Source of the DNA: Archangium violaceum
GTDB taxonomy: Bacteria; Myxococcota; Myxococcia; Myxococcales; Myxococcaceae
Assembly (NCBI RefSeq): GCF_016887565.1
Contig: NZ_CP069396.1
Span: 6,368,001 to 6,432,000, forward strand
Direction: 5' to 3'
DNA length: 64,000 bases
Part shown: one piece after another, positions 1 through 64,000 of the stretch
How the letters are laid out: every line of letters begins with the position of its first letter
How positions within the stretch are numbered: the first letter of the stretch is position 1
Made by a program: the position numbers and the translations under genes
Notes under the pieces: generated by a model
The model's input: the letters and a program-made list of their open reading frames with translations, nothing else
Database searches by the model: none
Told to the model about the DNA's origin: nothing

Positions 1-53
1 ACGCCCAGGACCAGGAGGCCCCAGGCGAGCACTCGATCGACGCGGTGGAGCAT
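1..53 (-). CDS. Start of an unknown membrane or secreted protein (partial)
   Basis: An ATG at 53-51 on the minus strand opens a reading frame that stays open to the window edge, giving 17 codons. The peptide begins MLHRVDRVLAWGLLVLGV, a basic start followed by a hydrophobic stretch, as in a signal peptide or first membrane helix. A GGGGCGAG stretch lies just upstream, and the start is only 13 bases after the stop of the UDP-glucose dehydrogenase gene on the same strand, so the two are probably co-transcribed. Too little is visible to name a family. Confidence 0.45.
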   Translation of the reverse strand, partial: MLHRVDRVLAWGLLVLG

Positions 54-66
54 GGCTCGCCCCAGC

Positions 67-1368
67 CTACGGCCTCCCGATGCCGGTGTACCAGAAGCCG
101 AGTGCGCGCAGCTCCCTGGACTCCCAGATGTTGCGGCCGTCGAGGAGCGTGGGGGTCCGCATGAGGCGCTTGACGCGAGCGAAGTCCGGCTGCCGGTACT
201 CCCGCCACTCGGTGACGAGCGCGAGGGCGTCGGCGCCCTCGGCGGCCTGGTACATGTCCTCGCAGTACGTGATGCGGTCGCCGAGGAGCGCACGCACGTT
301 GTCCATGGCCTCCGGATCATGCGCGCGCACCCGGGCTCCGGCCTCGAGCAGCTCGTGGATCAACACGAGCGCGGGCGACTCGCGGATGTCGTCGGTCTGG
401 GGCTTGAACGCGAGCCCCCATACCGCCACCGTCCGGCCCTCGAGCGCGCCGTCCAGGTGACGGCGGAGCTTCTCGAACAGCAGCCGCTTCTGCCGCTTGT
501 TCACGGACTCGACCGCGCGCACCACCTCGAGCTCGTGTCCCACGCCCCGCCCGATGTGCAGCAGCGCCGAGATGTCCTTGGGGAAGCACGAGCCGCCGAA
601 GCCCGCGCCCGGATACAGGAACCTGGGGCCCACGCGCGGATCGGCGCCCACCGCCTTGCGCACCCGCTCGATGTCCGCGCCCAGCTTCTCGCTGAGCACG
701 GCCAGGTCGTTCATGAACGAGATGCGCGTGGCGAGCATGGCGTTGGCCGCGTACTTGGTCAGCTCGGCCGAGCGCGCGTCCATCGTGTGGATGTCCTCGC
801 TCGTGCGGACGAGCGGGGTGTACAGGCCCCTCAGCACCTCGAGAGCGCGCGCGTTGTTCGAACCGATCACCACGCGATCGGGCTTCATGAAGTCCTCGAT
901 CGCCGCTCCCTCCTTCAAGAACTCCGGATTGGACGCGACGCCGAAGGGCTGCTCCGTGTAGCGGCGGATGATCTCCTCGATGCGATCGGCGGTGCCCACC
1001 GGCACGGTGCTCTTGGTGACCACCACCTTGAAGCCATTCAGGTTCTGGCCGATCGTCTCGGCGACCGCGAACACCGCGGACAGATCCGCGGAGCCGTCCG
1101 CCGCGGGGGGCGTGCCCACGGCGATGATGACGACCTCGGCGGCGCGGATCGCGGAGGCGATGTCGGTCGAGAACGTCAGGCGCCCCGCCTGGGCGTTGGC
1201 GGCCAGGAGGGTGTCGAGCCCGGGCTCGTAGATGGGCACCTCGCCGCGCTTCAGGCGCGCGATCTTGGATGCATCGACGTCCACGCAGGTGACGTCGTTC
1301 CCGATGTTGGCGAACCCCACGCCGGCCACGAGGCCGACGTAACCCGTTCCAATGACAGCAAGATGCAT
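67..1368 (-). CDS. ugd: UDP-glucose 6-dehydrogenase
   Basis: Cytosolic enzyme that oxidises UDP-glucose twice with NAD+ to UDP-glucuronate, a precursor for acidic exopolysaccharide or LPS sugars. The 433-residue protein has the expected length. The NAD-binding GTGYVG motif is at residues 7-12, NPEFLKEG at 147-154, the conserved Lys in ELTKYAANA at 205, and the catalytic Cys261 in GGSCFPKD. The frame is open upstream of 1368, but the Rossmann fold begins immediately at this ATG (MHLAVIGTGYVG), so the longer version is unlikely. It is followed 13 bases later by the start of another minus-strand gene; the MFS gene upstream ends 40 bases before it. Function is secure from motifs; the polysaccharide pathway served is not visible. 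Confidence 0.95.
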   Translation of the reverse strand: MHLAVIGTGYVGLVAGVGFANIGNDVTCVDVDASKIARLKRGEVPIYEPGLDTLLAANAQAGRLTFSTDIASAIRAAEVVIIAVGTPPAADGSADLSAVFAVAETIGQNLNGFKVVVTKSTVPVGTADRIEEIIRRYTEQPFGVASNPEFLKEGAAIEDFMKPDRVVIGSNNARALEVLRGLYTPLVRTSEDIHTMDARSAELTKYAANAMLATRISFMNDLAVLSEKLGADIERVRKAVGADPRVGPRFLYPGAGFGGSCFPKDISALLHIGRGVGHELEVVRAVESVNKRQKRLLFEKLRRHLDGALEGRTVAVWGLAFKPQTDDIRESPALVLIHELLEAGARVRAHDPEAMDNVRALLGDRITYCEDMYQAAEGADALALVTEWREYRQPDFARVKRLMRTPTLLDGRNIWESRELRALGFWYTGIGRP

Positions 1369-1408
1369 GTGACTTCCCATGGTGCTGAGGGTGATGCGAG
1401 AGACGTCT

Positions 1409-3067
1409 CTATTCGCTCGCGACCGGGGTCTCCGGACGGTTCGCCTTGCGCAGAGGGAGCTCTCGGGTGAACAAGGCCAGCAGCAGCGCGCACAGCCCCA
1501 GGGGCAGTGCCCAGTCATAGACGCGCGTCACCGCCTGGACGAACGAGCGGCTCACCGCCGTCTGGCCAGCATGGACGAGCGCACGTTCCTTCTCGTCGGC
1601 GCCCGGCTCACTCTGGAGGGCGTCGTAGGAGCCCTCCTGCACCATCCCGCCCTTCTGGAGGCGAGCCGGGTCGAACCGGTGATCGAACCGCTCGCGCATG
1701 GCCACGGGGACCTCGGCGCGCACGGGCTCGAGCTCGGTCGTGAGCGCATGTGCCAGCGCGCTGGTGAGGATGATACCGAAGACCGCGCTGCCCATGGCCT
1801 GCCCGAGCTGCTGGAAGAACTGCCGCCCCGCCGTGGCGCTGCCCACCTGATCGAGCGGCACGGCGTTCTGGATGGACAGGGTGAGCATCGGCAGCACGGG
1901 GCCCATGCCGCAGCCGAAGACGAACGTGCGCACGCCGATGTCCCAGAGCGTGCTCTCCACCGTGAGCGTGCTCAGCAGGAACAGCCCCAGGCACAGCATC
2001 ACGAGGCCGCCCACGATGACCACCTTGTAGCGCCCGGTGCGGCCCACCCAGCGCGCCGTCACCAGCGACGTCAGCACCACGGCGGCGGTGAGCGGCATCA
2101 TCGCCATTCCCGCCTCCCGCGCCGTGGCGCCAAGCCCGTTGACGGCGAGGACCGACATGAAGAGCAGGGCGGCGAAGAACGCCGCGCCGGTGCACACCGA
2201 TGTCAGGCACACCAGTACGAACACCCGGCTGCGGAACAGCGCGAACGGGATGATCGCATGCGGGGTGCGCCGCTCGACGAGGATGAACAGCACCAGCCCC
2301 ACCAGCGACAGGGCGAGCATCCCGAGCACCTCGGGTGACAGCCAGGCCTCGAGCGGCCGGTTCCCCCGCAGCGTGAGCAGGAAGGGCACCGTCGCGACGA
2401 TCAGCAGGAAGGCCCCGAGCCAGTCCACCTTGCTGGACAGACCGCTGTGCAGGCGCGGCATCTTGCCGACGATGAACGCGACCGCGATGGCGCCGAGCGG
2501 CAGGTTGATGAAGAACACCCAGCGCCAGCCCACCGTGTCCGTGAGCGTGCCGCCCAGGATCGGTCCGATGATGCTGGAGGCGGCGAACACCGTGCCGAAG
2601 ATGCCCTGGTAGCGCGCGCGCTCGGCGGGGACGAACAGGTCCGCCGGGACGGCGAAGGCGGTGGAGGTGATCGCCGCCGCCCCCATCCCCTGGATGCCCC
2701 GGAAGATGACCAGCGCGAGCATGGAGCCCGCCAGGCCGCACAGCACCGAGCCCAGCAGGAAGATGCCGATCCCCGCGAGGATGACCGTCTTGCGGCCGAA
2801 GCTGTCCGACAGCTTGCCGTAGATGGGCACCAGGGTGGTGCTGGCGAGCAGATAGGACGTCGAGGTCCACGCGAAGAGCTCCATTCCCTGGAGCTCGGAG
2901 ACGATGCGCGGCAGGGCCGTGGCGACGATCGTCTGGTCGAGCGCGGCCAGGAACAGGCCCATCATCACGCCAGCGAGGACGAGCGCCTTCGTGCGCGGCG
3001 AGAGCGTGCTCGCGTAATCGATGCGCTCGCCGGGCATCGTCCCGGGGGTGGTAGCGGTCAGATTCAT
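1409..3067 (-). CDS. DHA2-family MFS drug efflux transporter (EmrB/QacA type)
   Basis: Inner-membrane proton-driven exporter of 552 residues, the size of 14-helix DHA2 transporters. The first helix carries LDQTIVATALPRIV, the DHA2 signature; the loop after helix 2 has GKLSDSFGRK (motif A) and residues near 180-190 read WRWVFFINLPLG, also typical of EmrB/QacA proteins. It starts 18 bases after the glycosyltransferase gene, so both form one transcript under the divergent TetR-type gene. A glycosyltransferase next to a drug pump suggests a self-resistance or detoxification pair: one inactivates a compound by glycosylation, the other exports it. The substrate is not visible. Confidence 0.92.
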   Translation of the reverse strand: MNLTATTPGTMPGERIDYASTLSPRTKALVLAGVMMGLFLAALDQTIVATALPRIVSELQGMELFAWTSTSYLLASTTLVPIYGKLSDSFGRKTVILAGIGIFLLGSVLCGLAGSMLALVIFRGIQGMGAAAITSTAFAVPADLFVPAERARYQGIFGTVFAASSIIGPILGGTLTDTVGWRWVFFINLPLGAIAVAFIVGKMPRLHSGLSSKVDWLGAFLLIVATVPFLLTLRGNRPLEAWLSPEVLGMLALSLVGLVLFILVERRTPHAIIPFALFRSRVFVLVCLTSVCTGAAFFAALLFMSVLAVNGLGATAREAGMAMMPLTAAVVLTSLVTARWVGRTGRYKVVIVGGLVMLCLGLFLLSTLTVESTLWDIGVRTFVFGCGMGPVLPMLTLSIQNAVPLDQVGSATAGRQFFQQLGQAMGSAVFGIILTSALAHALTTELEPVRAEVPVAMRERFDHRFDPARLQKGGMVQEGSYDALQSEPGADEKERALVHAGQTAVSRSFVQAVTRVYDWALPLGLCALLLALFTRELPLRKANRPETPVASE

Positions 3068-3085
3068 GGAAGTCCCAGTCGCTCG

Positions 3086-4390
3086 TCAGGCCGCGGAGGC
3101 CCGGGCCGTGGCGTTCGCTCTCCCCTCGTAGGCGAGCTGCTCGAGCGCTCGGGCGGCGACCTGCTCTTCCTTGAGCTGCTTGATCTCCGCGGAGGCGCGC
3201 CGCGCGCGGGCACGGATGCCTTCGTCCGCCAGGAGCGCCTGCAGCTCGGCGCGGATCGTCTCGGGCGTCGCCTTGTCCAGCGGGAGGTGGCGTCCGAGTC
3301 CCGAGCGCTGCACCATGGCCGCGTTCAGATGCTGGTCGCCGAAGAGGGGGATGACCAGCATGGGCAGTCCGTAGGTCAGGGCTCGCCCCACCGCTCCCCA
3401 GCCGCCGTGGGTGATCAGCACTCGCGCCTGGGGGAACACCGTGTCGTGCGGGACGTACCGCTCGATACGGATATGGGCCCCCAGCCCGACGGGGATGTCC
3501 CGGGCACCCGCGGCCGTGGCGAGGACGGGGACGTTCATCGGCGCGACGGCCTCCAGCACCCTCCGGAACAAGCCGTCATCCTTGGGGGTCGTCGTCGTGC
3601 TGATGACCACGGTCCCGGGCTCGATGCGCGGCGCCTCCTCGCGAGCCTTGGCGGGCACGTTGAAGGTCGTCGGCCCGGCGAAGACCTGGTTGTCGCGGAG
3701 CGGGATGTCACCGACGAGTCCCCGATGGGCCATGATGATGTGGAGCCTGGGCGAGACCATCGCCCGGATGAGCTCCGCCGTGCGGCCGGTATAGGGCGGC
3801 AGGCCGAGCCTGGCCCGCGGCTCGCGCAGCGACAGGAACTGGTTGAAGAGCGCATGCGCCGCCGCGGGCACCTTGCCGAAGTGACTCATCGGCGGCTGCA
3901 CGTTGAACATCAGCGGCAGCTCGTCGCGCGTGAGGAGGGTGCCCAGGTTCCCGGCGCTCGCCCAGGGGATGCCGGCGCGCTCCGCGGCCCAGGCCGCCCC
4001 CACCTCGAAGAAGTCGTAGAGCACGCAGTCCACCTGCTCGCGCCGCAGCACGGGCTCGAGCTCACGCGCCAGCTGGACGTTGTTCGCCTGCGTGAAGAAG
4101 CGGATGAGCGAGAGGAAGAGTGGAAACCGCGGCATCCATCGCGGCAGCTCGGCGTTCTGTGCGAGCGCCGTGAGGTCCTGAATATCCAGCTGGTGCTCGT
4201 AGGGAAGGTGTTCCGCGCCGGAGGCCTTCACCTCGGCCGCGGCGGCGGCCTTCGCCTTGACCAGCACCCGGTGGCCCCGGGAGGTGAGCTGCTGTGCCAG
4301 GTCGAGGATGCGCAGGAAGTGTCCCGGCGCGGTCGAGCTCGTCAGCAAGAACGTCGCGGGCTTGCGTGAAGCATCAGGGGGCGTGGTCAT
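3086..4390 (-). CDS. MGT-family (macrolide/UGT-like) glycosyltransferase
   Basis: GT-B fold enzyme of 434 residues that transfers a sugar from a nucleotide donor to a small hydrophobic acceptor. The C-terminal donor-binding signature is clear near residues 326-358: THGGWGAVGRALTYG, then P-L-F-G-D-Q-x-x-N-A. The N-terminal SSTAPGHFLRILDLAQQL segment is the usual first strand and helix of UGT-like enzymes. The ATG at 4390 is chosen because the fold begins soon after; the frame extends to 4438 without supporting sequence. First gene of a two-gene unit with the MFS pump, divergent from the TetR gene at 4578. Specific acceptor unknown; macrolide-inactivating and glycolipid-forming members share these motifs. 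Confidence 0.88.
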   Translation of the reverse strand: MTTPPDASRKPATFLLTSSTAPGHFLRILDLAQQLTSRGHRVLVKAKAAAAAEVKASGAEHLPYEHQLDIQDLTALAQNAELPRWMPRFPLFLSLIRFFTQANNVQLARELEPVLRREQVDCVLYDFFEVGAAWAAERAGIPWASAGNLGTLLTRDELPLMFNVQPPMSHFGKVPAAAHALFNQFLSLREPRARLGLPPYTGRTAELIRAMVSPRLHIIMAHRGLVGDIPLRDNQVFAGPTTFNVPAKAREEAPRIEPGTVVISTTTTPKDDGLFRRVLEAVAPMNVPVLATAAGARDIPVGLGAHIRIERYVPHDTVFPQARVLITHGGWGAVGRALTYGLPMLVIPLFGDQHLNAAMVQRSGLGRHLPLDKATPETIRAELQALLADEGIRARARRASAEIKQLKEEQVAARALEQLAYEGRANATARASAA

Positions 4391-4447
4391 GTTCGTTCTG
4401 CTCTGAAGGTGGGGGGCGGGAGAGGGCACACGGCCCATGCGATGAAC

Positions 4448-4509
4448 CGCAACTCAAAGTTGCGATGCCGTATACCCATGCCGTATCCGCATCGCAACAA
4501 GGAGTTGCG
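4448..4509. promoter_or_regulatory. Paired palindromic operators for the divergent TetR gene
   Basis: Two matching inverted repeats lie in the 187-base divergent gap. Site 1 at 4448-4464 is CGCAACT, three bases, AGTTGCG (perfect). Site 2 at 4493-4509 is CGCAACA, three bases, AGTTGCG (one mismatch). Centres are 45 bases apart. In addition GTTGCGATGC at 4459-4468 and GCATCGCAAC at 4489-4498 form a perfect 10-base inverted repeat, and ATGCCGTAT occurs twice between them (4465-4473, 4478-4486). The position and 7-3-7 geometry fit TetR-family dimer sites controlling both directions. Confidence 0.75.
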
Positions 4510-4577
4510 GTCGCGAATGTTGAGATTGCGCGAAGCGGAAGGGGTGTGCGATGCAGTGGGGAGCGAGCGGGCGATCC

Positions 4578-5183
4578 ATGGGAGCGAAGAGGAAATCCTC
4601 GAAGAAGCGTGTGCTGGTGCGCGGCGAGCCGGTGGTGCGAGGTGTCCTCGAGGCCACGCTCGAGGAGCTCGCCCTGGTCGGCTACGGCGCGCTCCGGATC
4701 GAGGACGTGGCCGCGCGCGCCGGGGTCAACAAGACCACCATCTACCGGCGCTGGCCGATGAAGCAGGAGCTCGTGGATGCGGCCCTCCACTCGGTCACCG
4801 TCGCGCGGATCATCCAGCCGGATACGGGCTCGCTCCGTGGCGATCTGCTCGAGATCGGGCGCCACATGGCCACGCTCATGAGCTCAGCGGAGGGCCAGGC
4901 GCTCAGGCGCATCCTCATCGCCGAGGAGCGCAACCCGGAGTTCATGGCCATCGCCGGGCTGCTCCGTGAATCCATGGACGCCCTGCCGCTTCCCGTCATC
5001 GAGGCAGCCAGGACACGAGGCGAGCTGGCCCCGGGCCTCGAGTCCGTGCTGCCCTTCCAGGTCCTGGCGGCCTCCGTTCAGCATCGGCTCTTCATGGAAC
5101 GCCGGGGCATCGACGAGGGCTATCTCGAGCAGCTGGTCGATCTGATCCTCCTGGGCGCGCTGGCGCCGGACAAGCGGAAGTAG
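4578..5183 (+). CDS. TetR-family transcriptional regulator
   Basis: DNA-binding repressor of 201 residues. The N-terminal helix-turn-helix covers about residues 41-59 (IEDVAARAGVNKTTIYRRW), the canonical TetR pattern; the rest is the helical ligand and dimerisation domain, resembling the TetR_C_11 type. The ATG at 4578 (MGAKRKSSKK) gives a typical short basic N-terminus; an ATG at 4551 is also in frame. It is divergent from the glycosyltransferase/MFS pair, and the gap contains two matching palindromes, so it probably represses that pair and itself and is released by the drug or metabolite they handle. Confidence 0.93.
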   Translation: MGAKRKSSKKRVLVRGEPVVRGVLEATLEELALVGYGALRIEDVAARAGVNKTTIYRRWPMKQELVDAALHSVTVARIIQPDTGSLRGDLLEIGRHMATLMSSAEGQALRRILIAEERNPEFMAIAGLLRESMDALPLPVIEAARTRGELAPGLESVLPFQVLAASVQHRLFMERRGIDEGYLEQLVDLILLGALAPDKRK

Positions 5184-5288
5184 GGCGGGGTGGTCCTACA
5201 CTCCGCATGGCCGTTGGCGTCCCCGTCGTGTCAGACCCGTGGTGCAAATTCCCGTCAGCACTGAACAGCTGGACAGAGGGGGTTGCAC

Positions 5289-6983
5289 ATGAAGACCACG
5301 GGAATCCGTTCGGGCATTCGCTGGATGTCATTGCTCTTGTCGCTCGCGGGAGTCGGCCAGGCCGCCGCCGAGCCCCTGCAGGAGGGCAACGTGCTGATCA
5401 GCACGGGCAACTCCGTCTACGAGTACACCCGGGAGGGCGCATGGGTGCGCACGCTCCCCGTTCCCTATCCCACGGGGACGCGGCCGGCGACGGAGTACGT
5501 CCGGGACATGGTGGTGGATGCCGATGGCAACCTCCAGGTCTACAACGGCACGTTCGATCCGTACCTGAGCCGCTACGACGTGGCCGTGGGGGGTTGGGAT
5601 CACTCGACGTACGCGGGCTGGAGCACGGCCAACAACGTGAGCTACGGCGGTATCGCCCGCCACGGCGACTCCGTCTTCGTCACGGACATGATGACCTATG
5701 GCACCGGCGACGAGCCGAAGGGCCTGGTGCGCTTCAATCTCCTCTCGGGTGGGGCCCAGCGCTTCGCGGACACCGTCGACTTCATCGACGTCACAGTGGG
5801 CCTGGACGGGCTGGTGTATGGCCTCGCGTATGACGAGTACCGCATCTACGTCTACGATCCGAACACCCTGGCGCAGGTGCGCACGCTCTCGCTGCCCTTC
5901 GGCCTGTCCATCCGGGGCATCGCCGTCAGCAAGACGGGGGAGATCTACGGCGCCTCGTGGAATGACTCCATCTACCGCTTCAGCTCCACCGGAGCGCAGC
6001 TCGGGGTCGTCCCCACTGGGGCCTATGACCTGACCGACATCGATCTCTCGGAGGATGGAACGCTGGTCGCGGGCTCACGCTTCGGGAAGATCATCTTCAC
6101 GGACCTGACGCTGAGCGGTGTTCGCTCCTTCTCCGTGGGCGGCTCGGAGGCGTTCGTCACGTTCGTTCCACCCGGGGGTCCCTCCCTGGGCACCGACAAC
6201 CTGCTGGTCTCCTCGGCGAACTCCCTCACCGAGTACACCTCGAGCGGGAGCCTCGTTCGCAGCGTTCCCATTTCCTCGAATGATCGGGCGAGGGATCTCA
6301 TCGTCAGCGCCAAGGATCGCGTCGAGATCTACAACGGCACGTTCGATCCGTACCTGAGCCGCTACGACGTGGGCGCGGAGAGCTGGGTCCATTGGACGTA
6401 CGCGGGCTGGAGCACGGCCAACAACGTGAGCTACGGCGGCATCGCCAGTCACGGCGACTCCGTCTTCGTCACGGACATGATGACCTATGGCACCGGCGAC
6501 GAGCCGAAGGGCCTGGTGCGCTTCAACCTCCTCACGGGTGGGGCCCAGCGCTTCGCGGACACCGTCGACTTCATCGACGTCACCGTGGGCCTGGACGGGC
6601 TGGTGTATGGCCTCGCGTACGACGAGTACCGCATCTATGTCTATGACCCGGTCACCCTGGCGCAGGTGCGCACCATCTCGCTGCCCTTCAACCTGTCCAT
6701 CCGGGGCATCGCCGTCAGCAAGACGGGGGAGATCTACGGCGCCTCGTGGAATGACTCCATCTACCGCTTCAGCTCCACCGGAGTGCAGCTCGCGGTCGTC
6801 CCCACCGGGGTCTACGACCTGATCGACATCGACATCTCGCCCTCCAATGCCCAGGTGGCGGTGGGCTCGCGCTTCGGGACGGTCATCCTCACGGACCTGT
6901 CGCTGGGCAACCTCCGGTCCTTCTCGGCGGGAAGCTCGGAGGCGTTCGTCTCCTTCACCGTCCCGGCCTTCCCCTCGTACTGA
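5289..6983 (+). CDS. Secreted beta-propeller-like protein with two near-identical halves
   Basis: Protein of 564 residues with a Sec signal peptide (MKTTGIRSGIRWMSLLLSLA, cleavage probably after GQAAA). The mature part is two homologous units, about residues 32-304 and 305-564, offset by 263 codons in the conserved block. The segment from 5541 to about 6000 is nearly identical in DNA to 6330-6789. Both halves repeat motifs such as YNGTFDPYLSRYDV, VFVTDMMTYGTGDEPKG and GEIYGASWNDSIYRFSSTG. Spaced short beta-rich repeats suggest a WD/NHL-like propeller, but no named family is recognised. ATG at 5289 is preferred over the in-frame TTG at 5283; GAGGGGG lies just upstream. Probably exported to periplasm or cell surface; function unknown. 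Confidence 0.85.
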   Translation: MKTTGIRSGIRWMSLLLSLAGVGQAAAEPLQEGNVLISTGNSVYEYTREGAWVRTLPVPYPTGTRPATEYVRDMVVDADGNLQVYNGTFDPYLSRYDVAVGGWDHSTYAGWSTANNVSYGGIARHGDSVFVTDMMTYGTGDEPKGLVRFNLLSGGAQRFADTVDFIDVTVGLDGLVYGLAYDEYRIYVYDPNTLAQVRTLSLPFGLSIRGIAVSKTGEIYGASWNDSIYRFSSTGAQLGVVPTGAYDLTDIDLSEDGTLVAGSRFGKIIFTDLTLSGVRSFSVGGSEAFVTFVPPGGPSLGTDNLLVSSANSLTEYTSSGSLVRSVPISSNDRARDLIVSAKDRVEIYNGTFDPYLSRYDVGAESWVHWTYAGWSTANNVSYGGIASHGDSVFVTDMMTYGTGDEPKGLVRFNLLTGGAQRFADTVDFIDVTVGLDGLVYGLAYDEYRIYVYDPVTLAQVRTISLPFNLSIRGIAVSKTGEIYGASWNDSIYRFSSTGVQLAVVPTGVYDLIDIDISPSNAQVAVGSRFGTVILTDLSLGNLRSFSAGSSEAFVSFTVPAFPSY

Positions 6984-7162
6984 GGCCAGGACCCCGCCTC
7001 GCGACCCTCGCGCTCCGTCATTCCCTCCACTCCAGGAGTATGAGGGGGCGCCTTTGTTCCGCGAGGCCCGTTGGCTATGATTCGGCGTCACGGAACGAGG
7101 TCACGGCTCCACGCGTGTCCTCGCTCCGTCACCCCCCATGCCGTCTCCCGCCCGCGTCACCC

Positions 7163-7183
7163 GGACCTCGGAAGCCGAGGTCC
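7163..7183 (+). promoter_or_regulatory. Hairpin in the leader of the TonB receptor gene
   Basis: Within the 300-base gap 6984-7283 there is a perfect inverted repeat, GGACCTCGG / CCGAGGTCC, separated by AAG. It sits about 100 bases before the receptor start. No U-tract follows, so it is either a leader hairpin or a DNA operator. I looked for a cobalamin riboswitch because the next gene is a TonB receptor and saw no convincing B12-box. Nothing else in this gap could be assigned. Confidence 0.35.
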
Positions 7184-7283
7184 CATCGTCTCCTGTCGCC
7201 CTGCTGGTGCTCTCCCTCTCGGGACTGGGGCTCTGGTGGGGGCCTCGGCTGACCCGGCGCACCGCTCCTCCCTCTCGCGATTC

Positions 7284-9458
7284 ATGACCATGCTTCGACT
7301 CCCTCGCTCCAGGCGAGCCTTCCTCTGGTCGTGCTCGCTCTCCCTGCTCTGTCATGCCCTCCCCGTGGGGGCCCAGGAGCGGTCCGAGGAGGAACCTCCC
7401 TCCGACCCGGACTCCCAGGCGGAGACGTTGGTGACGTCCTCCAGCGTTCCCAAGCCCCTGCTGCCCGCCTCGCGCGTGGGCTCGGAGGTGACGGCGGAGG
7501 AGCTGTCCCGCCGCCCCGCGCGCTCCACGCCGGAGGCGCTCCTGGAGGAGGAGGGCATCTTCGTCCAGCGCACCAACCACGCGGGCGGCCATCCCATCAT
7601 CCGCGGCCTGCTCGGCCACCAGGTGCTCATCATGGTGGACGGCGTGCGCCTCAACAACGCCGTCACGCGCTCCGGCCCCAACCAGTACCTCAACACCGTC
7701 GACCCGTTCCTCGTCGATCGTCTGGAAGTGGTGCGGGGCCCGTCCTCGGTGCTCTACGGCTCGGACGCGCTGGGGGGCGTCGTCAACGTCCTCACCCTGA
7801 CGCCGCGCTTCGCCTCCGAGGGCGAGCGGCGCTTTCCCGCCAGCATCCGGGCCCAGGCCGGGAGCGCGGACCTCAGCCTCCAGGGCAGCCTGCGCCTGGG
7901 CGTGGAGTTGCCGGACACCGCGGCGCTCGGCGTGGTGACGGGGCGTGACTTCAATGACCTGCGGGGCGGGGCGGCCATCGGCGTCCAGCGCTACACGGGC
8001 TATACCGAGTACGACGCGGCGGTGAAGGTGCGCCAGCGGCTGGCCCCCGGCGCCATCCTCCTGGTGCAGTATCAGGCCGCGCGCCAGGGCGATGCTCCGC
8101 GCACGGACCGCTCGGTGCCCGGCGACTTCCGCGTCTTCTCCCTCCAGGAGCGGGACTTCCTCCATGGCCAGCTCACCGTGAGCGGGGCCGGACCCTTCCA
8201 CCGCATCCGCGTGGACGCGAGCGCGCTGCGGCAGGGCGAGCGCACGGACCGCTTCCGCGTCTCCCGCGACCGCATCGAGCGCGAGGACTCGAACGTCTGG
8301 ACGTTCGGCCTGCGCGCCGAGGGCGAGCGGGGCCTGGCGTGGAACGGCGCGAGCCTGCGCGTGGGCGCCGACGTCTTCCACGACAAGGTGACGGGCGGGG
8401 CCTCCCGGGGCGCCATCCTCGTGCCGGTGGACTTCTCTCCGCGTCCGGAGCTGGCGCGCTACCCGGGCTCGCCCACCTCGCTGGCCGCGGGCCTCTTCGG
8501 CCTCTTCCAGATGGATCTCGGCACGGACGCGACGGGGCACGTGGGCGCGAGGGCGCAGCTCAACCGCATCCATCTCCCCGAGGACGACCGGCTGGCCCTG
8601 CAGTTCCCCGGCAGCCCCGTGCTGACGGCCTCCAACGCGCAGGCCCTGGGCGTGGCGGGCGAGCTGGGCTTCCAACAGCGGGTGAGCGAGGACCTCACGC
8701 TCTTCACCAACCTTGGTACGGGCTTCCGCGCGCCCAACGTGGACGACTACCTGCGCCTGGGCGCGGAGGGGCCGGGCTACGTGTTGCCCAGCCGCGAGCT
8801 GTCCCCCGAGTACTCGTACACCGCCGAGGTGGGCGGGCGCTTCCAGCGGGGCGAGGTGGCGCGGGTGCAGGCCGTGTATGCCTATACCTATATCGACGGT
8901 CTGGTGACGGCGGTGCCCGGTGCGCTCAATGGCGAGACGCATACCCCGGACGGGCTGGCCTACCTGGTGCGGACGAACGCGGACCACGCGCAGGTGCACG
9001 CGGTGGAGCTCTCCGGGCAGGTGCGGCCCGTGCGCTCGGTGACGCTGCTCGCGCGGGCCGCATGGGTCCTCTCTTCACAGAAGCGGTTGGATCCGCTGCG
9101 GCCCGAAGCGCCGGCCGAGACCGAGTCGTACTCCAAGTCCCCACCGCTCAACGGGCTGGTGCGCGCCACCTGGGAGCCGGTGGACTTCGCCTTCGTCGAG
9201 GGGGTGCTCCAGTGGGCGGCGAAGCAGGAGCGGCTGAGCGCGGCGGACCGCGAGGACATCCGCATCTGCCCCGAGTCGCCCGACTGCCAGGGGACACCCG
9301 GGTGGGCGGCGGTGCACCTGCGGGCCGGAGCGAGCTGGCGCTGGTTCACCGCGACGCTGGAGCTGCGCAACCTCACCGATGCCTCGTACCGCGCGCACGC
9401 CTCGGGCGTGGACGCGCCGGGCCGCTCGGTGACGCTCGCGCTGGAGGGCCGCCTGTGA
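7284..9458 (+). CDS. TonB-dependent outer-membrane receptor
   Basis: Outer-membrane active transporter of 724 residues. A signal peptide (MTMLRLPRSRRAFLWSCSLS, cleaved near VGAQ) is followed by an acidic linker and a plug domain: LLEEEGIFVQRTNHAGGHP, IIRGLLGHQVLIMVDGVRLN and DRLEVVRGPSSVLYGSDALG are the standard plug motifs. The remainder is an antiparallel beta-barrel ending in SVTLALEGRL. The frame is open from 7071, but the signal peptide fixes the start at 7284 or 7290. The plug resembles CirA/BtuB/HmuR-type receptors; the ligand (siderophore, haem, cobalamin or carbohydrate) cannot be read. Its stop overlaps the GTG of the next lipoprotein gene, which may be a partner. Confidence 0.93.
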   Translation: MTMLRLPRSRRAFLWSCSLSLLCHALPVGAQERSEEEPPSDPDSQAETLVTSSSVPKPLLPASRVGSEVTAEELSRRPARSTPEALLEEEGIFVQRTNHAGGHPIIRGLLGHQVLIMVDGVRLNNAVTRSGPNQYLNTVDPFLVDRLEVVRGPSSVLYGSDALGGVVNVLTLTPRFASEGERRFPASIRAQAGSADLSLQGSLRLGVELPDTAALGVVTGRDFNDLRGGAAIGVQRYTGYTEYDAAVKVRQRLAPGAILLVQYQAARQGDAPRTDRSVPGDFRVFSLQERDFLHGQLTVSGAGPFHRIRVDASALRQGERTDRFRVSRDRIEREDSNVWTFGLRAEGERGLAWNGASLRVGADVFHDKVTGGASRGAILVPVDFSPRPELARYPGSPTSLAAGLFGLFQMDLGTDATGHVGARAQLNRIHLPEDDRLALQFPGSPVLTASNAQALGVAGELGFQQRVSEDLTLFTNLGTGFRAPNVDDYLRLGAEGPGYVLPSRELSPEYSYTAEVGGRFQRGEVARVQAVYAYTYIDGLVTAVPGALNGETHTPDGLAYLVRTNADHAQVHAVELSGQVRPVRSVTLLARAAWVLSSQKRLDPLRPEAPAETESYSKSPPLNGLVRATWEPVDFAFVEGVLQWAAKQERLSAADREDIRICPESPDCQGTPGWAAVHLRAGASWRWFTATLELRNLTDASYRAHASGVDAPGRSVTLALEGRL

Positions 9459-9829
9459 GGAAGAGGTTGTCGTGGGCCGTGCTGCTCGGAGTCCTGGGTT
9501 GCCACTCGGGCCTGGGGACGCCGTGTGACGCGGAGACGAAGTGTCCCGAGGGCCTGGTGTGCTCCTTCCCGCCACCGCCGAAGGAGGGAGGGGAGGGCCT
9601 GAAGGGGCTGTGTGACTACCCGCTTCGTGGCCAGGACGAGCCCTGCTCCCAGGCCGCCGAGTGCGAGACGGCCCTGACGTGCTCCAACCACTTCGAGCCG
9701 AACACGCGCTATGGCCGCTGCGTGCCCGGGCGGGCCTCGGGCGAGGCGTGCTTCCAGGATCGCGACTGCGCCACGGGGACGTGCGAGGGCGCGAGTGGCT
9801 CCGCGCTCGACGGCACCTGCGCGGGCTGA
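9455..9829 (+). CDS. Cys-rich lipoprotein translationally coupled to the TonB receptor
   Basis: A 124-residue protein starting at a GTG that overlaps the receptor stop (GTGA at 9455-9458), so translation is probably coupled. The N-terminus MRKRLSWAVLLGVLGC is a lipoprotein signal with lipobox VLGC, putting a lipidated Cys16 at a membrane. The mature part holds three similar Cys units: PCDAETKCPEGLVC, PCSQAAECETALTC and ACFQDRDCATGTC, a C-x(6)-C-x(4)-C pattern resembling the Dickkopf/EGF-like modules frequent in myxobacterial surface proteins. It may be a surface-exposed accessory of the receptor; this is inferred from coupling only. Confidence 0.85.
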   Translation: MRKRLSWAVLLGVLGCHSGLGTPCDAETKCPEGLVCSFPPPPKEGGEGLKGLCDYPLRGQDEPCSQAAECETALTCSNHFEPNTRYGRCVPGRASGEACFQDRDCATGTCEGASGSALDGTCAG

Positions 9830-9848
9830 GGGGCGCGTTGAATGAAAA

Positions 9849-9876
9849 GGGGCCCGGGCCGTGTGGCCCGGACCCC
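9849..9876 (-). terminator. Intrinsic terminator of the Asp-box protein gene
   Basis: A 12-base-pair stem with one mismatch (GGGGCCCGGGCC / GGCCCGGACCCC) and a GTGT loop lies between the convergent lipoprotein and Asp-box genes. On the minus strand it is followed by TTTT, so it should end the minus-strand transcript. It may also stop the plus-strand operon less efficiently. Confidence 0.7.
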
Positions 9877-9903
9877 CATGACTTCAGAGCGGAGCGCTCC
9901 GGA

Positions 9904-12285
9904 CTACGGCATCAGCTCCCAGACCGAGCGGCCGAAGGTGCCGGCGCGCACGAGGCTGGAGTCCTGGAGGATCTCCAGGTCGGTCACGTTCACCAGCGGC
10001 ATGCCGGTGCCGAAGCGGCTCCACGTGGCGCCCGCGTCGGTGGAGCGGTACACGCCCAGGTGCGTGGCGGCGTACACCGTGGTGTTGCTGCCCGGATCCA
10101 CGGTGATGCTGTTGACCGGGACGCCGGACGGCAGGCCGCTCTCGCTCACCGCCCAGGTGGCGCCGAAGTCCGTGGACTTCCAGGCGTGGGCCTTGGTCCC
10201 GTCCGGCGCGACCGAGGAGACGTAGAGGGTGTTGGGGTTGGTCGGGTCGAACTCCACGTCGCTCAGGCTCAGGCCGTTGTTGGGCAGCGCCGCGGCCTGG
10301 GTCCAGCTCGTGCCGCCGTTGTTGGTGAGGAACACGCGGCCGGCGTTGGCGACGATGCCGAGGATGCTGCCGTTGCTCTTCGCCGTGCCGATGCCGCGGA
10401 TGAAGATGTCGGTGGGCAGGCCAGTGGTGCCCAGCGCGCTCCACGAGCTGGCGTAGTTGGTCGACTTGTACACCTTGGTGTTCACGAAGGTGTAGACGGT
10501 GTTGCCCGTCGCGTCGCCCTTCCAGGTCGTCAGCACGGTGTTGAACGGCGCCGAGCTGCTGTTGTTGCTCTCGGTGATGCCGGTGCTGGCCGAGGCGAAG
10601 TTCAGGCCGCCGTCGGTGCTCTTGTAGATGCGGGAGTAGTACAGCGTGCCGAGCATCTGCTTGCCGTTGGTGGCGTGGATGTCGCAGCCGAAGCCGTCGC
10701 CGCCGAGCTCCTGGTTGTAGACGCTGGTGGAGCCCACGCGCACGCGGGTGCCGTTGTCCTGCAGGCCCGCGATGACGGCGCTGCGGTCACCCGCCGATGC
10801 GCCGATGTCGTAGATGAGGTGCGAGGCGATGCCCACGTTGAGCGTGTCCGTGAAGCTGGTGCCCGCGTTGCTCGTCAGGAAGACGCCGCCGTCGTTGCCC
10901 ACGTACAGCTTGCCGCCCGTCGGGTCGAAGGCCGCGGCGTGGAAGTCCGCGTGCACGTACGGCAGGCTGAACTGGCCGAGCCAGTTGGTGACCTGGGCGT
11001 AGGTCGAGCCGCCGTCGGTGGTCTTCGCCATGTGCAGCGCGCCGCCGAAGTAGACCAGGTTGGGGTTGGTCGGGTGGACGATGATCATCTGATCGTACCA
11101 ACCCTGGGTGTTGAAGAGGGCACTCACCTGGCGCGCCTCGGTGTTGCCGTTGGAGTAGCGCTTGCTGGCCGCGCCGAGCGCCGTGAAGCTGGTGCCGCCG
11201 TTGGTGGACTTGAAGATGTCCGCCAGGTTGCCGCTGGGGTTGGAGGCCAGCACGTACACGGTGGTGGGGCTGGAGGGCGCCGTGGCGACGGTCATGCGCT
11301 CCAGGCCTGCCGAGGAGGTGACGCCGGTGGAGCGCGTCCACGTGGCCCCGTTGTCGGCCGTCACCCACACCTGGCCCTGGGTGTTGCCACTGGCGGCGGA
11401 GGGCTGGGCCTCGAGGGTGATGATGAACTTCGAGCCGCCCGCGTGGGCGATGGACCAGCCGGAGGGCGTCTCCGTGTAGCCGGTGGCCAGGCTCACCTGG
11501 GACCAGGTGGCGCCCGCGTCCACCGAGCGGAAGATGCCCGCGTTGGTGGTGGCCAGCACGATGTTGCCGTTGCCCGGCACCACCTGGATGTCGGTGATGG
11601 AGGTGGCGTTGCCCAGGTACACCGGGGCGAACCAGGTGTTGCCGCCGTCGGTGGACTTCACCAGGCCGATGCCGGTGCCGTCGAACGGATCTCCCAGGCC
11701 CAGGTACAGCACCTGGCTGTTGTTGGGGTCCATCTCCAGGCTGCCGACGGACAGGCTGCCCAGCGTCTCCGTCCTGGGCGTCCAGGTGGTGCCGCCGTCG
11801 GTGGACTTCCAGACGCCGCCGCCCGAGAAGGCCACGTAGAGGGTATTGGGGTTGGTCGGGTCGACGATGATGTTGCGCACCCGGCCCGCGTCCGTCTTGT
11901 TCAGCGAATAGCTGCCGTTCTGCAGGTAGTCGGCCTTGGTGGGGCCGATGTTCACCCACGTGGTGCCCGTGGCCGCGACGGTCGCGGTCGGGTCCGTCAC
12001 CGCGGTGATGGTCGAGGAGCTGCCCGGGAGCTGCGAGGCATACTTCTCACGCTCCTTGCGCGCCGCCTCGTTCATGAACTTGCGGAACTCGAGCGACCAC
12101 GGCCCGCCCTTCTTCGCCTTCTTCGCCTTGCCGTAGGCCTCGTTGTACCACTGGTCCCGGAACTCACGCCGGGCGTTGGCGTCGTCCCGGTCATGCTCCC
12201 GCTCGGCGGCCAGCGAGGACAGGGGGGCGAGGGTCACGGCGATGGCCGCGGCGAACAACCGGCGCCAGCTCTTCTGCGAACGCAT
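9904..12285 (-). CDS. Secreted Asp-box (BNR/sortilin-like) beta-propeller protein
   Basis: 793-residue exported protein with a clear signal peptide (MRSQKSWRRLFAAAIAVTLA, cleaved near SLAAE). It contains about a dozen Asp-box motifs of the S-T-D-x-G-x-x-W type, for example STDGGTTWTP, STDGGNTW, SVDAGATW, TADNGATW, STDFGATW and STDAGATW, which mark blades of the 7+7-blade propellers of GH74 xyloglucanases and VPS10/sortilin proteins. Repeats of DPTNPNTLYV are typical of the family. Residues 40-80 are charged and rich in Lys (AYGKAKKAKKGG). No catalytic Asp pair could be assigned from sequence alone, so it may bind rather than hydrolyse glycans. It has its own hairpin-U terminator and an AT-rich promoter region with direct repeats. 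Confidence 0.85.
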   Translation of the reverse strand: MRSQKSWRRLFAAAIAVTLAPLSSLAAEREHDRDDANARREFRDQWYNEAYGKAKKAKKGGPWSLEFRKFMNEAARKEREKYASQLPGSSSTITAVTDPTATVAATGTTWVNIGPTKADYLQNGSYSLNKTDAGRVRNIIVDPTNPNTLYVAFSGGGVWKSTDGGTTWTPRTETLGSLSVGSLEMDPNNSQVLYLGLGDPFDGTGIGLVKSTDGGNTWFAPVYLGNATSITDIQVVPGNGNIVLATTNAGIFRSVDAGATWSQVSLATGYTETPSGWSIAHAGGSKFIITLEAQPSAASGNTQGQVWVTADNGATWTRSTGVTSSAGLERMTVATAPSSPTTVYVLASNPSGNLADIFKSTNGGTSFTALGAASKRYSNGNTEARQVSALFNTQGWYDQMIIVHPTNPNLVYFGGALHMAKTTDGGSTYAQVTNWLGQFSLPYVHADFHAAAFDPTGGKLYVGNDGGVFLTSNAGTSFTDTLNVGIASHLIYDIGASAGDRSAVIAGLQDNGTRVRVGSTSVYNQELGGDGFGCDIHATNGKQMLGTLYYSRIYKSTDGGLNFASASTGITESNNSSSAPFNTVLTTWKGDATGNTVYTFVNTKVYKSTNYASSWSALGTTGLPTDIFIRGIGTAKSNGSILGIVANAGRVFLTNNGGTSWTQAAALPNNGLSLSDVEFDPTNPNTLYVSSVAPDGTKAHAWKSTDFGATWAVSESGLPSGVPVNSITVDPGSNTTVYAATHLGVYRSTDAGATWSRFGTGMPLVNVTDLEILQDSSLVRAGTFGRSVWELMP

Positions 12286-12347
12286 TTCACGGCTCCTTGA
12301 GGTCCTGGACTTCTCAGCGAGGACCCCCGGAAACGGTTATCGCCCAC

Positions 12348-12382
12348 AATTCTTGAGAATTCCAGATGGATGAGAATTCCAG
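12348..12382 (-). promoter_or_regulatory. AT-rich operator-like repeats upstream of the Asp-box gene
   Basis: TGAGAATTCCAG occurs twice in direct orientation at 12354-12365 and 12371-12382, 17 bases apart. The first copy overlaps the perfect palindrome AATTCT-TG-AGAATT (12348-12361). The block lies 63-97 bases upstream of the Asp-box gene and stands out as AT-rich, so it may be a regulator or sigma-factor site for that gene. Confidence 0.4.
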
Positions 12383-12405
12383 CCTTGGAGCTTCCGGACC
12401 GGGCG

Positions 12406-13368
12406 TCACGGCGTGTTGAGGGCTGCCATCCGCGTGCCGACCGCGTGCAGTCGCTGGCGCAGGGACAGCGGCTCGAGGACCTCGACGCCATCGCCCAAGC
12501 CGCTGAGCTGGTCGACGGCGACGTCCTCGCTCTCCAAGAGGAGGTCCACCGTGCGCCAGCCGTCCGCGTCTGGCGGCCCGGCGGCGTCGAGCATCCGGCG
12601 GACGGCATCATGTGGGACCAGGTGGGGCAGGAGCTTCTGGGCGCGAGCCGAGAGGCGGACGCGGCAGGGGTAGGTGAGCAGGGACGCGTCGAACTCCGCC
12701 GAAGATTGGGCCCACCATGCGGCGAGGTCGAAGTCTTCCGGGCGGACGAACGTCTCGTCCCGGACCTGGGCCCGGTGGATCCGGCTGAGCCGGTACGTCT
12801 TGAGCTCCCCGCGGTGCCGGGCGATCAGGTACCAGGTGCCCGACTTGAGGACGAGCCCGAGCGGGTCCACGCGGCGGATGACGGAGTGTGAGCCGTAGTG
12901 GATGTCGAGCTGGTGGCCCGTCCAGACGGCCTCGGCGGCGGCGGGCAGCGCGTCGAGCTGCTCGGGCCGGGAGAACCAGCCGGGCGCGTCGAGCAGGAAC
13001 CGCTCCCGGATCCGGCCCGCCCGGCCTCGCAGCTCCGAGGGAAGGGTGGCATCCACCTTGGCCCTGGCGCTCACGGCGACCGTGGCCAGGCCCAGGTCGG
13101 TGAGGGCCTGCGGAGCCCCGGACAGGAACAGGGCGGTCGCCTCGTCGGCGGTCAGGCCGTCGAGGCGCGTGCGCCAGCCCTCGACCAGACGGATTCCACC
13201 GTGCGGACCCGGCTCGGTCCAGACGGGAACGCCAGCCGCCATCAGCGCGGCCACGTCGCGGTAGAGCGTGCGGACGGAGACCTCCAGCTCGGCGGCGAGC
13301 TCCGCCGCCGTGGCGTGTCCGCGCCGTTGGAGATTGAGGAGGAGGGCGAGCAATCGACTGGAACGCAT
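12406..13368 (-). CDS. YafY-type HTH/WYL-domain transcriptional regulator
   Basis: 320-residue DNA-binding protein. The N-terminal winged helix (residues about 1-60) has the HTH_11 pattern ATAAELAAELEVSVRTLYRD, followed by LMAAGVPVWTEPGPHGG, the wing. The WYL ligand-sensing domain is identified by SGTWYLIARHRGELKTYRLS with the W-Y-L triad itself. The ATG at 13368 begins exactly at the HTH (MRSSRLLALLLNLQRRGHA); the longer frame has no supporting upstream domain. It is divergent from the DHFR-like gene with a 21-base palindrome in between, so it is probably an autoregulator of both. Ligand unknown; WYL domains in other proteins bind nucleic acids or small molecules. Confidence 0.93.
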   Translation of the reverse strand: MRSSRLLALLLNLQRRGHATAAELAAELEVSVRTLYRDVAALMAAGVPVWTEPGPHGGIRLVEGWRTRLDGLTADEATALFLSGAPQALTDLGLATVAVSARAKVDATLPSELRGRAGRIRERFLLDAPGWFSRPEQLDALPAAAEAVWTGHQLDIHYGSHSVIRRVDPLGLVLKSGTWYLIARHRGELKTYRLSRIHRAQVRDETFVRPEDFDLAAWWAQSSAEFDASLLTYPCRVRLSARAQKLLPHLVPHDAVRRMLDAAGPPDADGWRTVDLLLESEDVAVDQLSGLGDGVEVLEPLSLRQRLHAVGTRMAALNTP

Positions 13369-13391
13369 CGTCCGCCACCCTGCCAGAGAAT

Positions 13392-13412
13392 CCCTGACAG
13401 GAGTTGTCAGGG
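13392..13412. promoter_or_regulatory. Palindromic operator between WYL regulator and DHFR-like gene
   Basis: Perfect inverted repeat CCCTGACA / TGTCAGGG with a five-base spacer (GGAGT), centred in the 66-base divergent gap. The TGACA-N5-TGTCA core and position, 24 bases from the regulator start and 23 from the reductase start, make it the obvious binding site of the WYL protein on both promoters. Confidence 0.75.
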
Positions 13413-13434
13413 ATGCCGTGGCAGGCTGAAGACC

Positions 13435-14025
13435 ATGACACGGACCCAATACTACGTAGCGGCCAGTATCGACGGTTACATCGCCGACGCGGACGGTCGT
13501 CTGGACTGGCTCTTCCAGTTCAACGACGCGCAGGGGGTGACCGAGCACTACACGAAGTTCCTCTCGGGCGTGGGGGCATTGGCGATGGGCGCCGCGACCT
13601 ACGAGTTCATCCTCGCCGAGCTCCGGGAAGCCTGGCCCTACGCCGGCATTCCCACCTGGGTGTTCACCCATCGCGAGCTGCCCGGCTACCCGGGGGCGGA
13701 CATCCGCTTCACCACCGAGGACGTGGGCGCCGTCCACGAGCAGATGGTCCGGGCGGCGGGGGAGAAGAACATCTGGTTGATGGGCGGCGGCAACCTCGTG
13801 GCCCAGTTCTCGAAGCGAGGACTCCTGGACGAGCTGCTGCTCGGCGTCGCTCCCGTCATCCTCGGAGGTGGGATTCCGCTGCTGCCCGCCCGCCTGCCGG
13901 GTCCGCTCGAGCTCCAGGGCATCACCCGCTTCGGCCAGGGCATGGTCGAGCTGCGGTACGAGATTCCCCGCGGCGCTGGCGGCGCCTCCGGAGAACCCTA
14001 CCCGAAAAGTCACAATCCGGGGTAG
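13435..14025 (+). CDS. Dihydrofolate reductase-like (RibD C-terminal domain) protein
   Basis: 196-residue single-domain protein of the DHFR/RibD_C family, which use NADPH to reduce pterin or pyrimidine-like substrates. Visible motifs are YYVAASIDGYIADADGRLDW at residues 6-25, the GVGALAMGAATYEF loop, IWLMGGGNLV near 118-127 and the APVILGGGIPLL segment, all typical of stand-alone DHFR-like proteins paired with YafY regulators. The ATG at 13435 directly precedes the first strand. It is divergent from the WYL regulator and likely its main target. The physiological substrate of these proteins is not established. Confidence 0.9.
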   Translation: MTRTQYYVAASIDGYIADADGRLDWLFQFNDAQGVTEHYTKFLSGVGALAMGAATYEFILAELREAWPYAGIPTWVFTHRELPGYPGADIRFTTEDVGAVHEQMVRAAGEKNIWLMGGGNLVAQFSKRGLLDELLLGVAPVILGGGIPLLPARLPGPLELQGITRFGQGMVELRYEIPRGAGGASGEPYPKSHNPG

Positions 14026-14094
14026 TCTTCGGAGTCACCGTGGAAGCGGGGTGCCGCTTCGCGGGTTCTGACCACGAAGGTAGGGGGCGCGGAC

Positions 14095-14691
14095 ATGGGG
14101 AAAGGGAAGAAGCCGGCGACGTACGAGGACATCGAGGCGCTGCCGGTCGGGTGGGTGGGGGAGATCCTCGAGGACGAGCTGGTGGCCTCGCCGCGGCCAG
14201 CCCTGCCACATGCCCGGGTGTCATCGGCGCTCAATGCCTTGTTGAGCACGGCTTTCGATCTGGAGCACCCGGGGACACGGGGAGGGTGGTGGATTCTTTC
14301 CGAGCCAGAGCTCCATCTGGGCCGGGACATCGTGGTGCCGGACCTCGCGGGCTGGCGGCGCGATCGGATGCCAGACCCCTCCTTCATGGACGAGCCTTTC
14401 GCGACGGTGGCTCCCGATTGGGTGTGTGAGGTGCTCTCGCCCTCCACCGTCCGTGTCGACAGGGAGCGCAAGCTGCCGTTCTACCACCGTGAGGGCGTGA
14501 GCCATGTCTGGTTCATCGATCCGCTGACGCGCACCCTGGAGATCCGCCACCGCCGGGAGCGGGACTGGTTGCTCACCGCCAGCCATCGCGGCGACGGGGA
14601 GGTCCGCGCCGAACCGTTCGACGTGCTCCTGTTGAGGCTGGGTGCCCTGTGGTTGCCCCGCCCTGGCGCAACGCCGGCTCCCGTCATTTGA
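14095..14691 (+). CDS. Uma2-family (DUF820) PD-(D/E)XK nuclease-like protein
   Basis: 198-residue member of the Uma2/DUF820 family, with a restriction-endonuclease-like fold whose biological role is not established. The active-site pattern is present: Asp in VVPDLAGWRR (about residue 82), Glu in PDWVCEVLSPST, and Lys in RERKLPFYHREGVSHVWFID. A GGGGGCG ribosome site precedes the ATG. The last eight bases overlap the convergent TctA-type gene. A related gene is present at 63394 in this window, sharing VVPDL-GWRR, PDWVCEVLS and REGV-HVW blocks; such proteins are commonly present in multiple copies. Confidence 0.88.
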   Translation: MGKGKKPATYEDIEALPVGWVGEILEDELVASPRPALPHARVSSALNALLSTAFDLEHPGTRGGWWILSEPELHLGRDIVVPDLAGWRRDRMPDPSFMDEPFATVAPDWVCEVLSPSTVRVDRERKLPFYHREGVSHVWFIDPLTRTLEIRHRRERDWLLTASHRGDGEVRAEPFDVLLLRLGALWLPRPGATPAPVI

Positions 14692-16069
14692 ACAGCTCGA
14701 GCAACGCGGGCACGGTGAGCACCGCCGTGTAGTAGCCCATGAACTGCACGCCCGTGTTGAATCCGAGGGTGCGCGACAACAGCCCGCCGAGCAGTCCCAT
14801 CGTCAGGATCACCAGCAGCCCCAGCAACTGGCCTTCCCAGACGCTGATGACGATGATCAGACCGACGAAGGTGGAGATGATGGCCTCGTGGCTCACCTTG
14901 CGCGAGACGAACAGCGCCGCCCGCCGTGCATGGTTCATGGCGAACGGGTAGGACACCAGCGCCGCCAGCACCACGGACAGCATGCCGTAACCCAGGAACT
15001 CCCAGTGACTGAGCAGGTCGTGCAGGTTGTGCGTCTGCCCGGTGGCGGTATCCACCGTGAAACGCGGAGGCGCGTTGAACAGCGGTGCCGCCGGGCCGGC
15101 GGCCACCGGACTCAAGGGCAGGCCGAAAGCGATCAGCGGAATCAGCACTTCGGCGATGTAGGTGGCCTCGGTCACCCCGTTGCGCGCGGCCAGCACGGTG
15201 GTCAGCCGGTGATAGGCATGCTTGATGCGCGAGCCCACGGCCTCGCCCATCACCACCGTCATCGCCACCGGGCTGAACACGAACGTGGCGCTCGACACCG
15301 CCGCGGCGGCGAGCGTCCAGCGGATCTGCGTGGCATCGAGCACCTTGAACGGGTTGGGGAAATAACCCGACCAGCTCTTGACGTCCGGAGCCAGCGAGAA
15401 CGTCCGGACATGGTCGCGGCGCATGCGCGGACCCTCGAGCGGGGAGAGCACCGAGAACAGATCGGCCACCAGCGGGCCGATGGCGATTCCGAGGAAGTAG
15501 CTCACGCTGAGCTTGACGCCACGGCTGGCGGTGAACGCCTGCAGCGCCACGATGACGAGGACGAAGGGCACCAGCGCGACCACGGATGCCCAGCGACCGC
15601 CAGACAGGTAGGCGATCAGCACCGCGGCCGTCACGAAGATCCACGGCGCCGACTTCGAGATGGCGCCGCCAAAGGGCGCGAGCAGCAAGGCGAACGACAC
15701 CGCCAGCGGCACCGCGAGGAAGGCGGCGAGGAGCCCTCCGGACACCATCTTGCGCAGCGCGATGTGCGGCACGCCGAGGTTGCGCAGGATGTTGGCGTCC
15801 TGCAGCAGTGGAATGGCGGTGGTGTCACCGGGAATGCCGAGCAGTGCGGTGGGGACGGCATGCGTCATGTGCTTGGCGACAGCCCCGGCGAGAAAGAAGG
15901 TGAAGACGCCCGCCGGCGGCACGCCCAGCAGCGCGACCAACAGGGTCGGCGGCGCGAGCGTCGTCGTCTCGTCGGTCCCGGAGATCAATCCGATGGCGGT
16001 GAACACCACCGCACCGAGCAGCCCCATGGCCGCGGCGACCAGGATTTGATTCAGGAGGTCCGCTTGCAC
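14684..16069 (-). CDS. TctA-family (tripartite tricarboxylate transporter) permease
   Basis: 461-residue polytopic inner-membrane protein resembling TctA, the large subunit of tripartite tricarboxylate transporters. The family signature is visible at residues 74-85 as TALLGIPGDTTA (G-I-P-G), with a second related segment IAFGLPLSPVAAGPAAPL in the C-terminal half, as expected from the two-fold repeat. The GTG start at 16069 overlaps the TAG stop of the upstream small membrane-protein gene by one base (TAGTG), so the two are coupled. No TctC substrate-binding protein is encoded nearby, which is unusual; the substrate may be a di- or tricarboxylate but cannot be read. The last eight bases overlap the convergent Uma2 gene. 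Confidence 0.85.
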   Translation of the reverse strand: MQADLLNQILVAAAMGLLGAVVFTAIGLISGTDETTTLAPPTLLVALLGVPPAGVFTFFLAGAVAKHMTHAVPTALLGIPGDTTAIPLLQDANILRNLGVPHIALRKMVSGGLLAAFLAVPLAVSFALLLAPFGGAISKSAPWIFVTAAVLIAYLSGGRWASVVALVPFVLVIVALQAFTASRGVKLSVSYFLGIAIGPLVADLFSVLSPLEGPRMRRDHVRTFSLAPDVKSWSGYFPNPFKVLDATQIRWTLAAAAVSSATFVFSPVAMTVVMGEAVGSRIKHAYHRLTTVLAARNGVTEATYIAEVLIPLIAFGLPLSPVAAGPAAPLFNAPPRFTVDTATGQTHNLHDLLSHWEFLGYGMLSVVLAALVSYPFAMNHARRAALFVSRKVSHEAIISTFVGLIIVISVWEGQLLGLLVILTMGLLGGLLSRTLGFNTGVQFMGYYTAVLTVPALLELFK

Positions 16070-16578
16070 TACCGCTCCTCCATCGCCCGGGGCGCCGCCT
16101 GGGGCATTTCCGCCACCTGGGCTCGTGCCGACGAGGAAGAGGCCGAGGCCGCGTCGGACGCGACCGGCTGGAAGTTCGCGAACAGCTCGTAGAGGTGCAG
16201 TGCCTTCAGCTCATCCACCACCGGGGGTGGCAGCTCGGCGACCGCTCCGAGTCCGCCGGACTGCGCGGCGAGCTCGTTCAGCACCTCCTGGCGCCACGAC
16301 GGATCGGCCGCCCCGTCCTCCACCACCACGCGCTTGGGAGGGAAGAGGACCCCGCAGATGATGCCAGACAGAACGCAGCCGCCCAGACCGGCCAGCATCG
16401 CGTAGGCACGTGCGAGCGCGGCACTGTCAACCCGGTCCGCCAGGAGTCGGCTGGCCAGGAGGAAGCAGGCCAGGCTCACGACGAGTCCGATACCGATGGA
16501 CCACGCCAGGTGCCGCAGATCGACCGTATCGCCCCATACCTCGGCCAGGTGCCCGTGCCGCAGGTCGTGTTTCTTCAT
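16069..16578 (-). CDS. Small two-helix membrane protein coupled to the TctA permease
   Basis: 169-residue protein beginning MKKHDLRHGHLAEVWGD with two predicted membrane segments, LAWSIGIGLVVSLACFLLAS (about residues 24-43) and AYAMLAGLGGCVLSGIICGV (about 58-77), then a hydrophilic C-terminal half ending in Ser/Ala-rich sequence. It overlaps the TctA-type start by one base and sits where a TctB small subunit would. TctB proteins usually have four helices, so this is either a shortened analogue or an unrelated partner. I do not recognise the family. The frame is open further upstream, but ATG 16578 is the first plausible start before the helices. Confidence 0.65.
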   Translation of the reverse strand: MKKHDLRHGHLAEVWGDTVDLRHLAWSIGIGLVVSLACFLLASRLLADRVDSAALARAYAMLAGLGGCVLSGIICGVLFPPKRVVVEDGAADPSWRQEVLNELAAQSGGLGAVAELPPPVVDELKALHLYELFANFQPVASDAASASSSSARAQVAEMPQAAPRAMEER

Positions 16579-16830
16579 TCGTTCGTCTCCGCTCCGTCTC
16601 ATCGGGGCCAGGGTCCGATGGCAAGCGGCATCATCATAGGCGCTCAGGCCGGATCGCCGAGGCCCCTGCGCGTCTCGAATACCGCCTCCGTCCAGTGCGG
16701 TTGGCCGCATCGATCGCAGGGGCCCGTGGGTTTCTCCGAGCGCTGCTCCACGCAGCCACACACGGGGCGGAGCCGTCGCCGCGCGAGCCGCCTGGGCGGC
16801 AACGAGGCGAACGGCTTCCAGGCTGATACG

Positions 16831-17112
16831 TCAGCAGAACCAGCCGTTCTGCACCCAGCCATCGACGCCACAGCCGCCCCAGGCATGCCCGTACACCCAC
16901 TCGCCCTGGGCGCTGTAGATGGTGAAGGACTTCAAGAAGGTAATTCGCGTGAGGACTGTAATAACTACAATCCTTGTAAGAACGTTCTTGCGAGGATTGA
17001 TTGTGAGAGTGGTTTTTCCCTGGATCTTCCGCGTGTCGATTTTTCGCGAGCCAGGGGACAGGCGCCGGGCGTTGTGGGTCGCCCCGCGAGTCCGGGCGTG
17101 ATAGCCCCTCAT
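16831..17112 (-). other. Doubtful small ORF with a Cys/Trp/Gly-rich tail
   Basis: In the 536-base gap 16579-17114 an open frame runs from ATG 17112 to a TGA at 16831 (93 codons). The first half has no gene-like character; the middle contains the repeated peptide VLTRI (NVLTRIVVITVLTRITFLK) encoded by an AT-rich stretch, and the end reads WVYGHAWGGCGVDGWVQNGW then Phe-Cys-stop. That tail looks like real secreted-protein sequence and could be a remnant of a degraded gene or a short peptide gene. It is divergent from, and almost touches, the helicase start. The rest of the gap (16579-16830) holds nothing I can identify. Confidence 0.2.
16968..16999. repeat. 32-base AT-rich palindrome upstream of the helicase gene
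   Basis: A 32-base inverted repeat centred between 16983 and 16984, with arms CAATCCTTGTAAGAAC and GTTCTTGCGAGGATTG that match at 14 of 16 positions. Both differences would be G-U pairs in RNA, so a transcript could form a stem of about 14 pairs with an ACGU loop. The core AAGAACGTTCTT (16978-16989) is perfect. The stretch is markedly AT-rich in a high-GC region and lies about 115 bases upstream of the helicase start, so it could be a regulator site or a remnant of foreign DNA. Confidence 0.6.
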
Positions 17113-17114
17113 GT

Positions 17115-18758
17115 GTGAGCAACTCCTTCAAGTCCCTCGGTCTCTCTCCTGAATCCCTCGATGCGGTGCGGCGCGCCCGCTTCGCCTCTCCCACCCCCAT
17201 TCAGGCCCAGGCCATTCCTCCGGCGCTCGCCGGGCGGGACGTCATCGGCTGCGCGGCCACGGGGACGGGCAAGACGGCCGCCTACCTGCTGCCCCTGGTC
17301 GAGCGCCTGGTCGGTGAGCCGGGTCCGGCAGGGCTGGTGCTCGCCCCCACGCGCGAGCTGGTGCAGCAGATCGCCGACGAGGCCGCCTTCTTCGGTGAGC
17401 CGCGCGGTATCGCCCGGGCGGTGGTCATCGGGGGCACGGACATGGGCGCGCAGGTGGAGGCGCTGCGCCAGCGGCCCTCGCTGATCCTCGCCACCCCGGG
17501 CCGGCTGGCCGACCTGCTGAAGGCGGGCGCGGTGAACCTCTCGACGGTGCGCATGCTCGTGCTGGACGAGGCGGATCGGATGCTGGAGATGGGCTTCATG
17601 CCCGAGCTGTCGCAAATCCTCGCCGCGCTGCCCCGCGAGCGCCAGACGCTCCTGTTCTCCGCCACCTTGGGCCATAACGTGACGCGCTTCGCCCAGGAGG
17701 TGCTGCGCCGGCCCGTCCGGGTGGAGGTCACTCCGAGCGGAACTCCCGCCGCGCGCGCCGTGCAGCGGGCGTACGAGGTCGATCCGATGGAGAAGTACCC
17801 GCTGCTGCTCAGCCTGCTCGCGAGGGATCAGCTGAGCGCGATCGTCTTCACCCGCACCCGGGAGCGCGCCGAGAAGGTGCAGGAGATCCTCAAGCGCGCG
17901 GGCCACAAGAGCGCGCTCATCCACTCCGACCGCACGCAGGGACAGCGTCGTCAGGCGCTCGAGGGCTTCCGGCGGGGGCAGTACCGCTGCCTGGTGGCCA
18001 CGGATATCGCGTCACGCGGGCTGGACGTGGATGACATCGGCCACGTCATCAACTTCGACCTGCCACACTCCCCGGAGGACTACGTCCACCGGATCGGCCG
18101 CACGGCGCGAGCTGGTGCCAGCGGGCGCGCCTCGACCTTCGTCACCGAGCGAGACGAGGAGACGGTGCGCGCCATCGAGCGCATCATCCGCATGGACCTG
18201 CCGCGCGCCGAGGTGCCGCGGGAGGACTCCGTCTTCCGTGAGGAGATGGAGACGTTCCGGGCCGGGCGGGAGGAAAACGACCCGCTGGCGGTCCTGGAGG
18301 ACAAGCGCCCCCGCGCCCCGGAGAAGGCCCGTGCACGCCCCGTCCGCGCGAGCGAGGGCCGGGAGCGCCGTGGCGGGGACGACAGCCGTCGTGAGGCTCC
18401 GGGTCGTGGAAGGGCTTCCACCCGTGGGACGGACCGCCCGTCCGCTCCGCGCAAGGAGCGCCCGGCGGGACGGGACACCGCCCGTGGTGGAGCGAGGGAT
18501 GCGCGCGGCCGGAGCGCCGGGCAGGGAAGGAGCGCCGGGCAGGGAAGGAGCGCCGGGCAGGGAAGGAGCGCCGGGCAGGGAAGGAGCGCCGGGCAGGGAA
18601 GGAGCGCCGGGCAGGGAAGGAGCGCCGGGCAGGAGAGAAGTGGCGCCCGTGGTGCGGCGCGCCCGGGAGGCAAGGGGGGAGGGCGAGGGGGTGGTTCGTC
18701 ACGCGGGGCGGGCCCGTCCCCTCGTGGCCGTAGCGGCGGGGGACGGCGGGGCCGGTAG
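17115..18758 (+). CDS. DEAD-box RNA helicase with repeat-containing basic tail
   Basis: 547-residue ATP-dependent RNA helicase (RhlE-like), acting in ribosome assembly or RNA turnover. Motifs in order: Q-motif FASPTPIQAQAIP (23-35), Walker A AATGTGKT (47-54), PTREL, TPGR, DEAD at 151-154, SAT in LLFSATLG, then VFTRTRERAEK, HSDRTQGQR, ATDIASRGLDVDD and HRIGRTARAGASG in the second RecA domain. Residues from about 385 on are disordered, Arg/Gly/Ala-rich and basic, including seven copies of the hexapeptide GRSAGQ (last one altered), then an RGG-like end. Such tails bind RNA; the exact repeat makes its length prone to change. GTG 17115 starts the protein directly at the conserved N-terminus; the ribosome site is weak. 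Confidence 0.95.
   Translation: MSNSFKSLGLSPESLDAVRRARFASPTPIQAQAIPPALAGRDVIGCAATGTGKTAAYLLPLVERLVGEPGPAGLVLAPTRELVQQIADEAAFFGEPRGIARAVVIGGTDMGAQVEALRQRPSLILATPGRLADLLKAGAVNLSTVRMLVLDEADRMLEMGFMPELSQILAALPRERQTLLFSATLGHNVTRFAQEVLRRPVRVEVTPSGTPAARAVQRAYEVDPMEKYPLLLSLLARDQLSAIVFTRTRERAEKVQEILKRAGHKSALIHSDRTQGQRRQALEGFRRGQYRCLVATDIASRGLDVDDIGHVINFDLPHSPEDYVHRIGRTARAGASGRASTFVTERDEETVRAIERIIRMDLPRAEVPREDSVFREEMETFRAGREENDPLAVLEDKRPRAPEKARARPVRASEGRERRGGDDSRREAPGRGRASTRGTDRPSAPRKERPAGRDTARGGARDARGRSAGQGRSAGQGRSAGQGRSAGQGRSAGQGRSAGQGRSAGQERSGARGAARPGGKGGGRGGGSSRGAGPSPRGRSGGGRRGR
18511..18636 (+). repeat. 18-base coding tandem repeat (VNTR) in the helicase gene
   Basis: Seven head-to-tail copies of GGAGCGCCGGGCAGGGAA; the first six are identical and the seventh differs at its end. 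The unit is 18 bases, so gain or loss of copies changes the protein by six residues without a frameshift. Perfect identity points to recent expansion. Confidence 0.95.
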
Positions 18759-18764
18759 CCTCGT

Positions 18765-18789
18765 GGGCCCCGGTTGCCCGCCGGGGCCC
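18765..18789. terminator. Bidirectional hairpin between helicase and kup
   Basis: Perfect nine-base arms GGGCCCCGG / CCGGGGCCC with a seven-base loop, placed between the convergent helicase stop (18758) and kup stop (18792). No U-tract is seen on either side, as often in high-GC genomes, so it is a probable rather than certain terminator. Confidence 0.55.
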
Positions 18790-18791
18790 TC

Positions 18792-20708
18792 CTACAGCTC
18801 GACCTGCGTGCCCATCTCCACCACGCGGTTGGGTGGGATGCGGAAGAAGGCGGTGGCCGAGCGGGCATTGTGGCTCATCCAGACGAAGATCGCCTCGCGC
18901 CACTGGGCCATGCCCGGCTTCTTGGTGACGATGAGCGTCTCGCGGCCCAGGAAGAAGCTGGTCCCCATGAGATTGAACTGCAGCCCAGCCTCCCGCATGC
19001 GCTTGAGGATGTCGGGGACGCTCGGGTCGTCCATGAAGCCGTAGCGCGCGTACACGCGCTTGAGGCCGAGCTCCAGCGACTCCACCTCCACGCGCTCGGA
19101 AGCCGGCACGTGGGGCACGTCCAGGGTCTGGATGGTGAGCAGCACCGTCTGCTCGTGCAGGACCTTGTTGTGCTTGAGGTTGTGCAGGAGCGCGGTGGGC
19201 GCGATCTCCGAGTTGCCCGTCATGAAGATGGCCGTGCCGGGCACTCGCGTGGGCGGATGCTCCCCGAAGCTCTCCAGCAGCGCCTCGATGGAGAGCGCCG
19301 CGGCGCGCATCCGCTGGGCCAGCAGCTCGCGGCCACGCTTCCACGTCGTCATCAGGGTGAAGATGATCAGCCCGAGCGTGAGCGGGAACCAGCCTCCATC
19401 GGGCACCTTCACCACGTTGGCGCCCAGGAACGACAGGTCGATGGCCAGGAACACCGCCGTCATGGGCAGCACCACCGCGCGGCTCATCTTCCAGCGCTCG
19501 CGGGCCACCACGTACGACAGCACCGTGGTGATGGACATGGCCGCCGTGGTCGCCATGCCGTAGGCCGCCGCCAGCGCGCTCGAGGAGCGGAAGGTGAGCA
19601 CCAACACCACCACGCCCACCAGCATCGCGCGGTTGAGGCCGGGCAGGTAGATCTGCCCCTCCTCCGCCTCCGAGGTGTGCACCACCTCCATGCGCGGGCT
19701 GTAGCCCAGCTGGATGGCCTGGCGCGTGAGGCTGAACGCCCCCGAGATGAGCGCCTGGCTGGCGATGCTCGCCGCGAGCGTGGCGAGCGCCACCAGCGGG
19801 TAGAGCAGCGGCGGTGGGGCCAGCTGGTAGAACGGGTTCTCCGCCGTCGGGTCGCGCAGCAGGAGCGCGCCCTGCCCGAAATAGTTGAGCAGCAGCGCGG
19901 GCAGCGCCACCGCGAACCACGCCAGCCGGATGGGCTTGCGGCCGAAGTGACCCATGTCCGCGTAGAGCGCCTCGCCGCCGGTGATGACCAGGATGACCAC
20001 CGCCAGCAGCAGGAAGCCGTGCACGCCGTTGTGGAGGAAGAACTCCACCGCGTAGCCGGGCCACACCGCCCGCAGCACGTCCGGGTAGGCCAGGATGGAG
20101 CGCATGCCCAGCGTGGCGATGGTGCCGAACCACAGGAGCATCACCGGCCCGAAGATCTTCCCGATGCCGGCCGTCCCCCGGCTCTGCACCAGGAACAGGC
20201 CGATCAGGATGACCAGCGTGAGGGGCACCACATAGGGCTCGAACACGTGCGTGGCCACGTTGAGGCCCTCGGTGGCCGACAGCACCGAGACGGCCGGGGT
20301 GATGACACCATCGCCGTAGATGAGGCCCGCGCCGAACAGCGCCATCCACACCAGCACCTGGCGGTTGCGGCCCGGGTTGCCCCCGGGCGTGCGGTGCATC
20401 ACCAGCGCCATCAGCGCCAGCATTCCGCCCTCGCCCCGGTTGTCCGCGCGCATGACGAAGGCCAGGTACTTCATCGAGATGACGATGATGAGCGCCCAGA
20501 AGAACAGGCTCAGCACCCCCAGCACGTTGGCGGCCGAGGCGTCGATGGCATGCGGCCCGTGAAAACACTCACGCAGTGCGTAAAGGGGCGAGGTACCGAT
20601 GTCCCCGTAGACCACGCCCAGCGCCCCCAGTGCCGTCAATGCGATGCGACGGGGGGAGTCGGGTTCGGAGCCGTTGGGGGAGGGGGAGGAGTGCATGGAC
20701 GGATTCAC
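18792..20708 (-). CDS. kup: Kup-family potassium uptake transporter
   Basis: 638-residue K+/H+ symporter of the inner membrane. The family hallmark GVVYGDIGTSPLYALRE is at residues 31-47, followed by RADNRGEGGMLALMALV, GDGVITPAVSVLSATEGL, GGEALYADMGHFG and TGNSEIAPTALLHNLKHNKV, all diagnostic of Kup. About 12 membrane helices are expected in the first 450 residues, followed by the cytosolic C-terminal domain. Start is either GTG 20708 or ATG 20696 (MHSSPSP); neither has a strong ribosome site. Convergent with the helicase gene; no regulatory RNA such as ydaO was recognised in the 195-base gap upstream. Confidence 0.95.
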   Translation of the reverse strand: MNPSMHSSPSPNGSEPDSPRRIALTALGALGVVYGDIGTSPLYALRECFHGPHAIDASAANVLGVLSLFFWALIIVISMKYLAFVMRADNRGEGGMLALMALVMHRTPGGNPGRNRQVLVWMALFGAGLIYGDGVITPAVSVLSATEGLNVATHVFEPYVVPLTLVILIGLFLVQSRGTAGIGKIFGPVMLLWFGTIATLGMRSILAYPDVLRAVWPGYAVEFFLHNGVHGFLLLAVVILVITGGEALYADMGHFGRKPIRLAWFAVALPALLLNYFGQGALLLRDPTAENPFYQLAPPPLLYPLVALATLAASIASQALISGAFSLTRQAIQLGYSPRMEVVHTSEAEEGQIYLPGLNRAMLVGVVVLVLTFRSSSALAAAYGMATTAAMSITTVLSYVVARERWKMSRAVVLPMTAVFLAIDLSFLGANVVKVPDGGWFPLTLGLIIFTLMTTWKRGRELLAQRMRAAALSIEALLESFGEHPPTRVPGTAIFMTGNSEIAPTALLHNLKHNKVLHEQTVLLTIQTLDVPHVPASERVEVESLELGLKRVYARYGFMDDPSVPDILKRMREAGLQFNLMGTSFFLGRETLIVTKKPGMAQWREAIFVWMSHNARSATAFFRIPPNRVVEMGTQVEL

Positions 20709-20903
20709 CGTGGAAGATCGCCAGCCTTAGCGCACCCCTCGCTCCCGTGGCATCCAATTCGGCGGGTCGAGGCCAGAAGAGGAGGAAAAAAACACTGGGA
20801 GTGAACGAGGGACCCTCCAACCCGGGCCCTCGGGAGGGGCGGAGGGGCTCGCTGGTAGTGTCGCTCCCTCTTGACGGCTTCACGTCATGGAGAGGAGAGA
20901 CGC

Positions 20904-21632
20904 ATGGGCGCGCTGGATGGAAAGACCGCAATCATCACGGGAGGAGGCTCGGGAATCGGCTTCGCGATCGCCGAACGCTTCGTCAAGGAGGGCGCGAACG
21001 TCGTGCTCGCCGGACGCAGCCAGAAGCGGCTCGACGAGGCGGTGGAGAAGCTCGGACGGCGTGCCCGGGGCATGGTGACGGACGTCGCCGACGAGGCCCA
21101 GGTCCAGCGGCTCATCGACTCCGAGCCCCGTATCGATCTGTTGGTGACCTGTGCCGGAGGGGCGGTGTTCGGCCCGGTCGAGCAGGTTCCCACGAAGTCG
21201 TGGCGGGAGCTGTTCGACGGCCGCTTCTTCGGGCAGCTCTCCGCCTGTCACCACGCGGTTCCGAAGATGCCGCCGGGCAGCTCCATCGTGCTCTGCTCGG
21301 GCATCGCCGGCCATGCCGCCCTGGTGAACTACTCCGGGGGCGCGGGCTTGTGCGGCGCGGTCAACGCCATGGGACGCTCGCTCGCGGTGGAGCTGGCTCC
21401 GAAGGGCATCCGGGTGAACGTCCTGTCCCCCGGGCTGACCCATGGCACGGCGATCGACTGGAAGGTCCCTCCCGAGAAGCTGGACGAGTTCATGGCCGGG
21501 CTGATGAGCAACATCCCGATGAAGCGCTCGGCGTCCGCCCACGAGATGGCGGACGCGGCCTTCTTCCTGGCCACGTGCACGTATGCCACCGGCATGGTGC
21601 TCGACATCGACGGCGGCTGGACGGCCATCTGA
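20904..21632 (+). CDS. Short-chain dehydrogenase-like protein lacking the catalytic Lys
   Basis: 242-residue SDR-fold protein. The cofactor motif TGGGSGIG is at residues 12-19, the acidic/basic discriminator AGRSQKR at 36-42 suggests NADP(H), CAGG at 83-86 replaces the usual NAG, and Ser132 and Tyr143 occupy the catalytic positions. However, the Tyr-x-x-x-Lys motif reads YSGGA, so the expected Lys147 is Ala. The C-terminus FFLATCTYATGMVLDIDGGW is typical of the family. A good ribosome site (GGAGAGGAGAG) sets ATG 20904. It may be a low-activity or non-catalytic member, or use another proton relay. It is a stand-alone gene. Confidence 0.9.
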   Translation: MGALDGKTAIITGGGSGIGFAIAERFVKEGANVVLAGRSQKRLDEAVEKLGRRARGMVTDVADEAQVQRLIDSEPRIDLLVTCAGGAVFGPVEQVPTKSWRELFDGRFFGQLSACHHAVPKMPPGSSIVLCSGIAGHAALVNYSGGAGLCGAVNAMGRSLAVELAPKGIRVNVLSPGLTHGTAIDWKVPPEKLDEFMAGLMSNIPMKRSASAHEMADAAFFLATCTYATGMVLDIDGGWTAI

Positions 21633-21667
21633 GGAAAATTGCAGTAGAGGTTGCACGCGTTCGCACC

Positions 21668-21692
21668 CCGTCTGTCAGCTATTGACGGACGG
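21668..21692 (+). terminator. Possible terminator hairpin after the SDR gene
   Basis: Inverted repeat CCGTCTGTCA / TGACGGACGG (one G-U pair) with loop GCTAT, 36 bases after the SDR stop. It precedes an AT-rich stretch (21697-21716) that is a likely promoter region for the following protease gene. An operator role for the protease is the alternative. Confidence 0.4.
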
Positions 21693-21813
21693 TGGGTATT
21701 TGATTACAAATTATTTCTCGGATTCCGGATCTGTCCTGGCCTGCTCCGCGGCTGTTTCAGGCAGCCAAGGGGCGCGGTCGGATCCAATCACATACAGCCA
21801 AGGAGTTACCGAG

Positions 21814-24138
21814 ATGCGAAGCGTGTTCTCACGATCCGCGGGCATGTGGCGTCCCCTTGCCCTGGCCCTGGGTTGCTCTCTCGTCGCGCCGTTGCCGGTC
21901 CTCGCGGCACCCGGACAGGGTAATGCCTCGCGGGAGGCCGCCCGTTCCCCCGCGCGGCTCGTGGACCTCGAAGGGGTCCGGACGGCCGGTGCCATCCAGA
22001 CGCTGGAGGGCGCGTCCCTGGCGGCCGAGGGCCGCTACCTGCTGGTGACCGGGACCGGGCTCGCCTTCCACCGCACCTCCCAGCCCGTCCACGGGCTGCG
22101 GACCGTCCCCGTGTCTGGCTCGGCGTTCGAGCTCTACACGTGGGAGGAGGAGCTGCCCATCGGAGGCCGTCAGCCCTACTACGCCTACAGCCGGCAGGGA
22201 GTCGCCGCCATCGGGCGCGTGCGTCCCACCAGCTACGTGGTGCGCCTGCAGGACGCCTCGTTCGAGCCGCTCCAGGGGCTCGCGGCCGTGGCGAACCCCC
22301 AGCTCGCCGCCAGCGCGGACAACACGCTGCACCTGGTGCAGTTCCTGGCGACGCCGCTGCCCGAGTTCCGTCAGGCCATCGAGGCCCAGGGCGGCAAGGT
22401 GCTGCGCTTCCTCACCGACCACACCTTCGTCGTGGAGATGAACGCGGGGTCGCGGGCGCGCGTGGCGGAGCTGCCCTACGTGCGGTGGATCGGGCCCTAC
22501 CACCCGGAGTACCGGCTGGAGCGTGAGCTGCGCGAGTCCCTGGTGGGCCTGAGGGCGTCCCAGCCGGAGCAGCGCTACTCCATCATGCTCGGCGAGGGCG
22601 GGGAGCGGCGGCAGGCGGAGGTGGTCCGGCTGGTGCGGCGCCTGGGCGGCAAGGTGGACCTGGTCGAGCCGGCGGGCCTGCGCGTCGAGGCGACGCTCAC
22701 CCAGGCCCAGCTCCAGGAGGTGGCGCGCTCCAACGAGGTGCAGTTCATCGACCGGTGGGGTGGCCCCGGCGAGGTGGACATGGACATCGTCCGCGAGACG
22801 GGCGGCGCCAACTACGTCGAGACGCTCAAGGGCTGGACGGGGCAGGGCGTGCGCGGTGAGATCTTCGACACCGAGCTGCTCACCACGCACCAGGAGTGGC
22901 CCACCGCGCCCATCGTCCACAGCACGGGCACCACGAGCAGCAGCTACCACGGCACCAGCTGCTACAGCCACAACTTCGCCAAGGGGGTGAACGCGGGCGC
23001 GCGGGGCCTGCTGCCGAGCGGCCAGGGCATCTTCTTCCGCTACAACGAGTCCTCCCAGTTCGGTGGCACCAAGTCCCGCTACACCATCAACCAGGAGCTG
23101 ACGGACCCGGCCGGGCCCTACCGCGCCGTCTTCCAGACGTCCAGCGTGGGCAGCACCCTGACGACCGCGTACACCACCATCTCCGCCGAGGTGGACGACT
23201 ACCTCTTCAAGCACCCCATCCTCAGCACGCAGTCGCAGAGCAACTCCGGCTCCCGGAACTCGCGCCCGCAGGCGTGGGCGAAGAACATCGTCTCGGTGGG
23301 CGGCGTGCGCCACAGGAACACGCTGGCGCGCACGGATGACTACTGGGGCTCGGGCGGCAGCATCGGCCCGGCGGCGGACGGACGCATCAAGCCGGACCTG
23401 TCCTACTTCTACGACTCCGTGCGGGGTGCCGCGGGCACCGGCACCGCCAACTACACCGAGTTCAGCGGCACCAGCTCCGCCACGCCCCAGACGGCGGGCC
23501 ACTTCGGTCTGCTCTTCCAGATGTGGCACCAGGGCGTCTGGGCCGGCCACGGCCTCAAGACCGACGTCTTCGCCAGCCGCCCGCAGATGGCCACGGCCAA
23601 GGCGCTGATGATCAACAACGCGTGGCGCTACAACTGGGTGGCGGGCGGAACCAACGGGGACCTCGACCGCTACAAGCAGGGCTGGGGCACGTCCGACCTC
23701 AAGCGCCTCTACGACCGCGCCGCGGCGACGAGCGTCATCGACGAGACCGACGTCATCGCTCCCCTGGGCGTCAAGAGCTACACCGTCGACGTCGCCGCCG
23801 GTCAGACCGAGCTGAACGTCACGCTCGTCTACACGGATCCCATGGGCACGGTGGGCGCGGCCCAGGCGCGCGTGAACGACCTGTCGCTGCGGGTCACCTC
23901 TCCCTCGGGAGTGGTGTACTGGGGCAACAACGGTCTCACCGCGGGCAACTTCTCCACGGCGGGGGGTAGCTCCAACACCGTCGACACGGTCGAGAACGTC
24001 TTCCTCCAGAACCCCGCGGCCGGCGCGTGGAAGGTCGAGGTGCTGGGTGACGAGATCGTCCAGGACGCGCGCGTCGAGACGACGGCCATCGACGCCGACT
24101 ACGGCCTGGTGGTGAGCGGCGGGCTCATCCGGCCGTAA
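21814..24138 (+). CDS. Secreted S8 (subtilisin/kexin-like) serine protease
   Basis: 774-residue exported protease. Signal peptide MRSVFSRSAGMWRPLALALG ends near VLAAPG. Residues about 30-310 form a propeptide-like region, followed by the S8 domain: Asp in GEIFDTELLTTHQEW, His in the HGTSCYSHNFA segment (normally HGTHVAG), and Ser in FSGTSSATPQTAGHFG, the classic G-T-S-x-A-x-P. The C-terminal 150 residues (TELNVTLVYTDPMGTVGAAQ, then VENVFLQNPAAGAWKVEVLG) match the P-domain/jelly-roll of kexin-like enzymes. The ATG at 21814 has AAGGAG 11 bases upstream. Myxobacteria secrete many such proteases for predation; that role is inferred. Confidence 0.92.
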   Translation: MRSVFSRSAGMWRPLALALGCSLVAPLPVLAAPGQGNASREAARSPARLVDLEGVRTAGAIQTLEGASLAAEGRYLLVTGTGLAFHRTSQPVHGLRTVPVSGSAFELYTWEEELPIGGRQPYYAYSRQGVAAIGRVRPTSYVVRLQDASFEPLQGLAAVANPQLAASADNTLHLVQFLATPLPEFRQAIEAQGGKVLRFLTDHTFVVEMNAGSRARVAELPYVRWIGPYHPEYRLERELRESLVGLRASQPEQRYSIMLGEGGERRQAEVVRLVRRLGGKVDLVEPAGLRVEATLTQAQLQEVARSNEVQFIDRWGGPGEVDMDIVRETGGANYVETLKGWTGQGVRGEIFDTELLTTHQEWPTAPIVHSTGTTSSSYHGTSCYSHNFAKGVNAGARGLLPSGQGIFFRYNESSQFGGTKSRYTINQELTDPAGPYRAVFQTSSVGSTLTTAYTTISAEVDDYLFKHPILSTQSQSNSGSRNSRPQAWAKNIVSVGGVRHRNTLARTDDYWGSGGSIGPAADGRIKPDLSYFYDSVRGAAGTGTANYTEFSGTSSATPQTAGHFGLLFQMWHQGVWAGHGLKTDVFASRPQMATAKALMINNAWRYNWVAGGTNGDLDRYKQGWGTSDLKRLYDRAAATSVIDETDVIAPLGVKSYTVDVAAGQTELNVTLVYTDPMGTVGAAQARVNDLSLRVTSPSGVVYWGNNGLTAGNFSTAGGSSNTVDTVENVFLQNPAAGAWKVEVLGDEIVQDARVETTAIDADYGLVVSGGLIRP

Positions 24139-24209
24139 CGGCACGTGTCCTTCCCCCGGGGCGGGCGCTCCTGCTACAGGGCCGCCCGTCCCGTTCAGAA
24201 GGACACACC

Positions 24210-24911
24210 ATGACAAGCAAAGTGCTTCACCCCGTCGTCCTCGCCGCTCTGGTCTCGTTGAGCACGGCCCCGGTGTTCGCCAGTGCTCCACCCGAGAAGT
24301 TCGAGGATTGCGAGGCGCTGACGAAGTTCGCCGAATCCGTGAACGATGCCCCCAAGCTCACCAGGCCCAAGGGCTCGCCCGGCTTCGACATCAACATCTG
24401 CTACCATCCCAAGCGCACGAAGGGCTCGAGCGAATCCGCCGCCTGGTACGTGGTGCGCCGCCAGGTCGACGGCAAGACGGTCGAGGATGCCCAGCTCGTC
24501 CGGAAGGATGGCAACTTCGAGGACATCCTCCAGGTCCGCTATCAATACGCCGGTCCCCATGCATTCATGACGAACCTGGGGGCCGAGCGGGGCTCCACGA
24601 CCCTCATCACCGTGTTCAACCCCAGCACGCAACAGTTGAAGTCCCAGGTCTACCTGGTGCCCTCGGGGGAGCAGGAGTTGGTCTTCAAGGCCGTGCCGGT
24701 GAAGGACAGCGGCGTCCGCCTGACCGTGATCGAGGCCACCCTGTCGGAGGATGGGCAGACGCCCCCCCGGTGCACGAAGAGCACCTATGTGCTCAACCCA
24801 TTCGAGGATCAGAGCCTGGCCAATAGTGATTGGGAGAAGGCCTGGGAGCAGGGGCTGAGCAAGTTCCGTCAGGGCAAGACCGTGCCGGTCAAGTGCCCGA
24901 AGTCCGTGTAG
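24210..24911 (+). CDS. Secreted hypothetical protein
   Basis: 233-residue protein with signal peptide MTSKVLHPVVLAALVSLSTA, cleaved near VFASA. The mature part contains three Cys (DCEALTKF, INICYHP, PPRCTKST) and a fourth near the end (PVKCPKS), suggesting two disulphides. AAGGA precedes the ATG by eight bases. No family recognised. It follows the S8 protease by 71 bases on the same strand and could be co-expressed; the gap contains a weak GGGCGG/CCGCCC hairpin that may separate them. Confidence 0.75.
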   Translation: MTSKVLHPVVLAALVSLSTAPVFASAPPEKFEDCEALTKFAESVNDAPKLTRPKGSPGFDINICYHPKRTKGSSESAAWYVVRRQVDGKTVEDAQLVRKDGNFEDILQVRYQYAGPHAFMTNLGAERGSTTLITVFNPSTQQLKSQVYLVPSGEQELVFKAVPVKDSGVRLTVIEATLSEDGQTPPRCTKSTYVLNPFEDQSLANSDWEKAWEQGLSKFRQGKTVPVKCPKSV

Positions 24912-24987
24912 TAGGGGGACGGCTTGTGTGGAGGTCGGGGCTTGTGGCACTCACCGGCGCGTGCTCCGTCCCGACACCGAGGAACCC

Positions 24988-26187
24988 GTGAACCCGATGA
25001 CCCACCCTGGCGGGCGCCAGCCGCTCGCGGCGTGGGTCGTCGTTTCGATCGGGGTGTTCGCCCTGGCGATCCACGCGGTCGTGTTCCAGGTACAGGCGGA
25101 CTGGGCCGTCTTCTACAAGGCGGGAGCGAACGCGCTCGCCGGGCAGCCCCTCTACCGCTACGAGGACCTCCCCTGGGTCTACAAGTACGCGCCCGTGACC
25201 GCGTACCTCTTCGCTCCCTTCGCGGCCCTGCCGGAGACGCTGGCCCGCTGGTCCTGGGTGCTCCTCAACGCGGCCGTGCTCGTGCGCGCCATCCACCTCT
25301 GGGCCTCGATGATGCCGCGCCCGCTTCCCCGGTGGGCACATGCGCTCGTCGTGGTGCTGGCGCTCCCGTTCGTCAAGCAGGTGTTCCTCTACGGCAATTG
25401 CGACACGCTGCTCCTGTGGCTCGCACTCGAGAGCGAGGCCCTGCGCGGGACGCGGCCAGTCGCCTCCGGTGCCTTCCTGGCGGTGGCATGTCTCTTCAAG
25501 CCGCCGCTCGCCCTGCTCGTGCTCGTGGCGCTCTTCTCGCGGGAGTGGCGGCGAGTGGTCGCGGTGGGCGTCTTCGGGCTCGCGCTGCTGTTGCTCCCCG
25601 TGCTCTTCAGCGGTCCTTCGTTCGCCTGGAGCGAGATCCTCGCCTGGCGGAAGATGCTCGAGGATTCGACCGGTCCGCTCATCTGCGCCAACCAGAACCA
25701 GGGCGTCTTCGGCTTCGCCTGCTGGTTCCTCTCTCCCGCGGATGGCGCTCGCTACACGCTGCTCGCGGCGGGACTCGGCCTCGCGCTCGCCTCCGTGCTG
25801 TCGGCGCTCCTCGTCTCGCTGGCCCGGGTCGACGCCGCGCGCGCCCGGCTCGCCGTGACCGCGGTCGCGGTGTACTGCACGGCCGTCCTGTCGCCGCTCG
25901 GCTGGCGTAACAATCTCGTGATGCTCGTGCCGTTGCTCTTCCTGTTGCTCGATGCGGCCCTGCTGCTGCGCTCCCGGGCCACCTTCGCCTGGGCCATGGT
26001 CGCTCCGGGGCTCGGGACGCTCATGGGATTGCTCGCCTATGAGATCCTCGGCCGCGCGCGCTTCCAGCAGTTCCTCGAGCTCCGCCTGTTCGGGCTCTGC
26101 GCCGCCGTGACGGCGGTCTCGGCCCTGGTGCTCCAGCTCCGGGTCGCGCGGAGGGGACTCCCGGAAGCTCCAGCCGACCAACACTGA
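24988..26187 (+). CDS. GT87/DUF2029-like polyprenyl-linked mannosyltransferase, membrane
   Basis: 399-residue polytopic protein with about ten membrane helices. The N-terminal loop DWAVFYKAGANALAGQPLYR (D-x-x-x-F-Y-x-A) after the first helix is the hallmark of GT-C glycosyltransferases of the GT87/DUF2029 family, where the Asp is catalytic. WVYKYAPVTAYLFAPFAALP further supports this. Such enzymes use polyprenyl-phosphate-mannose on the periplasmic side. GTG 24988 is chosen over ATG 24997 because GAGGAA lies five bases upstream. No genes for a surrounding glycan pathway are adjacent. Confidence 0.8.
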   Translation: MNPMTHPGGRQPLAAWVVVSIGVFALAIHAVVFQVQADWAVFYKAGANALAGQPLYRYEDLPWVYKYAPVTAYLFAPFAALPETLARWSWVLLNAAVLVRAIHLWASMMPRPLPRWAHALVVVLALPFVKQVFLYGNCDTLLLWLALESEALRGTRPVASGAFLAVACLFKPPLALLVLVALFSREWRRVVAVGVFGLALLLLPVLFSGPSFAWSEILAWRKMLEDSTGPLICANQNQGVFGFACWFLSPADGARYTLLAAGLGLALASVLSALLVSLARVDAARARLAVTAVAVYCTAVLSPLGWRNNLVMLVPLLFLLLDAALLLRSRATFAWAMVAPGLGTLMGLLAYEILGRARFQQFLELRLFGLCAAVTAVSALVLQLRVARRGLPEAPADQH

Positions 26188-26272
26188 GTTTGTACGGCGC
26201 GCGACAGTTCGCCGAGGCCCCGAGGCTCGAAGCCGGGGGCTCGTGGCTCTTGTCTTGTAGGGCAGGGCGCTC

Positions 26273-27439
26273 GTGGTATGGCGAGTCATCGTGGAGAGTC
26301 CATCCCCAGCGCCAGTGGCAGGTCCCGGACAGCGACAGGCGGATGGTTCCGAACCGCCCGGTGCCGTCTCCACCCCCATCGCCGCCTGCTCCTGCTCCGT
26401 CGAGGATGCCGAGAGGCTGGCGTCTCGGATGGCGGAAGCCCTCGAGTCCATGGGCGACGCCTTCATCGGTCTCGACAAGGACTGGCGCATCACGCTCGTG
26501 AACGCGAGCCTGGAGCGGCTCTCCCGCAAGGCCTCGAGCGAGCTCCTGGGCCGTGTGCTCTGGGATGTCTGGCCGCGGGCCAGGGAGCCGGGCACGAACT
26601 ATTGGACGGAGTACCACCGGTGCATGGAGGAGCGCGTCCCGGTGCGGTTCGTCGAGCACGACGCGCTCCAGGACATATGGATGGAAGTCCGGGCCTACCC
26701 CACCCGAAGCGGGGGCCTCTCCCTCTTCTTCCGCGACGTGAGCGAGCAGAAGCGGGGCGTGGAGTTCGAACAGCAGCTCATCGGCATCGTCAGCCACGAC
26801 CTGCGCAACCCCCTGCAGGCCATCCGTCTCTCGGCGACGCACGGCCTCAAGACGGGAGGGCTTGAGCCGCGGCAGCGCCGCTCGTTCGAGCGCATCCTCA
26901 ACTCCTCGGACCGGGCGCTCCGGATGATCAACGACCTGCTCGACTTCACCCGCGTCCGCCTGGGCGGCGGCATCACGGTGGAGCGCGGCCAGGCCGTGGA
27001 CCTCCATCCCCTCGTCGCCCAGGTGGTGGACGAGGTGCTCGTCGCGCGGCCCGGGCGTCACGTGACGATGGAGCGCTCCGGTGACGGGCGAGGCTCCTGG
27101 GATGCCGATCGTCTCTCCCAGGTGGTGCAGAACCTCGTCCTCAACGCGCTTCAACACACCACCGAGGACGTTCCCGTGCGGGTGCGAACGTGGGGAGAAG
27201 GGGAGGAGGTCGTGCTCGAGGTGCACAACGGGGGTTCTCCCATTCCCGCGGAGGACCTTCCCCGGCTGTTCCAGCCCTTCCAGCGAGGCCGCAATGCGCG
27301 GCCCGACGGAGGCCGCAGCATGGGTCTGGGCCTGCACATCACCTACCACCTCGTGCAGGCGCACGGCGGAGGGATCCGCGTGCGTTCGAGCGCCGACGAG
27401 GGGACGACCTTCACGGTGAGACTTCCGCGTGATGGATAG
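26273..27439 (+). CDS. PAS-domain sensor histidine kinase
   Basis: 388-residue soluble kinase with no membrane segment. A PAS domain spans roughly residues 48-160 (MGDAFIGLDKDWRITLVNAS, ELLGRVLWDVWP). The phospho-acceptor is His175 in IVSHDLRNPLQAI, followed by N-box NLVLNALQHT, and G-boxes in SMGLGLHITYHLVQAHGGGI. It is the first gene of an operon with a double KaiC protein and a single-domain receiver, so it may phosphorylate the receiver in response to a cytosolic signal sensed by PAS. The start is uncertain: GTG 26273 or GTG 26291; the first 45 residues are low-complexity. Confidence 0.9.
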   Translation: MVWRVIVESPSPAPVAGPGQRQADGSEPPGAVSTPIAACSCSVEDAERLASRMAEALESMGDAFIGLDKDWRITLVNASLERLSRKASSELLGRVLWDVWPRAREPGTNYWTEYHRCMEERVPVRFVEHDALQDIWMEVRAYPTRSGGLSLFFRDVSEQKRGVEFEQQLIGIVSHDLRNPLQAIRLSATHGLKTGGLEPRQRRSFERILNSSDRALRMINDLLDFTRVRLGGGITVERGQAVDLHPLVAQVVDEVLVARPGRHVTMERSGDGRGSWDADRLSQVVQNLVLNALQHTTEDVPVRVRTWGEGEEVVLEVHNGGSPIPAEDLPRLFQPFQRGRNARPDGGRSMGLGLHITYHLVQAHGGGIRVRSSADEGTTFTVRLPRDG

Positions 27440-27504
27440 AAAGGGCGGGAAGGGCGCGTTGAGGTAGAGAGCAGCCTTCTCGTGGCACGGAAGAGGATGA
27501 GGGC

Positions 27505-29007
27505 GTGATGAGCGAGCCGATGACGGAGCGGCCCCAAGACAGGGTTCCCTCGGGGGTACGGGGTCTGGACCTCGTACTGCACGGTGGCTTCCTGCGCCGG
27601 GGCGTGTACATGCTTCAGGGCCGCCCGGGGGCGGGGAAGACCATCCTCGCCAACCAGGTGTGCTTCCATCATGCCGCGCAAGGGGGCCGCGTCCTCTACG
27701 CCACGCTGCTGGCGGAGACGCACGAGCGCCTGATCTTCAACCTCCAGCCGCTCTCCTTCTTCGACACGTCACGCATTCCCGAGCAGATCTCCTACCTGAG
27801 CGCCTTCTCGATCCTGGAAGAGGGTGGCTTGAAGGGGCTCGTGGAGGTGCTCCGGCGCGAGGTGCGTGCGCGCAAGGCCACCCTGCTCGTGGTGGACGGC
27901 CTGGTGACGGTGCAGGAGAGCGCCGAGACGAAGAAGGACTTCAAGAAGTTCATCCACGAGCTGCAGATCCACGCCAACTTCGCCGGCTGCACCATCCTGC
28001 TGCTCACCAGCGCGAGCGCGGAGCCGGTGGGGCCGGAGCACACCATGGTGGACGGCGTGCTGGAGCTCACCGACAACCGGCTGGGCCGGCGCGCGGAGCG
28101 TGAGCTGGAGGTGAAGAAGTTCCGGGGCAGCAGCTACCTGCGCGGCGGCCACGCCTTTCAAATCACCGGCGATGGCATCGTGGTGCTCCCGCGCATCGAG
28201 GCGCTCCTGCAGGAGCCGTCACGCGAGGATCCCTGCAAGTCGGAACGGGTCTCGACGGGAATCGCCCAGCTGGACCGGATGATGAGCGGAGGCCTTCCGT
28301 GCGCCTCCTCCTCCGTCCTCTTTGGTCCCACGGGGGCGGGCAAGACGACCTTCGGGCTGCAGTTCCTCGACAAATCGAGCAAGTCGGAGCCGGGCCTCCT
28401 CTTCGGATTCTACGAGACGCCGTCGCGCATCTTCCTCAAGGCCCGAGCACTGGGACTCGACCTGGAGAAGAAGCACGCGCAGGGCTTCTTCGACATCCAG
28501 TGGCATCCGCCCACCGAGCGCATCCTCGATGGGCTCGGCAACAAGCTGCTCGAGGCGGTGCGCGTGCGGGGCGTGAAGCGGCTCTTCATCGACGGGGTGG
28601 ACGGCTTCATGCAGTCGGCGGCCCATCCCGAGCGCATCAGCCACTTCCTGGCCGCGCTCACCAACGAGCTGCGGGTGTTGGGCGTCACCACGGTGTACAC
28701 CAGCGAGTTGCAAGACATGTTCTCCTCCGAGGTGAGGCTGCCGATCAGCGGTGTCTCGAGCCTCGTCGAGAACATCTTCTTCCTGCGCTTCGTGGAGCTG
28801 CGCTCGCAGCTCTACCGGATGCTGTCCGTCGTCAAGGTGCGTGACAGCGACTACGACTCCTCCCTCCGGGAGTTCCGCATCACGTCCCGGGGCATCGAGC
28901 TCGCCGACACCTTCCAGAGTGCCGAGTCCATCCTGACGGGCGATGCGAAGGTGGCGGGTTCGTCCCGGCCCAAGCGCAAGGGCCTGCTCAAGAAGCGGAG
29001 CCGTTAG
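27505..29007 (+). CDS. Double-domain KaiC-like RecA-fold ATPase
   Basis: 500-residue protein with two KaiC domains. The first has Walker A GRPGAGKT at 39-46 and Walker B-type LLVVDGLVT; the second has GPTGAGKT near 273-280 and LFIDGVDGFM. Domain starts carry the typical G-x-x-x-L-D pattern (SGVRGLDLVLHGGF; STGIAQLDRMMSGG). The C-terminus is basic (RPKRKGLLKKRSR) and lacks the KaiC phosphorylation loop, and no kaiA or kaiB is nearby, so it is not a clock protein but a signalling ATPase. Start GTG 27505 or ATG 27508. It is placed between the kinase and the receiver, with only two bases before the receiver start. Confidence 0.93.
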   Translation: MMSEPMTERPQDRVPSGVRGLDLVLHGGFLRRGVYMLQGRPGAGKTILANQVCFHHAAQGGRVLYATLLAETHERLIFNLQPLSFFDTSRIPEQISYLSAFSILEEGGLKGLVEVLRREVRARKATLLVVDGLVTVQESAETKKDFKKFIHELQIHANFAGCTILLLTSASAEPVGPEHTMVDGVLELTDNRLGRRAERELEVKKFRGSSYLRGGHAFQITGDGIVVLPRIEALLQEPSREDPCKSERVSTGIAQLDRMMSGGLPCASSSVLFGPTGAGKTTFGLQFLDKSSKSEPGLLFGFYETPSRIFLKARALGLDLEKKHAQGFFDIQWHPPTERILDGLGNKLLEAVRVRGVKRLFIDGVDGFMQSAAHPERISHFLAALTNELRVLGVTTVYTSELQDMFSSEVRLPISGVSSLVENIFFLRFVELRSQLYRMLSVVKVRDSDYDSSLREFRITSRGIELADTFQSAESILTGDAKVAGSSRPKRKGLLKKRSR

Positions 29008-29009
29008 CC

Positions 29010-29366
29010 GTGAGGACCCTCCTGGTGGTGGACGACGAGGTCGGCATCACCGATGCGCTCACGGATCTGTTGGGCGATGAAGGCTATCTCGTCCTGGTGG
29101 CACACAACGGGAAGGATGGCCTCAAGCGCATCGCCGAGAAACGGCCCGATCTCCTCCTGCTCGACTACATGATGCCGGTGATGGATGGGCGCGAGCTGTT
29201 GCTGGCCCTCCAGGCGGACCCGGCGTACCAGGGCCTTCCGGTGATCCTGATGAGTGCCATGCCCCGCTCCAGCATCCCCCCGGACTGCAAGCCCGCCGCC
29301 TTCCTGCGCAAGCCCTTCGAGCTCGACCAACTGCTCGCGGAAGTCGGCCGATTGCTCGCCCGGTAG
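29010..29366 (+). CDS. Single-domain response regulator receiver
   Basis: 118-residue CheY-like protein with no output domain. The acidic pocket is D8 and D9 (VVDDE), the phospho-acceptor D52 in LLLLDYMMPVMDG, Ser82 in ILMSAMP and Lys101 in FLRKPFE, all as required for phosphotransfer. It begins with GTG two bases after the KaiC-like stop, so it is translationally coupled. Its likely partner kinase is the PAS kinase two genes upstream; the output may be through binding to the KaiC-like ATPase, which is inference from gene order. Confidence 0.95.
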   Translation: MRTLLVVDDEVGITDALTDLLGDEGYLVLVAHNGKDGLKRIAEKRPDLLLLDYMMPVMDGRELLLALQADPAYQGLPVILMSAMPRSSIPPDCKPAAFLRKPFELDQLLAEVGRLLAR

Positions 29367-29411
29367 CGCGCTGGTCTTCTTCTGGGAGGCTTCGGATTTT
29401 CTAACGGCTGG

Positions 29412-29443
29412 CGGAAAGCGGACTGGTTAATCAGCCGCTTCCG
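29412..29443 (+). promoter_or_regulatory. Inverted repeat upstream of the Old Yellow Enzyme gene
   Basis: CGGAAAGCGG and CCGCTTCCG form a nine-pair inverted repeat with one bulged A, enclosing ACTGGTTAATCAG, itself partly symmetric (CTG-GTTAAT-CAG). It ends 27 bases before the ATG and could be the operator of a redox- or electrophile-responsive regulator, as common for such reductases; alternatively a terminator of the receiver operon. Confidence 0.4.
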
Positions 29444-29470
29444 AAAGCGTTGACTCCGGAGTGCCCCCCC

Positions 29471-30571
29471 ATGTCCGTAGATGCTCTGTTCCGCCCCTTC
29501 TCCCACAAGTCGCTGAAGCTGAAGAACCGCATCGTCATGGCCCCCATGACGCGCTCCTTCTCTCCCGGCGGTGTGCCCACCCCCGACGTCGCCGCGTACT
29601 ACCGCCGCCGGGCCGAGGCCGAGGTGGGCCTCATCCTCTCCGAGGGCACGGTGGTGAACCGGCCCTCCGCCAAGAACGATCCCAACGTGCCCGACTTCCA
29701 CGGCGAGCAGGCGCTGGCGGGGTGGAAGCGCGTCATCGACGAGGTGCACGCCGCGGGCGGGTTGATGGCTCCCCAGCTCTGGCACGTGGGCTCCGCGCGC
29801 AATCCCATGACCACCTGGGTCGCGCCGCCTCCGGTGGACAGCCCCTCCGGCCTGTCCTCGCCGGGCAAGCGTTTCACCGAGCCCATGACCGACGAGGCCA
29901 TCGCCGACACCATCGCCGCTTTCGGCAAGGCGGCGGCGGACGCGCAGCGGCTGGGCTTCGACGCGGTGGAGATCCACGGCGCGCACGGCTACCTGATCGA
30001 CCAGTTCTTCTGGTCCGGCACGAACACGCGGACGGACACCTTCGGTGGTGCAACCATCGCCGAGCGCGCCCGCTTCGCCGCCGAGGTGGTGAAGTCGATC
30101 CGCGCCTCCGTTCGCAAGGACTTCGTCATCATCCTGCGCCTGTCCCAGTGGAAGCAGCAGGACTTCACCGTCCGGCTCGCCCAGACCCCCCAGGAGATGG
30201 AGGCCTGGCTCACGCCGCTCGTGGAGGCCGGGACGGACATCCTGCACTGCTCGCAGCGCCGCTTCTGGGAGCCGGAGTTCGAGGGCTCGGAGCTCAACTT
30301 CGCCGGCTGGGCCAAGAAGCTCACCGGCAAGCCCACCATCACCGTCGGCTCGGTCGGGCTGAGCGGCGAGTTCACGGCCGCCTTCCGTGGCGAGACCTCC
30401 AAGCCCGCGTCCCTGGAGAACCTGCTGGTCCGTCTGGAGCGGGAGGAGTTCGACCTGGTGGCCGTCGGCCGCGCGCTGCTCTCCGATGCCCAGTGGGCCC
30501 GGAAGGTGCGCGAGGGCCGCCATGGCGAGCTGCAGGACTTCACCAAGGAGGCCCTCGCCAAACTGGCGTGA
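29471..30571 (+). CDS. NADH:flavin oxidoreductase, Old Yellow Enzyme family
   Basis: 366-residue FMN enzyme of the OYE family that reduces activated C=C bonds using NAD(P)H. Visible landmarks: LKNRIVMAPMTRSFSPGGVP at residues 18-37, the active-site IHGAHGYLIDQFFWSGTNTRTD region with His-x-x-His-type ligand-binding residues (H-G-A-H), and the C-terminal FMN-phosphate region FDLVAVGRALLSDAQW. The insertion TSKPASLENLLVRLEREEFD is usual for the myxobacterial/proteobacterial subgroup. ATG 29471 begins directly at the conserved domain (MSVDALFRPF). Soluble, cytosolic. Convergent with the esterase gene through a strong hairpin. Confidence 0.93.
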   Translation: MSVDALFRPFSHKSLKLKNRIVMAPMTRSFSPGGVPTPDVAAYYRRRAEAEVGLILSEGTVVNRPSAKNDPNVPDFHGEQALAGWKRVIDEVHAAGGLMAPQLWHVGSARNPMTTWVAPPPVDSPSGLSSPGKRFTEPMTDEAIADTIAAFGKAAADAQRLGFDAVEIHGAHGYLIDQFFWSGTNTRTDTFGGATIAERARFAAEVVKSIRASVRKDFVIILRLSQWKQQDFTVRLAQTPQEMEAWLTPLVEAGTDILHCSQRRFWEPEFEGSELNFAGWAKKLTGKPTITVGSVGLSGEFTAAFRGETSKPASLENLLVRLEREEFDLVAVGRALLSDAQWARKVREGRHGELQDFTKEALAKLA

Positions 30572-30590
30572 GCCTCCTGGGCGCGACGAA

Positions 30591-30619
30591 CGCCCGCGGG
30601 GAGGAGTGCCCCGCGGGCG
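30591..30619. terminator. Bidirectional hairpin between OYE and esterase genes
   Basis: Perfect eleven-base arms CGCCCGCGGGG / CCCCGCGGGCG with a seven-base loop, located 19 bases after the OYE stop and six before the convergent esterase stop. No U-tract, but stem length and position make it a convincing terminator. Confidence 0.65.
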
Positions 30620-30625
30620 CCGTGC

Positions 30626-32281
30626 TCACTTCGTGAGGATGCCCTGCCAGAGCTGGCGCTCCTCGCTCCGCGGATCGTTCTCGACGCTGACGGGGAGATT
30701 GAAGATCAGCGTGGCGCGCTGGTCGGGGGTGTAGGCCGACCACTCGGGCAGACCCGGGTGATTCGGGTTCCCGGTGCGCGCGAAGGTCGCCCACGTCGTG
30801 CTCATCTGCTCGGCCAGCTTGAAGCGCTCGGGATCCTTTCCGGTGAGGCCGGGGACCAGGTCGGTGTTGTCGAACACGAAGGGGATCTCCACCGCGTGGG
30901 CGGACTTGAGCTTGCCCTCGAGGACCGGCGTCTCCCAGGTGAACAGGTACACGTAGACGGGGGCCTTGCCCTGGGCCACCTTGCGATCGGCGACCAGCAG
31001 CGACGGCGCCCGGAACATGTCACTGCCCGCGGAGATGATCAGCTCCGCGCCCGAGGCGTCGGGCATGCGCTTGCGGTAGTGGTCGAAGACCGGATCCTTC
31101 GCGTCGCCAGCGAGCCGCCCCAGGCCCATGCGCGCCATTCCATCGGTCATGGGCCCCAGCTTCCCGTAGAGGAACAGCGTCATCTCGTCCCTGTTGGAGC
31201 CGATCAACAGCGGCACGTCCGCCGAGACGGCGGGGGCCTCCGGGTCGAACGGATCCCGGGGCAGGACGGTCCCATCCGCCACGGGGGTGAACGGCGAGTT
31301 GAAGGTGAACCCTCCCGAGCGCTCCTTCTTCAGCACCACGCCCTGGGCATCCAGCAACTTCTCCAGGGGCACGTTCTGGAGTGCCTCGAGGTCTCCAGGC
31401 TTCACCCCGAGCTCGGTCACCAGCTCGCCGGTGATCGCGGCCGACTGCTCCGGCTTCAACGCGCGCACCAGGGCGCCGCTCTGGCTGATGGCCTTGTGGA
31501 ACAGCCCCTGGGCCGCGGGCAGCGCGAGCATCAGGGTCACCTTCATGCCTCCGCCTGACTCGCCGAAAATGGTGACGTTGCCGGGGTCCCCTCCGAAGGC
31601 GGCGATGTTGTCACGCACCCACTGGAGCGCCGCGACGATGTCGAGCATGCCGGCATTGCCCGAGGACTCGTTGGCGCCGCTGCCCGTGTACAGGTAGCCG
31701 AGCGCCCCGAGCCGGTGATTGAGCGTGATGACCACGACGTCGCCGCGCCGGGCGAGCGCGGTCCCGTCATAGAGGGCGGAGGAGCCGGAGCCCTCCACGA
31801 AGCCACCCCCGTGCAGCCAGACCATGACCGGCCGCTTCCGGCCGTCTCCCGCGCCCGGGGACCAGACGTTGAGGAACAGGCAGTCCTCGCTCATGGCCTG
31901 GGTGTCGGGAGCGATGATCGCCGCCACGACCTTTCGATCCACCGCCGAACCGATGGCACTGCGCTGGGCGCAGCGAGGGCCGTACTCGAGCGCATCGCGA
32001 ACGCCGCTCCACGACTCGGGCTTCGTCGGCGGCATGAAGCGGTTCTTTCCCGAGGTGGGTCCGCCGTACGGAATCCCCTTGAAGGTGTGGATGCCGTCGC
32101 GGTTGGAGCCGCGAACCTGACCCTGGGCGGTGTCCGCGATCACCGGACCCTGGTCCGGCAACTCGCGGCCCTTGTTCTCGCTCACCAGCGGTTTGTGGGC
32201 ACAGCCGCTCGCCAGGATCAGCGCGAGAAGGCCAACGAGCATGGACGGGGGACGTACAACGAACGGGCGAACAGGACTCAT
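30626..32281 (-). CDS. Lipoprotein type-B carboxylesterase
   Basis: 551-residue esterase/lipase of the carboxylesterase B family (alpha/beta hydrolase), hydrolysing ester bonds. The N-terminus carries a lipoprotein signal, VGLLALILASGC, so the enzyme is anchored to a membrane. The nucleophile elbow is FGESGGGMKV (usually G-E-S-A-G-G), the oxyanion hole is in VWLHGGGFVEGSGS, and the catalytic His is in HAVEIPFVFDN. The family landmarks TFKGIPYG and EDCLFLNVW are present. AGGAGG nine bases upstream fixes ATG 32281, so the first nine codons of the longer frame are excluded. Confidence 0.93.
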   Translation of the reverse strand: MSPVRPFVVRPPSMLVGLLALILASGCAHKPLVSENKGRELPDQGPVIADTAQGQVRGSNRDGIHTFKGIPYGGPTSGKNRFMPPTKPESWSGVRDALEYGPRCAQRSAIGSAVDRKVVAAIIAPDTQAMSEDCLFLNVWSPGAGDGRKRPVMVWLHGGGFVEGSGSSALYDGTALARRGDVVVITLNHRLGALGYLYTGSGANESSGNAGMLDIVAALQWVRDNIAAFGGDPGNVTIFGESGGGMKVTLMLALPAAQGLFHKAISQSGALVRALKPEQSAAITGELVTELGVKPGDLEALQNVPLEKLLDAQGVVLKKERSGGFTFNSPFTPVADGTVLPRDPFDPEAPAVSADVPLLIGSNRDEMTLFLYGKLGPMTDGMARMGLGRLAGDAKDPVFDHYRKRMPDASGAELIISAGSDMFRAPSLLVADRKVAQGKAPVYVYLFTWETPVLEGKLKSAHAVEIPFVFDNTDLVPGLTGKDPERFKLAEQMSTTWATFARTGNPNHPGLPEWSAYTPDQRATLIFNLPVSVENDPRSEERQLWQGILTK

Positions 32282-32356
32282 CTTTCGTTCCTCCTGGCGG
32301 CGAGCCATATCAAGAGGGCAGGCCGCGATCCGCCAGGAAGTGGAAGAGGGGTCCCG

Positions 32357-33592
32357 TCAGTCGACCAGCGCCTGATAGACGAGCTGGCGCAGCTGCGAGC
32401 GGAGCGGGTAGGCGCTCGAGGGGAGCAGTTGTGTCATGAACACGACGCTCAGCTGCTCGGCCGGGTCGACCCAGAAGGCGGTGCTCGCCATGCCGCCCCA
32501 GTGGTACTCACCCACGCTCGTCGGCGAGCGGTAGGCCACCGGGTCGATGACCACGCCGAAGCCGAGCCCGAACCCGACTCCGTCGAACCGCGTCTCGGCG
32601 AACAGCGGCCGGCCGAAGGTCGCGAGATCCTCACCCCGGGGCAGGTGGTTCCGGGTCATGTAGCGGACCGTGCGCGGGGAGAGCAGCCGCGCGCCGTCGA
32701 GCTCGCCGCCGTTCTGGAGCATCCAGGTGAAGCGCGTGTAGTCGCGCGTCGTCGACACCAGCCCGCCGCCGCCCGACAGCCAGGACGGAGGCTTCGTCAC
32801 GCGCTTGCCGGTCGCCTCGGCTCGCACCGGCAGGGGCTGCCCGGGAGCCATCGCGTACAGCGCGGCCAGGCGGCCCTGCTGATCCTCGGGGCACCAGAAC
32901 CCGGTGTCCCTCATCCCCAGCGGGCCGAAGATGCGCTCGGCGAAGAACGCATCGAGTGACTGTCCGGACACGACCTCGACGAGCCGGCCAAGCACGTCCG
33001 TCGCCACCGAATAGTTCCACTCCGCGCCGGGTTGGAACGTGAGCGGAAGCTCCGCCCAGGCGCGGACGGCCGCGGCCAGGTCGAAGCCCTCCGGCGCGTC
33101 GAACTCGAAGCCGCGGAGCCGGTAGAGCTCGTCGGTGACGTGCACCCGGTGGAAGCCGTACGTCAGCCCCGCGGTGTGCGTCAGCAGGTGCCACACGCGG
33201 ACGGGCTCCGTCGCGGGCACGGTGACCGGCTTGCTCGCCGGCCCTCCCACGTAGACGCGCGGCGCGGCGAACTCGGGCAGCCACCGGCTGACGGGATCCG
33301 ACAGCTCGAACGCGCCTTCCTCCCACAGCATCATCGCCGCGACCGAAGTGATGGGCTTCGTCATGGAGTAGATGCGCCAGACGGTGTCCGTCCCGACCGC
33401 GCGGCCCGCCTCCCGATCGGCGAGCCCGTACGACGTCAGGTGCGCCACCTTGCCGCGGCGCGACACCATCACCTGCCAGCCCGCGAGCCGCCCGTCATCG
33501 ACGTACCGCCGGAAATGCGTGTCGATGCGCCGCAGCCGCTGTGTATCCAGTCCGACCTCACCCGGGTCGACGTCGATGCCGAAGTCCGCCAT
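32357..33592 (-). CDS. Serine beta-lactamase-like hydrolase / esterase (class C fold)
   Basis: 411-residue member of the beta-lactamase/D-Ala-D-Ala carboxypeptidase/EstB family. The nucleophile motif SMTK (S-x-x-K) is near residue 76, and the second motif Tyr-Ser in WNYSVATDVLGRL occupies the Y-x-N position. The C-terminal third (GGMASTAFWVDPAEQLSVVF) replaces the K-T-G box by a His/Gly-type motif, as in EstB esterases rather than true beta-lactamases. No signal peptide, so probably cytosolic and an esterase. It lies 75 bases upstream of the lipoprotein esterase on the same strand. Confidence 0.88.
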   Translation of the reverse strand: MADFGIDVDPGEVGLDTQRLRRIDTHFRRYVDDGRLAGWQVMVSRRGKVAHLTSYGLADREAGRAVGTDTVWRIYSMTKPITSVAAMMLWEEGAFELSDPVSRWLPEFAAPRVYVGGPASKPVTVPATEPVRVWHLLTHTAGLTYGFHRVHVTDELYRLRGFEFDAPEGFDLAAAVRAWAELPLTFQPGAEWNYSVATDVLGRLVEVVSGQSLDAFFAERIFGPLGMRDTGFWCPEDQQGRLAALYAMAPGQPLPVRAEATGKRVTKPPSWLSGGGGLVSTTRDYTRFTWMLQNGGELDGARLLSPRTVRYMTRNHLPRGEDLATFGRPLFAETRFDGVGFGLGFGVVIDPVAYRSPTSVGEYHWGGMASTAFWVDPAEQLSVVFMTQLLPSSAYPLRSQLRQLVYQALVD

Positions 33593-33816
33593 GCATCGAC
33601 TGTCCTACCGGGACGCTGATCCGACGGCAAGACAAGAGGAGGCCCTCTCGTTGCCGCGCGAGCCACGTACGCGCGCTCGCATTGTGGTCCCGCTGGCGAC
33701 AGGTTCGTTGGGGGCGATGTGCTCCGCTACTCCGAGGAGAGGGCAGGGGGCGATCGCGTCCGTGCTGGTACGCGCCGTGCAGCCCTGTCCGTCTCCCTCT
33801 ACCCCGGAGAACGACG

Positions 33817-35148
33817 ATGATGAAGATGATGAGGCGCTCCGCACTTCTACTCCTTCCGGCGCTGCTCGGCCTCGGCTGTGGCGAGAGTGGCCGTGTGCCC
33901 GACGCCCCCGAGGAGCTCCAGGTCGAATCCTCCGCGCTGTCGGCGGTCTTCTCGGGCACGGTCCTGGACTCCAACCGCAGGCCGGTCCCGAACGCGCGCG
34001 TGACGGTGAATGGCATCGTCCTCTTCACCAACAGCGCTGGCGCGTATTCCGTCTCGGTGGAGGGCGCGACGGCGGGCTACCGGATCGACATCCGCAAGGA
34101 CGGCTACGGGCCGGTCAATCAGTTCAAGATCTCCGGTGAGCTCAATCAAGTGCATGTGCTCGGGAGGGCCTACATCCGCCAGATCAACCCCGCGGTCAGC
34201 AACCAGATCGTGGACACGGTCTCCGGCATCCGCGTGGAGGTGCTCCCGAACAGCCTCGGCACCGCCACGGGTACACCCGCGAAGGGCACGGTGGTGTTCT
34301 CCATCGCGCCGCACGACCCGGCCACGATGCCCGGTGACTTCACCGCCCGCAACTCGCTGGGACAGACGGTGGCGCTCGAATCGGTGGGAGCGGTGACGCT
34401 GTCGGCCGTGGACAGCCTGGGCAACACGCTCACGCTGCTCCCCGGAGCGACCATGAACGTGAGCCTGCCCGTACCCGCCTCCGTCGGTGGCACCATGCCC
34501 GCCTGCGTGCTCAACGCGACCTGCCGGACCGCGATGTGGCGGTTCACCCCGTCGACGGGCCTGTGGAACGAGCAGAGCGCGAACGCCCAGTTCAACACCC
34601 AGGGCACGTCGTTCCGGATCACCGGCATCCGCAACAGCACCATCGATCCCGCCGATGGTCTGGGGACCTGGAACGCCGACATCGAGCACACCAGCCCGTC
34701 CTGCTCGATCATCGAGTTCGTCAACATCCCGCTCGATTGCTACAACCCGCCGCCCGGCACGACGCCCGAGCCGGGAATCGAGCTGGCCTTCCAGCAGCAG
34801 CTCACGAGCGGGGCGCCCTGGTCGAAGAGCGCGGGGGTGCGCTCCAGCGCCTCGTTCATCGTGCTCTACAACCTCCGGGGCAACACCCCGCTGGATCTGT
34901 CCGCGGAGTTCCCGGCGGGCGCGCCCGCCTACTGCGCGGGCAACCTGTCCATCACCTCGACCCCGGCTCCCAGCGCGGGCTTCCCGGTGTACTGGGCCAC
35001 GGGCGGGGCCACGCGCTACAACACGGGCGCGCCGGCCCCCACGGCGGGCTACCCGAAGGACTCGAGCGGCAACCCGATCGACTTCGCCGACGTGGCGACC
35101 GGGAACCACCCGTGCAGCTCACACATCTATCTCCAGACGCACCCGTGA
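33817..35148 (+). CDS. Lipoprotein with carboxypeptidase-regulatory-like domain
   Basis: 443-residue lipoprotein. The signal MMKMMRRSALLLLPALLGLG ends in the lipobox GLGC. Residues about 45-115 form a carboxypeptidase D regulatory-like beta-sandwich (FSGTVLDSNRRPVPNARVTV, then TNSAGAYSVSV), and the central region carries Cys pairs (CVLNATCRT; CSIIEF, DCYNPP). The C-terminal 100 residues are Gly/Pro/Ala-rich and end near CSSHIYLQTHP. GGAGAACG before the ATG supports this start. No enzyme domain is recognised; likely surface-attached and structural or adhesive. Confidence 0.82.
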   Translation: MMKMMRRSALLLLPALLGLGCGESGRVPDAPEELQVESSALSAVFSGTVLDSNRRPVPNARVTVNGIVLFTNSAGAYSVSVEGATAGYRIDIRKDGYGPVNQFKISGELNQVHVLGRAYIRQINPAVSNQIVDTVSGIRVEVLPNSLGTATGTPAKGTVVFSIAPHDPATMPGDFTARNSLGQTVALESVGAVTLSAVDSLGNTLTLLPGATMNVSLPVPASVGGTMPACVLNATCRTAMWRFTPSTGLWNEQSANAQFNTQGTSFRITGIRNSTIDPADGLGTWNADIEHTSPSCSIIEFVNIPLDCYNPPPGTTPEPGIELAFQQQLTSGAPWSKSAGVRSSASFIVLYNLRGNTPLDLSAEFPAGAPAYCAGNLSITSTPAPSAGFPVYWATGGATRYNTGAPAPTAGYPKDSSGNPIDFADVATGNHPCSSHIYLQTHP

Positions 35149-35155
35149 GCTGAGC

Positions 35156-35746
35156 TCACCGGCCCGCGGTGATGGGCGGCTCGGGGGACTGGGTCCGCGC
35201 CCAGTCCTCCGCCGTGCGCCCGCTGGCGTCCCGCTTCTGGGCCGAGGCGCCATGCTGGCGCAGCCGCTCCGCCACGTCCGTACGGCCGAAGAGGCTGGCG
35301 AACATCAGCGCCGTCTGGCCCACGCCGTTGGACTGGTCCACGGCGCAGGGTTGCTGGAGGAGCAACTCGACGATGTCCGTGTGACCCTTGAAGGCCGCGC
35401 CCATCAGCGCGGTGTTCCCGCGTGAGTCACCGGAGCAGGCGTCCGCCCCCGCCGCGAGCAGCACCCGGGCCACCTCCGTGTGCCCGTGATACGCCGCGAG
35501 GATGAGCGGGGAGAAGCCCCGCTCATTCTGGACGTTCACGGGCGTTCCGGCCTTCACCAGGCCCGCGACCACCTCCACATCCCCCTCACGCGCGGCGGCG
35601 AGCAGGTAGCGCTCCGCGTCGCTCACCGCGAGCACGCGCCCCTCGGACGGGCGATCCCAGACGAACAGATAGCCAACCATCAGCGCCGAGCCCACCAGCA
35701 CCACCAGCGCCACCGAACCCAGGAGCACCATCACCTTGCGCAGCAT
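35156..35746 (-). CDS. Membrane-anchored ankyrin-repeat protein, catalase partner
   Basis: 196 residues: an N-terminal membrane anchor (VMVLLGSVALVVLVGSALMV) followed by four ankyrin repeats (for example GFSPLILAAYHGHTEVARVL, GNTALMGAAFKGHTDIVELL, GQTALMFASLFGRTDVAERL). It starts 45 bases after the periplasmic catalase gene on the same strand. A catalase gene followed by an ankyrin gene is known from katB-ankB of Pseudomonas, where the ankyrin protein is needed for full catalase activity; the same relation is inferred here, with the repeats in the periplasm. Confidence 0.88.
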   Translation of the reverse strand: MLRKVMVLLGSVALVVLVGSALMVGYLFVWDRPSEGRVLAVSDAERYLLAAAREGDVEVVAGLVKAGTPVNVQNERGFSPLILAAYHGHTEVARVLLAAGADACSGDSRGNTALMGAAFKGHTDIVELLLQQPCAVDQSNGVGQTALMFASLFGRTDVAERLRQHGASAQKRDASGRTAEDWARTQSPEPPITAGR

Positions 35747-35791
35747 CGATTCACTCCATGCGAGGACTTCGAGGGGGAGGGGAGGGAGGGA

Positions 35792-37321
35792 TTACCGGGC
35801 GGCCAGCGGCGCGATGGCGGCCTTGGCGTCGTCCACCTTGATGCCCACCGCCTTGGCCAGGCGCGTGCCGTAGTCCGCGTTCGCGCTGAAGAAGAAGCCG
35901 ACCATGCGCGCCTTCACCCGGGCGTCACGCACCTGACCCAGGTCCGCGGCGAGGTTCTTCACCAACCGCTCCTTCTCCGCGGGGGACAACGCCGCGTAGA
36001 AGGCGCCCGCCTGCGAGAAGTTGTCCGTCTTGGCGATCGGCGCCTGCTGCGTCGTCCCGCTCAGGGGCGCGCGGGACAGCAGGTACGCCGGCACGTCCTC
36101 GCTCTCCCGGGTGATGCTGGGCTCGTAGTTGACGTCCGACTTCGTATTGGCGGCGTTCATGTTGCCGCCCTGGTTGTTGTTGTTCACCTGGGCGCGGGCG
36201 CGGTTGATGGGCAGCTGCTGGTAGTTGGCGCCCACCCGGTAGCGCTGCGTGTCCGCGTAGGAGAACAGCCGGCCCTGCAGCAGCCGATCCTCGGAGGGCT
36301 CGATGCCCGGCGGCTGGACTCCGGGGGAGAACGCGGCCTGCTCCGTCTCCTCGAAGAAGTTGTCCGGCATCCGGTCCAGCGTGAACTTGCCCAGCTTGAT
36401 GGAGGGCGCCTTGTCCTCCGGCCACACCTTGGTGGCATCCAGCGGATCGAACGCGAACGCGTCCAGATCCTTCGGCTCGAGCACCTGCGCGCTCAGCTCC
36501 CACGACGGGAACTGCCCCTTGCCGATGGCCGTGTACAGGTCATGCGTGGCGTGCTGGAAGTCCTCGGCCTGCGTGCGCGCGGCCTCCTCGGCCGTGAGCG
36601 ACTTCACGCCCTGCAGCGACTTCCAGTTGAACTTGACGTAGCGCACCTCGCCCTGGGCGTTGACGAACTTGAAGGCGTGCACGCCGTGGCCATTCATCTG
36701 CCGGTAGTTCGCGGGGATTCCCAGGTCCGAGTAGACCTGCGTCAGCATGTGCGTGGACTCGGGGACGTGGGAGAAGAAGTCGAAGAAGCGGTTGGGATCC
36801 TGGCGGTTGGTGACGGGCGACGGCTTGAGCGAGTGCACCATGTCCGGGAACTTGATGGCGTCCCGGATGAAGAACACCGGCAGGTTGTTGCCCACCAGAT
36901 CCCAGTTGCCCTGATCCGTGTAGAACTTGAGCGCGAAGCCGCGCGGATCCCTCACCGTCTCCGGCGAGCCCTGCGGATGGATGACGGTGGAGAAGCGCAC
37001 GAACATCGGCGTCTTCTTTCCCTTGGCCGAGAAGATGGACGCGCGCGTGAGCTGCGAGAAGTCCCCGTAGCTCTCGAAGGAGCCGTAGGCCCCCACGCCT
37101 CGCGCGTGCACCACGCGCTCCGGAATGCGCTCACGGTCGAAGCGCGCGAGCTTCTCGATGAGGTGGAAGTCCTCCAACAGGATGCCGCCACGTGGACCCG
37201 CCGTCTTCGAGTTCTGGTTGGAGCCGACCGGCGCACCCGAGTCGGTGGTGAGCGGCGGGGGGTTGGCCAGGGCTGGACCACCCGTGAGCAGCGCCAGGAG
37301 GACCACGGATTTCAGGTTCAT
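35792..37321 (-). CDS. Periplasmic monofunctional haem catalase
   Basis: 509-residue small-subunit catalase that disproportionates hydrogen peroxide. A signal peptide (MNLKSVVLLALLTGGPALAN) precedes the mature enzyme, as in the periplasmic KatB group. Catalytic His72 is in ERVVHARGVGAYG, distal Asn145 in DLVGNN, and the proximal haem ligand Tyr355 in RLFSYADTQRYR. An Asn/Gln-rich patch (VNNNNQGGNMNAANT) follows. The ankyrin gene downstream and the operator array upstream (37434-37519) suggest regulated expression; no clear OxyR site was seen. Confidence 0.95.
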   Translation of the reverse strand: MNLKSVVLLALLTGGPALANPPPLTTDSGAPVGSNQNSKTAGPRGGILLEDFHLIEKLARFDRERIPERVVHARGVGAYGSFESYGDFSQLTRASIFSAKGKKTPMFVRFSTVIHPQGSPETVRDPRGFALKFYTDQGNWDLVGNNLPVFFIRDAIKFPDMVHSLKPSPVTNRQDPNRFFDFFSHVPESTHMLTQVYSDLGIPANYRQMNGHGVHAFKFVNAQGEVRYVKFNWKSLQGVKSLTAEEAARTQAEDFQHATHDLYTAIGKGQFPSWELSAQVLEPKDLDAFAFDPLDATKVWPEDKAPSIKLGKFTLDRMPDNFFEETEQAAFSPGVQPPGIEPSEDRLLQGRLFSYADTQRYRVGANYQQLPINRARAQVNNNNQGGNMNAANTKSDVNYEPSITRESEDVPAYLLSRAPLSGTTQQAPIAKTDNFSQAGAFYAALSPAEKERLVKNLAADLGQVRDARVKARMVGFFFSANADYGTRLAKAVGIKVDDAKAAIAPLAAR

Positions 37322-37433
37322 GACTGCCTCCGATGTGTGGGGGGTTAAGGCAGGTCGCTCCCAGAGCAGGCGGTGTGCCAGGGGGACACTCCTCGTGAAA
37401 TCAGGTATTTGGATTCAAGGCGCCCTCCGGATA

Positions 37434-37519
37434 CACCGATATTCCGGTACCGACACCGAAATATGGGTGGAGGAAAGTACCGATATACCGGTGTGAACAG
37501 GGGCACCGATATGTCGGTG
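37434..37519. promoter_or_regulatory. Array of four 16-base palindromic operators
   Basis: The 315-base gap between the catalase and the first SnoaL-like gene holds four similar 16-mers: CACCGATATTCCGGTA (37434), CACCGAAATATGGGTG (37454), TACCGATATACCGGTG (37478) and CACCGATATGTCGGTG (37504). Consensus CACCGATATNCCGGTG, a near-palindrome; the fourth is a perfect CACCGA/TCGGTG inverted repeat. Starts are 20, 24 and 26 bases apart, roughly two helical turns. The array is 113 bases from the catalase start and 118 from the SnoaL-like start, so it may serve either or both. The rest of the gap shows only a ribosome site (GAGGAG) near 37625. Confidence 0.75.
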
Positions 37520-37636
37520 TGTGTCGAGGTGCTTGCCTGCTGGCGGTGCGGAGAGCGCCTGGGGGCGCATCACATCGCGGGCCGCCCCTTCCACCTCAGA
37601 AGAGCGCCGAGTCCATCACGGCGAGGAGTCACTGGA

Positions 37637-38068
37637 ATGAACGACACCCAAGTACGACCCACCACCCACCAGCTCGATGACCGGCTGGAGATTCATGAGC
37701 TCCTGTCTCGCTACTACGTCGCCGTGGATGAGCACGACGCGGACGCCTGGGTTGCCCTGTGGACGGAGGAGGGTGTCTTCGACTCGGGATACCTCCACCT
37801 CGAGGGCAGGGCGCAACTCCACCAGTTCATGGCTGGCCACGATGTCCAGACACGGCACCTGGTGACGAATATCCGCACCGAGGTGCGGGGAGATCGTGCG
37901 CTGGCCGAGAGCTACATGCTCGTCGTGCCCAGGGTCGGCAAGCCCGAGGTGGTTGCCACGGCCAACTGCCGCTCCGAGCTGCTCAAGGTGGACGGACGCT
38001 GGAAGCTGGCTCGTCACACCTACAAGCCCGATCCCAGCTTCGTCCCGCCGAGCTCCCCCTCCGGGTGA
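37637..38068 (+). CDS. SnoaL-like (NTF2-fold) protein, first gene of the cluster
   Basis: 143-residue single-domain protein of the SnoaL_4/NTF2 type: LEIHELLSRYYVAVDEHDAD at residues 18-37, AWVALWTEEGVFDSG and a C-terminal sheet (SYMLVVPRVGKPEVVATANC, then LLKVDGRWKLARHTYKPDP). This cone-shaped fold serves dehydratases, cyclases and ring-hydroxylating dioxygenase small subunits. GAGGAG precedes the ATG. It leads a same-strand series of SnoaL-like genes but lacks the Pro-Cys-Cys-Asp motif found in the next three modules. Substrate unknown. Confidence 0.87.
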   Translation: MNDTQVRPTTHQLDDRLEIHELLSRYYVAVDEHDADAWVALWTEEGVFDSGYLHLEGRAQLHQFMAGHDVQTRHLVTNIRTEVRGDRALAESYMLVVPRVGKPEVVATANCRSELLKVDGRWKLARHTYKPDPSFVPPSSPSG

Positions 38069-38136
38069 GTCACATTCCTGGCAACTCCTGTCCATCCGGT
38101 ACCTGTTTCACTTCAACCCTCATCCGAGGAGGAATC

Positions 38137-38538
38137 ATGGACGAGAGCGCATCGAATGCGAAGCAAGACACGAAGCCAGAGTTCGAGCTCATCCGTCGGA
38201 TGTTCCTGGCGGGCGAGTCGATGCACGTGGAGAACTTCGTCAAATTCTTTCACGACGATGCCCTCTATCAATTCAGCAACTTTCCGCTCGCGTATGGCCC
38301 GCGCGGAATCATCGACAGCTCCCAGGGCTTCCTGGCGAAGGTCGGAGCGGTCGACCACCACATCAAGAACCTGTGGATGGTGAGTGCTGACACCGCCGTG
38401 TGCGAGATGAATGTGACGTACACGCGGCATGACGGAAAGGCCTTCACGCTCCCGTGCTGCGACACCATCCGCATCCAGGGAGGCAAGGTGCGGGAGCTTC
38501 GTATCTACATGGACATCACCCCAGTCTTCGCGGACTGA
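38137..38538 (+). CDS. SnoaL-like protein with PCCD motif (second of cluster)
   Basis: 133 residues, NTF2-fold. ELIRRMFLAGESMHVENFVK is the first helix pair, then FFHDDALYQFSNFPLAYGPR, and a C-terminal sheet VCEMNVTYTRHDGKAFTLPC with Pro-Cys-Cys-Asp at 106-109. It is closely similar to the C-terminal half of the glyoxalase fusion at 39033 (shared blocks ALYQF, GPRGI, D-MD/N-V-YTR-DGK, TLPCCD, YMDITPVFA/FMDIAPVFA), so one arose from the other by duplication. A strong AGGAGG stands before the ATG. The adjacent Cys pair could bind metal, form a disulphide or be catalytic; this is unknown. Confidence 0.87.
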   Translation: MDESASNAKQDTKPEFELIRRMFLAGESMHVENFVKFFHDDALYQFSNFPLAYGPRGIIDSSQGFLAKVGAVDHHIKNLWMVSADTAVCEMNVTYTRHDGKAFTLPCCDTIRIQGGKVRELRIYMDITPVFAD

Positions 38539-38556
38539 CGCGAGGGAGGAATCATC

Positions 38557-38946
38557 ATGTCGGAAGCAATCGAGGGAAGGCGTCAGGCACGTGTCGAGGC
38601 GATGCTCGCGGCGCTGATGAAGAAGGACCGGAAGGCATTCCTCAAGTACTTCAGCCCGGAGCTCCTCTACAAAGTGGGAGCCGCCGATCCCGTGCATGGC
38701 CCCGAGGCCTGTTGGAACGTCCTGGCGGGTATCTACACGAAGCTCGAGCCCACCGCCCACGACGTGCGGGGCACCTGGGAGATCGGCAACGTCGTCATCG
38801 TGGAGATGGATGCCAACTACGTGGCCCTGGAGGAGGGCAGGCGGCCCGTCGTGGTCCCCTGCTGCGACGTGTACCGCTTCGAGGGAGACCTCATCAAGGA
38901 GTGGCGGGTCTACCCGGATGCGTCGAGGACCGGCATCCGGGTCTGA
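38557..38946 (+). CDS. SnoaL-like protein with PCCD motif (third of cluster)
   Basis: 129-residue NTF2-fold protein: RVEAMLAALMKKDRKAFLKY, FSPELLYKVGAADPVHGPEA, then VVIVEMDANYVALEEGRRPV and VVPCCDVYRFEGDLIKEW, with Pro-Cys-Cys-Asp at 101-104. More distant from the other two PCCD modules but with the same order of elements. It starts 18 bases after the previous gene with a GAGGGAGG ribosome site, so it is co-transcribed. A strong GC hairpin follows before the fusion gene. Function unknown; the conserved dipeptide Cys-Cys in the barrel suggests shared chemistry. Confidence 0.85.
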   Translation: MSEAIEGRRQARVEAMLAALMKKDRKAFLKYFSPELLYKVGAADPVHGPEACWNVLAGIYTKLEPTAHDVRGTWEIGNVVIVEMDANYVALEEGRRPVVVPCCDVYRFEGDLIKEWRVYPDASRTGIRV

Positions 38947-38954
38947 CGCGGAGA

Positions 38955-38992
38955 GCCCCGCCCGGGGGCCGCGCGGTCCCCCCGGGCGAGGC
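38955..38992 (+). terminator. Strong GC hairpin inside the SnoaL-like cluster
   Basis: Fourteen-base arms with one mismatch (inner perfect part CGCCCGGGGG / CCCCCGGGCG) and a ten-base loop, nine bases after the stop of the third SnoaL-like gene and 40 before the glyoxalase-SnoaL fusion. No U-tract. It may attenuate transcription or stabilise the upstream mRNA so that the first three genes are expressed more than the fourth. Confidence 0.5.
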
Positions 38993-39032
38993 CATTCATC
39001 AAAGCATTCATCGACCGCGGAGGAGTCACACC

Positions 39033-40247
39033 ATGAAGGACATCTCTTCCTGCCTCGTGAGGATCGAGCCGAACGGGAACCGGAGCCTCGCCCACTGCCT
39101 GCAGGGAGTGCAGCACTTCGGTTACACCGTGGATGACATGAGCAAGGCCATCGAGTTCTACACGGAGGTGCTCGGAGGCAAGCTGGCCCTGAAGGGTGAT
39201 GGGTTCACCGGCGAGGTCCTGCACAACACGCTCTTCCAGAAGGAGGACATCGAGGCGATTGAGCGGGGCGTCGATCCGAAGACGCTGCTCGTGCCGAACA
39301 TCCGGGATGGCACCCAGGAGTCGCTGGATGTGAGGTTCGTCTCGTTTGGCAATACCTGTGTCGAGCTCATCCACTTTCGCGATGCGAAGCTGGATTCCAG
39401 CGCGCCGAACTGGGGCCCCAGGATGCCCTCCAGCGTCGCCTCGACGAACGCGGCGCACCTGTCCTTCCATGTGAGGGACGACGTGGACCTCAACCTCTTC
39501 GCGAAGGCCCTGGAGGAGGAGTGCCAGCGGCGCGGCCTCACCAACGTCGTGTGCAATCGCGTCATCCACGTCAATTCGGAGGCCGAGCGGAGGGCGGTGG
39601 CCCTCAAGTACAACGCCAACAAGTTCTGGAACGATCCGGACTACTTCGTGGAGGGGTACTCCGACTCCGAGTTCGGAGACTTCTTCGGTTGGTCGTTGTT
39701 CTACTGCAAGGGGCCCAACGGCGAGCAGCTCGAGTTCAACCAGGTGACACGCAAGGCCCGCACGGAGTTCATCCGGGCCCAGGGCGAGTACAACGCGCTC
39801 GCCGGGACGAGCTACGTCTGGCCCTCGGGGGTCGGCGGCCCCCCCGGGCCGCTCGAGGCGCAGGGTGTGCAGACGAAGCCGGGGCGGCTGACGGCGCTCG
39901 TGCAGGAGATGTTCGACGTCGGCGCGGCGATGGACGTGGAGAAGTACGTCAGCTTCTACACCGAGGACGCGCTGTACCAGTTCGGCAATTCGCCTCCCGT
40001 CTTTGGCCCGCGCGGCATCAAGCAGTCCTCGGCCGCCCTCATGGACACGGTCTCGCGCGTCGAGCACCGCATCAAGCGCGTCTGGGAGGCGAATGACTCG
40101 GTGGTCTGCGACATGGACGTCATCTACACCCGCCGGGACGGCAAGGTGGTGACGCTGCCCTGCTGCGACATCCTCGGCTTCCGGGGCGACAAGATCTGCG
40201 AGGCGCGGATCTTCATGGACATCGCACCGGTGTTCGCCAGCAGGTAG
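39033..40247 (+). CDS. Glyoxalase (VOC)-SnoaL fusion protein
   Basis: 404 residues. Residues 1-250 form a two-module vicinal-oxygen-chelate (glyoxalase/dioxygenase) domain: VQHFGYTVDDMSKAIEFYTE gives His28, CVELIHF Glu111, AAHLSFHV His142, GEQLEFNQV Glu234, a plausible His/Glu metal set. After a Gly/Pro linker (about 265-282) a SnoaL-like domain follows to the end, with Pro-Cys-Cys-Asp at 376-379, and it is a close paralogue of the protein encoded at 38137. GGAGGAG precedes ATG 39033. VOC enzymes act on chelating small molecules (glyoxalase, epimerase, ring-cleavage), SnoaL-like domains on cyclisation or hydration; a two-step conversion of one substrate is inferred. Confidence 0.85.
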   Translation: MKDISSCLVRIEPNGNRSLAHCLQGVQHFGYTVDDMSKAIEFYTEVLGGKLALKGDGFTGEVLHNTLFQKEDIEAIERGVDPKTLLVPNIRDGTQESLDVRFVSFGNTCVELIHFRDAKLDSSAPNWGPRMPSSVASTNAAHLSFHVRDDVDLNLFAKALEEECQRRGLTNVVCNRVIHVNSEAERRAVALKYNANKFWNDPDYFVEGYSDSEFGDFFGWSLFYCKGPNGEQLEFNQVTRKARTEFIRAQGEYNALAGTSYVWPSGVGGPPGPLEAQGVQTKPGRLTALVQEMFDVGAAMDVEKYVSFYTEDALYQFGNSPPVFGPRGIKQSSAALMDTVSRVEHRIKRVWEANDSVVCDMDVIYTRRDGKVVTLPCCDILGFRGDKICEARIFMDIAPVFASR

Positions 40248-40338
40248 TGTCATCAAGGCGATGGAGTACGGCACCGGGGCCCCCTTGCCGGAGAACGCGG
40301 ACGGTGCATCGCGCCTCGCGCGTGCAAATGTTCCCGGC

Positions 40339-41346
40339 ATGAACGTGACTCCCCCGTCTCCTCGAACCGCCGTCATCCTGATCCATGGGGAAGAAGCGGG
40401 TCCGGGGCAGCTCGGACCCGCGTTGCGGCGCTCCGGCTTCTCCCTGGACATCCGCTCGCGAGCCCCTCAGCCCGAGGACACGGAGGCGGATCTGGTCGTG
40501 GTGATGGGGAAGTCCCTGGGCCTCCAGGAGGAGGAGCCCCCGCCGCTCCTGGAAGAGGAGCGGCGGTTGCTGGCTCGCCGGTTGGAAGCGGGCCGGCCGA
40601 GCCTGGGCATCGGCCTGGGCGCGGGGCTGCTCGCCGCCGCGGCCGGTGCTCGCGTCCGCACGGGTGAGAAGGGCCCGGTGCTGGGAGTGCACCCGGTGTC
40701 GCTGACGGCTGAAGGGCTGGCGGATCCGCTGTTCGCAGGCTTCGAGGAGTTCTTCGACGTCCTGCACTGGCAGGGGGACACCATCGAGCCGATCCCCGGA
40801 GCGCAGGAGCTGGTTTCCACCGCCCGCTATCCGCACCAGATCTTCCGCGTGGGCAATTCCTACGGGGTGCGGTTCCACCCCGAGGTGGATGGGGGGATGT
40901 TCGAGCGTTGGGTCCGCGACTCCGGGGAGGACGTGGCCCGTGTGGGACTCACCACCGAGGAGCTGCTGAAGCGCGAGGGGCCTCGGGTGGTGCGCGTGCA
41001 GCAGCACGCGATGCTGATGATGGAGCGGCTGGCCACCTTCTTCGCAAGGCAGGTGGGGGCGGGAGGAGGGGAGCGCTACCTCTTCACCGTGGAGGCCATC
41101 CAACGGCTGGCGGGGCGGGGGGTGCTGCTCTCGCCCGGCATCCCGCGGCGCGCGCCCATCGTACGCGTGGGGCAGACGCTCTCGCTCAAGAGGCCCGACG
41201 GCTCGCGCGTGGAGGGCACCGTGCGCGGCATGGCCAGCTTCGGGGATACCGGATCGGCCATCCCCTTGCTGGTGCTGCTGGACTCGCCGGACGCCGAGGT
41301 GCCGCCGGGCTCGGAGGCCCTCACCTCCGAGCCGCTGACGGTGTAG
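40339..41346 (+). CDS. Class I glutamine amidotransferase-like protein, nucleophile lost, fused to a small barrel
   Basis: 335 residues. Residues 8-225 have the class I GATase fold, but the nucleophile elbow, normally G-x-C-x-G, reads GIGLGAG at 90-96, so Cys is replaced by Gly92. His180 and Glu182 of the triad remain in VRFHPEV. Residues about 255-335 form a separate small domain (PIVRVGQTLSLKRPDGSRVE, VRGMASFGDTGSAIPLLVLL) resembling the beta-barrel domain 2 of translation factors. It should not hydrolyse glutamine and may be a binding or scaffold protein. Start could also be ATG 40261, only 13 bases after the fusion gene stop; the fold starts after 40339. Same strand as the SnoaL-like cluster. 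Confidence 0.8.
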   Translation: MNVTPPSPRTAVILIHGEEAGPGQLGPALRRSGFSLDIRSRAPQPEDTEADLVVVMGKSLGLQEEEPPPLLEEERRLLARRLEAGRPSLGIGLGAGLLAAAAGARVRTGEKGPVLGVHPVSLTAEGLADPLFAGFEEFFDVLHWQGDTIEPIPGAQELVSTARYPHQIFRVGNSYGVRFHPEVDGGMFERWVRDSGEDVARVGLTTEELLKREGPRVVRVQQHAMLMMERLATFFARQVGAGGGERYLFTVEAIQRLAGRGVLLSPGIPRRAPIVRVGQTLSLKRPDGSRVEGTVRGMASFGDTGSAIPLLVLLDSPDAEVPPGSEALTSEPLTV

Positions 41347-41375
41347 CCCCCCGCATTCGTCTCGCGCCGAGGGCG

Positions 41376-42749
41376 CTACCCGGTCGCTCGGGTGCTCCCC
41401 GTGGCGTCCGTCTTCCGGCGGCCTTCGAGAATCTTCAGGAACGAGCGGCTGCGCAGCTCCTCCAGCGTCAGCCCGGCCGCTCGCGCCTCCTCCTCGGTGA
41501 GGGCCCCGCAGGCGAGGCCTCGCAGGAAGTAGTTGAGCAGGCCCTGGCCCGTGGCCGCGTCGTCGAACACGTCTCCCAGCAGCGTCGCCTGGGCCGCCTT
41601 GTCGATGAAGGCCTTCAGCCGGCGCGAGGCCGCGTCCAGTCCCTCCAGGAAGAACGCGTACACCGTCGCGTAGCGCACCGGGAGCTGGGCCGGGTGCAAG
41701 TCCCACCCCTGGTAGAAGGCCCGCTCCAGCGAGTGGCGCGTATGCCCGTGCATCAGCCGCCACGCGCGGTGCACCACCTCGCGGTTCTCCTTCTTCTGGG
41801 CCGCCGTCAGCGGGCGCGCGCCCGGCTTGTGCGGGCCCACCGGCATCACGTTCGTCGCGCCGTCCGAGAGCGCCACGCCCGTGCCCGCCAGGGACACCTG
41901 CATCATCTCCCGCGCGAAGTCGGCCGACGGGTGCGTCATGCTCTGGTACGCGGCGGTGATGTTGAAGGAGGCCGTGTAGTCGTACACCCCGAGGTGCGCT
42001 CCGACGCAGCGTCCCTCCGCCGCCGCCACGAGCGCGGGCAGCGCAAGCCGTCCCTCCCGATCGAAGAGGGACTGTGGTGTCTCCACCATCAGCTCCAGCT
42101 TCAGCGCGCCGGACTTCAGGCCCCGGTCCTTCTCGAGCAGCTCCAGCATGCGCACCAGCGCCGTCACCTGCTCGGGGACGGTGATCTTCGGCAGCGTGAC
42201 GACGAAGTCGTCCGGCAGCCTGCCGCCCGTGCGCTCCAGCAGCGTGCCGACGAAGAGCTCCAGCGTGCGCGCGCTCCGGTCGAACAGCTCCTCGGACAGG
42301 GACTTGATGCGGATGCCGATGAAGGGCGGCAGCGAGCCCTGTGCCATGCCCCGGGCCACCTCCTCGGCGGTGGAGACCGCGTGGCCGTCCTCCTCCGTGG
42401 CCGGCCGGTGCCCGTAGCCGTCCTCGAAGTCGATGCGGAAGTCCTCCACCGGCTCGCGCTCGAGCTTGGCGAGGACGCGTCCGTGGACGCGCCGGGCGAT
42501 GTCCGCGTCCAGCTCCAGGCACCCGGCGAGCGCCCGGGCATTGGGCGCGTACTCGTGCAGCGCGGCCAGGGCCATCTGTCCCATCTTCCGGGCCGTCTCC
42601 GCCTTGAAGAGCTGGGCGCCGCCGTACACCGTGTGCACGGGCTGGCGGCGGGCGGACTCACCCGGAAAGGTCCGGGCGTACTCCTGGTTGGCCTTCTTCA
42701 ACGCCGCGCGCGCGGCGGCGAGGCGCTTGGGCGTCAGGGTCGTCTTCAT
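41376..42749 (-). CDS. CitE/HpcH-like aldolase-lyase family protein of the urate operon
   Basis: 457 residues, related to the HpcH/HpaI aldolase and citrate-lyase beta-subunit superfamily (DUF6986-like; relatives are sometimes misnamed phosphoenolpyruvate kinase). Visible features are the DFEDGYG motif near residue 108 with paired acidic residues as metal ligands, FIGIRIKSLSEELFDR, LPKITVPEQV, LKLELMVETPQSLF (Glu metal ligand) and GAHLGVYDYTASF. Last gene of the six-gene operon, 16 bases after uraH. Since allantoicase action leads on to glyoxylate and urea, a lyase of this superfamily may condense glyoxylate with an acyl-CoA or process ureidoglycolate. That role is inferred from context. Confidence 0.78.
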   Translation of the reverse strand: MKTTLTPKRLAAARAALKKANQEYARTFPGESARRQPVHTVYGGAQLFKAETARKMGQMALAALHEYAPNARALAGCLELDADIARRVHGRVLAKLEREPVEDFRIDFEDGYGHRPATEEDGHAVSTAEEVARGMAQGSLPPFIGIRIKSLSEELFDRSARTLELFVGTLLERTGGRLPDDFVVTLPKITVPEQVTALVRMLELLEKDRGLKSGALKLELMVETPQSLFDREGRLALPALVAAAEGRCVGAHLGVYDYTASFNITAAYQSMTHPSADFAREMMQVSLAGTGVALSDGATNVMPVGPHKPGARPLTAAQKKENREVVHRAWRLMHGHTRHSLERAFYQGWDLHPAQLPVRYATVYAFFLEGLDAASRRLKAFIDKAAQATLLGDVFDDAATGQGLLNYFLRGLACGALTEEEARAAGLTLEELRSRSFLKILEGRRKTDATGSTRATG

Positions 42750-42765
42750 AGAGGGGGAGGGGGCG

Positions 42766-43107
42766 TCAGCTGCCGCGGTAGGTGGAGTAGCCGAAGGGGC
42801 TCAGCAGCAGGGGCACGTGGTAGTGCTCGTCCGCCGAGGCGAGCTCGAACACCACCGAGACATACGGGTAGAAGCCGCGGACGGCGTTCGCGCGGAAGTA
42901 CTCCGCCGTGTGGAACGTCATCCGGTAGGTGCCGGGCTCCAGCTTCGTGCCGGTGGGCAGGAAGTCGCGGACGCGGCCATCCGAGTTGGTCGTTCCGCGC
43001 GCCAGCTCCCTCCAGCCGTCACCGGCCTGCTGCTCCAGGGTGATGGGGACGCCGGCCGCCGGGCGGCCCCACTGCGTGTCGAGGACGTGGGTGGACAGGG
43101 TGCTCAT
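42766..43107 (-). CDS. uraH: 5-hydroxyisourate hydrolase (transthyretin-like)
   Basis: 113-residue homotetrameric enzyme that hydrolyses 5-hydroxyisourate to OHCU, the second step of urate breakdown. N-terminal LSTHVLDTQWGRPAAGVPI supplies the catalytic His7, the middle has RTDGR-like NSDGRVRDF, and the C-terminus ends in the diagnostic YRGS tetrapeptide. The ATG at 43107 overlaps the stop of uraD (ATGA), so the pair is coupled. Cytosolic. Length and motifs are standard; high confidence. Confidence 0.97.
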   Translation of the reverse strand: MSTLSTHVLDTQWGRPAAGVPITLEQQAGDGWRELARGTTNSDGRVRDFLPTGTKLEPGTYRMTFHTAEYFRANAVRGFYPYVSVVFELASADEHYHVPLLLSPFGYSTYRGS

Positions 43108-43616
43108 GGGGACGCGAGGAGCTTCTCCAACCGGATGCGGGTGATCTTCGCCTGCTCGTCCGCCGCGACCTTCAGCTCCTGGTCCGGCGCGTTGTTCATG
43201 CGCTCGCGCAGCAGGGCGAGCATCTCCGCGGCGCTCTTCCCCGTGGCGCACACGAGGAAGATGAAGCCGAAGCGCTCCTCGTACGCGCGGTTGCCCTCGG
43301 CGAGCGCCTGGATGACGTCCTCGCCAGCGCCCTCCATGCCGCGCTGCTCCTGCTCGGACCAGGCGCCGGTGGCCTTGAACTTCTCGCGCAGCTTGGAGAC
43401 GTCACCGATGCGCGGGTGGTGCAGCATGGCCTCGCGCCAGTCCTCCGGCCCCGTCTGGGACCAGAGCCAGGAGGCCTCCGCGAACAGGGCCTCCTGGTTC
43501 TGGAAGGGACGCGCACGGGCCATGGCCTCCGCCCAGCGCTGGGAGCCGCAGCAGCGCAGGAACTCCGCCTGGGCGTCCTCGAAGGACAGGCGGTTGAGCC
43601 AGTCGAGCCGGGTCAC
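43104..43616 (-). CDS. uraD: OHCU decarboxylase
   Basis: 170-residue all-helical enzyme that decarboxylates 2-oxo-4-hydroxy-4-carboxy-5-ureidoimidazoline to S-allantoin, the third step of urate breakdown. Visible features: FLRCCGSQRWAEAMARARPF at the N-terminus, the active-site HHPRIGDVSKLREKF with the catalytic His, and FGFIFLVCATGKSAAEML. The GTG start overlaps the allantoicase stop (GTGA) and its own stop overlaps the uraH start (ATGA). The frame is open upstream but the protein begins at this GTG (VTRLDWLNRLSFEDA). Confidence 0.95.
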   Translation of the reverse strand: MTRLDWLNRLSFEDAQAEFLRCCGSQRWAEAMARARPFQNQEALFAEASWLWSQTGPEDWREAMLHHPRIGDVSKLREKFKATGAWSEQEQRGMEGAGEDVIQALAEGNRAYEERFGFIFLVCATGKSAAEMLALLRERMNNAPDQELKVAADEQAKITRIRLEKLLASP

Positions 43617-44629
43617 GCGGCCCGTCCGTGAACCCGGAGCCGGCTGATGCCTCCGTCCGGGAAGATGTTGAGCCGCACGTGGGTGAAGGGCCCCGCGGCG
43701 CGCAGCTCTGTCTCGAAGAAGTGGCGGTGGTGCGCCTGCAGCTTCGTGCGCGGGAGGATCTCCTGCCACGTGATGTCCTTCGCGTTGGCGAAGTCGAGGA
43801 TGTCCTCCTTCAGGGAGCAGCCCTCCAGGGAGCACATGTCCGGGAAGTTGCCCTTGAAGTGGTTGGTGTCCACCTCCACGCGCTGCACGGTGCCGGGCGC
43901 GGCCAGCTTCACGACGATCCAATCGAAGCCCGGTACACGCTTGCGGCGCGTCTCCCAGCCCTCGCCCATGGTGGCGGCGCGGCCGGGGAGGATGAGGTTG
44001 TCCTTGGGTCCGAAGAAGGAGTCGTTGCAGGTGACGACGAGGCCGCCGTTCTCCGCCGCGGCCAGGTCCACCAGCTCCCCGGAGCGCAGCTTCGTCAGGT
44101 CCGGCGTCACCACCCCGTGCACGCGGAAGCGCGCCACGCCCCCGTCCGGGTAGATGTGGAGCCGCAGGTGTGTCCAGCGCCGATCGCTCGCGACGGGGAG
44201 GAAGTTCTGCGTCCCGCCGGCCAGCTTCGTCTTCGGGACGATCTCCGTCCACGCCGCGTCCACCAGGGACTCGCCCGAGGGCTGGCCCTGAATCTCCAGG
44301 CCGTCCACGGAGGCGTACTCGGGGAAGTTGCCGATGAAGTGGTTGGTATCCACGTTCACCCCGCGGATGACCCCCGGCAGGCCGAGCTGGATGATGCACC
44401 AGTCATGGCCCGGCACGCGCTTGCGGCGCGTCTCCCAGCCATCCATCCACTTGCCGAACTCCGTGTACTTGTCCGGGATGAAGACGCCACGTCCCGGTTT
44501 GAGCAGGTTCTCCTTGGGGGCGAAGAACTCGTCGTTGGCGTAGAGGGCGCGGCCACCCACCTTCTCGGCGGCCAGATCGATGAGCTCGGCGAAGGCGACG
44601 CGCACCTTGCCTTCCTCGGGTGTGTTCAT
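43613..44629 (-). CDS. alc: Allantoicase
   Basis: 338-residue enzyme converting allantoate to ureidoglycolate and urea. It shows the expected internal duplication: GWETRRKRVPGHDWCIIQLG and GWETRRKRVPGFDWIVVKLA head the two halves, each followed by a VDTNHF-GNFP segment, and each half starts with a ELIDLAAE / ELVDLAAAENGG motif. It begins 18 bases after allantoinase and overlaps uraD by four bases. Allantoicase rather than allantoate amidohydrolase implies release of urea and ureidoglycolate; no urease or ureidoglycolate lyase gene is in the window. Confidence 0.95.
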   Translation of the reverse strand: MNTPEEGKVRVAFAELIDLAAEKVGGRALYANDEFFAPKENLLKPGRGVFIPDKYTEFGKWMDGWETRRKRVPGHDWCIIQLGLPGVIRGVNVDTNHFIGNFPEYASVDGLEIQGQPSGESLVDAAWTEIVPKTKLAGGTQNFLPVASDRRWTHLRLHIYPDGGVARFRVHGVVTPDLTKLRSGELVDLAAAENGGLVVTCNDSFFGPKDNLILPGRAATMGEGWETRRKRVPGFDWIVVKLAAPGTVQRVEVDTNHFKGNFPDMCSLEGCSLKEDILDFANAKDITWQEILPRTKLQAHHRHFFETELRAAGPFTHVRLNIFPDGGISRLRVHGRAA

Positions 44630-44647
44630 GTTGGGGTCTCCTCGCGG

Positions 44648-46012
44648 TTACCTTATTCCACTGGCCGCCGCTCCAGGGCGGCGAATCCACCGGCCCGCCG
44701 GGCGGGGCGCGGGCTCGTTCCGGTCGTGAACCTTCTCTCCCCGGACCCAGGTCTGCTCCACCACGCCTACCAGCGGGCGGCCCGTGTACGGGGTGACTTT
44801 GTGGCGGTGCAGCACGCTCGACGCCTCGGGCGTGAAGGTGGCCTCCGGGTCGAAGACGATGAGGTCCGCGTCCGCCCCGGGCGTCAGCGAGCCCTTCATG
44901 CCCGTCAGGCCGACGAGCCGGGCCGGGTTCTGGCACATCCACCGCACCAGGGACTCCAGCCCGTGGCCGCGCGCGCGCATCCCCGTCCACACGGCCGGCA
45001 GGCTGAACTGGAGCGAGGCGATGCCGCCCCACGCCGCGCCGAAGTCTCCGCGGTCCAGGTGCTTGAGGGCGGGGGTACACGGCGAGTGGTCCGACACCAC
45101 CATGTCGATGTCACCGCGCGCCAGCCCCGCCCAGAGCGCCTCGCGGTTCTCCGCCTCGCGGATGGGCGGCGCGCACTTGAAGTGCGTGGCGCCATCCGGG
45201 ATGTGCTCCGCGTCGAAGGTGAGGTAGTGGGGGCACGTCTCCACGGTGAAGGGCAGGCCCTCGCGCTTGGCGGCGGCGATGTCCGGCAGCGCGTCCGAGG
45301 ACGACAGGTGGACGATGTGCACCTGTCCGCGGTGTTTGCGGCACAGCTCCACCATCATCCGGATGGCGTCGTCCTCCCAGCGGCGGGGGCGCGACTCCAG
45401 GTAGCTGCGGTAGGTGCGCGTGTCTCCCTGGGGAGGCGTCTCGTGGGGCGTCAGCTCCGCGTGGACGATGAGGGGCACGCCGCGCCGCGCCAGGATGGGC
45501 ATGGCGCGCTCCAGGTCCTCCCGGGTGACGTGGGGGAACTCGTCCACCCCCGAGTGGATGAGGAAGCACTTGAAGCCGGTGACGCCCGCGTCGACCATGG
45601 CCTCCAGCTCGCCCGCGTTGCCGGGGATGACGCCGCCCCAGAAGCCGTAGTCGATGGCGCAGTGGCTCTCGGCCGAGGCGGCCTTCTGCCGCAGTGCGTC
45701 CAAGGTGGTGGTGGCGGGGATGGAGTTGAGCGGCATGTCCACCACGGTGGTGATGCCGCCCGCGGCCGCCGCGCGCGTGGCCGTCTCGAAGCCTTCCCAC
45801 TCGGTGCGGCCGGGCTCGTTGATGTGCGCGTGGCAGTCCACCACGCCCGGCATCACCACCTTGTCGCCCACGTCCATCACCGGCAGGCCCGAGGGGACGT
45901 CCGCCGGCGACACCACCGCGGCCACCTTGCCCTCCCGGATCACCACCGCGGCCTCGCGCACGCCGCCCCCGGTGACGACCCGCCTGCTGCGCAGTACCTG
46001 GTTTCCGCTCAC
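44648..46012 (-). CDS. allB: Allantoinase
   Basis: 454-residue zinc amidohydrolase opening the allantoin ring to allantoate. The metal site DCHAHINEPG places His61 and His63; the carboxylated Lys is Lys148 in TGFKCFLIHSG; later HVVHLSS-type motif VHIVHLSSSDALP and DHSPCTP complete the site. GTG start at 46012 overlaps the stop of the flavoprotein gene (GTGA). Cytosolic tetramer in known relatives. All signature residues present. Confidence 0.96.
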   Translation of the reverse strand: MSGNQVLRSRRVVTGGGVREAAVVIREGKVAAVVSPADVPSGLPVMDVGDKVVMPGVVDCHAHINEPGRTEWEGFETATRAAAAGGITTVVDMPLNSIPATTTLDALRQKAASAESHCAIDYGFWGGVIPGNAGELEAMVDAGVTGFKCFLIHSGVDEFPHVTREDLERAMPILARRGVPLIVHAELTPHETPPQGDTRTYRSYLESRPRRWEDDAIRMMVELCRKHRGQVHIVHLSSSDALPDIAAAKREGLPFTVETCPHYLTFDAEHIPDGATHFKCAPPIREAENREALWAGLARGDIDMVVSDHSPCTPALKHLDRGDFGAAWGGIASLQFSLPAVWTGMRARGHGLESLVRWMCQNPARLVGLTGMKGSLTPGADADLIVFDPEATFTPEASSVLHRHKVTPYTGRPLVGVVEQTWVRGEKVHDRNEPAPRPAGRWIRRPGAAASGIR

Positions 46013-47451
46013 GGCTCGAACTCCTTCACGTCGTACTCCATCAGGGAGGAGAAGAACGCGTCCTTGTCCTCACAATACAGCTGCCGGGTGATGCCCGAGA
46101 CCAGCTTGGGCAGGCTGTATTTCATGCCGGAGATGCTCGCTCCACCGAAGCCCAGCGAGAGCAGGCATCCAAAGGTGTAGTTGAAGACGGAGCCGAGGTA
46201 GGGCGCGCGGCCGGGTACCTTCTCCTGGAACTCGAAGCTCGGGCCCAGGTAGGGGTGGCGCGCCAGGTCCGAGTTGGACTCGGCGGGCGGCGGCGTATAC
46301 CGGTCCTTCCACAGGGCGATGTCCGCGACGAGGTGGGCCAGCTCCGGACGCAGCGACAGGTCCGTCACGGTGCCGCTGCCGACGATGAGCTTGTCGAAAG
46401 TGAACGTGCCGTGCGGCGTGGTGACGCGGGCGGTGCCCTCCACCGCCTGGACATCCAGCCACGGGCTCTCCGCGTGGAGATGGAAGTGGGGGAAGGCGCG
46501 GGCGCGGTGATAGGTGTCGTGCGGCGGCAGTTGCCCCATCTCCAGGATGCGGCGGATGAAGCGCCAGCGATCCGCGTCCGGCAGGTCTCCGTGGTGCTTG
46601 AGGAAGCCGACGAACTCGGCCCAGCGGTAGGCGTTCACCGTGGGCAGGCTCTTGCGGCGGTAGAAGAGATGCACCTCGGCGGCGCCTTGCTCCAGGGCCA
46701 CGGAGGCGTTGTCGAAGGCCGAGGCGCCCGCTCCCAGCACGCCGATGCGCTTGCCGCGCAGGGCCTCGAAGTCGATGTCATCGCGGGTATGGGCCCAGAG
46801 CTCGCGGGGCAGGCGGGCCACCAGCGAGGGCGTCTCCCAGCGGCCCGAGCCGTCGATGCCCGTGGCGAGCACCACCTTGCGCGCCAGGAGTGTCTCCCCG
46901 GGGCCGTTGCCGTCGGTGGGCTGGACGGGGATGGCGAAGCAGGAGTCCTCGGCGCGCCAGGAGATGGCGCCCGCGCGGGCATGGCTGCGCACGGGAATGC
47001 CGAGGAACTGGCGGTACCAGTTGAGGTAGTCCGCCCAGAGCTCCTTGGGGATGAGCCCCAGGGACTGCCAGGCCTCCTCGCCATACTGGGCCTCGTACCA
47101 GCTCTGGAAGCTGAGGTTGGGGATGTTGTGGTCCGGCCCGGTGAGGTGCTTGGGCGTGCGCAGCGTGCGCATGCGCGCGAACGTCTTCCAGGGGCCCGCG
47201 AGCCCCGGCGGGCTGTCATCCACGACGAGGAGCCGGGTCACCTTCTCGCGCATCAGCCCGAAGGCCGCGGCGAGCCCGCTCTGCCCCCCGCCGATGATGA
47301 GCACGTCCAGGATGGGCTGGCCATCGCGCGTGTGACGGGGCAGGACCCAGGGGCGCTTCGGGTACTCGAGCCGTTCCAGGTCTCTGCGGAGCGAGGCTTC
47401 GAGCATGGCGAGACCGGGCCCGTGTTTCGCGGCGAGGGACGGGATGTGCAT
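46009..47451 (-). CDS. FAD/NAD(P)-dependent monooxygenase-like protein, probable urate hydroxylase
   Basis: 480-residue flavoprotein with two Rossmann motifs: IIGGGQSGLA for FAD (residues 52-61) and IGVLGAGASAFDNA for NADPH (about 235-248), the arrangement of class B flavin monooxygenases. It is the first gene of a six-gene urate operon that lacks both the cofactor-free uricase and a PuuD-type oxidase. A flavin urate hydroxylase unrelated to HpxO, called HpyO, is known in Xanthomonas; this protein is likely to have that role, though I cannot confirm homology from sequence alone. ATG 47451; an inner ATG at 47406 is possible. Confidence 0.8.
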   Translation of the reverse strand: MHIPSLAAKHGPGLAMLEASLRRDLERLEYPKRPWVLPRHTRDGQPILDVLIIGGGQSGLAAAFGLMREKVTRLLVVDDSPPGLAGPWKTFARMRTLRTPKHLTGPDHNIPNLSFQSWYEAQYGEEAWQSLGLIPKELWADYLNWYRQFLGIPVRSHARAGAISWRAEDSCFAIPVQPTDGNGPGETLLARKVVLATGIDGSGRWETPSLVARLPRELWAHTRDDIDFEALRGKRIGVLGAGASAFDNASVALEQGAAEVHLFYRRKSLPTVNAYRWAEFVGFLKHHGDLPDADRWRFIRRILEMGQLPPHDTYHRARAFPHFHLHAESPWLDVQAVEGTARVTTPHGTFTFDKLIVGSGTVTDLSLRPELAHLVADIALWKDRYTPPPAESNSDLARHPYLGPSFEFQEKVPGRAPYLGSVFNYTFGCLLSLGFGGASISGMKYSLPKLVSGITRQLYCEDKDAFFSSLMEYDVKEFEP

Positions 47452-47630
47452 GGACCCTAGTCAAATCACGCTCCGGCCCCTCTCCGCCACGACGCCCGAC
47501 TCCACACGTTGTTGGTTCACCGTACGGGGCGGAACGCGGGAGGGGAGGGGGCCAGGCCTTCCAGCTTGTCCTCCTGGGGCTCTTCCGGCAGGTTGTCGAC
47601 CGAACAAGCCCGGCCGAGAGGAGGAGCGCG

Positions 47631-48548
47631 GTGACCGCTGGTTCCACGAGCAGTGCCGATCGTGCCCTCGAGCTGGCCCAGGCCGCCTATCTGGACCGTC
47701 GTGTCCCGGGATACCGCACGCGCCGGGTGCGCTGGTCGGGTGGCATGACGCAGGTCATCGAGGTTGGCGAAGGGCCGCCGCTGCTCCTGCTCCACGGTGG
47801 TCTGGGTGAAGCGTTCCAGTGGGGTCACATCCTCCCCGCGCTCGCCCGGAGGCACCGTGTGGTGGCCATCGACCGGCCCGGACATGGCCTCGCGGATCCG
47901 TTCGACTACCAGGGGGTGGAGGTACTGCCACACGCGCGGCGCTTCCTCGGGGAGATCCTCGATGCCGAGGGACTTCCGAGCGTGCCGATCGTGGCCGCCT
48001 CCATGGGAGGTCTCTGGGCCGTCGACTTCGCGCTGACGCATCCGGAGCGGGTGTCCCGGTTGGTGCTCGCCGGTGCTCCAGCGGGGATCTCCCGCGCGCT
48101 GCCCCTGCAGATGCGGCTGGGGACGCTGCCGGTGCTGAGGACGCTCGTGCGGAGGATGATGCTGCGGCCGACGCGCGACAGCACCCGCGCCTTCTGGGCG
48201 CAGTTGCTCGTCGCGCATCCGGAACGGCTGGAGGACGACTTCCTCGATGTGCTGACCGCGAGCCAGCGCCGCAATGCTCCGAGCTGGTTCACGCTCATCG
48301 ACCGGGCCTTCGACGTGCGAGGGATGAAGAAGGAGCTGCTCCTCGGGGAGCGCTGGAAGGGGCTCTCGGTCCCCACGACCTTCGTGTGGGGCGAGAAGGA
48401 TGTCTGGGGTGCACCCGAGGAGGGCGAGGCCGTGGCGGCGACGAACGCGCGGCTGCGCATGGTGCGGATTCCCGATGCGGGCCACGCGCTCTGGCGTGAT
48501 GCTCCCGAGCTCGTCGTCGACGCCATCGAGCGCGCGCTCGCGCCGTAG
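47631..48548 (+). CDS. Alpha/beta-hydrolase fold protein
   Basis: 305-residue soluble hydrolase. LLLLHGGLGEAFQW carries the oxyanion H-G-G, VVAIDRPGHGLAD is typical, the nucleophile elbow is IVAASMGGLW with Ser (first Gly of G-x-S-x-G replaced by Ala), the acid is in FVWGEKDVWG and the His in IPDAGHALW. Residues 150-230 make a helical cap. GTG 47631 has GAGGAGG upstream. Divergent from the urate operon across a 179-base gap and convergent with the SnoaL-like gene. Substrate unknown. Confidence 0.9.
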   Translation: MTAGSTSSADRALELAQAAYLDRRVPGYRTRRVRWSGGMTQVIEVGEGPPLLLLHGGLGEAFQWGHILPALARRHRVVAIDRPGHGLADPFDYQGVEVLPHARRFLGEILDAEGLPSVPIVAASMGGLWAVDFALTHPERVSRLVLAGAPAGISRALPLQMRLGTLPVLRTLVRRMMLRPTRDSTRAFWAQLLVAHPERLEDDFLDVLTASQRRNAPSWFTLIDRAFDVRGMKKELLLGERWKGLSVPTTFVWGEKDVWGAPEEGEAVAATNARLRMVRIPDAGHALWRDAPELVVDAIERALAP

Positions 48549-48554
48549 CGGGAC

Positions 48555-49094
48555 TCAGCGCATGGCGCGCCGGATCAGCTCGTTCATCGGCTGGCTCGGG
48601 TCGAGCACCTGGCGGGCGCTCTCGGCGCCACAGACGGGCAGGAGCGGGTCCGGCAACAGCCCGGCCTGGCGGAGGATCGTCGCGTTGTCCCAGTACAGGT
48701 GCTCGTGCGCGATCTTCCCCTTGTCGAACTGGACGATGGCCACCATCGCGAACTCGATGCGCTTGCCCGTCGGAGGTATGCCGGGCAGCACCCAATCCAT
48801 CTGCATGGAGTGGGTGAAGCGAATCACCATCTCGTCGACTATGCGCTCGGTGCCCACCGTCCTGGACACCGGCGTCATCTCGATGTCCGGCGGGAGCTGG
48901 TTGAGGAAGTGCTTGGAGTAGAAGACCTCGAGCTCCTCCCTGCTGGTCGCGCCCACCATCAGCGGCACCACGTTCACCCGGGGGGTGTCCGTCATCGTGG
49001 CGAGGGCCTGCTCGGTGCTCTTCGCACTGAACTCCGACTGCAGGTGGTTATCCCAGAGGCCCATCTGGGCCGAGGCTGCGGACGACTCACTCAT
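48555..49094 (-). CDS. SnoaL-like (NTF2-fold) ester-cyclase-type protein
   Basis: 179-residue NTF2-fold protein. EELEVFYSKHFLNQLPPDIE, RIVDEMVIRFTHSMQMDWVL, and FAMVAIVQFDKGKIAHEHLYWDNATILRQ (split at the strand turn) match the SnoaL/ester-cyclase profile, with the usual KI-x-HEH-x-YWD pattern. It has an N-terminal extension of about 40 residues and no signal peptide. It does not carry the PCCD motif of the 37-40 kb cluster, so it is a separate branch. Convergent with the alpha/beta hydrolase; a good AAAGGAG lies before ATG 49094. Confidence 0.85.
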   Translation of the reverse strand: MSESSAASAQMGLWDNHLQSEFSAKSTEQALATMTDTPRVNVVPLMVGATSREELEVFYSKHFLNQLPPDIEMTPVSRTVGTERIVDEMVIRFTHSMQMDWVLPGIPPTGKRIEFAMVAIVQFDKGKIAHEHLYWDNATILRQAGLLPDPLLPVCGAESARQVLDPSQPMNELIRRAMR

Positions 49095-49218
49095 GGACGA
49101 CTCCTTTCGAGGAGCTGCTGGCTACGGCGCCTGGGACTCTAGGCGAAATGGGAATCCCCCCGCTTGTGGCGCCAGATGCGCTAATCAGCGGTCGCGACCG
49201 TTCGGAAGGGGAGCTGGA

Positions 49219-51624
49219 ATGAAGCAACGACATCTCGCGCGGGCAGTGCGGCGGTTCACCTGGGGCGCCTGGAGCGTGCTGGCGCTCGCCGGGGCCGCCC
49301 GGGCGGCGGAGCCCGCCGCGCACGTGAATCCGTTCATCGGCACCACCAATGGCGGCAACGTCTTCCCCGGCGCGGTGCTGCCGTTCGGCATGGCGTCGTT
49401 CAGCCCCGAGCTGACGCCGCTGCCCGGCAGGCGGTTCCCGATCGCCGCTCCCGGTGGATACGAGTGGCGGTCGATCGGCATCAAGGGCTTCAGCCTGACG
49501 CACCTGTCCGGCACCGGCTGCACCGGGGCCAGCGGTGACGTCCCGCTCATGCCGCTCACGACCGAGGTGTCGACCTCGCCGGCGCTCGACTACGCCTTCA
49601 CGGCGTATTCGAGCCTGTTCTCCCATGCCAACGAGGAGGCCTCACCGGGCTACTACGCGGTCAAGCTCGGCAATGGGGTCAAGGCGGAGCTCAGCGCCAC
49701 CCTCCGCACCGTGGCGGGCCGCTTCACCTACCCGCCGGACCGGCCCGCCCAGCTGTTGGTTCGCACCTCCGATTCGGAGATCGGCAGCAGCGACGCGCAG
49801 GTGAAGATCGACGCCGAGCACCGCACCGTCTCGGGCCAGGTGACGAGCGGCAACTTCTGCGGCTATCTCGCTCCCGACCGGCACGAGAGCTACTACACCC
49901 TCTATTTCGTCGCCGAGTTCGACCAGCCGTTCACCGTCGGTGGCACGTGGACTGATGGCGAGCTGAAGCCGGGCGCGACCGAGGGCCGGGGTGGCACCAC
50001 CTATGGCGACCGGGGCCACCCCCCTGGAGGCAAGGGCTCGGGCGCGTGGATCGCCTTCGATGCCAGCAAGACGCCGGTGGTGGGCGTGCGCGTCGGCATC
50101 TCCTACGTCAGCGAGGAGAACGCCCGCGCCAACCTGAAGGCCGAGAACCCCGCCGGCACCTCGTTCGACACGGTCCGGCAGGCCGCGCGTCAGGCGTGGA
50201 ATGACAGGCTGGGGCAGGTCCGGATCACCGGTGGAACCGAGGACGAGCGCACCGTCTTCTACACCGCGCTGTACCACTCCCTGCTGCACCCGAACGTCTA
50301 CAGCGATGTCGATGGCCGCTACCGCGGCTTCGACCAGCAGATCCACAAGGTCTCCGGGCAGCAGAAGGCGCAGTACGCGAACTTCTCGGGCTGGGACGTC
50401 TACCGCTCGCAGGTCCAGCTGGTCACCTGGCTGGATCCCCGGATCGGCGCGGACATCGCCCAGTCCCTGCTCAACCAGGCCAACCAGAACGGAGGCATCT
50501 GGGACCGCTGGACGCACAACACCGGCGCGACCAGCGTCATGAACGGAGACCCGTCGCCGCCGACCGTGGCCGCCATCGCGGCGTTCGGCGGGACCGGATT
50601 CGATCTCAAGGGCGCCTACGCCTCGCTGCTCCAGGCCGCCACCGTCCCCACCGCGAAGGACCTGAGCAAGAAGGGCTGTCCGGTGCTCTGCGTCGGGCAG
50701 CGCCCGGGACTCGATCAGTGGCTGAAGCTGCACTACATGCCCGTCGACGCGCCCGGCTGGGGCATGGCGTCCGATACGCTCGAGCTGGTGGCGGCCGACT
50801 TCGGCGTGGCGGAGCTGGCCCGCCGCGCGGGCGACACCCGGAACTTCCGGCGCTTCCGCGAGCGCGCGGGTTGGTGGCGCAACCTGTTCAACCCCAAGGC
50901 CACACCGGAGGGCGGCTACATCCAGCCGCGCAACGCCGACGGCACCTGGCCCGCCTTCAAGCCCGAGCAGGACGACGGCTTCGTCGAGGGCAGCGGGGCC
51001 CAGTACGTCTGGATGGTGCCGTTCGATGCCCAGGGCCTGTTCGACGCCATGGGCGGAACGGACAAGGCCGTGGCCCGGCTCGATCGGTTCTTCCGCAAGG
51101 AGGACGGCAGCTGGGCGGTGACCAAAGCCGGCCCGCTGCACGCGGAGCTCGACAACGAGCCCTCGATCGCGGCGCCGTGGCTCTACGCCTTCGCCGGTCA
51201 GCCCTGGAAGACCCAGGCCGTGGTGCGCGAGGCCCTGCGTCAGATCTGGTCCAACAAGCCCGAGGGCATCTCCGGCAACGACGATCTCGGCCAGATGTCG
51301 TCCTGGTACGTCTGGTCCGCGCTGGGCATGTACCCCGTCATCCCGGGCCGGGCGGAGCTGGTGCTCGGCAGCCCCCTGTTCCCGGAGGCGGTGGTCACCC
51401 GTCCCGGTGGAACCCTCACGATCCGCGCGGCGGGGGCGGCCATGGACTCGCCCTATGTCACGGCGCTGAAGGTCAACGGCAAGACCAGCACCCGCCCGTG
51501 GCTGCCGGAGTCCTTCGCGCTCCAGGGCGGCACACTGGACTTCACCCTGTCGAAGACGCCGGACGAGCGTTGGGGCAGCGCGCGCGGGGATGCTCCGCCC
51601 TCGTTCGGGCCGAAGTCCCGCTGA
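49219..51624 (+). CDS. Secreted GH92 alpha-1,2-mannosidase
   Basis: 801-residue exported glycoside hydrolase of family 92, calcium-dependent exo-alpha-mannosidases that invert configuration. Signal peptide MKQRHLARAVRRFTWGAWSV ends near ARAAE. Family landmarks: VNPFIGTTNGGNVFPGAVLP at the mature N-terminus, GYEWRSIGIKGFSLTHLSG, the catalytic-domain FYTALYHSLLHPNVYSDVDG, FSGWDVYRSQ, DNEPSIAAPWLYAFAGQPWK and GNDDLGQMSSWYVWSALGMY. GGGGAGC precedes ATG 49219. It would act in periplasm or outside on mannans or N-glycans of fungi or other prey; no neighbouring glycan genes. Confidence 0.95.
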   Translation: MKQRHLARAVRRFTWGAWSVLALAGAARAAEPAAHVNPFIGTTNGGNVFPGAVLPFGMASFSPELTPLPGRRFPIAAPGGYEWRSIGIKGFSLTHLSGTGCTGASGDVPLMPLTTEVSTSPALDYAFTAYSSLFSHANEEASPGYYAVKLGNGVKAELSATLRTVAGRFTYPPDRPAQLLVRTSDSEIGSSDAQVKIDAEHRTVSGQVTSGNFCGYLAPDRHESYYTLYFVAEFDQPFTVGGTWTDGELKPGATEGRGGTTYGDRGHPPGGKGSGAWIAFDASKTPVVGVRVGISYVSEENARANLKAENPAGTSFDTVRQAARQAWNDRLGQVRITGGTEDERTVFYTALYHSLLHPNVYSDVDGRYRGFDQQIHKVSGQQKAQYANFSGWDVYRSQVQLVTWLDPRIGADIAQSLLNQANQNGGIWDRWTHNTGATSVMNGDPSPPTVAAIAAFGGTGFDLKGAYASLLQAATVPTAKDLSKKGCPVLCVGQRPGLDQWLKLHYMPVDAPGWGMASDTLELVAADFGVAELARRAGDTRNFRRFRERAGWWRNLFNPKATPEGGYIQPRNADGTWPAFKPEQDDGFVEGSGAQYVWMVPFDAQGLFDAMGGTDKAVARLDRFFRKEDGSWAVTKAGPLHAELDNEPSIAAPWLYAFAGQPWKTQAVVREALRQIWSNKPEGISGNDDLGQMSSWYVWSALGMYPVIPGRAELVLGSPLFPEAVVTRPGGTLTIRAAGAAMDSPYVTALKVNGKTSTRPWLPESFALQGGTLDFTLSKTPDERWGSARGDAPPSFGPKSR

Positions 51625-51635
51625 GGTCCTTCGCG

Positions 51636-51710
51636 CTGGTGACAGGAGTCATCAGGCGTGCCTCCTGTCACCAGGGGTCTGGCGCCCCAAGGGGTGACCG
51701 GAGTCACCAG
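51636..51710. repeat. Repeated GGTGAC-GGAG motifs, possible enhancer sites
   Basis: GGTGACAGGAGTCATCAGG (51639) and GGTGACCGGAGTCACCAGG (51693) are direct repeats 54 bases apart; a third inverted copy at 51662-51674 (CTCCTGTCACCAG) forms perfect 13-base arms with 51636-51648. The second copy contains the GGTGAC/GTCACC palindrome (51693-51708). The block lies 40-130 bases upstream of a sigma-54 promoter candidate, the usual place for enhancer-binding protein sites. The first pair could also serve as a terminator of the GH92 gene. Confidence 0.55.
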
Positions 51711-51749
51711 GGAACGCCCGGCTCCGAGGCTCCCGCGGGCCTCGAGGGG

Positions 51750-51767
51750 CTGGCACGGGTCCTGCTT
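51750..51767 (+). promoter_or_regulatory. Probable sigma-54 promoter of the transglycosylase gene
   Basis: CTGGCACGGGTCCTGCTT matches the sigma-54 consensus (TGGCACG, four bases, TTGCW) with one change. GG at 51752-51753 and GC at 51764-51765 have the required ten-base separation (-24/-12). Transcription would start near 51777, leaving about 55 bases of leader before ATG 51832. Confidence 0.6.
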
Positions 51768-51831
51768 TGGGTCAGGGCATGACGGCCTCGAGGGGCCGCA
51801 TCGCCACCCGACTCCCAAAGGAACGACCGCC

Positions 51832-52725
51832 ATGGCTCTCTCGCCCATCTCCCAGAACCCGGTTGCTTGCCGTCTCCCGCAGCAGGACGTGGCCACCCCC
51901 CGCGTGGGTGGGGTTGTCCAGACGCCTTCCGAGGCCCTCTCCCCGCGGGGGCTCGAAGCGCTGGGACTCCAGAAGGACGGTTTCAGCTCGGGCCCGCAGC
52001 TCGGAGCGCAGTGGGAGCAGTTCGTCCAGGGGGCCTCGGCCATCATCGGGGCATTGAAGGATCTGCAGGCGCTGCAGACCTCCGAGCTCGAGGGAGTGTT
52101 CGGGAAGTCCCTGGGCCTCGACTCGGAGTCCGGGCTGTCGCCCTTCGAGGACAGCTTCTCGCCGGCCGCGGAGCTGGGCACGGAGCTGCCCGGGGCGAGC
52201 GCCCCCGCCTCGACGAGCGGCGCGAACACGGTCACGCCCTCGGGCGACGCGCGGCTGGGCGCCGGGATGCCGCCGGCCCTGGCGAAGTTCAAGGACACCA
52301 TCGAGTCCGCCGCGTCCAAGACGGGCGTGCCGGCGTCCGTCCTGGCGGCGCAGATCTGGCAGGAGTCGCGTGGCAACCTGGAGGCCATCTCCACCAATGG
52401 TGGCAACGGGCTGACCGATACCGGCCTGATGCAGGTGAACCCCAACACCTACAAGGAGCTCCAGTCCAAGTACCCCGAGCTCCAGGGCAAGAACCTCTCC
52501 GATCCCGCGACCAACATCCTCGCGGGCGCCTACTACATGAAGGACATGAAGGAGCAGTTCGGGAACTGGGATCTCGCCCTGCGCGCCTACAACTCGGGCC
52601 CCAACGGCGTCGATCGCTCCAACCCGAACGCCATCCCCGCGGGCACGGGTGACGCCACCTATGTCCAGAAGGTGAAGCAGTTCGCGGACATCATCTCCAC
52701 CGGTAACGGTACGCTGCCCGCGTAG
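51832..52725 (+). CDS. Lytic transglycosylase (SLT domain) without signal peptide
   Basis: 297-residue protein. The C-terminal half (about 150-290) is a goose-lysozyme/SLT domain cleaving the MurNAc-GlcNAc bond of peptidoglycan: catalytic Glu in QIWQESRGN, GLMQVNPNTY, DPATNILAGAYYMKDM and the AYNSGPNGV motif. The N-terminal half is Ser/Pro/Ala/Gly-rich and probably disordered. There is no hydrophobic signal sequence at ATG 51832 (AAAGGAA precedes it), nor in the longer open frame. Export by a non-Sec route, as for effectors or flagellar/secretion-apparatus transglycosylases, is inferred. Confidence 0.88.
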   Translation: MALSPISQNPVACRLPQQDVATPRVGGVVQTPSEALSPRGLEALGLQKDGFSSGPQLGAQWEQFVQGASAIIGALKDLQALQTSELEGVFGKSLGLDSESGLSPFEDSFSPAAELGTELPGASAPASTSGANTVTPSGDARLGAGMPPALAKFKDTIESAASKTGVPASVLAAQIWQESRGNLEAISTNGGNGLTDTGLMQVNPNTYKELQSKYPELQGKNLSDPATNILAGAYYMKDMKEQFGNWDLALRAYNSGPNGVDRSNPNAIPAGTGDATYVQKVKQFADIISTGNGTLPA

Positions 52726-52777
52726 GACTGACTGGCGCCTCGCCAACGGCCTTCGAGTGGGTTATGGGCGCGGGTGA

Positions 52778-53530
52778 ATGCCCTCCCCATCGAAGGTCCT
52801 CTCGGTCCAGGAGCTACGCAAGCAGTACGGGGCCACCGTCGCCGTCGACGGCATCTCGTTCGACGTGGGCCGCAATGAGATCGTCGGGCTCCTGGGGCCC
52901 AATGGTGCCGGGAAGACCACGACCATCAACATGGTCCTCGGTGTCCTCGAGCCGAGCTCGGGGTCCATCCGCATCGAGGACGTGGAGCTCTCGAGGCGCC
53001 GCTCCCAGGCGCTCGCGCGCACCAACTTCGCCGCCGTCTACGCGCCCCTGCCCGGCAACCTCACCGTGCAGCAGAACCTGCGCGTCTTCGGCCTCATCTA
53101 CGGCGTGAAGGGGCTCACCCAGCGCATCGAGGAGCTGCTCGCGCAGTTCGACCTCGTGCGCTTCCGTCACGTGAAGTGCGGCGTGCTCTCCTCGGGAGAG
53201 CAGACGCGGGTGGCCCTGGCCAAGGCCATGCTCAACCGTCCCCGGCTCCTGCTGCTCGACGAGCCGACGGCCTCGTTGGATCCCTCGACGGCGCGCGACA
53301 TCCGCGCCCGGATCCGCGAGTTCGCCACACAAGGGGAGGGCGGTGTGCTCTGGACCTCGCACAACATGTACGAGGTGGAGGAGGTCTGCGACCGCGTGCT
53401 CTTCGTCTCGCGCGGGAAGATCCTGCTCGAGGGAGATCCCAGGCGCCTGCCACAACAGCACGGCAAAGCGACGCTCGAGGAGCTGTTCATCACCGTGGCG
53501 CGCGAGCCGCTCGCGCTGGAGCAGGCCTGA
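52778..53530 (+). CDS. ABC-2 type exporter ATP-binding protein
   Basis: 250-residue cytosolic ATPase. Walker A GPNGAGKTT at about 40-48, Q-loop region NFAAVYAPLPGN, signature LSSGEQTRVA (variant of LSGGQ), Walker B LLLLDEPTASLDP and switch His in WTSHNMYEVEEVCD. It resembles the DrrA/NodI-like ABC-2 subfamily that exports antibiotics, polysaccharides or lipids. The permease gene begins two bases after its stop. Start ATG 52778. Confidence 0.95.
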   Translation: MPSPSKVLSVQELRKQYGATVAVDGISFDVGRNEIVGLLGPNGAGKTTTINMVLGVLEPSSGSIRIEDVELSRRRSQALARTNFAAVYAPLPGNLTVQQNLRVFGLIYGVKGLTQRIEELLAQFDLVRFRHVKCGVLSSGEQTRVALAKAMLNRPRLLLLDEPTASLDPSTARDIRARIREFATQGEGGVLWTSHNMYEVEEVCDRVLFVSRGKILLEGDPRRLPQQHGKATLEELFITVAREPLALEQA

Positions 53531-53532
53531 CC

Positions 53533-54336
53533 ATGTTTCCCACCCGCGCCGCCGCCATCATCCTCCGTCAGTTCTATCTCCTGCGTGGCAGCCCCTCGCG
53601 CGTCTTCCCGCTCTTCGTGTGGGTGGCCATCGACATCGTGCTGTGGGGCTTCATCACCCGGTATCTCAATGCCGTCAGCGGCTCTGGCCTCGACTTCGTG
53701 CCCTCGCTCCTGGGCGCGGTGCTGCTCTGGGACTTCCTGACCCGGGTCATGCAGGGCGTGACGATGGCGTTCTTCGAGGACGTGTGGTCGCGCAACTTCC
53801 TCAACATCTTCGCCACGCCGCTCTCCATCTCGGAGTACGTCGGCGGGCTGGTGCTCTCGAGCATCGCGACGAGCTCGGTCGGGCTCATCGTGATGGTCGT
53901 CGTGGCGGGCACGGTGTTCGACCTGTCGCTGTTCTCGTACGGCATCCTGCTCGTGCCGTTCCTGCTCGTGCTCTTCCTGTTCGGGATTGCCCTGGGCATC
54001 TTCGGCAGCGCGGTGGTGCTCCGGCTCGGGCCGTCCGCGGAGTGGTTCGTCTGGCCCATTCCCGCCGTGGTCTCGCCGTTCGCTGGTGTGTTCTATCCGC
54101 TCGCGACGCTGCCGAAGTGGATGCAGCTCATCGCGCACCTGCTGCCGCCGTCCTACGTCTTCGAGGGCATGCGGACCATCGTCTCGGGAGGTGCGTTCTC
54201 GGGGACCACGCTGCTGTGGGGCGTGGGGCTCGCCGTGCTCTACATCCTGCTGGCGTGCTGGTTCTTCACGCGCGTCTACCGGCACGCGGTGCGCACCGGC
54301 CTCATCGCCCGCTACAGCGCCGAGAGTGTGAGCTGA
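53533..54336 (+). CDS. ABC-2 type exporter permease
   Basis: 267-residue inner-membrane protein with six predicted helices, typical of DrrB/NodJ-like ABC-2 permeases. Landmarks: LFVWVAIDIVLWGFITRYL, LLWDFLTRVMQGVTMAFFED, the conserved P-x-x-x-x-P segment around PIPAVVSPFAGVFYPLATLP and the loop helix HLLPPSYVFEGMRTIV. It is coupled to the ATPase gene and ends the unit; a palindromic hairpin follows 40 bases later. Substrate not visible. Confidence 0.93.
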   Translation: MFPTRAAAIILRQFYLLRGSPSRVFPLFVWVAIDIVLWGFITRYLNAVSGSGLDFVPSLLGAVLLWDFLTRVMQGVTMAFFEDVWSRNFLNIFATPLSISEYVGGLVLSSIATSSVGLIVMVVVAGTVFDLSLFSYGILLVPFLLVLFLFGIALGIFGSAVVLRLGPSAEWFVWPIPAVVSPFAGVFYPLATLPKWMQLIAHLLPPSYVFEGMRTIVSGGAFSGTTLLWGVGLAVLYILLACWFFTRVYRHAVRTGLIARYSAESVS

Positions 54337-54376
54337 GCCGGGTGGGGGAGGGGACCTTCCGGTCGCGTGCCGGACG

Positions 54377-54401
54377 AACTGGTCCGATGGTCGGACCAGT
54401 T
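54377..54401 (+). terminator. Terminator-like hairpin after the ABC exporter
   Basis: Perfect eleven-base arms AACTGGTCCGA / TCGGACCAGTT with a TGG loop, 40 bases after the permease stop, followed by GTTCCC rather than a U-tract. Likely the end of the two-gene transcript; an operator role is less likely because no start follows. Confidence 0.55.
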
Positions 54402-54452
54402 GTTCCCGAGTGCGCCCGGGACCTCCCCCTGCCAAGACCTGGCTCCTGCCGC

Positions 54453-54723
54453 TAGTGGAATGTCCACGAAGTTCGTGGACAGAGTCGTGTTGCGCATGCT
54501 CCCTCTCCCTCTGGGAGAGGGCGGGGGGTGAGGGTCGTCACCCTCGTGTTCCTCGCCCCGGCTTGTATCGCGGCACGCAACCGCCCCCCTCGCCGTCCGC
54601 TGTGAACTCCCATGGGGTCATGCGCTCCAGGGGGAAGACCCTCACCCTAGCCCTCTCCCAGAGGGAGAGGGGACATCCACGGGCCCTCGGACTCTGTCCA
54701 AGGACTTCGTGGCCACTCCACTA
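54453..54723. mobile_element. MITE-like element, 267 bases, TA target duplication
   Basis: 31-base imperfect terminal inverted repeats (27 identical): GTGGAATGTCCACGAAGTTC... at 54455-54485 and its counterpart GTGGAGTGGCCACGAAGTCC... read from 54721 to 54691 on the other strand. The ends are flanked by TA on both sides (54453-54454, 54722-54723), as for Tc1/mariner or IS630-type insertions. Inside, a second inverted pair around CCTCTCCCTCTGGGAGAGGG (54499-54535 and 54638-54672) forms a large stem. No transposase is encoded, so it must be mobilised in trans. It also holds the perfect TGTCCACGAA/TTCGTGGACA palindrome at 54461-54481. Confidence 0.8.
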
Positions 54724-57700
54724 GCCGGTCTTCCCGAGGCGCTGCCACTCCCGAAGGATCTGCTGATGCGCGGCGATGCCGAGGAACGAGCGCCGGAGCC
54801 CTTCGTCGTGGAGCCTCCTGGCCCAGTCCTGGAGGTGGCGGTGGGCCGTCTCCAGCACCCCCTTCGCGCGTGAGTCCTGATGCGCCTGGAGGACCCGGAA
54901 GCAGACCAGACGGATCCAGAAAGGCTCCTCGGTCCCATCGAGCCGCCCGCCCCGCTCCAGGTGCGCGAGGATCTCCTCCACGTACCCCAGGGCCTCGCGC
55001 ACCTCACCGGCGGTGAGCGCCACCGCCGCCAGGCCCGCGACGGACTCCATCTCCAGGTGCGGCATCCGCGCCGCCACCCGGATGCTCCGGGCCCGCTGGT
55101 AGGCCTCGCGGGCCTCCGGGATGCGATCCAGCGCGGCCAGGGCATGGCCCCGCGTCATCCACGCGAACCCCTGGTACCGGGTGCTGCCGATATCCTGGCC
55201 GATCCGCAGCGCCTGATCGGCCAGCTCCAGCGCGGACGAGGCATGCCCCTGGAAATAGTGCAGCAGCGCCAGGTTGCAGCGGTCCACGCACTCCCAGAAC
55301 CGGTAGCCGATCACCCGGCTGAACTGGAGCGTCTGCTCGAAGTCGGCCCGCGCCTCGGCGAACTCTCCCAGGCTCTTGCGCAGGTACGCCAGGTGCCTCA
55401 GCGCCGAGAACTCCAGCCAGCGGTCCTCCATCGCCCGGCAGAAGGGGAGCACCCGCTGCACGTAGGACAGGCTCGTCGCCAGGTCTCCCGTCTCCTGGAT
55501 GACCGCGCTCAGGTTGAGCAGGTTCTCCACCTCCAGGTGCGCGAGCCTCGCGGACTCGGCCAGCACCAGGCTGCGCTCGAAGTGGCTCCGGGCGCTCGTG
55601 AAGTCTCCCTGGTGGTGCCTCAGCATCCGCCCCCACCGCAGGTAGCCGAGCGCCTCGCTGGCCACGTCTCCCGTCTCCTGCGCCAGCCGGATCGCCTTGC
55701 GCACCGCCTCCACGCCCGACTCGAGCTCTCCGACCTCCGAGGCGTAGAGCGCCCGGCGCAGCGCCGCCTCGGCCTGCCGCCGCGGGTCGCCGAGGATGTC
55801 CGCCAGCACCTCCATCATCTCCAGATCCCGCCGCTGCACCCGGCGCTCGCCCATCACGGCGTGGACCTTCTCCCGTGCCGCCACGATGGCGTAGCGCTCG
55901 GCGAGATCCGTCTCGGGCGTCAGCGCCAGGGCCCGCTCCAGGAACGAGCGGGCCTCCGCGTTGGCGAACAGGACCAGGGCCTCCTCTCCCGCCCGCCGCA
56001 GGTAGACGGCCGCCCGCACCGCCTGTCCGGAGGCCTCCAGGTGGTCCGCGATCAGCCCGAGGTGCTCCCGCGAGCGCTCGCCTCCGCGCGCCAGCAGCCA
56101 CTCGGCGATGCGCCCGTGGAAGGCGCGCCGCTCGCGCTTGAGCACGGTGTCGTAGGCCACCTCGCGCACGATGGCGTGCTTGAAGATGTACTCGCGCGTG
56201 CCGGCGAACGCCGGGCTGGACTGCTCGAAGATGAGCTCCCGCTCCTGGAGGGCGAGCAGGGCCTCGTGGACCGCGATGGGCGCGGCCCCCTCCCGTCCCA
56301 TGCTCGCGAGCGCCTCGTCCCAGAAGATGCGGCCCACCACCGAGGCGCGCTGGAGGATCTCCCGCTCGTGCACGGGAATGCTGTCCAGCCGCGCCTGGAG
56401 GACGCCGCTCAAGGTCGAGGGAACCTTGAGCGAGGTGAGCCGGCGTGGCTCGACGCGCCAGCGCTCGCCATCCACGAGGATGACGCCCTCCTCGAGGAGC
56501 ATCTGGATGAGCTCCTCCAGGTAGAACGGGTTGCCCTCGGCGCGGCTGACCACGAGCTCGTGGAGGGCGGGGGGGATGTCCTCCACCTTGCGCAGCAGCT
56601 CCGCCACCAGCTGGTGGCTGTCCGCCGGGGACAGGGGCCTCAGCTCGAGCCGGAGGTGCGCGGGGTCCAGGTCCCATTCGGGCCGCCGCTCGAAGAGCTC
56701 GGGCCTGGCGGTGCAGAGCACCAGGAGCCGCTCGGGCGCCAGCGTCTGGAGCAGGCGCTCCAGGAGATCCAACGCGCTGTCATCCGCCCAGTGGATGTCC
56801 TCCAGGAAGAGGACCATGGGCTCGCGGCTCAGGAGGGCCCGGAAGTACTCGCTGAGGGCGGCGAGGCCCCGGGCCCGACGGCTCTGCTCGTCCGTGGGGG
56901 TGCCCTTCACATGGGGGCTGTCGCTGAAGTCGAAGCCGAGGAGCGAGCCGGCCAGGTGGGCGCGGCCGCGGCTCGAGTCCTCGGGGCCGAGCGCCTCGCG
57001 GAAGGCATCCTCCATCCGATCGCGCACCACGCTGGGGGGATCGCTCTCCTGCAGCTGCAGGTGGAAGGAGAAGAGATCCCGGAGCAGGGCGTTGGGGTGC
57101 CTGCGCATCTCCGGGCTGGCACGTCCGCGCAGGCACCGGGGGGGCTGGGGCAGGGACTCGAGCCAGGTCTCGAACTCCCCGAGCAGCCGTGACTTGCCCA
57201 TGCCGGCCTCGCCGGTGAGCGTCACCCGCTGGCAACCGCCCCCGGAGACCGCCGCGGACAGGGCCTCGCGCAGGCGGCGCGACTCCTCCTCGCGTCCCAC
57301 CAGCCGGGACCAGACGCCCTCCAGGCCCCGGCCTTGCCGGCGGAAGGCGTGCGGCCGGGCCGCCGTCACCCGGTACACCTGGAGCGGCTCCTGCTTGCCC
57401 TTCAGGCGGAGGGGGGCCTGGGGCTCGACGTCGAAGGCCCCGCTCACGTGGCGGTACGTGCCGTGCGAGATGAGGATGGTGCCCTCGGCCGCGGCCTGCT
57501 CCAGGCGGCTGGCCGTGTTGACGGTGTCTCCCATCACCGTGAGCTCCCCGAGCGTGCCCACCACGCCCAGGAGCACCGGGCCCGTGTGGACGCCGATGCG
57601 CATGCGCAGGCCCTCGGGGGGACCGGCCAGGAAGGAGGAGAGCTGCGCCTGGATGTCCAGCGCGGCGTGGAGCGCCTGCTCCGGATCATCCTCGCGCGCA

Positions 57701-58035
57701 CCGTCCGCGCCCCAGAGCGCCATCACCGCATCGCCGATGTGCTTGTCGATCCGCCCCCCGTGCCGGACGATGGCCGCGTCCACACGCTCCCAGAGGGCGT
57801 TCATCAGCTCGCTGACGTCCTCCGGGTCCATGCGCTCGCTCATGGCGGTGAAGCCGCAGAGGTCGCCGAAGAGCACCGTGACGTGGCGGCGCTCCAGGGG
57901 CACCTGGGAGGCCAACGCCGCGATCCGGGCGCGCAACGCCACCAGCGCGGCCTCGACGGCCTCGTCGCCCAGGGCTGGGCGCTGTTGCTCCAGCATGGCG
58001 ATCGCCCGCAGGAGCAGGTCGCGTTCGTTTCTCAT
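54721..58035 (-). CDS. Adenylate cyclase-AAA ATPase-TPR signalling protein
   Basis: 1104 residues. A class III cyclase domain (about 45-225) has metal-binding Asp58 (LFGDLCGFTAMSE) and Asp102 (DKHIGDAVMALWG), Lys98 and the Asp of TVMGDTVNTASRLE, the Lys/Asp pair that selects ATP. A NTPase domain follows with Walker A GEAGMGKSRL (about 272-281) and Walker B MVLFLEDIHWADDSALDLLE, then a long helical TPR-rich region to the end, as in AcyC/LuxR-type ATPase signalling proteins. Cytosolic. Its TAG stop is at the boundary of the MITE-like element; the stop was regenerated. Divergent from the LRR gene with 77 bases between starts. ATG 58035. Confidence 0.93.
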   Translation of the reverse strand: MRNERDLLLRAIAMLEQQRPALGDEAVEAALVALRARIAALASQVPLERRHVTVLFGDLCGFTAMSERMDPEDVSELMNALWERVDAAIVRHGGRIDKHIGDAVMALWGADGAREDDPEQALHAALDIQAQLSSFLAGPPEGLRMRIGVHTGPVLLGVVGTLGELTVMGDTVNTASRLEQAAAEGTILISHGTYRHVSGAFDVEPQAPLRLKGKQEPLQVYRVTAARPHAFRRQGRGLEGVWSRLVGREEESRRLREALSAAVSGGGCQRVTLTGEAGMGKSRLLGEFETWLESLPQPPRCLRGRASPEMRRHPNALLRDLFSFHLQLQESDPPSVVRDRMEDAFREALGPEDSSRGRAHLAGSLLGFDFSDSPHVKGTPTDEQSRRARGLAALSEYFRALLSREPMVLFLEDIHWADDSALDLLERLLQTLAPERLLVLCTARPELFERRPEWDLDPAHLRLELRPLSPADSHQLVAELLRKVEDIPPALHELVVSRAEGNPFYLEELIQMLLEEGVILVDGERWRVEPRRLTSLKVPSTLSGVLQARLDSIPVHEREILQRASVVGRIFWDEALASMGREGAAPIAVHEALLALQERELIFEQSSPAFAGTREYIFKHAIVREVAYDTVLKRERRAFHGRIAEWLLARGGERSREHLGLIADHLEASGQAVRAAVYLRRAGEEALVLFANAEARSFLERALALTPETDLAERYAIVAAREKVHAVMGERRVQRRDLEMMEVLADILGDPRRQAEAALRRALYASEVGELESGVEAVRKAIRLAQETGDVASEALGYLRWGRMLRHHQGDFTSARSHFERSLVLAESARLAHLEVENLLNLSAVIQETGDLATSLSYVQRVLPFCRAMEDRWLEFSALRHLAYLRKSLGEFAEARADFEQTLQFSRVIGYRFWECVDRCNLALLHYFQGHASSALELADQALRIGQDIGSTRYQGFAWMTRGHALAALDRIPEAREAYQRARSIRVAARMPHLEMESVAGLAAVALTAGEVREALGYVEEILAHLERGGRLDGTEEPFWIRLVCFRVLQAHQDSRAKGVLETAHRHLQDWARRLHDEGLRRSFLGIAAHQQILREWQRLGKTG

Positions 58036-58112
58036 CGTCGTTTCGGCGCCGCCATGCTTTCCGTACTCTACGTTAGGGAAACGTTCGGGCGAGATTCAAC
58101 CAACGGAGAGTA

Positions 58113-59432
58113 GTGACCCCACGGGTTGCGGACGGAGTGCAAGTGGACTCTAACGCTTCCCCCATGCCCACCCTGGATGATTTCGAGGCACTGCTCCGGC
58201 ACACCGGTCTCCTGGCTGACGGGCAATCCCTTCCTGTCGTGACAAGGGACCGGTTCGACAGCGAGGCCGAGGGGGCCGGTGTCCTGGTCGGCAACGACAC
58301 CGTCCTGGCCCTGTCACTCCGGAGCCTCGGCCTGATGTCCCTCCCCGAGTCGCTCGGTGAGCTCATCCACCTCCAACGGCTCGACGTGACGGAGAACCAG
58401 CTCACCTCCCTGCCCGAGAGCGTGGGACGGCTGCGGCACCTGAAGCGGCTGGGGGCCGACGACAATCAGCTGGTGGCGCTCCCCGAGTCGCTGGGGGAGC
58501 TGAGCGCGCTCGAACAGCTCTTCGTGGATGGCAACCGGCTCACCGCCTTCCCCACGGGCCTGGAGCGGCTGATACGGCTCCAGAGGCTGGACGCGCGCCG
58601 CAACCAACTGGCCACCCTGCCAGAGAGCCTCGGCCGGTTGACGGGACTCGAGGATCTGCGGCTGGGAAGGAACCTCCTGACGTCCGTGCCCGAGTCGCTC
58701 TGGAACCTGACGAACCTCCAGACGCTGGACCTGGGGGAGAATCACCTCGAGTCCCTGTCCGATGGCATCGGGCACCTGTCGAAGCTGCGGATGCTGGACC
58801 TGGGGCACAACGCGTTGACCGCGGTGCCCGAGTCGCTCGGCGACCTGACGGGTCTGTCCGGGTATCTCTACCTCAGCGACAACCGGCTCACGTCCCTGCC
58901 CGCGTCGCTCGGGAAGCTGCGAGCACTGAGGTATTTCAATGCCACGGACAACCAACTGCGGACGCTCCCCGACACCCTGGGCGGGATGGAGTCCCTCATC
59001 GAGCTCCGCCTGTACGACAATCAGCTGACGGAGCTTCCTCCCTCGCTGGGCAATCTGGCGAACCTCCTGGAACTCCATCTGAAGAACAACGCGCTGGTGT
59101 CGCTCCCGGAGTCCATGGGCCGACTGAGGAGCCTCAGGAAGCTCAGCCTGGAGAACAACCGGCTCACGGCGCTCCCCGAGTCACTGGGGGGTCTCACGCG
59201 GCTCGTGGAGCTCGACTTGAGGAACAACAGGCTGGGGGCGCTCCCAGAGTCGATCGGCGGTCTCACCGGGCTCGTGTCCCTCGACTTGAGGGGCAACAGG
59301 CTGCGTGCGCTCCCCGCGAGCATCGGAGACCTGCCGAACCTCGAGAAGCTCGACCTGCGGTGGAACAAGTTGTCGTCCCTTCCCGGGTGGCTCGAGCGTC
59401 TCGAGCGGCGCGGATGCACGGTCTTCACGTGA
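58113..59432 (+). CDS. Leucine-rich-repeat protein (16 repeats)
   Basis: 439 residues. After a 65-residue N-terminal part, 16 consecutive 23-residue LRRs run almost to the C-terminus with consensus LxxLxLxxNxLTxLPESLGxL, the bacterial/plant-type LRR. No signal peptide, membrane helix or catalytic domain is visible, so it is probably a cytosolic or translocated protein-protein interaction scaffold. GTG 58113 with GGAG just upstream is preferred; ATG 58164 (MPTLDDFEALL) is the alternative. Divergent from the cyclase gene; shared regulation is possible. Confidence 0.9.
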   Translation: MTPRVADGVQVDSNASPMPTLDDFEALLRHTGLLADGQSLPVVTRDRFDSEAEGAGVLVGNDTVLALSLRSLGLMSLPESLGELIHLQRLDVTENQLTSLPESVGRLRHLKRLGADDNQLVALPESLGELSALEQLFVDGNRLTAFPTGLERLIRLQRLDARRNQLATLPESLGRLTGLEDLRLGRNLLTSVPESLWNLTNLQTLDLGENHLESLSDGIGHLSKLRMLDLGHNALTAVPESLGDLTGLSGYLYLSDNRLTSLPASLGKLRALRYFNATDNQLRTLPDTLGGMESLIELRLYDNQLTELPPSLGNLANLLELHLKNNALVSLPESMGRLRSLRKLSLENNRLTALPESLGGLTRLVELDLRNNRLGALPESIGGLTGLVSLDLRGNRLRALPASIGDLPNLEKLDLRWNKLSSLPGWLERLERRGCTVFT

Positions 59433-59501
59433 GTCCTACCCAGGGGCCACACCACGGTGCTCACCCGGGTGTCATGAGCTCCCGGGGCCTGACCTGGACC
59501 C

Positions 59502-60071
59502 TCAGCGCGAGAAGATGGGGTGCGTCTCCAACCAGGAGACGAAGAGCGCATCCGCGAAGGACTTCCCGGCAATGGTGATGCCATGGGAAGCCTCGCCGTC
59601 CACGTGGAGCCCTCCACCGGGGACGTAGGTGAGGACGAGCTCTCCTCCCTCGGGCACATCCCGCAGCGAGGCGAGCAGCTGCTCCAGGTTGTCCCGCAGG
59701 GGCGTGTCGCGCAGCGCGGGGTTGGAGGCGAGACCGTCGCGGAAGGCCTCCACGAGCTGGTCCCTCCGCACATCGCGCAGGAAGCGGAACTGCAGCCGTT
59801 TGACGCAGTTGGCCGAGATGACCTCGGACTGCTTGGGCGACACCTGCTCCAGGTACAGCGACCAGATGTAGACCTTGAAGAAGAGCTTCTCCTTCAGCTC
59901 CATGTGAGCCAGGGAGACCCGCCGCCCTTCCAGCGTCAGCGAGTCTGGCACCCGCACTCCCGCCAGCTCCCGGGCCTCCACCACACTCGCCGTGAGCATC
60001 AGCCCCACCACGAGTCCCCATCCCCCCGCCCGCCACCCGCTCCACGTCATCCGTCTGGCCCTCCGCACCAT
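59502..60071 (-). CDS. Secreted chalcone-isomerase-like protein
   Basis: 189-residue protein with a signal/anchor (WGLVVGLMLTASVVEA) followed by a chalcone-isomerase-like fold: VRVPDSLTLEGRRVSLAHME, KLFFKVYIWSLYL, KRLQFRFLRDVRRDQLVEAF and the C-terminal IAGKSFADALFVSWLETHPI. Bacterial members of this family are periplasmic and lack the flavonoid-isomerase site; their function is unknown. Start is uncertain: ATG 60071, ATG 60050 (directly before the hydrophobic part) or GTG 60113. Convergent with the LRR gene. Confidence 0.8.
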   Translation of the reverse strand: MVRRARRMTWSGWRAGGWGLVVGLMLTASVVEARELAGVRVPDSLTLEGRRVSLAHMELKEKLFFKVYIWSLYLEQVSPKQSEVISANCVKRLQFRFLRDVRRDQLVEAFRDGLASNPALRDTPLRDNLEQLLASLRDVPEGGELVLTYVPGGGLHVDGEASHGITIAGKSFADALFVSWLETHPIFSR

Positions 60072-60348
60072 CTCCAACCGGATACCGGGAAAAGGTGTGA
60101 ATGGAGGCGCCACTCAGCCAGCGCCCCTGCCGCGTGAGGCCACCGCTCCTGTCAGATTCAGAGCAGAGCCCTCACCCTCGTCGTCGTCGCCAATGCCTGA
60201 ACGACAGGATTCCAGTGAAAACATGGTAGCTGGGATCGCCAACATGTTTCAACACCAACTTCACGAGGCGTCCCTTCTCTCCGTGTGAGAAATCGGGGCA
60301 AGTTTGGATGCCATCGCTCCAGCTGGAATGGAGGCGAGAGGAAGGCGC

Positions 60349-60795
60349 ATGCCCTTCACCCTCGACGATTCACTCTGGCCGCTGCTCATCATCCGCCTGT
60401 CGGGGACGTTGTCGGACCTGGAATACGAGAAGTTCCTCGAACGGCTGTCCGGCTTCCTGCATCGGCGGGAGCCGTACTTCAGCATCGTCGACACGAGCCA
60501 GTCCGGCCTGCCGAACAGCGCACAGCGCCAGCGCCAGGTGGAGTTTGGCCGGACGCACGATGAGCTGGAGCGAACGTGGGGGCGCGCAACGGCCTTCATC
60601 GTCACCTCGCCCTTCGTGCGGGTGGCCATGAGCCTCTACTTCCATGTCCGGCCCCTGCAGGTACCGCATGTCATCGTCGACGACATGGGCACGGCGCTGG
60701 CGTGGATCGCGAGCCGGATGGAGAGCACCGGCTACAAGGCCGAGGCCGAGCGCGTGCGTGAGCATCTCCGCTCGCGTGCCCAGCGCACCGCCTGA
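60349..60795 (+). CDS. STAS-like cytosolic protein
   Basis: 148-residue protein beginning MPFTLDDSLWPLLIIRLSGT, with a first strand, LSDLEYEKFLERLSGFLHRR helix, YFSIVDTSQSG strand-loop, and C-terminal helices (GTALAWIASRMESTGYKAEA). The order of strands and helices resembles STAS/SpoIIAA-like domains known from myxobacterial hypothetical proteins, where the loop SIVDTS would hold the site. ATG 60349 is preferred because GAGAGGAAGG precedes it; the longer frame from 60304 has no support. Role unknown, possibly anti-sigma or signalling. The 277 bases upstream (60072-60348) hold no other recognisable feature. Confidence 0.75.
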   Translation: MPFTLDDSLWPLLIIRLSGTLSDLEYEKFLERLSGFLHRREPYFSIVDTSQSGLPNSAQRQRQVEFGRTHDELERTWGRATAFIVTSPFVRVAMSLYFHVRPLQVPHVIVDDMGTALAWIASRMESTGYKAEAERVREHLRSRAQRTA

Positions 60796-60836
60796 GCGCG
60801 CGAAGTCGCTTCGTGGTCACGGCTGTTGGGCCGTGG

Positions 60837-62132
60837 CTAGCCACGCTGCTTGCGCTCATAGAGCTGCATCAGGGGCGTCACCGAGATGCCGTGCACGAGG
60901 ATGGACACGGCCACCACGGTGAGCACGAGTGGAACGAGCTGGTGCGCCAGCGCTCCCCGCACGCCGTGGTTGAGGGCATAGAAGAGGTAATAGAGCGAGC
61001 CGATGCCACGGATGCCGAACCAGCCCATCAACCCGCGCTGGGAGGAGGAGGTGCTCGAGCCCACGAGCGTGACGAGCACGGAGATGGGGCGGATGGCGAG
61101 GAAGAGCAGGGGAGTGAACCAGAGCGCCTCCGTGGGCAGCGGGATGCGCGCGAGCAGGATGCCGAGGATCACCACGAGGCTCACCTCGCCGATGCGCTCG
61201 ATCTGCTCATTGAAGTTGAGCACCGCGTTGGCCATGTAGGAGGGAGCATGCTCCGGGTGGATGGCGGCTTCCGGGCCGTTGTGGGCGTGTGCGGCCTGCT
61301 CCACGTCCTCGGGGGGCTTGCCGTGGTTGGACTTCTTCTCGATGCGCCGCAGCGCGAGCCCGGCGGCGAACACCGCGAGGAAGCCGTAGGCGTGCAGCAG
61401 CAGCGCCACCCCGTACGAGAGCGCGATGAGGCCCAGGGCGAGGAAGTCGTCGAGCCCCACCGCCTCGCGATGGGTGCGCCGCAGATAGATGACGAGCCGC
61501 CCGACGACATTGCCCAGCGCCGTGCCCACGCCGATCCCCGCCACCACCGCCCACACCAGGTCCACCGCTACCCAGCGCCACAGGCCCTCACCCAGCGGGT
61601 GCAGCCCGAGCAGCCCCAGGCCGAGCATCACGAAGGGAAAGGCCGTGCCGTCGTTGAAGCCCGCCTCGCCGGTGAGTCCGAAGCGCAGGGCGTCCTGCTG
61701 GAAGGGGTGCTCCATCTGCACGTCCGAGGCGAGCACCGGATCCGTCGGGGCGAGCACCGCGCCCAGGAGGATGGCCGCGCCCAGGGGCAGGCCCAGCAAC
61801 CAGACCCCCGCGGCGGTCACGAGCCCGATGGTGCACACCATGGCCAGCGAGGCGAGCCGCACGGCGATGCGCCACCGCGAGTCGCGCAGGGGCGCCCGCA
61901 GCTTCAGCCCCGCGGTGAAGAGGGAGACGAGCACCGCCACCTCGGTGAGGTGCTCGAGGAGTTTCGTCTGCACCTGGGCATCCAGCCGGCCGAGGCCGAG
62001 CTTCCCCAGGACGAAGCCCACCACCAGGTAGAGCAGCGAGGTGGACAGTGGCAGGCGCTTGAGGACGGAGCCCCCGAGTGCCATGGCGATGAGCAGCACG
62101 CCGACCACGATGAACCAGATCACGATCTGCAT
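60837..62132 (-). CDS. CPA1-type Na+/H+ antiporter
   Basis: 431-residue inner-membrane exchanger with about 12 helices. The ion-binding region of the CPA1 type is visible as LAPTDPVLASDVQ (around 128-140) and GEAGFNDGTAFPFVML (around 154-169), the N-D pair being the transport site. Additional landmarks: SLLYLVVGFVLGKLGLG and GWFGIRGIGSLYYLFYALN. The hydrophilic loop KKSNHGKPPEDVEQAAHAHN is His-rich and may sense pH. Single gene, convergent with the STAS-like gene. It may help in Na+ or pH homeostasis. Confidence 0.92.
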   Translation of the reverse strand: MQIVIWFIVVGVLLIAMALGGSVLKRLPLSTSLLYLVVGFVLGKLGLGRLDAQVQTKLLEHLTEVAVLVSLFTAGLKLRAPLRDSRWRIAVRLASLAMVCTIGLVTAAGVWLLGLPLGAAILLGAVLAPTDPVLASDVQMEHPFQQDALRFGLTGEAGFNDGTAFPFVMLGLGLLGLHPLGEGLWRWVAVDLVWAVVAGIGVGTALGNVVGRLVIYLRRTHREAVGLDDFLALGLIALSYGVALLLHAYGFLAVFAAGLALRRIEKKSNHGKPPEDVEQAAHAHNGPEAAIHPEHAPSYMANAVLNFNEQIERIGEVSLVVILGILLARIPLPTEALWFTPLLFLAIRPISVLVTLVGSSTSSSQRGLMGWFGIRGIGSLYYLFYALNHGVRGALAHQLVPLVLTVVAVSILVHGISVTPLMQLYERKQRG

Positions 62133-62171
62133 GGGGGCCGGCGGCTCTCGCGGCGGGCGTGGACGCCCGGC

Positions 62172-62660
62172 TCAGTGCTCGTGATCGTCGTCCGGACCGT
62201 GCGCGTGCCCGTGCTCGAGCTCCTCCTCGGTGGCCTTGCGCACCTCGCGCACGGTCACCTCGAAGTGGAGCGTCTTGCCCGCCAGCGGGTGGTTGAAGTC
62301 CACCACCACCGTCTTGGGGCGCACCTCCTTCACCAGGAAGTCCACGTCGTCGCCCTCTTCATCCGTGGCGGTCACGACGCCGCCCGCCTCCAGCTCCATG
62401 TCCGGCGGGAAGTCCTCGCGCGGCACCTCCTCCACGCCATCCGGATCGTAATCCCCGTACCCCTCCTCGGGAGTGACCTGGACCTTCAGCGAGTCGCCCA
62501 CCTTCTTGCCCGCGAGCGCCTTCTCCAGCCCTGGGACGATCTGCTCGTGGCCGTGCAGGTAGACGAGCGGATCTCCCGCGTCGCTCTCGTCGATGGTCTT
62601 CCCGTCTCCCAGATGCAGCCGGTAGTCGATGGAGACGACGCTGTCCTTCGCGATTTCCAT
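62172..62660 (-). CDS. slyD: FKBP-type peptidyl-prolyl isomerase SlyD
   Basis: 162-residue cis-trans prolyl isomerase and metallochaperone. The FKBP part is residues 1-75 and 120-145 (VVSIDYRLHLGDGKTIDESD, LVYLHGHEQIVPGLEKALAG), the IF chaperone insert lies between (VTPEEGYGDYDPDGVEEVPR), and the tail HGHAHGPDDDHEH is the metal-binding His/Asp-rich end, here short. The ATG at 62660 begins at the conserved fold; earlier codons have no support. The antiporter gene on the same strand begins 40 bases after its stop, so the two may share a transcript. Confidence 0.93.
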   Translation of the reverse strand: MEIAKDSVVSIDYRLHLGDGKTIDESDAGDPLVYLHGHEQIVPGLEKALAGKKVGDSLKVQVTPEEGYGDYDPDGVEEVPREDFPPDMELEAGGVVTATDEEGDDVDFLVKEVRPKTVVVDFNHPLAGKTLHFEVTVREVRKATEEELEHGHAHGPDDDHEH

Positions 62661-62880
62661 GAGTGCCCTCCTCGGGCGTGGCAGCGAGGGGGAAGGGGAC
62701 TCCTGCCACACCTGGCTGATGATGGGGTTGCGCACGGGCTCGTGCAGCGGAGGTAGACGCTCACCTGCCTGCCAGGCGAGCGCGTGCCGGTGCCCTCTAC
62801 CACAACGGCTCGGCCGCCTGCCCACTCATTGCGGAGATCGCGTGTCCTCCCAGGCGCCTTCTGCGAGGATGCTCGGCCGC

Positions 62881-63351
62881 ATGAAGATCTGGGTCGACGC
62901 CGATGCGTGTCCGGGGCCGGTACGGGACATCCTCCTGAGGGCAGCGCAGCGCCTGGGGGTGGCCACCGTCTTCGTGGCCAACAAGCGCCTGTCGCTGCCC
63001 CGCTCGGAGCTCGTCTCCACGGTGCAGGTGGGCGCCGGGCTCGACGTGGCGGACAGCTACATCGCCGCCTCGGCCCAGACCGGGGATCTCACCGTCACCC
63101 AGGACATCCCCCTCGCCGCGCTGCTCGTCCCCAAGGGCGTGGTGGTCATCGACCCGCGCGGAGAGCTCTTCAGCGAGGAGAACATCGCCGAGCGCCTCTC
63201 CGTGCGGAACTTCATGCAGGAGCTGCGCGACAGCGGCGTGATGACCGGCGGCCCCAGTGGCTTCTCCGCCCAGGATCGCCAGCAGTTCGCCGCTACCCTG
63301 GACCGCGAGCTCACCCGGCTCCTCCGAACCGTCTCGAAACCTGGACCGTGA
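62881..63351 (+). CDS. YaiI/YqxD (DUF188) family protein
   Basis: 156-residue cytosolic protein of the DUF188 family. MKIWVDADACPGPVRDILLR at the start is the diagnostic NYN/PIN-like acidic motif, followed by VGAGLDVADSYIAASAQTGD, LTVTQDIPLAALLVPKGV and DRQQFAATLDRELTRLL at the end. The fold is related to nucleases (PIN-like), but no activity is established for this family. ATG 62881 is used because the family starts here; ATG 62869 is also in frame. Divergent from slyD. Confidence 0.92.
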   Translation: MKIWVDADACPGPVRDILLRAAQRLGVATVFVANKRLSLPRSELVSTVQVGAGLDVADSYIAASAQTGDLTVTQDIPLAALLVPKGVVVIDPRGELFSEENIAERLSVRNFMQELRDSGVMTGGPSGFSAQDRQQFAATLDRELTRLLRTVSKPGP

Positions 63352-63393
63352 AGAACACGGACCCTGGCCTCGGGATTGCTTCGCCAGGGGGTC

Positions 63394-64000
63394 ATGCTGA
63401 AATCTCCTCTCATGAACCCCCGTCGCCCCCCAGAGAATGGGTCCACCGAGCGCAACGCCCCGTCCGTCGAGGCGGCCTTCCAGGCGGTCCCGCCGGAGAT
63501 GGTGGCGGAGATCCTCGACGGTGAGCTGCACGTCAGCCCTCGCCCGGCCCGCCCACACGCCAACGTGGCGTCGAACCTGGGCGGCATCCTCCTGGCTCCC
63601 TTCAAGTTCGGCAGGGGAGGTCCGGGAGGGTGGGTCATCATCGATGAACCCGAGCTCCATCTCGGTCCCCGCCCGGACAAAGTGGTGCCGGATCTCTCCG
63701 GGTGGCGGCGCGAGCGCCTGCCTCATGCGGTCGGAGGGGATGATGCCCCGGCGCATTATGCTCTCGCCCCGGATTGGGTCTGCGAGGTCCTCTCCGCGCG
63801 CACGCGGAACAGGGACAAGGGTCCGAAGATGCGCATCTACGCCCGCGAAGGGGTGCGGCACGTGTGGCACGTGGACCCGCTCGCGCGCACGCTCGACATC
63901 TTCCGGCTCGTGGAGGGCCAGTGGCTCGTCGCCCAGTCCTTCACGGGCGACGAGAAGGTTCGGGCTGAACCGTTCGAGGCCATCGAGCTCGAGCTGGCGC
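63394..64000 (+). CDS. Uma2-family (DUF820) protein, cut by the window end
   Basis: Open frame from ATG 63394 (with AGGGGG just upstream) to the edge, 202 codons, no stop. It is homologous to the protein encoded at 14095: VVPDLSGWRR, PDWVCEVLSARTRNRDK, MRIYAREGVRHVWHVDP and EKVRAEPFEAIE match in order, so the PD-(D/E)XK-like residues are present. An in-frame ATG at 63412 (MNPRRPPENG) is an alternative start. Two copies 49 kb apart fit the habit of this family to multiply in myxobacteria and cyanobacteria; the biological role is unknown. Confidence 0.85.
   Translation, partial: MLKSPLMNPRRPPENGSTERNAPSVEAAFQAVPPEMVAEILDGELHVSPRPARPHANVASNLGGILLAPFKFGRGGPGGWVIIDEPELHLGPRPDKVVPDLSGWRRERLPHAVGGDDAPAHYALAPDWVCEVLSARTRNRDKGPKMRIYAREGVRHVWHVDPLARTLDIFRLVEGQWLVAQSFTGDEKVRAEPFEAIELELA

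Follow-up and report, generated by a model that had tools for sequence, protein, structure and literature searches.

The conserved unit at this locus of Archangium violaceum is a pair of genes encoding a double-domain KaiC-type ATPase and a receiver; the PAS histidine kinase encoded upstream is an optional neighbour. All features described lie on the + strand of the window, the 64,000-nucleotide stretch of DNA that was analyzed. The kinase (388 residues, 26273–27439) is soluble and, from domain and ORF analysis, comprises PAS_4 (residues 57–161), HisKA (167–229, with the H-box SHDLRNP at residue 174) and HATPase_c (277–386). It is followed by the KaiC gene (500 residues, 27505–29007) and by the receiver gene (118 residues, 29010–29366). 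This order had been given in a preliminary description, together with a two-base spacing that holds for KaiC and receiver (29008–29009, TAG-CC-GTG from stop to start) but not for kinase and KaiC, which are separated by 65 bases (27440–27504). No terminator-like site was found in this gap in the scan. A terminator-like hairpin with a T-rich tail at the end of the receiver gene (29360–29374) is a weak one, since the scan returned four such sites and 1.6 were expected by shuffling. The receiver consists of a receiver domain only, as had been stated, with Asp8/Asp9, the phospho-acceptor Asp52 (29163–29165), Ser82 and Lys101 (29310–29312). The two-component parts, namely the H-box and ATP domain of the kinase and the Asp and Lys of the receiver, are all present at the locus.

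A receiver gene lies directly downstream of kaiC in 163 of 168 distinct related loci from Myxococcota, Pseudomonas, Beta- and Alphaproteobacteria, including loci on plasmids, these loci having been taken from the best-scoring places listed and not randomly. The first count was 110/115 in myxobacteria, 39/39 in the Pseudomonas family, 6/6 in betaproteobacteria and 7/8 in alphaproteobacteria and others; the 163rd pair was added on re-inspection, the receiver of locus L115 having been initially missed. Among the 162 pairs first counted, the phosphorylation site of the receiver (D52, D9, K101) is always complete and the receiver stands alone in 161. The two genes overlap stop-to-start in 54 pairs and are 0–50 bases apart in 99. 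The commonest arrangement is a 4-base overlap, and the two-base gap of the window is the second commonest. Two related myxobacterial loci (L102 and L165) have KaiC and lack the receiver. In the Cupriavidus-genome class, a match was obtained in only 2 of 274 genomes, so the KaiC class is rare in this group.

The association was also examined from the side of the receiver. In the A. violaceum genome, the six KaiC-linked receivers were all within the top seven of 150 scored with the receiver profile; four of them were part of the profile, and the other two ranked first and fourth. The absence of KaiC from most loci with relatives of the receiver would have counted against the interpretation in the preliminary description; the opposite was found. 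When 13 further genomes were searched with the profile, each of the 30 highest-scoring matches was directly downstream of KaiC, as were 41 of the 44 matches scoring at least 130 bits (57 of 66 KaiC rows were used for this count, nine partial rows being dropped). In three genomes, a receiver of the family was not linked to any KaiC by the KaiC search, and the two that were fetched had no KaiC within about 4 kb. KaiC and the receiver are thus dedicated partners that probably act independently of a clock, as had been suggested.

The kinase does not show this constancy. It is present in two of the five orthologous Archangium loci and missing from the other three, and a kinase is found directly upstream in 38 of the 168 related KaiC loci. 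On the KaiC tree, the upstream kinase requires eight changes versus three for the receiver. The window kinase differs by 67–77% from the other KaiC-linked kinases, with the exception of that of locus L066, and its next relatives in its own genome (53% identity) are located away from KaiC genes. The fixed three-gene operon initially described is rejected, given the number of upstream kinases, the changes on the tree and the divergence of the kinases.

The family PF06745 matches the window KaiC with 209 bits in two stretches, corresponding to two KaiC domains, CI (27544–28194) and CII (28249–28902). The predicted structure (pLDDT of 88) superimposes on that of KaiC with a Z-score of about 37 and an rmsd of 4.0 over 460 residues. 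Eight residues (K52, E78, D145, K224, R226, K294, T295, K457) are invariant in the 162 KaiC of the class, and D378 and R459 are each kept in 161. In both of its rings, the window protein has the lysine of Walker A, the aspartate of Walker B and the trans-acting Lys/Arg, and it is predicted from its sequence to be a double-ring P-loop ATPase with both nucleotide sites intact. It shares the double KaiC fold, the Walker motifs, K224/R226 and K457/R459 with KaiC from Synechococcus elongatus. In contrast to the KaiABC oscillator, the catalytic glutamate pairs E77/E78 and E318/E319 are not intact. Only the second glutamate of each pair is retained: E77 is kept in none of the 162 KaiC (Ala in the window) and E318 is replaced in at least 160 (Tyr in the window). 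The B-loop of CI, onto which KaiB docks, is deleted in the class, window included, and the partner is a receiver. At the phosphorylation sites, Thr432 is mostly lost to Ala, Ser or Met across the class and S431 is retained in 116/162; the window KaiC has Ser at both positions. The absence of E77, E318, Thr432 and the KaiB-docking loop makes a KaiABC phosphorylation cycle unlikely for the window KaiC. KaiA was detected in none of 96 family genomes, the control KaiA from S. elongatus being recovered. The initial statement that the locus lacks kaiA and kaiB thus holds genome-wide for kaiA, but for kaiB at the locus only, as a KaiB–receiver fusion is encoded elsewhere in the genome.

A mechanism with about an even chance of being correct is a two-gene module in which the phosphorylated receiver docks onto the KaiC ring and switches it, in the place of KaiB. 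The partner of this KaiC is constant, is inherited with it and is often coupled to it in translation; it is a receiver whose phosphorylation site is complete. Bound to hexameric KaiC, the receiver would serve as a regulatory subunit, a role held elsewhere by KaiB, and phosphorylation of Asp52 would set the docking, so that kinase activity would switch the ATP state of the ring. The phosphate may come from the adjoining PAS kinase in A. violaceum and one relative, and elsewhere from kinases encoded at other loci. In a sister class, the receiver itself is the front domain of a kinase.

Co-inheritance of the two proteins is pronounced. The correlation of KaiC and receiver distances is 0.90, whereas shuffling partners inside genomes gave a mean of 0.51 and a maximum of 0.62 (1000 shuffles), and partners were correctly assigned for 94 of 96 pairs, with 36 expected. 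Close linkage is enough to bring gene trees into agreement, and co-inheritance is therefore no proof of contact. Indeed, the distances of KaiC and linked kinases correlate equally (r of 0.92 over 37 loci, L115 being left out of the 38 with an upstream kinase), and the distance trees were rejected as proof of contact. A coupling analysis named no contact: with 162 pairs amounting to 67 effective sequences, too few for contacts, inter- and intra-protein coupling scores overlapped. The adjacent pairs K295/R89 and K297/R90 that came out of the coupling analysis are at most a lead. These results suit a pair without physical contact: KaiC would act separately, the receiver would serve as a phosphate sink or regulate a distant target, and the operon would only ensure co-expression. 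This is nevertheless improbable, as the pairing persists over four lineages and on plasmids, the receiver family occurs almost only beside KaiC, and receivers are found fused with Kai-system proteins. A cryptic clock or hourglass, with KaiC autophosphorylating on S431/S432 and the receiver standing in for KaiA and KaiB, is more improbable still. The two serines of the window KaiC would allow it, and rhythmic fruiting rings together with kaiC genes are reported for a myxobacterium in the accessible part of one article (PMC11832031). Against it stand the glutamate substitutions, the deleted B-loop, the absence of KaiA and, across the class, the mostly replaced Thr432 and the incompletely conserved S431.

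The direction of signalling could be the reverse of that proposed, with KaiC as the input: the receiver would read the ATP/ADP state of the ring, and then control histidine kinases or drain phosphate from them, in the manner of SasA. This possibility is raised by the sister class of KaiC, in which the protein encoded directly after KaiC is a kinase with a HisKA H-box and the receiver as its N-terminal part. Such receiver-kinases were found at locus L059 in the same genome and in all four loci fetched among the six KaiC without a match to the receiver profile (those of genomes G121 and G136 were left out). The arrangement fits a reading of KaiC at least equally well. Moreover, position 431 of the sister-class KaiC is Ala in 5/5, so that these proteins cannot signal by S431 phosphorylation. 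However, the receiver is nearly always a stand-alone protein in the main class, and every receiver has the phospho-acceptor Asp, suggesting that kinases act on the receiver as well. Signalling from KaiC to the kinases is therefore regarded as a possible but rather unlikely direction.

Receivers are tied to Kai systems by several fusions: the receiver-kinases, a receiver–KaiB protein, archaeal KaiC–REC proteins and the KaiA3 chimera. The receiver–KaiB fusion is encoded at another locus of the same genome, before a canonical KaiC. Its KaiB half was confirmed by sequence; among the 50 matches listed in a fold search with its model (pLDDT of 69.5), all were receivers or receiver-bearing proteins save two uncharacterised Rossmann fold proteins. 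Its receiver scores 67.6 bits with the receiver profile versus 123–151 for KaiC-linked receivers, and belongs to another lineage. This fusion is therefore a parallel, and its value as direct proof for the window pair is weakened. As far as the accessible text goes, the archaeal fusions, from Methanosarcinaceae (PMC5847659), also tie a KaiC-family ATPase to a receiver, but in one protein instead of separate genes. Likewise, the available part of the work on KaiA3 (PMC11372060) describes a receiver with a phosphorylation site, joined to a KaiA-like bundle, that binds the autokinase KaiC3 in a system with KaiB3; a phosphorylatable receiver is the common element. The window receiver, in contrast, stands alone, with the KaiA-like part and KaiB absent at the locus. 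SasA consists of a KaiB-like domain and a kinase, and reads KaiC through the former. The window kinase has no such N-terminal domain, whereas the sister-class receiver-kinase holds the same logical place as SasA (docking module and kinase), the receiver replacing the KaiB-like domain. Tentatively, and with some doubt, KaiB may have been replaced by a receiver as the docking module of a large class of bacterial KaiC. The free receiver would then be the counterpart of KaiB and the receiver-kinase that of SasA, and the missing B-loop and first catalytic glutamates would mark the change.

A third kaiC context was defined by De Luca et al. in 2011. In the accessible part of their paper (PMC3164672), the kaiC–receiver gene pair was already noticed: kaiC occurs without kaiB, often with a receiver gene after it or signalling genes nearby, and has poorly conserved phosphorylation sites, in what was termed a diverse, less conserved arrangement. 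The window locus has this kaiC-then-receiver arrangement without adjoining kaiB, but belongs to one cohesive class marked by near-invariant pairing, by a signature of residues and by deletion of the B-loop. The KaiC-like proteins of Pseudomonas probably belong to the same class, given the receiver in all Pseudomonas-family loci; one reportedly affects stress resistance and biofilm (Terrettaz et al. 2023, as cited in the part of PMC11832031 that was available). No earlier description of the invariance of the pairing, the residue signature or the fusions was found in the literature searched.

If a receiver has indeed replaced KaiB, the pair would constitute a clock-free signalling system linking histidine-kinase input to a KaiC ring, distributed across Proteobacteria as well as Myxococcota and present on plasmids. 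Relatives of KaiC are widespread among bacteria that lack a clock, and their role is a long-standing question. With a constant, phosphorylatable partner and a signature distinct from that of clock KaiC, this role becomes testable with two small proteins. The pairing also suggests a way in which two-component signalling has repeatedly been combined with clock-type ATPases.

At the window locus, all on the + strand, a gene for a soluble kinase with PAS_4, HisKA and HATPase_c matches (26273-27439) is followed after 65 bases by that of a 500-residue protein with two matched KaiC domains (27505-29007) and, two bases further, by that of a 118-residue protein matching the receiver domain (29010-29366). 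The Archangium genome holding them is 13.2 Mb. A terminator-like hairpin lies 3' of the receiver gene and a terminator scan found none in the kinase-KaiC gap, which weakly suggests a single transcript. An open frame at 24210-24911, encoding 233 residues, has no Pfam or NCBIfam match.

The constancy of the two neighbours was compared across 168 distinct KaiC loci. A receiver is directly downstream of KaiC in 163, and a kinase is directly upstream in 38. The 163 include, beyond the 162 found first, one locus (L115) where the KaiC frame continues open past the receiver. On a FastTree phylogeny of 178 KaiC proteins, 3 changes were counted for the receiver versus 8 for the kinase, these counts being approximate because of long branches. 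The exceptions are the receiver-KaiB-KaiC locus L057, a triple-KaiC protein (L058), two related myxobacterial loci (L102 and L165), and a distant KaiC on an Agrobacterium plasmid, followed by a hybrid kinase (L164). The L058 protein (5226-7574, - strand) has 783 residues and three KaiC domains, and immediately after it comes a kinase bearing two GAF domains. At L102 and L165, a KaiC of the window class lacks the receiver, and a related protein of about 275 residues, of no recognised family, follows in both. The bare KaiC-receiver pair also occurs on annotated plasmids of Cupriavidus pauculus, Rhizobium sp. Q54 and Skermanella mucosa. The C. pauculus plasmid is conjugative, and some 300 bases downstream of the pair (L163:5004-6832) it carries a gene for a tyrosine recombinase.

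Among six Archangium genomes, five, including the host of the window, have an orthologue of the window KaiC (own, G061, G062, G063 and G064); G065 has none, its best match being 46%. Neighbouring proteins were searched by tblastn against the orthologous loci. In the four other loci, KaiC (83-91%) and the receiver (70-90%) are always present, while the kinase, like the flanking GT87 and oxidoreductase genes, was found in G063 only. In A. lansinium, the open frame upstream of KaiC looks by eye like an aminotransferase.

Over 162 pairs, the correlation between KaiC distances and receiver distances is 0.90, against a maximum of 0.62 when partners are shuffled among paralogues of the same genome (1000 trials). 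Partners were correctly assigned in 94 of 96 cases (36 expected). The KaiC and receiver genes most often overlap by 4 bases (50/162) or, as in the window, lie two bases apart (32/162). Thirty KaiC-linked receivers, of which the window supplied one and other loci of its genome three, were used to build a profile. In that genome, the six KaiC-linked receivers fall within the top seven of 150 scored, the two outside the profile ranking first and fourth; the remaining match is a receiver that stands alone, and the stretch inspected there contains no KaiC. The profile was also run on about 300-420 first-look candidates from each of 13 other genomes. Every one of the 30 top matches is KaiC-linked, as are 41 of the 44 with at least 130 bits, and a receiver of this family lies directly downstream of 51 of 57 full-length KaiC. 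Four of the six others were fetched, and in all four KaiC is followed by a receiver-kinase fusion, as directly after KaiC at L059 of the own genome. In this sister class (L059:6659-7951, + strand, and L274-L277), KaiC has lost S431, and the gene right after it encodes a histidine kinase with the receiver as its N-terminal part. Within about 4 kb of two stand-alone receivers (L272:4304-4846 and L273:4213-4755, both - strand) there is no KaiC; at 139 bits they are very near the KaiC-linked family, and are possibly remnants or partners acting in trans.

In the 162 receiver-paired KaiC (S. elongatus numbering), K52, E78, D145, K224, R226, K294, T295 and K457 are invariant, and D378 and R459 each occur in 161. 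E77 is found in none and E318 is lost in at least 160, with Tyr there in 138. T426 has become Pro in 140, S431 remains in 116, and position 432 most often holds Ala (60), Ser (47) or Met (25). The roles assigned to these residues follow the KaiC literature. The class sequences displayed in the alignment have lost the CI B-loop. The model of the window KaiC (pLDDT 88, pTM 0.84, last 22 residues of low confidence) superimposes on KaiC with a Z of about 37, and strand 95-99 runs straight into helix 101-123 at the place of the B-loop. With ATP-site residues kept and clock residues lost, the nucleotide machinery appears retained and the phospho-cycle chemistry eroded. Since D9, D52 and K101 are present in all 162 receivers, position 8 being acidic (Asp or Glu) and position 82 a hydroxyl residue (Ser or Thr), the receiver can presumably be phosphorylated.

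The sequence comparisons show the constant partnership, the co-inheritance, the intact ATP sites, the lost clock residues and the phosphorylatable receiver. Beyond these, a mechanism is proposed in which the receiver would dock on the KaiC ring and its phosphorylation would be the switch. That the receiver would act on KaiC is given an even chance. The reverse direction, KaiC being read by the receiver, is supported by the receiver-kinase fusion and is deemed rather unlikely. Published precedents for a receiver within a Kai system are the archaeal KaiC-REC fusions (PMC5847659) and the receiver-KaiA chimera KaiA3, which binds KaiC3 (PMC11372060).

The Ramlibacter genome paper of 2011 describes a third kaiC group with a receiver gene frequently next downstream (PMC3164672). 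A survey of KaiC in myxobacteria, published in 2024, gives copy numbers of 1-7, with kaiA absent and kaiB rare; it reports mixed phosphorylation sites, a missing B-loop and similarity to the A-loop, and its section 3.3 makes no mention of receiver neighbours (PMC11832031). The adjacency has been known since 2011. The invariance of the receiver, the residue split and a receiver-KaiB fusion, of which no report was found in searches of open-access literature judged mostly by title and abstract, appear new, and parts may already be in print.

Searches of 96 family genomes found KaiB in 12 and KaiA in none. The KaiB of the own genome is the second half of the receiver-KaiB fusion (L057:7279-8121, - strand; G000:C1:3179278-3180120), directly before another, canonical KaiC. 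For the KaiB half, a match to solved KaiB was obtained (E 4e-8), and the model of the fusion has two domains linked through a 35-residue helix. The fusion was also found in five more of the genomes examined (L122-L126). The KaiC of all six loci keeps E77, E78, E318, E319, S431 and T432, and the B-loop is present in both sequences displayed. At 67.6 bits with the receiver profile, the receiver of the fusion is outside the KaiC-linked family, which points to separate recruitment of receivers to the KaiB fusion and to the KaiC pair. At KaiB-KaiC loci of two myxobacterial genomes (L118, L119), a protein with two receiver-like domains precedes. The Archangium genome thus combines a single canonical, KaiB-associated KaiC with six that are receiver-paired and lack the canonical features.

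Follow-up and report, generated by a model that had tools for sequence, protein, structure and literature searches.

An IS630-type MITE family in an Archangium genome occupies CTAG target sites that commonly coincide with TAG stop codons

Repeats that furnish the stop codons of their neighbours and MITEs with IS630-type ends are already known (RUP, BOX and GTAG-tagged REPs), and the two Archangium families described here add to them. RUP (the repeat unit of pneumococcus, with ends like those of IS630-Spn1) is small, non-autonomous, bounded by IS630-type ends and enriched between convergent genes (PMC3049150), as is the element that we call type A; the Archangium MITE differs from it in its host, its end sequences, its near-constant CTAG target and its positions at TAG stops, and in residing in a genome without a matching transposase. 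IS630 of Shigella sonnei and ISY100 insert at TA and duplicate it (PMC2170065), as found here, and a preference of IS630 for the TA in CTAG is reported by Tenzen and Ohtsubo (1991), a title in the reference list of PMC2170065. Unlike these, the element studied here carries no transposase gene, and the insertion sequences related to it, 1.2 kb in length, often have their frame split at a run of C. In 36 cases a BOX element provides the stop codon for an adjacent gene (PMC3049150), and the ends of GTAG REPs often give TAG (PMC3733652), a likeness to type A. REPs, however, lack IS630-type ends with TA duplication at their borders, whereas the stop at a type-A MITE is regenerated from the CTAG target. 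MITEPsy1 of Pseudomonas syringae is likewise a short MITE with CTAG among its targets, but it is reported to make a 4-base duplication and to derive from ISPsy2, not IS630 (PMC3189936). A literature search, outside which most subscription journals lay, returned no paper that combines MITEs, myxobacteria and IS630.

The element lies in a window (that is, the whole stretch of DNA analysed, 64,000 nucleotides) of a 13.2-Mb, single-contig Archangium genome. The element proper measures 267 bp (54455–54721) and is bordered by TA on either side, for a length of 271 bp with both (Table 1). Its inverted ends span about 34 bases (arms of 36 nt and 89% complementarity when the flank is counted), and what they enclose includes chance ORFs only, with no convincing gene and no transposase gene. 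The core motif CCCTCTCCC occurs in inverted pairs and is also present outside the type-A MITE. No second match to the 34-base right end was found within the window at up to three mismatches, and a search of Rfam gave only matches below the gathering scores. Approximately 25–30 related copies are dispersed through the genome; many of them are homologous with the same boundaries, which rules out a chance inverted repeat, supplies the further copies that the sequence-only reading had proposed to look for and bears out its description of a 267-base, MITE-like element with inverted repeats. In its shortness, its lack of a transposase gene, its terminal inverted repeats and its dispersed copies with shared boundaries, the element agrees with an IS630-type MITE.

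Table 1 Features of the type-A MITE and its flanking genes (window coordinates)
Feature	Positions	Strand	Basis
Probable ABC-transporter permease, convergent neighbour ORF	53176..54336	+	neighbouring ATPase ORF and hydrophobic sequence
Type-A MITE with both target TAs	54453..54723	-	TA-flanked; homologous copies share boundaries
TA target duplication, left copy	54453..54454	.	sequence; single CTAG at the exact empty site of a sister copy
Left terminal inverted repeat including TA, TAGTGGAATGTCCACGAAGTTCGTGGACAGAGTC	54453..54486	+	33/40 first bases match an end of the IS630-type insertion sequence L167
Inner palindrome CCCTCTCCC-TCT-GGGAGAGGG, half of core	54501..54521	.	
Second inner palindrome CCCTCTCCC-AGA-GGGAGAGGG	54651..54671	.	
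Right terminal inverted repeat including TA	54690..54723	-	32/40 first bases match an end of L167
TA target duplication, right copy; first two bases of the minus-strand cyclase TAG stop	54722..54723	.	sequence and ORF
Gene with insertion at its TAG stop, 1104 aa: guanylate/adenylate cyclase domain, AAA ATPase, TPR	54721..58035	-	

The ORF and both junctions agree with the earlier claim that the insertion falls exactly in the stop codon of the cyclase gene and regenerates it: the TAG consists of TA (54723–54722) and the first base of the element, G (54721). Beside the other TA, the old flank is C54452, which reads as G in the minus-strand orientation and gives CTAG as the target; given this C-TA-G target and an element that begins with G at both ends, TAG is kept on both sides and the gene is unchanged. 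The permease ORF, which probably starts further downstream than listed, stops 116 bases short of the element. Adjoining the element, a palindrome around ACTGGTCCGATGGTCGGACCAGT (54350–54428) matches the core of a second MITE type, and the cores of both types are found elsewhere in the genome without MITE ends.

Several type-A copies are of full or near-full length and 93–96% identical, and some twenty others are shortened or older. The second type (type B, 276 bp) has the termini TAGTGGAGTGTCC in common with type A and a different palindromic core. Four type-B copies (L063–L066, at 3072048, 6512088, 11596411 and 12310824 of the same genome) are 99.6% identical, which indicates recent mobility, and one of the four has inserted in the CTAG of a type-A core. 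Type-A matches, some only partial, are present in all six genomes of the genus, and of 96 genomes in the family, 23 contain the exact terminal motif. The same termini also bound a cargo-bearing MITE relative (L168, G082:C59, 1149–2390) that contains a UPF0489-domain gene (PF12640) and no transposase.

In nearly all copies the junctions read CTAG. For a sister copy (G000:468435), the congener G003 retains the exact empty site: an uninterrupted GCGTCCTCCTAGCGG with one CTAG, in which the TAG stop of the gene is already there. At the site of the copy at 1211390, the G003 gene likewise ends in TAG without an element. Comparison at four further sites (4833628, 5340561, 6497246 and 11615927) shows TGA or TAA, not TAG, as the stop of the G003 gene, so that a pre-existing TAG is directly seen in some cases only. 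Three copies (L170 at G003:C4:609071, 6497246 and 1381367) have TTAG on one side and CTA on the other, and L089 fits a CTAT target; as these copies keep the element's own G and C, duplication of the two bases TA is favoured over duplication of the four bases CTAG. The TA duplication proposed from the window alone is thereby supported at the level of the family, by the empty site of the sister copy and by the asymmetric flanks.

In relatives, pairs of the terminal motif approximately 1.2 kb apart bound complete insertion sequences, two ORFs of which jointly span NF033545, the model for IS630 transposases, with scores of 32.5 bits (first ORF) and 121.6 bits (second ORF) against a cut-off of 100 bits; the second also matches PF13358. 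The MITE ends match those of these insertion sequences at 31–33 of 40 terminal bases, compared with 10–13 of 40 for an unrelated resident IS630, and are therefore ends in common with an autonomous IS630-family element. In L163, L165 and L167 a conserved tract of seven C divides the transposase between two frames, and in L164, with a longer C tract, the frame is continuous; a programmed frameshift or slippage is possible. The genome of the window yielded no relative of the matching transposase, and the MITEs are therefore orphans in it. It has one DDE_3 gene only, which is broken and has different ends, and the resident IS630 copy (approximately 12030530–12031360) was rejected as mobiliser for its broken reading frame and different ends. 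Relatives, but not this genome, thus contain an IS630-type transposase with matching ends, of the kind that the sequence-only reading had suggested seeking. On sequence grounds, we suggest that both MITE families are transposase-less derivatives of an IS630-family (Tc1/mariner-like) insertion sequence, currently mobile in this genome only putatively.

The word CTAG is approximately 20-fold under-represented in the genome: 401 kb contained 56 occurrences, against 1151 expected from base composition. By gene calls that follow a GC3 rule, these 56 comprise 16 TAG stops, 15 sites within genes and 25 intergenic sites. This and the counts of MITE copies below rest on such calls, and a count from annotation could shift them somewhat. 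For 16 of the 19 best type-A copies, an automatic rule places one end exactly at the TAG stop of an ORF of coding-like base composition, compared with 16 stops among 41 (39%) non-genic background CTAGs (Fisher P = 0.001). Two more were added by eye, making 18 of 19: L010, whose gene does not pass the GC criterion, and L015 (2966670), where the gene beside the copy reads CAG in place of TAG with TGA directly next, probably a lost stop whose role the next codon has taken over. A further copy (L013) is 8 bases off a stop. Type-A copies also lie between convergent genes more often than background sites (13 of 17 classifiable copies versus 8 of 32; P = 0.0007). When only CTAGs in tandem or convergent contexts are used for comparison (14 of 23 at stops), the type-A excess at stops is marginal (P = 0.09). 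The recent type-B copies are spread much as CTAG itself is (at one stop, inside a gene, in a repeat and between genes), and the autonomous copies with GTCCG ends are mostly not at stops. One MITE (L088) and one full insertion sequence (L167) each lie between convergent genes that would share a single CTAG as the stop on both strands, and in each case both genes have kept TAG.

We consider it highly probable (roughly 0.88) that the element is an IS630-type MITE that moved in trans into a CTAG, and that such MITEs come to lie at stops through the rarity of CTAG and the loss of harmful insertions. An IS630-type transposase, presumably that of the relatives, would have moved the MITE in trans by cut-and-paste into TA, nearly always within CTAG, with duplication of the TA; the helper may since have been lost from this genome, or its arrival may have been earlier and transient. 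Insertions inside or in front of genes would have been lost, leaving the tails of genes, above all between convergent genes, and purifying selection would then be the cause of the enrichment at stops and between convergent genes. The position at a stop follows from the combination of a CTAG that is very rare in a high-GC genome, the nearly one third of remaining CTAGs that are TAG stops, and loss elsewhere. The insertion in the cyclase stop, as the sequence-only reading described it, is real, but it is the usual address of the type-A subfamily, which CTAG target and selection would explain, and not a singular accident. The case provides a counted example of a transposon target word, made rare by the genome but retained at TAG stops, that directs copies to harmless places, and links two Archangium MITE families to the IS630-type insertion sequences of relatives.

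A transposase drawn to stop codons in their own right, or to the termination of translation, would account for the 16 of 19 type-A copies exactly on TAG stops, yet the recent, same-ended type-B copies went into a gene, an intergenic site and a repeat as well as one stop, and most autonomous copies with GTCCG ends are off stops; as a CTAG target with loss from genes and promoters is enough to account for the coincidence, and no targeting of stop codons is needed, we regard such recognition as extremely improbable. Hardly more credible is duplication of the whole CTAG by an element that is IS5/IS701-like and not IS630. The CTAG at both junctions of most copies is compatible with either length of duplication, and MITEPsy1 of Pseudomonas does duplicate CTAG or YTAA (PMC3189936), but the transposases encoded by the same-ended insertion sequences are of the IS630 family, the TTAG copies keep CTA on the opposite side and L089 fits CTAT.

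Somewhat more weight, although still little, belongs to the proposal that positive selection keeps type-A copies at stops for their use as hairpin 3' ends, whether to stabilise mRNA, to terminate transcription in both directions or to insulate convergent genes from each other. The element folds into one long hairpin (RNA fold of −181.5 kcal/mol, z −12.8), type A lies mostly between convergent genes, and stops are far commoner for type A than for the same-ended type B (16 of 19 versus 1 of 8; P = 0.0009). However, many type-A copies are shortened or decayed, the excess is marginal when set against CTAGs downstream of genes, and type A is older than the recent type-B copies, so that the contrast between the two can be put down to age and to the removal of harmful insertions. 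Nor was a terminator-like site (a G+C-rich hairpin with a run of T) found in 54200–55000 on either strand; the element has no U-tract and lacks the signature of an intrinsic transcription terminator. Of the earlier suggestion that strong hairpins 3' of the gene may act as a terminator, the long hairpin stands, and a terminator or other role at the 3' ends of the two convergent genes is only a possibility. In the strongest form of the proposal, type A would have been domesticated as a portable 3' gene end, in which a stop and the long hairpin directly after it shield or end convergent transcripts, and selection would have retained copies at stops while the rest disappeared; we think this unlikely. 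The occupied and empty stop sites form a set on which the terminator or insulator question would be directly testable.

At the window locus itself, G003 has no element and its cyclase gene ends in GGC TAG, at the same codon. A clean two-sided empty site was sought here and set aside: in the four other congeners the transporter gene lies at a different place from the cyclase gene, and in G003 the cyclase end is followed by a 2.6-kb segment with two ORFs (L246, G003:C3:381300–384300, about 193–2790), so that the far half of the site is unreadable there. On the far side of this segment, beside the transporter gene, lies a direct repeat (23/24) of the final 24 bases of the cyclase gene, as if a small island had integrated.
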